A stretch of 6,087 bases of DNA from Candidatus Schekmanbacteria bacterium (GTDB lineage Bacteria > CSSED10-310 > JACPHN01), in contig JACPHN010000089.1 in the NCBI GenBank assembly GCA_016188575.1, positions 1-6,087 on the forward strand, written 5' to 3'. The notes beneath the pieces were generated by a model. It saw nothing but the letters and a program-made list of their open reading frames with translations, did not search any database and had not been told where the DNA came from. Positions 1 to 6,087 of the stretch are shown piece after piece. A program made the position numbers and the translations under genes. Position 1 is the stretch's first letter, and each line of letters opens with the position of its first letter.

Positions 1-22
1 CTTCGTCACGAAACGGCTCTTC
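1..22. repeat. Left copy of a 22-bp near-identical terminal repeat
   Basis: Bases 1-22 match 6066-6087 at 21 of 22 positions, the one difference being position 15 (G here, T at 6080). On the minus strand both encode Glu-Glu-(Pro/Gln)-Phe-Arg-Asp-Glu in the same frame of an Rpn gene. See the right copy for interpretation. Confidence 0.9.
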
Positions 23-712
23 CAGCTCCGCCGGCAGAATCAGCAGCCAGTCGATGAACCGAAAGCGCGCCTCGACTTCTTCTCGATTATACCCGCGCTC
101 GTAGAGCATCCGTACGAGGCGCAGCTTCCACGCCAGGCGCTGTTTCTGGTCCCGCGTTCGGGTCGCCCCGAGATGCGCCATGACCACCAGCGCAAAGGGA
201 TTCAGGTTTGCCTCGAGCTGGATCCCCTGTTTCGCATAGTCCACGATCTTCACTACCGGGAACCAGAATCTCACCCCGCAGTCCCAGCGCTGGCGCTCGT
301 AGAGGCCCGGCCGGAAGTCGTCGTCGAGGTCCGTGAGCACCGCCACGCTGATCACCTCCCGGTGGTAGCGGTCGAAGATGCGGTAGTTGTAGACGAACAT
401 TCGCTCGTCAAAGCCGTCCTCCGCGCGCCCTTGCACCTCGATGTGGATCAGTAGCCAGGTTTCTGCTCCATTGGCAAGGAACACCTTGACCAGCTTGTCG
501 ACAAAACGCGTGCCGAGCTCGCTGTCTCTGACCATTTGCACGAGCTCCTTGTCGAGCGGCACCAGCGGTCGCGACCAGTCGATGTCCGCATGGACTTTCG
601 GGAAAAAGAAGCTCAAGAACTGCTCCAGGAAGGCGTCGAGCATCTCCTTCCAGACGTTATCCTGCAGCGTGTGGCGAGTCCGGGTGCGAGCTCCCATCGG
701 CGTGGTTTCCAT
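1..712 (-). CDS. Rpn-family recombination-promoting nuclease / PD-(D/E)XK transposase-like protein, N-terminal part (3' end off window)
   Basis: I translated 237 codons by hand, from ATG at 712-710 to the left edge, with no stop. The product starts METTPMGART. Rpn (COG5464-type) features are a DWSRPLVPLDKEL segment (residues 45-57), VDKLVKV (71-77), and a hydrophobic strand ending in IEVQG (91-95). Asp72, Glu92 and Gln94 are my candidates for the PD-(D/E)XK metal-binding set; an E-x-Q in place of E-x-K is common in this family. After the nuclease core come DWLLILPAELEEPFRDE (221-237), the usual lead-in to the C-terminal domain. Family members are cytoplasmic DNA endonucleases first noted for promoting recA-independent recombination and later linked to phage defence. 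An in-frame TGA lies two codons upstream, so the start is ATG 712 or the second ATG at 697; neither has a strong ribosome binding site. The gene lies 128 bases downstream of the protease gene, on the same strand. Family assignment is firm; activity is inferred. Confidence 0.9.
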   Translation of the reverse strand, partial: METTPMGARTRTRHTLQDNVWKEMLDAFLEQFLSFFFPKVHADIDWSRPLVPLDKELVQMVRDSELGTRFVDKLVKVFLANGAETWLLIHIEVQGRAEDGFDERMFVYNYRIFDRYHREVISVAVLTDLDDDFRPGLYERQRWDCGVRFWFPVVKIVDYAKQGIQLEANLNPFALVVMAHLGATRTRDQKQRLAWKLRLVRMLYERGYNREEVEARFRFIDWLLILPAELEEPFRDE

Positions 713-840
713 TCTTCAGCTCTGTTGGTCACATCTCCGAGCACGGCGACGAGTGCCAGGGTAGCACCCCGCTGCGCCGTTCGCGAGCGGCGCGCCCGGG
801 GTCGCGAGCGGTGCGCGCGAGGAATGGGACCCGGCTATGC
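713..840. other. Intergenic spacer between the protease and left Rpn genes, with a short GC-rich repeat and hairpin
   Basis: The spacer separates the protease stop from the Rpn start. It contains a direct repeat, 781-795 and 802-816, sharing TCGCGAGCGG and matching at 14 of 15 positions with a 21-base period. A self-complementary stretch at 774-793 could form a GC-rich hairpin. On the minus strand the hairpin is not followed by a run of T, so I do not call it an intrinsic terminator. No convincing -35/-10 promoter pair for the Rpn gene is visible. Co-transcription with the protease or an unrecognised promoter are both possible. Confidence 0.45.
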
Positions 841-3800
841 TCAACCATCGACCGCGAGCCTCCTTCGGGTCGCCGCCATCAGGAGCAGACCCAGGATGAT
901 CGTGAGCAGCAGCGCCGCGGGCGGTTCCGCAGACGGCACTTCGCCCGATGCCGTTGTCGGTGTCGCCGTCTCGGGCGGCGTCGCGGTGGCGGTTGGCGTC
1001 GCCGTCTCGGTCATCGTCGCGGTGGCGGTCGGAGTCGCCGTTTCGGTCATCGTCGCGGTGGGAGTCGGAGTCGCCGTCTCGGTCATCGTCGCGGTGGGAG
1101 TCGCCGTAGCAGCGGCGAGCGCGACCGCGTCCCCCTCGTCGCTGAAACCGCTCTCCTGTCCCGACGTGTCGTAGCTCGTCACCGCTGCATAGTAACGCAC
1201 CCCGCCCGTCAGGCCCGTGACCTCGCGGGTCGTTTCGAGCCCCACATCGATCGGGGCGCCATAGCTGCGCGACTCCGTCCCCCAGTAGACCCGATAGCCC
1301 GCCAGGTCATCGTCGATCGCGCCCTGCCAGGTCACGCGAATCCCATCCACGATGCCACCGACCGCCACCCCCGCGGCTACTTCGGAGGGCGTGTCGATCG
1401 TGAAGCTCAGGGGCCTCGCGTCAGGCAGGAGCAACCCCGCTGCGCTCGTGAACCCCGTCAGGTGCAGCGTGTGCGTCCCGTCTTCCGTCGAGCGTTGGAT
1501 CGGGAACGTGCCACTCCAGGTATCGTCCACCACGCGGGTCTGACTCCAACCCCCGGTCACCGCATAGCGATCCGGTCTTGGGTCCGTGCCAAAGGTCACC
1601 GTTCCCATCGAGGTGACCATCGACGCCGAAAAGGTGAGCGTGAAGGTCACCGGCTCGGCTGAGAGCTGCGTTCCCGGCAAGACGGTTGTCGAGAGCAGGT
1701 AGGCTGGCGAGGTCGCGATCGGCGCGTTGACCCAGTCGTCGTAAACTACCTTTCGCAAGGTCGTCGTGTCGTCGTAGTAGTCGCGGATCGCGCTGACGTT
1801 GCGGTTCTCGTCGTTCGTCAGGTTGCCGTTCGTGTCGTAGGCGGTCATCTGTGCCACCGTGTTGGCTGCCCAGAAGTTGCCCTTGGCGTCAACCTCGACA
1901 GGCCCGTCATTGCGCACCGTGTAGGCCGTCGGAGGGGTTGCGCCAGGGGAGGCCGCACAGACGGAGGCCGGAGCACAGTCATCGAGGTTGGAGGTGGCGA
2001 TGCTGCCCGCCGAGCTGAAGACGACCCCGTGGCCGCCGTTGGCCGCCACGGTGCTGTCGGTGATCGTCGGTCCTCCGCTCACCCCGTCGCCGGTGTTGCC
2101 CGTCACGAGCGTCCCGCTGATCGCCGTGGCACCGCTGATGCCCGTGCCGGTGTTGCCCGCGACGAGCGAGTCTATTACAGACGCTGCGTTGCTGATGCCT
2201 GCCCCGTTGTTCAGCACCCGACACCCGTTCACGGTGTTCGCTCCGCTGATTCCGGCCCCGCCGTTCTGCTCGGCGGTCGAGCCCGTCACCGTGGCCGTGG
2301 CCGCGATCCCGGCTCCGTAGTTGCCGCGCGACGTGGAGGTCGTCACCGTCCCGGCGTTGATCCCCGTGCTCCCATTGTCCTCCGCCGAGCACGAGGTGCA
2401 GGAGGCGGCCGTGATCCCAGTGCCGCCGTTGTCCGAGGCGATTGTCCCGCTGAGCGCGAAGGCAGGTGTGTCGATCCCGTTGCCGCCGTTGCCCACCGCC
2501 GTGACGTTCTGCACACTTCCCGTGCCCTGGTGGCTCAGGCCGACGCCTTGGTTGTAGCGGAAGGTGGAGTCGGTGACCGCGGCGGTCGAGCCGCTGTCGA
2601 TGGTGAGGCCCGAGCTGTTGCGCTCGATGGTGAGGTTGTCGAGCGTCACCGAGGCGCCAGAGGTGACCTCCAGGCCCGACGCGTAGCGGAAGCTGAGGTA
2701 CCGCAGAGATCGCGTCAGAGCCGAGGCGCCGCTGATGCGCAGGGTACCTCCGTCACCGGGGACGGCTACTGGCGTGCTGCCTAGCCATTCGAGCACGCTC
2801 ACCGTGTCCGAGGCCCCGTTCGCCGCGACGATGTCGTTGTCACCGTCCCCGTCCAGGTCGCCCACAGCTACGCCATAGGGAAATGTCCCCACCGCCAAGT
2901 CCTGCTTGGGTGCCCACCCCGCCGCCTCGCGAAGCAGCACGCTCACCGTGCCCGAGTTTTTGTTCGCCGCGACGATGTCGTTGTCGCCGTCGCCGTCGAG
3001 GTCGCCCACCGCTACGCCCATAGGATCGCTCCCCGCCATCAGGTCCTGTTTCGGCGCCCAGCCCGACGCCTCGCGAAGCAACACGCTCACCGTGTCCACC
3101 CCAGCGTTCGCCGCGACGATGTCGTTGTCGCCGTCCCCGTCGAGGTCGCCCACCGCTACGCTTATAGGACTGCCCACCGTCAGGTCCTGTTTCGGCGCCC
3201 AGCCCGACGCCTCGCGAAGCAACACGCTCACCGTGTCCACCCCAGCGTTCGCCGCGACGATGTCGTTGTCGCCGTCCCCGTCGAGGTCGCCCACCGCTAC
3301 GCCATACGGATTGCCCCCCTCCTGTTTCGGCGCCCAGCCCGCCGCCCCGCGAAGCAGCACGCTCACCGTGCCCGAGCCAGCGTTCGCCGCGACGATATCG
3401 TTGTCGCCGTCTCCGTCGAGGTCGCCCACCGCTACGCCCCGAGGATCGCCCCCCACCGTCAGGTCCTGTTTCGGCGCCCAGCCACTCGAATGCCGCAACA
3501 GCACGCTCACGCTGTTCGAGCTCCAGTTCGCCGTGACGATGTCGTTGTCGCCGTCCCCATCGAGGTCGCCCACCGCGACGCCAGAAGGCCCCGCCCCCAC
3601 CAGCAGATCCTGCTTCGGCGCCCAGCCCGCCGCCCCGCGAAGCAGCACGCTCACCGTGTTCGAGGCATTGTTCGCCGCGACGATGTCGCTGTCGCCGTCC
3701 CCGTCGAGGTCGCCCACCGCCACGCCAGAAGGATAGGTCCAAACCGCCAAGTCCTGTTTCGGCGCCCACCCCGTATGCGTGGGCACCGCATCCATCACCA

Positions 3801-5625
3801 CCGGCTCACTCGCCGTCCCTTGCGCATCGATGCCCCCGTTCACCAGCACCAGGTAGCTGCCCCGATACCTCAGCCGCGCCCCCGCCTGGATTGTCAGCGT
3901 GGCGCCCGCCACGACCGAGACGTTCTTGACGATCTCGTAGGTCCGACCCGCGAGCAGCGTCCGATCGCTGAACACGTCGTCCAACGTCTCGCCTCCCCCG
4001 AGCGTCAGCTCGAAGCTCACCTGCCCGGTCCAGCCCCCCGCCGCTGCAAGTGCCACCGTGAAGCTCGCCGCCACCCCGCCCGTGCTGCCTACCGTGAGCG
4101 TGAACGCATCCGCCTCGTTCGTGGCATCCTCTCCCGCCGCCAGCGCCCCGAACATCCCCGTCGTCTTCGTCAGCTCCACCACGTCCGCGCTCACCGTGGC
4201 GAGCGTCCCGGTCACGTCCACGAGGTCCCCGTAGGCGTTACCCAGCGTCACGATCAGCGTCACCGATTCTCCGGGATCGGCCTCCCCGTCGTTGTCGCCT
4301 CCCGCGCTGTCGTCCACCGTCACGCCCACCAGACTGACCTCCGGCGTGGGCGTCGTCGCGAGCGCCTGGCGCGCGTTGACCCGGCCTTTGCCCAGCGTCG
4401 CGTCCGCGAGCGCATCCGCCGTCCGCCGGATCTGCTCCACGACCAGGCCTTGGGACCATCCCGGGTTCTCGCTCAAAAGCAGGCCGGCCACGCCTGACAC
4501 GAACGGCGCCGCCATCGACGTCCCGCTCCACGACGCGTAGGTGTTGTCAAACAGCGTGGACCAGATCTGATGACCCGGCGCGGCCACGTCCACCCAGTCG
4601 CCGCGATTCGAAAAGCCCCAGCGCGCGTCGTCGGCATCGGTTGCCGCCACGGCCAGAACCCCCTCGAAGTCGGCCGGGTAGAAGGGCGAGGTCGAGTCGT
4701 TGTTGCCCGCGGCTCCCACCACGACCGCGTCCTTTCCCTGCGCATACTGGACGGCGAGCCTCACCGTTTCCGAGCTCGCCGTGCTCCCCAGACTGAGGTT
4801 GATCACCCGGGCCCCGCTATCCGCCGCGAGCTGGATCCCGCTGGCGATCTGGCTATACGTCCCATATCCGGAGGCATCCAGCACCTTGATCGGCACGATC
4901 CGGCACCCCCAGCAAACCCCGGCGCCGCCTTGGGCGTTGTCCGATCCCGCGGCGGCGATCCCCGCCACGTGGGTGCCGTGGCCGTTATCATCGCTCGGGT
5001 CGCTGTCGCCGTTGACCACGTCGGCGCCGGCCACCGGGACGATCTTGTCCGCGAGGTCCGGGTGGTCGAGGTCCACGCCGGTGTCGAGGATGGCGATGAG
5101 GACGCTCGAATCCCCGGTCTCCAGGTCCCATGCTTCGGGGGCGTCGATGTCCGCATCGGCGGTTCCACCGGTTTGCCCGGTATTGTGCAGTCCCCACTGG
5201 TCGGTATAGTCCGGGTCATCGGGGCTTGCGGCGACCCGCATCCATCTGTCTGGTTCCGCCCACTGGACCCGGGTGTCTGCCTGGAGCGCGGCGAGCGCCG
5301 CCGACACGTCCGGCACCTCGAGCTTCCAGACGCGGTCGAGGCCCGCGTCTGTGGCCGGAGCCTCGCGAAACACCCGCCGCGCGGCGGAGGCCCGGGTGCG
5401 CGCCAGCAGCTCCGACAGATCGGCCCGAGCTGCCGGTGCCAACGCTTCCGGCAGGCTCGCCGAGGCCCTCAGCTTGAGAATCACCCCGGCGGCCGGCCGC
5501 GCATCGCCGCCAGCGGCCGCACCCAGCGCGTTGCCGTGGGGGCCAGCTCCAAGCGCCAGCAGCACCAGTGCCACCGACGCCGCCAGCACCGTTCGCACCC
5601 GCCATCCGGTCCGTGTTCGTTTCAT
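841..5625 (-). CDS. Secreted multidomain subtilisin-like serine protease (peptidase S8) with FG-GAP propeller, beta-helix, fibronectin III and C-terminal membrane anchor
   Basis: A 1594-residue extracytoplasmic endopeptidase, far longer than a simple subtilisin. The start is ATG 5625, preceded by AGGGGG six bases upstream; an in-frame TTG at 5631 abuts that site and is unlikely. Domains (residues from this ATG): Arg-rich signal peptide with hydrophobic core 12-28, cleavage probably near 38; propeptide 47-130, ending with WAEPD (122-126); S8 domain about 138-423 with Asp181 (ILDTGVD), His216 (NGHGTHVAG), oxyanion Asn308 (AAGN) and Ser370 (SGTSMAAPF), plus a Cys pair 238/241; CARDB/Ig-like domain 430-543 with an acidic DGEADPGE motif; beta-helix start 556-613; seven FG-GAP/VCBS repeats 619-947; beta-helix continuation about 949-1255; Ig-like 1315-1413; fibronectin III 1414-1503; Thr/Pro stalk 1511-1558; hydrophobic segment 1569-1585 followed by RRR (1587-1589). 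The full catalytic set suggests an active protease. The substrate is unknown. A role in degrading external protein or in processing surface proteins is inference. Upstream neighbour spacing is 87 bases. Confidence 0.95.
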   Translation of the reverse strand: MKRTRTGWRVRTVLAASVALVLLALGAGPHGNALGAAAGGDARPAAGVILKLRASASLPEALAPAARADLSELLARTRASAARRVFREAPATDAGLDRVWKLEVPDVSAALAALQADTRVQWAEPDRWMRVAASPDDPDYTDQWGLHNTGQTGGTADADIDAPEAWDLETGDSSVLIAILDTGVDLDHPDLADKIVPVAGADVVNGDSDPSDDNGHGTHVAGIAAAGSDNAQGGAGVCWGCRIVPIKVLDASGYGTYSQIASGIQLAADSGARVINLSLGSTASSETVRLAVQYAQGKDAVVVGAAGNNDSTSPFYPADFEGVLAVAATDADDARWGFSNRGDWVDVAAPGHQIWSTLFDNTYASWSGTSMAAPFVSGVAGLLLSENPGWSQGLVVEQIRRTADALADATLGKGRVNARQALATTPTPEVSLVGVTVDDSAGGDNDGEADPGESVTLIVTLGNAYGDLVDVTGTLATVSADVVELTKTTGMFGALAAGEDATNEADAFTLTVGSTGGVAASFTVALAAAGGWTGQVSFELTLGGGETLDDVFSDRTLLAGRTYEIVKNVSVVAGATLTIQAGARLRYRGSYLVLVNGGIDAQGTASEPVVMDAVPTHTGWAPKQDLAVWTYPSGVAVGDLDGDGDSDIVAANNASNTVSVLLRGAAGWAPKQDLLVGAGPSGVAVGDLDGDGDNDIVTANWSSNSVSVLLRHSSGWAPKQDLTVGGDPRGVAVGDLDGDGDNDIVAANAGSGTVSVLLRGAAGWAPKQEGGNPYGVAVGDLDGDGDNDIVAANAGVDTVSVLLREASGWAPKQDLTVGSPISVAVGDLDGDGDNDIVAANAGVDTVSVLLREASGWAPKQDLMAGSDPMGVAVGDLDGDGDNDIVAANKNSGTVSVLLREAAGWAPKQDLAVGTFPYGVAVGDLDGDGDNDIVAANGASDTVSVLEWLGSTPVAVPGDGGTLRISGASALTRSLRYLSFRYASGLEVTSGASVTLDNLTIERNSSGLTIDSGSTAAVTDSTFRYNQGVGLSHQGTGSVQNVTAVGNGGNGIDTPAFALSGTIASDNGGTGITAASCTSCSAEDNGSTGINAGTVTTSTSRGNYGAGIAATATVTGSTAEQNGGAGISGANTVNGCRVLNNGAGISNAASVIDSLVAGNTGTGISGATAISGTLVTGNTGDGVSGGPTITDSTVAANGGHGVVFSSAGSIATSNLDDCAPASVCAASPGATPPTAYTVRNDGPVEVDAKGNFWAANTVAQMTAYDTNGNLTNDENRNVSAIRDYYDDTTTLRKVVYDDWVNAPIATSPAYLLSTTVLPGTQLSAEPVTFTLTFSASMVTSMGTVTFGTDPRPDRYAVTGGWSQTRVVDDTWSGTFPIQRSTEDGTHTLHLTGFTSAAGLLLPDARPLSFTIDTPSEVAAGVAVGGIVDGIRVTWQGAIDDDLAGYRVYWGTESRSYGAPIDVGLETTREVTGLTGGVRYYAAVTSYDTSGQESGFSDEGDAVALAAATATPTATMTETATPTPTATMTETATPTATATMTETATPTATATPPETATPTTASGEVPSAEPPAALLLTIILGLLLMAATRRRLAVDG
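952..1095 (-). repeat. Four 36-bp repeats encoding the Thr/Pro stalk of the protease
   Basis: Four 12-residue units at protein residues 1511-1558. Three read TATMTETATPT plus P or A, and the last is TATPPETATPT. It links the fibronectin III domain to the C-terminal hydrophobic segment, as a flexible spacer would. Thr/Pro-rich spacers of this kind hold domains away from the cell surface and are often glycosylated; that modification is inferred. The DNA units are near-identical and could vary in number by slippage. Confidence 0.85.
2785..3771 (-). repeat. Seven tandem FG-GAP/VCBS repeats (about 144 bp each) inside the protease gene
   Basis: Each unit encodes GWAPKQDL, a short variable loop, then GVAVGDLDGDGDNDIVAAN and TVSVLLR. 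In transcript order the units lie at 3628-3771, 3484-3627, 3340-3483, 3205-3339, 3064-3204, 2920-3063 and 2785-2919. Spacing is 48 residues except for one unit of 45 and one of 47, with the losses in the variable loop. The D-x-D-G-D-G-D core is the calcium-binding loop of integrin-type FG-GAP blades, so seven units fit one complete calcium-stabilised beta-propeller. In family members such repeats mediate binding to other proteins or glycans; the ligand here is unknown. Units are strongly conserved at the DNA level, implying recent expansion or gene conversion. Confidence 0.93.
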
Positions 5626-5712
5626 GATCAACCCCCTGTCTCGACGCCGGCCCCAGATCCTGACGCAAGCGTGTCCCCGCGTGCCCCCAACCGCCCGGCA
5701 ATGGCAGACTGG
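5626..5712. other. Spacer between the right Rpn gene and the protease gene
   Basis: These 87 bases separate the Rpn TAG stop (5713-5715) from the protease ATG. Apart from the protease ribosome binding site I see no convincing sigma-70 promoter, operator or intrinsic terminator. The same orientation and short distance permit read-through from the Rpn gene, but no functional link between the two is implied by sequence. Confidence 0.4.
5632..5637 (-). promoter_or_regulatory. Ribosome binding site that sets the protease start
   Basis: On the minus strand the bases AGGGGG end six bases before ATG 5625. This is a good Shine-Dalgarno-like purine run at normal spacing. It directly abuts the alternative TTG at 5631, which would leave no spacing, so the ATG is preferred. 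The protein then begins MKRTRTGW, a typical basic n-region for a signal peptide. Confidence 0.7.
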
Positions 5713-6039
5713 CTATTCCGATGGCTCCTCAGCCGAGCCGAGCAGCGCCTCGATCGCCTCCAGCGGTTCGCCACTGCTTAGCGCGCGGGTGATCGCCCTG
5801 AGCCGCTCGATCGCCTCGATGCTTCGCGCCCGTGCGAGGAGCTCCGCGGCTTGTGCGGGAAACCGGACACTCAATCCGACGTCGATCGCTTCAAGAAGAC
5901 CTTTCTGAACTCCAAGCCGCTCGCCCTTCTCGATTCCGAGCCGCTCGCCCTTCTCGATTCCGAGCCGCTCGCCCTTCTTGATTCCGAGGCGCTCGCCCTT
6001 CTCGATTCCGAGCCGCTCGATGCTGGTAACGTAGGCCAT
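5713..6039 (-). CDS. Candidate internal RpnS-like antitoxin (108 aa) translated from within the Rpn gene
   Basis: ATG 6039-6037 lies in frame inside the Rpn coding region and is preceded by AAGGTGAG, with the GGTGA ending four bases before the ATG, near-ideal for that part of the Shine-Dalgarno sequence. A second in-frame ATG at 6057 is less well placed. The product would be 108 residues: MAYVTSI, five ERLG-x-x-K-G repeats, and a helical tail. In E. coli and relatives, Rpn C-terminal domains (RpnS) are made separately from internal starts and block the toxic full-length RpnL; their dimer helix carries four-residue repeats of variable number. Here glycine recurs every fourth residue (ERLG, IEKG), which matches that pattern. 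Separate translation is inferred from the ribosome binding site, not shown. Confidence 0.55.
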   Translation of the reverse strand: MAYVTSIERLGIEKGERLGIKKGERLGIEKGERLGIEKGERLGVQKGLLEAIDVGLSVRFPAQAAELLARARSIEAIERLRAITRALSSGEPLEAIEALLGSAEEPSE

Positions 6040-6087
6040 TTTCTCACCTTTCTCCATTTTCTCGACTTCGTCACGAAACTGCTCTTC
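5713..6087 (-). CDS. Rpn-family nuclease, C-terminal part (5' end off window)
   Basis: The open frame is continuous from the right edge, so the true start lies outside the window. It gives 124 residues: EEQFRDEVEK, then MEKGEKMAYVTSIERLG, five 8-residue repeats, and a helical tail (LLEAIDVGLSVRFPAQAAELL and so on) ending EEPSE. The opening EEQFRDE matches EEPFRDE at the end of the visible part of the left Rpn gene, with the same position and phase. The M-x-Y-V-T-S-I-E-R lead-in followed by charged E-K-G/E-R-x-G repeats is the common C-terminal form of Rpn/transposase-like proteins. The nuclease core would be encoded beyond the right edge, unless the window ends join. The C-terminal domain mediates dimerisation and, in E. 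coli Rpn proteins, inhibition of the nuclease. It precedes the protease gene by 87 bases. Confidence 0.88.
   Translation of the reverse strand, partial: EEQFRDEVEKMEKGEKMAYVTSIERLGIEKGERLGIKKGERLGIEKGERLGIEKGERLGVQKGLLEAIDVGLSVRFPAQAAELLARARSIEAIERLRAITRALSSGEPLEAIEALLGSAEEPSE
5899..6018 (-). repeat. Five 24-bp repeats encoding ERLG-IEKG units in the Rpn C-terminal domain
   Basis: The units lie at 5995-6018, 5971-5994, 5947-5970, 5923-5946 and 5899-5922. Three are identical (5995-6018, 5947-5970, 5923-5946), one differs at two bases (giving IKKG), and the last is diverged (VQKG). They encode an alternating basic/acidic helix with glycine at every fourth position. Near-identity of in-frame units indicates copy-number change by slippage or recombination, as reported for repeat-bearing Rpn dimer helices. 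The array keeps the frame for any copy number. Confidence 0.9.
6042..6049 (-). promoter_or_regulatory. Strong internal ribosome binding site within the Rpn gene
   Basis: The minus strand reads AAGGTGAG followed by AAA and ATG (6039). GGTGA pairs with the anti-Shine-Dalgarno 3' part, and the spacing suits that register. A further GGAG lies a few bases upstream. In a gene whose codons are otherwise GC-rich, this A/G-rich patch stands out, consistent with selection for initiation, although it also encodes the lysine/glutamate-rich EKGEK. Confidence 0.6.
6066..6087. repeat. Right copy of the 22-bp terminal repeat
   Basis: Direct repeat of bases 1-22 with one mismatch (T6080 versus G15). It falls exactly at the window end and in the homologous codons of an Rpn gene. 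Overlapping the two ends would reconstitute one continuous Rpn frame of about 354 codons. The alternative is two Rpn paralogues flanking the protease gene. Confidence 0.9.

Follow-up and report, generated by a model that had tools for sequence, protein, structure and literature searches.

A predicted antitoxin start inside a divergent Rpn-like nuclease gene and its conservation across phyla

Introduction

Does the 3' part of an Rpn-like gene at the edge of a Candidatus Schekmanbacteria contig encode, besides the C terminus of a nuclease, a second and shorter protein that begins at its own internal codon? Precedents for such an arrangement exist: for E. coli RpnA, RpnB, and RpnP2, the short product was found to block the long one, and the internal start of RpnA is M244 (PMC10327210), the residue at which the RpnA_S crystal structure 7th0 starts. 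So far, RpnS has been demonstrated in E. coli and for one C. difficile gene (PMC10327210). A preliminary description of the present DNA proposed that this gene-within-gene layout is also found in a distant, GC-rich lineage. Here, we report a computational analysis of that proposal. Very probably, the feature is the C-terminal portion of a divergent Rpn toxin gene from which two proteins would be made, the nuclease RpnL and its antitoxin RpnS, as judged from the DNA of this genome and of its relatives.

Results

The window, i.e., the entire stretch of DNA analyzed, corresponds to the whole 6087-base contig C203 of the source assembly (9.2 Mb, 275 contigs), and its features are listed in Table 1. 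The internal start had been placed inside the Rpn gene; it is indeed in frame with it, but only the 3' part of the gene is present in the window, since the contig end cuts off the rest. The N-terminal nuclease part of this copy lies beyond that end, and the Rpn N terminus at 2-712 belongs to a different copy. Close paralogues are located on contigs C178, C222, and C208 of the source genome, and a more distant one on C66. The C222 and C178 paralogues run on upstream into the nuclease domain, and C222 spans the junction, its C-terminal piece being continuous with that domain.

Table 1. Coordinates of the window features and the observations on which they are based
Feature	Position	Strand	Basis or remark
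Rpn-like (RpnL) gene, 3' part, 124 codons	5713..6087	minus	ORF list; contig end cuts off 5' part
Predicted RpnS, 108-residue C-terminal protein from internal ATG	5713..6039	minus	ORF list; AF2 model with a long helix (6-59) and three helices
Predicted internal ATG start codon	6037..6039	minus	Met column of 162 non-redundant homologues: ATG 141, GTG 10
Candidate ribosome binding site AAGGTGAG	6043..6050	minus	AGGTGA pairs with extended anti-SD; duplex -7.4 kcal/mol
24-bp tandem repeats (8-residue IEKGERLG) in first helix, about 4 units	5911..6019	minus	TRF, 4.5 copies
Alternative in-frame ATG	6055..6057	minus	Weak SD (-2.4); not conserved in family
Second Rpn-like copy, N-terminal nuclease part, 237 codons; 3' end off contig	2..712	minus	Residue alignment; AF2 pLDDT 86.6
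Large S8-type protease with tandem repeats	841-5631	minus	Between the two Rpn-like parts

The S8 protease gene carries about seven repeats of 144 bp at 2792-3773, which are 82% alike and encode VAVGDLDGDGDNDIVAAN units of the FG-GAP/VCBS type, as well as a 36-bp TPTATATMTETA stalk repeat at 956-1097. The two contig ends (1-25 and 6063-6087) fall within near-identical stretches of the two Rpn copies that flank the protease, and C208 (L012 269-1198) holds a broken Rpn copy fused to a protease-like C-terminal tail, SGEVPSAEPPAALLLTIILGLLL. The C208 fusion points to recombination at a tandem rpn-protease array.

Profile comparison places the encoded protein in the Rpn superfamily. An hhalign comparison limited to 12 homologues and four E. 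coli sequences had too little depth (probability 4.7%); setting 90 relatives against 11 canonical Rpn sequences instead gave 99.4% probability (E=2.9e-21, 288 columns), or 86% (E=4.8e-6) for the N-terminal part alone. The window protein scored below the curated cut-offs of TIGR01784 (17.3 versus 52.1 bits) and PF04754 (13.6 versus 21 bits), and it thus represents a divergent branch of the superfamily rather than a member of these models. DUF4351 (PF14261) had no Pfam match in the window protein and matched 3 of the 12 homologues in alignment A1, at best with 4.4e-24. In the second copy (2-712) and the C222 paralogue, from which the nuclease part was taken, the active-site residues are D18, D72, E92, Q94, and R104, which pair in hhalign with RpnA D11, D63, E82, Q84, and R94, residues that matter by mutation (PMC5350276). 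D18, D72, E92, and R104 are invariant in alignments A1 and A5, and Q94 is invariant in A5 and present in at least 90% of A1. These residues, together with the profile comparison, support the proposed assignment to Rpn in a distant lineage. In a PDB search, the AF2 model of the nuclease part retrieved EndoMS/NucS PD-(D/E)XK nucleases first, although weakly (Foldseek E 0.07), with structural matches of Z 5.6-6.0 over 102-109 residues and an rmsd of 3.2-3.8 A. PADLOC returned no match, and no relatives were found in the viral contigs searched.

The sequence around the internal start reads GAGAAAATGGAGAAAGGTGAGAAA directly followed by ATGGCCTACGTT on the minus strand (5' to 3'). The first base of the ATG is 6039, and AGGTGA occupies 6044-6049 within AAGGTGAG. 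As had been described, the spacing is good: the purine-rich stretch ends 4 nt before the ATG, with the GGAGG-equivalent core about 7 nt upstream. From 6039 to the TAG at 5713-5715, the frame comprises 108 codons, the size of C-terminal product given at the outset. The in-frame ATG at 6057 was also considered as a start; 6039 is the better candidate because 6057 has almost no Shine-Dalgarno (SD) sequence.

The window alone, however, does not carry the argument. Its site is shifted and weaker than the family consensus GAGGAGG, and its strength does not exceed what EKGEK would yield in a GC-rich genome: the pairing energy of -7.4 kcal/mol, calculated with an anti-SD not read from the host genome, whose assembly lacks the 16S 3' end, is no better than chance when compared to the mean of synonymous encodings (-6.9, p=0.53). 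The local sequence alone was therefore rejected as proof, and the evidence beyond chance comes from the relatives.

Relatives were gathered from plasmids by tblastn, from species genomes that were scanned, and from several groups whose whole genomes were searched; further loci were then added. A hidden Markov model (HMM) was used to locate the Met column in 195 homologues that were full-length and carried the motif, representing 98 clusters at 70% identity, and the SD null was obtained by synonymous shuffling with each gene's own codon usage. The codon counts of the Met column are from a set that was not preselected for ATG or GTG. At 97% non-redundancy (n=162), this column held ATG in 141 and GTG in 10 homologues and no Ile codon; the remainder were AAA/AAG (3), GAC (4), GAG (1), GAA (1), CTG (1), and GTC (1).

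For the 90 start-bearing clusters (70% identity), which span Cyanobacteria, Desulfobacterota, Chloroflexota, Gammaproteobacteria, and Planctomycetota, the mean pairing energy was -9.60 as compared to a synonymous null of -5.85 (sd 0.30), corresponding to z=-12.4. Two controls were available. No SD signal preceded the remaining 478 in-frame ATGs in these genes (z=0.7), and the 7 clusters without an aligned start codon showed no synonymous bias (-4.30 versus a null of -4.44, z=0.2). The latter control is conservative, since two loci counted there as "non-start" by the alignment may not belong to it: L211 looks misaligned, and L212, from Planctomycetota, has lost the aligned start codon, with AAGGAGGTCGAAAAA preceding a Met that lies two codons further downstream. 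In L212, the internal start thus seems to have shifted together with its ribosome binding site. The SD effect was found in all four GC3 classes (z of -6.1, -7.6, -6.2, and -5.1, the last for the 33 members with GC3>=0.7), so that AT-rich cyanobacteria are not its driver.

The signal can be followed to individual bases. The nucleotide consensus at -15 to -9 before the Met is GAGGAGG. Glu is encoded by GAG at -4 in 62 of 65 cases (32 expected) and at -5 in 54 of 70 (33 expected), whereas GAG is at expectation at -3 (24 of 57, 28 expected) and +7 (41 of 87, 42 expected). The linker residue at -5 varies (Q, T, M, V), and its codons CAG, ACG, ATG, and GTG all keep the G. Val replaces Met as GTG, itself a start codon, in six independent cases, even though GTG makes up only about a tenth of the Val codons in three of the genes concerned (product of probabilities 2e-4); taken alone, this argument is weaker, because a single base change can turn Met into Val only as ATG to GTG. 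A homologue with Lys (AAA) at the Met column (L113) has GAAGAACGGGAACGC in place of GAGGAGG. The preliminary description had suggested comparing homologues for conservation of the Met and of the ribosome binding bases at synonymous sites; across the 195 homologues both were kept, and the homologues that lost the start had no SD bias. The computation shows that the predicted internal start and its ribosome binding site are under selection at the nucleotide level across phyla.

The start codon was lost in about 10 of the 162 homologues, which indicates that the short product is not always required. A Planctomycetota sub-branch (L209/L276, L210, L275, L277, L297) has wholly lost the internal Met (KDDVYMLPWERD, KVEIHLTRWERQ), and L276 has a partial C-terminal copy downstream, likewise without Met. 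In canonical Rpn-type genes with a DUF4351-like tail (L137, L194, L195, L221), the internal Met is likewise preceded by an almost perfect SD (e.g., AAAGGAGGTGAAGTG ATG), and the signal thus reaches beyond the window's branch of Rpn.

The C-terminal part is also encoded separately. A Desulfobacteraceae genome contains an 86-codon ORF (L286 2132-2392) starting ttggagaagaagATG, about 0.8 kb downstream of the full gene, in which similarity to RpnS begins at the conserved Met. Other free-standing C-terminal ORFs beginning at this Met were found in L288, in L081 (two copies), and in Calothrix (L111, about 3698), the last without an SD. In the source genome, C53 (L022 1501-1758, minus strand) has an intact 85-codon RpnS-like ORF starting MPHVLSIERIAEKR behind GGAGGAGAAGG, with the upstream nuclease part decayed to a frameshifted remnant; this ORF may be an antitoxin that outlived its toxin or a chance survival. 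On a Synechococcus elongatus plasmid (L030 1-1836), the full gene is followed by a partial C-terminal duplicate that includes the ribosome binding site and Met and holds an in-frame TGA; this homologue adjoins the DISARM gene drmA. C66 has two adjacent Rpn-type genes (L009 329-1351 and 1492-2427) with different N termini and similar C-terminal tails (DRWLRSAIMASSAAEVLDGAS and ERWLRRAVTASSAAEVFEEAS). The shared tails suggest that the antitoxin domain was exchanged between toxins.

It has been proposed that SD-like stretches inside genes slow down ribosomes. GAGGAGG, which sits at the domain boundary, might accordingly be a pause site that lets the first domain fold, with the Met kept for protein reasons and with no separate protein being made. 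Such a pause would need no start codon, yet GTG is the only repeated hydrophobic replacement at the Met column; nor would it account for the disappearance of the SD bias where the start codon is lost, for the confined spacing from SD to ATG, or for free-standing copies that begin at the conserved Met. Since E. coli Rpn genes initiate at the corresponding place as well (PMC10327210), we regard a pause site as highly improbable.

Internal initiation may also have been lost in this particular genome, its site being in decay or unused after AGGTGA in EKGEK replaced GAGGAGG and recombination broke copies. The chance-level site of the window and the broken C208 and C53 copies are in line with this. 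Nevertheless, a correctly spaced AGGTGA remains a good site; C178, C222, and C203 all have it unaltered, even the broken C208 copy has preserved it, and the C66 paralogue retains both GAGGAGG and Met, so that decay appears unlikely.

The repeat array just downstream of the start, as had been noted, is genuine, with period 24, 4.5 copies, and 94% matches in TRF. Its units follow directly on MAYVTSIERLG, with the first about 11 residues past the internal Met, and come in multiples of four residues and in variable number; RpnS repeats begin 8-20 residues after the internal Met (PMC10327210). Among the near-identical paralogues, those of the window and C178 have four copies of IEKGERLG each and that of C222 has one, with closely similar sequence beyond them, indicating that copy number changes in 24-bp steps within one genome and agreeing with the 8-residue (2 x 4) unit assumed earlier. 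The AF2 model of the 108-residue part (pLDDT 77) shows helices 64-72, 77-89, and 93-101 after the repeat-bearing helix. RpnS proteins are dimers whose long first helix belongs to a three-helix bundle, and the predicted fold may be compatible with RpnA_S as it has been described. A PDB search with this model yielded nothing significant, and the matches listed did not include RpnA_S entry 7th0. Pfam matches of the repeat helix to FliH were dismissed, as they look like a composition effect.

Discussion

Clear parallels emerge between the locus and the E. coli RpnA/RpnB/RpnC/RpnE proteins (COG5464, PF04754, TIGR01784). Both have a PD-(D/E)XK nuclease with the five active-site residues, an internal start (predicted for the locus) that is in frame, lies at the domain boundary, and has its own ribosome binding site, a C-terminal helix with a variable number of repeats in multiples of four residues, and C-terminal parts that also occur as free-standing copies. 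However, the two are distant in sequence: the motif is MTIAERLRQEG in E. coli and MxYVTSxERxG in the window's family, the C-terminal part has 49 residues there and 108 in the window, and the repeat unit in the window's genome has 8 residues. Closer relatives are cyanobacterial proteins from Nostoc and Synechococcus plasmids, annotated as "cytosolic protein," "DUF4351 domain-containing protein," or "Rpn family nuclease," which are whole-length homologues (44-51% identity) with Met and ribosome binding site as in the window, but which usually have a 4-residue GIEQ-type repeat and GAGGAGG and are annotated without a second protein.

Based on these parallels, the full-length product would be RpnL, a PD-(D/E)XK DNA nuclease, and initiation at 6039 from its own SD site would give RpnS, the C-terminal repeat-helix domain alone. 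RpnS would most likely pair with the same domain in RpnL via the repeat-bearing helix. Made in excess and matched in length to its partner, it may block DNA cleavage until released, and would thus keep the nuclease off until infection or stress. In the second copy, the SD at the start of the long protein is poor (-3.4 versus -7.4 at 6039), which is the direction expected if antitoxin exceeds toxin and is suggestive only. By analogy with E. coli and C. difficile (PMC10327210), RpnS would be translated, form a complex with RpnL, inhibit it, and take part in phage defence.

Initiation at 6039 could be real and its product nevertheless not an antitoxin. A smaller protein from an internal in-frame start of a defence gene is also known from Cas10d/Cas11d and from Cas11b, where, unlike an inhibitor, it is a working subunit; these proteins are unrelated to Rpn. 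The short protein might likewise be a positive subunit, as Cas11d is for Cas10d, or a DNA-targeting or oligomerisation module, and proteins made from genes within genes are known in complementary as well as in opposing roles (PMC10327210). The short product nevertheless blocks the long one in all three E. coli cases cited above, and the architecture, active site, and repeat variation match those of E. coli Rpn, which makes a role other than that of an antitoxin very unlikely.

What the genomes display directly is a conserved signal for putative internal initiation, a conserved nuclease, repeat variation, and an apparently movable C-terminal unit. The gene-within-gene kind is already known (Zhong et al. 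2023); what is new is the apparent synonymous-site selection in a divergent branch that spans several phyla, and no published report of this comparison was found in the literature searched.

The synonymous-site signature extends the gene-within-gene layout to Cyanobacteria, Desulfobacterota, Chloroflexota, Gammaproteobacteria, and Planctomycetota. We lean toward the broader view that the internal antitoxin start is ancestral and nearly obligatory in the whole Rpn/DUF4351 superfamily, with single-base selection in at least five phyla and with start-losing lineages also losing the SD bias, in which case many "hypothetical," "cytosolic," or "DUF4351" proteins would be unannotated two-protein toxin-antitoxin genes. 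A test that needs sequence only, in which a kept start codon and a kept SD are compared with other Met residues as control, could reveal more hidden starts. The signature also predicts which copies have lost the antitoxin; these are expected either to be inactive or to rely on a free-standing copy for protection.
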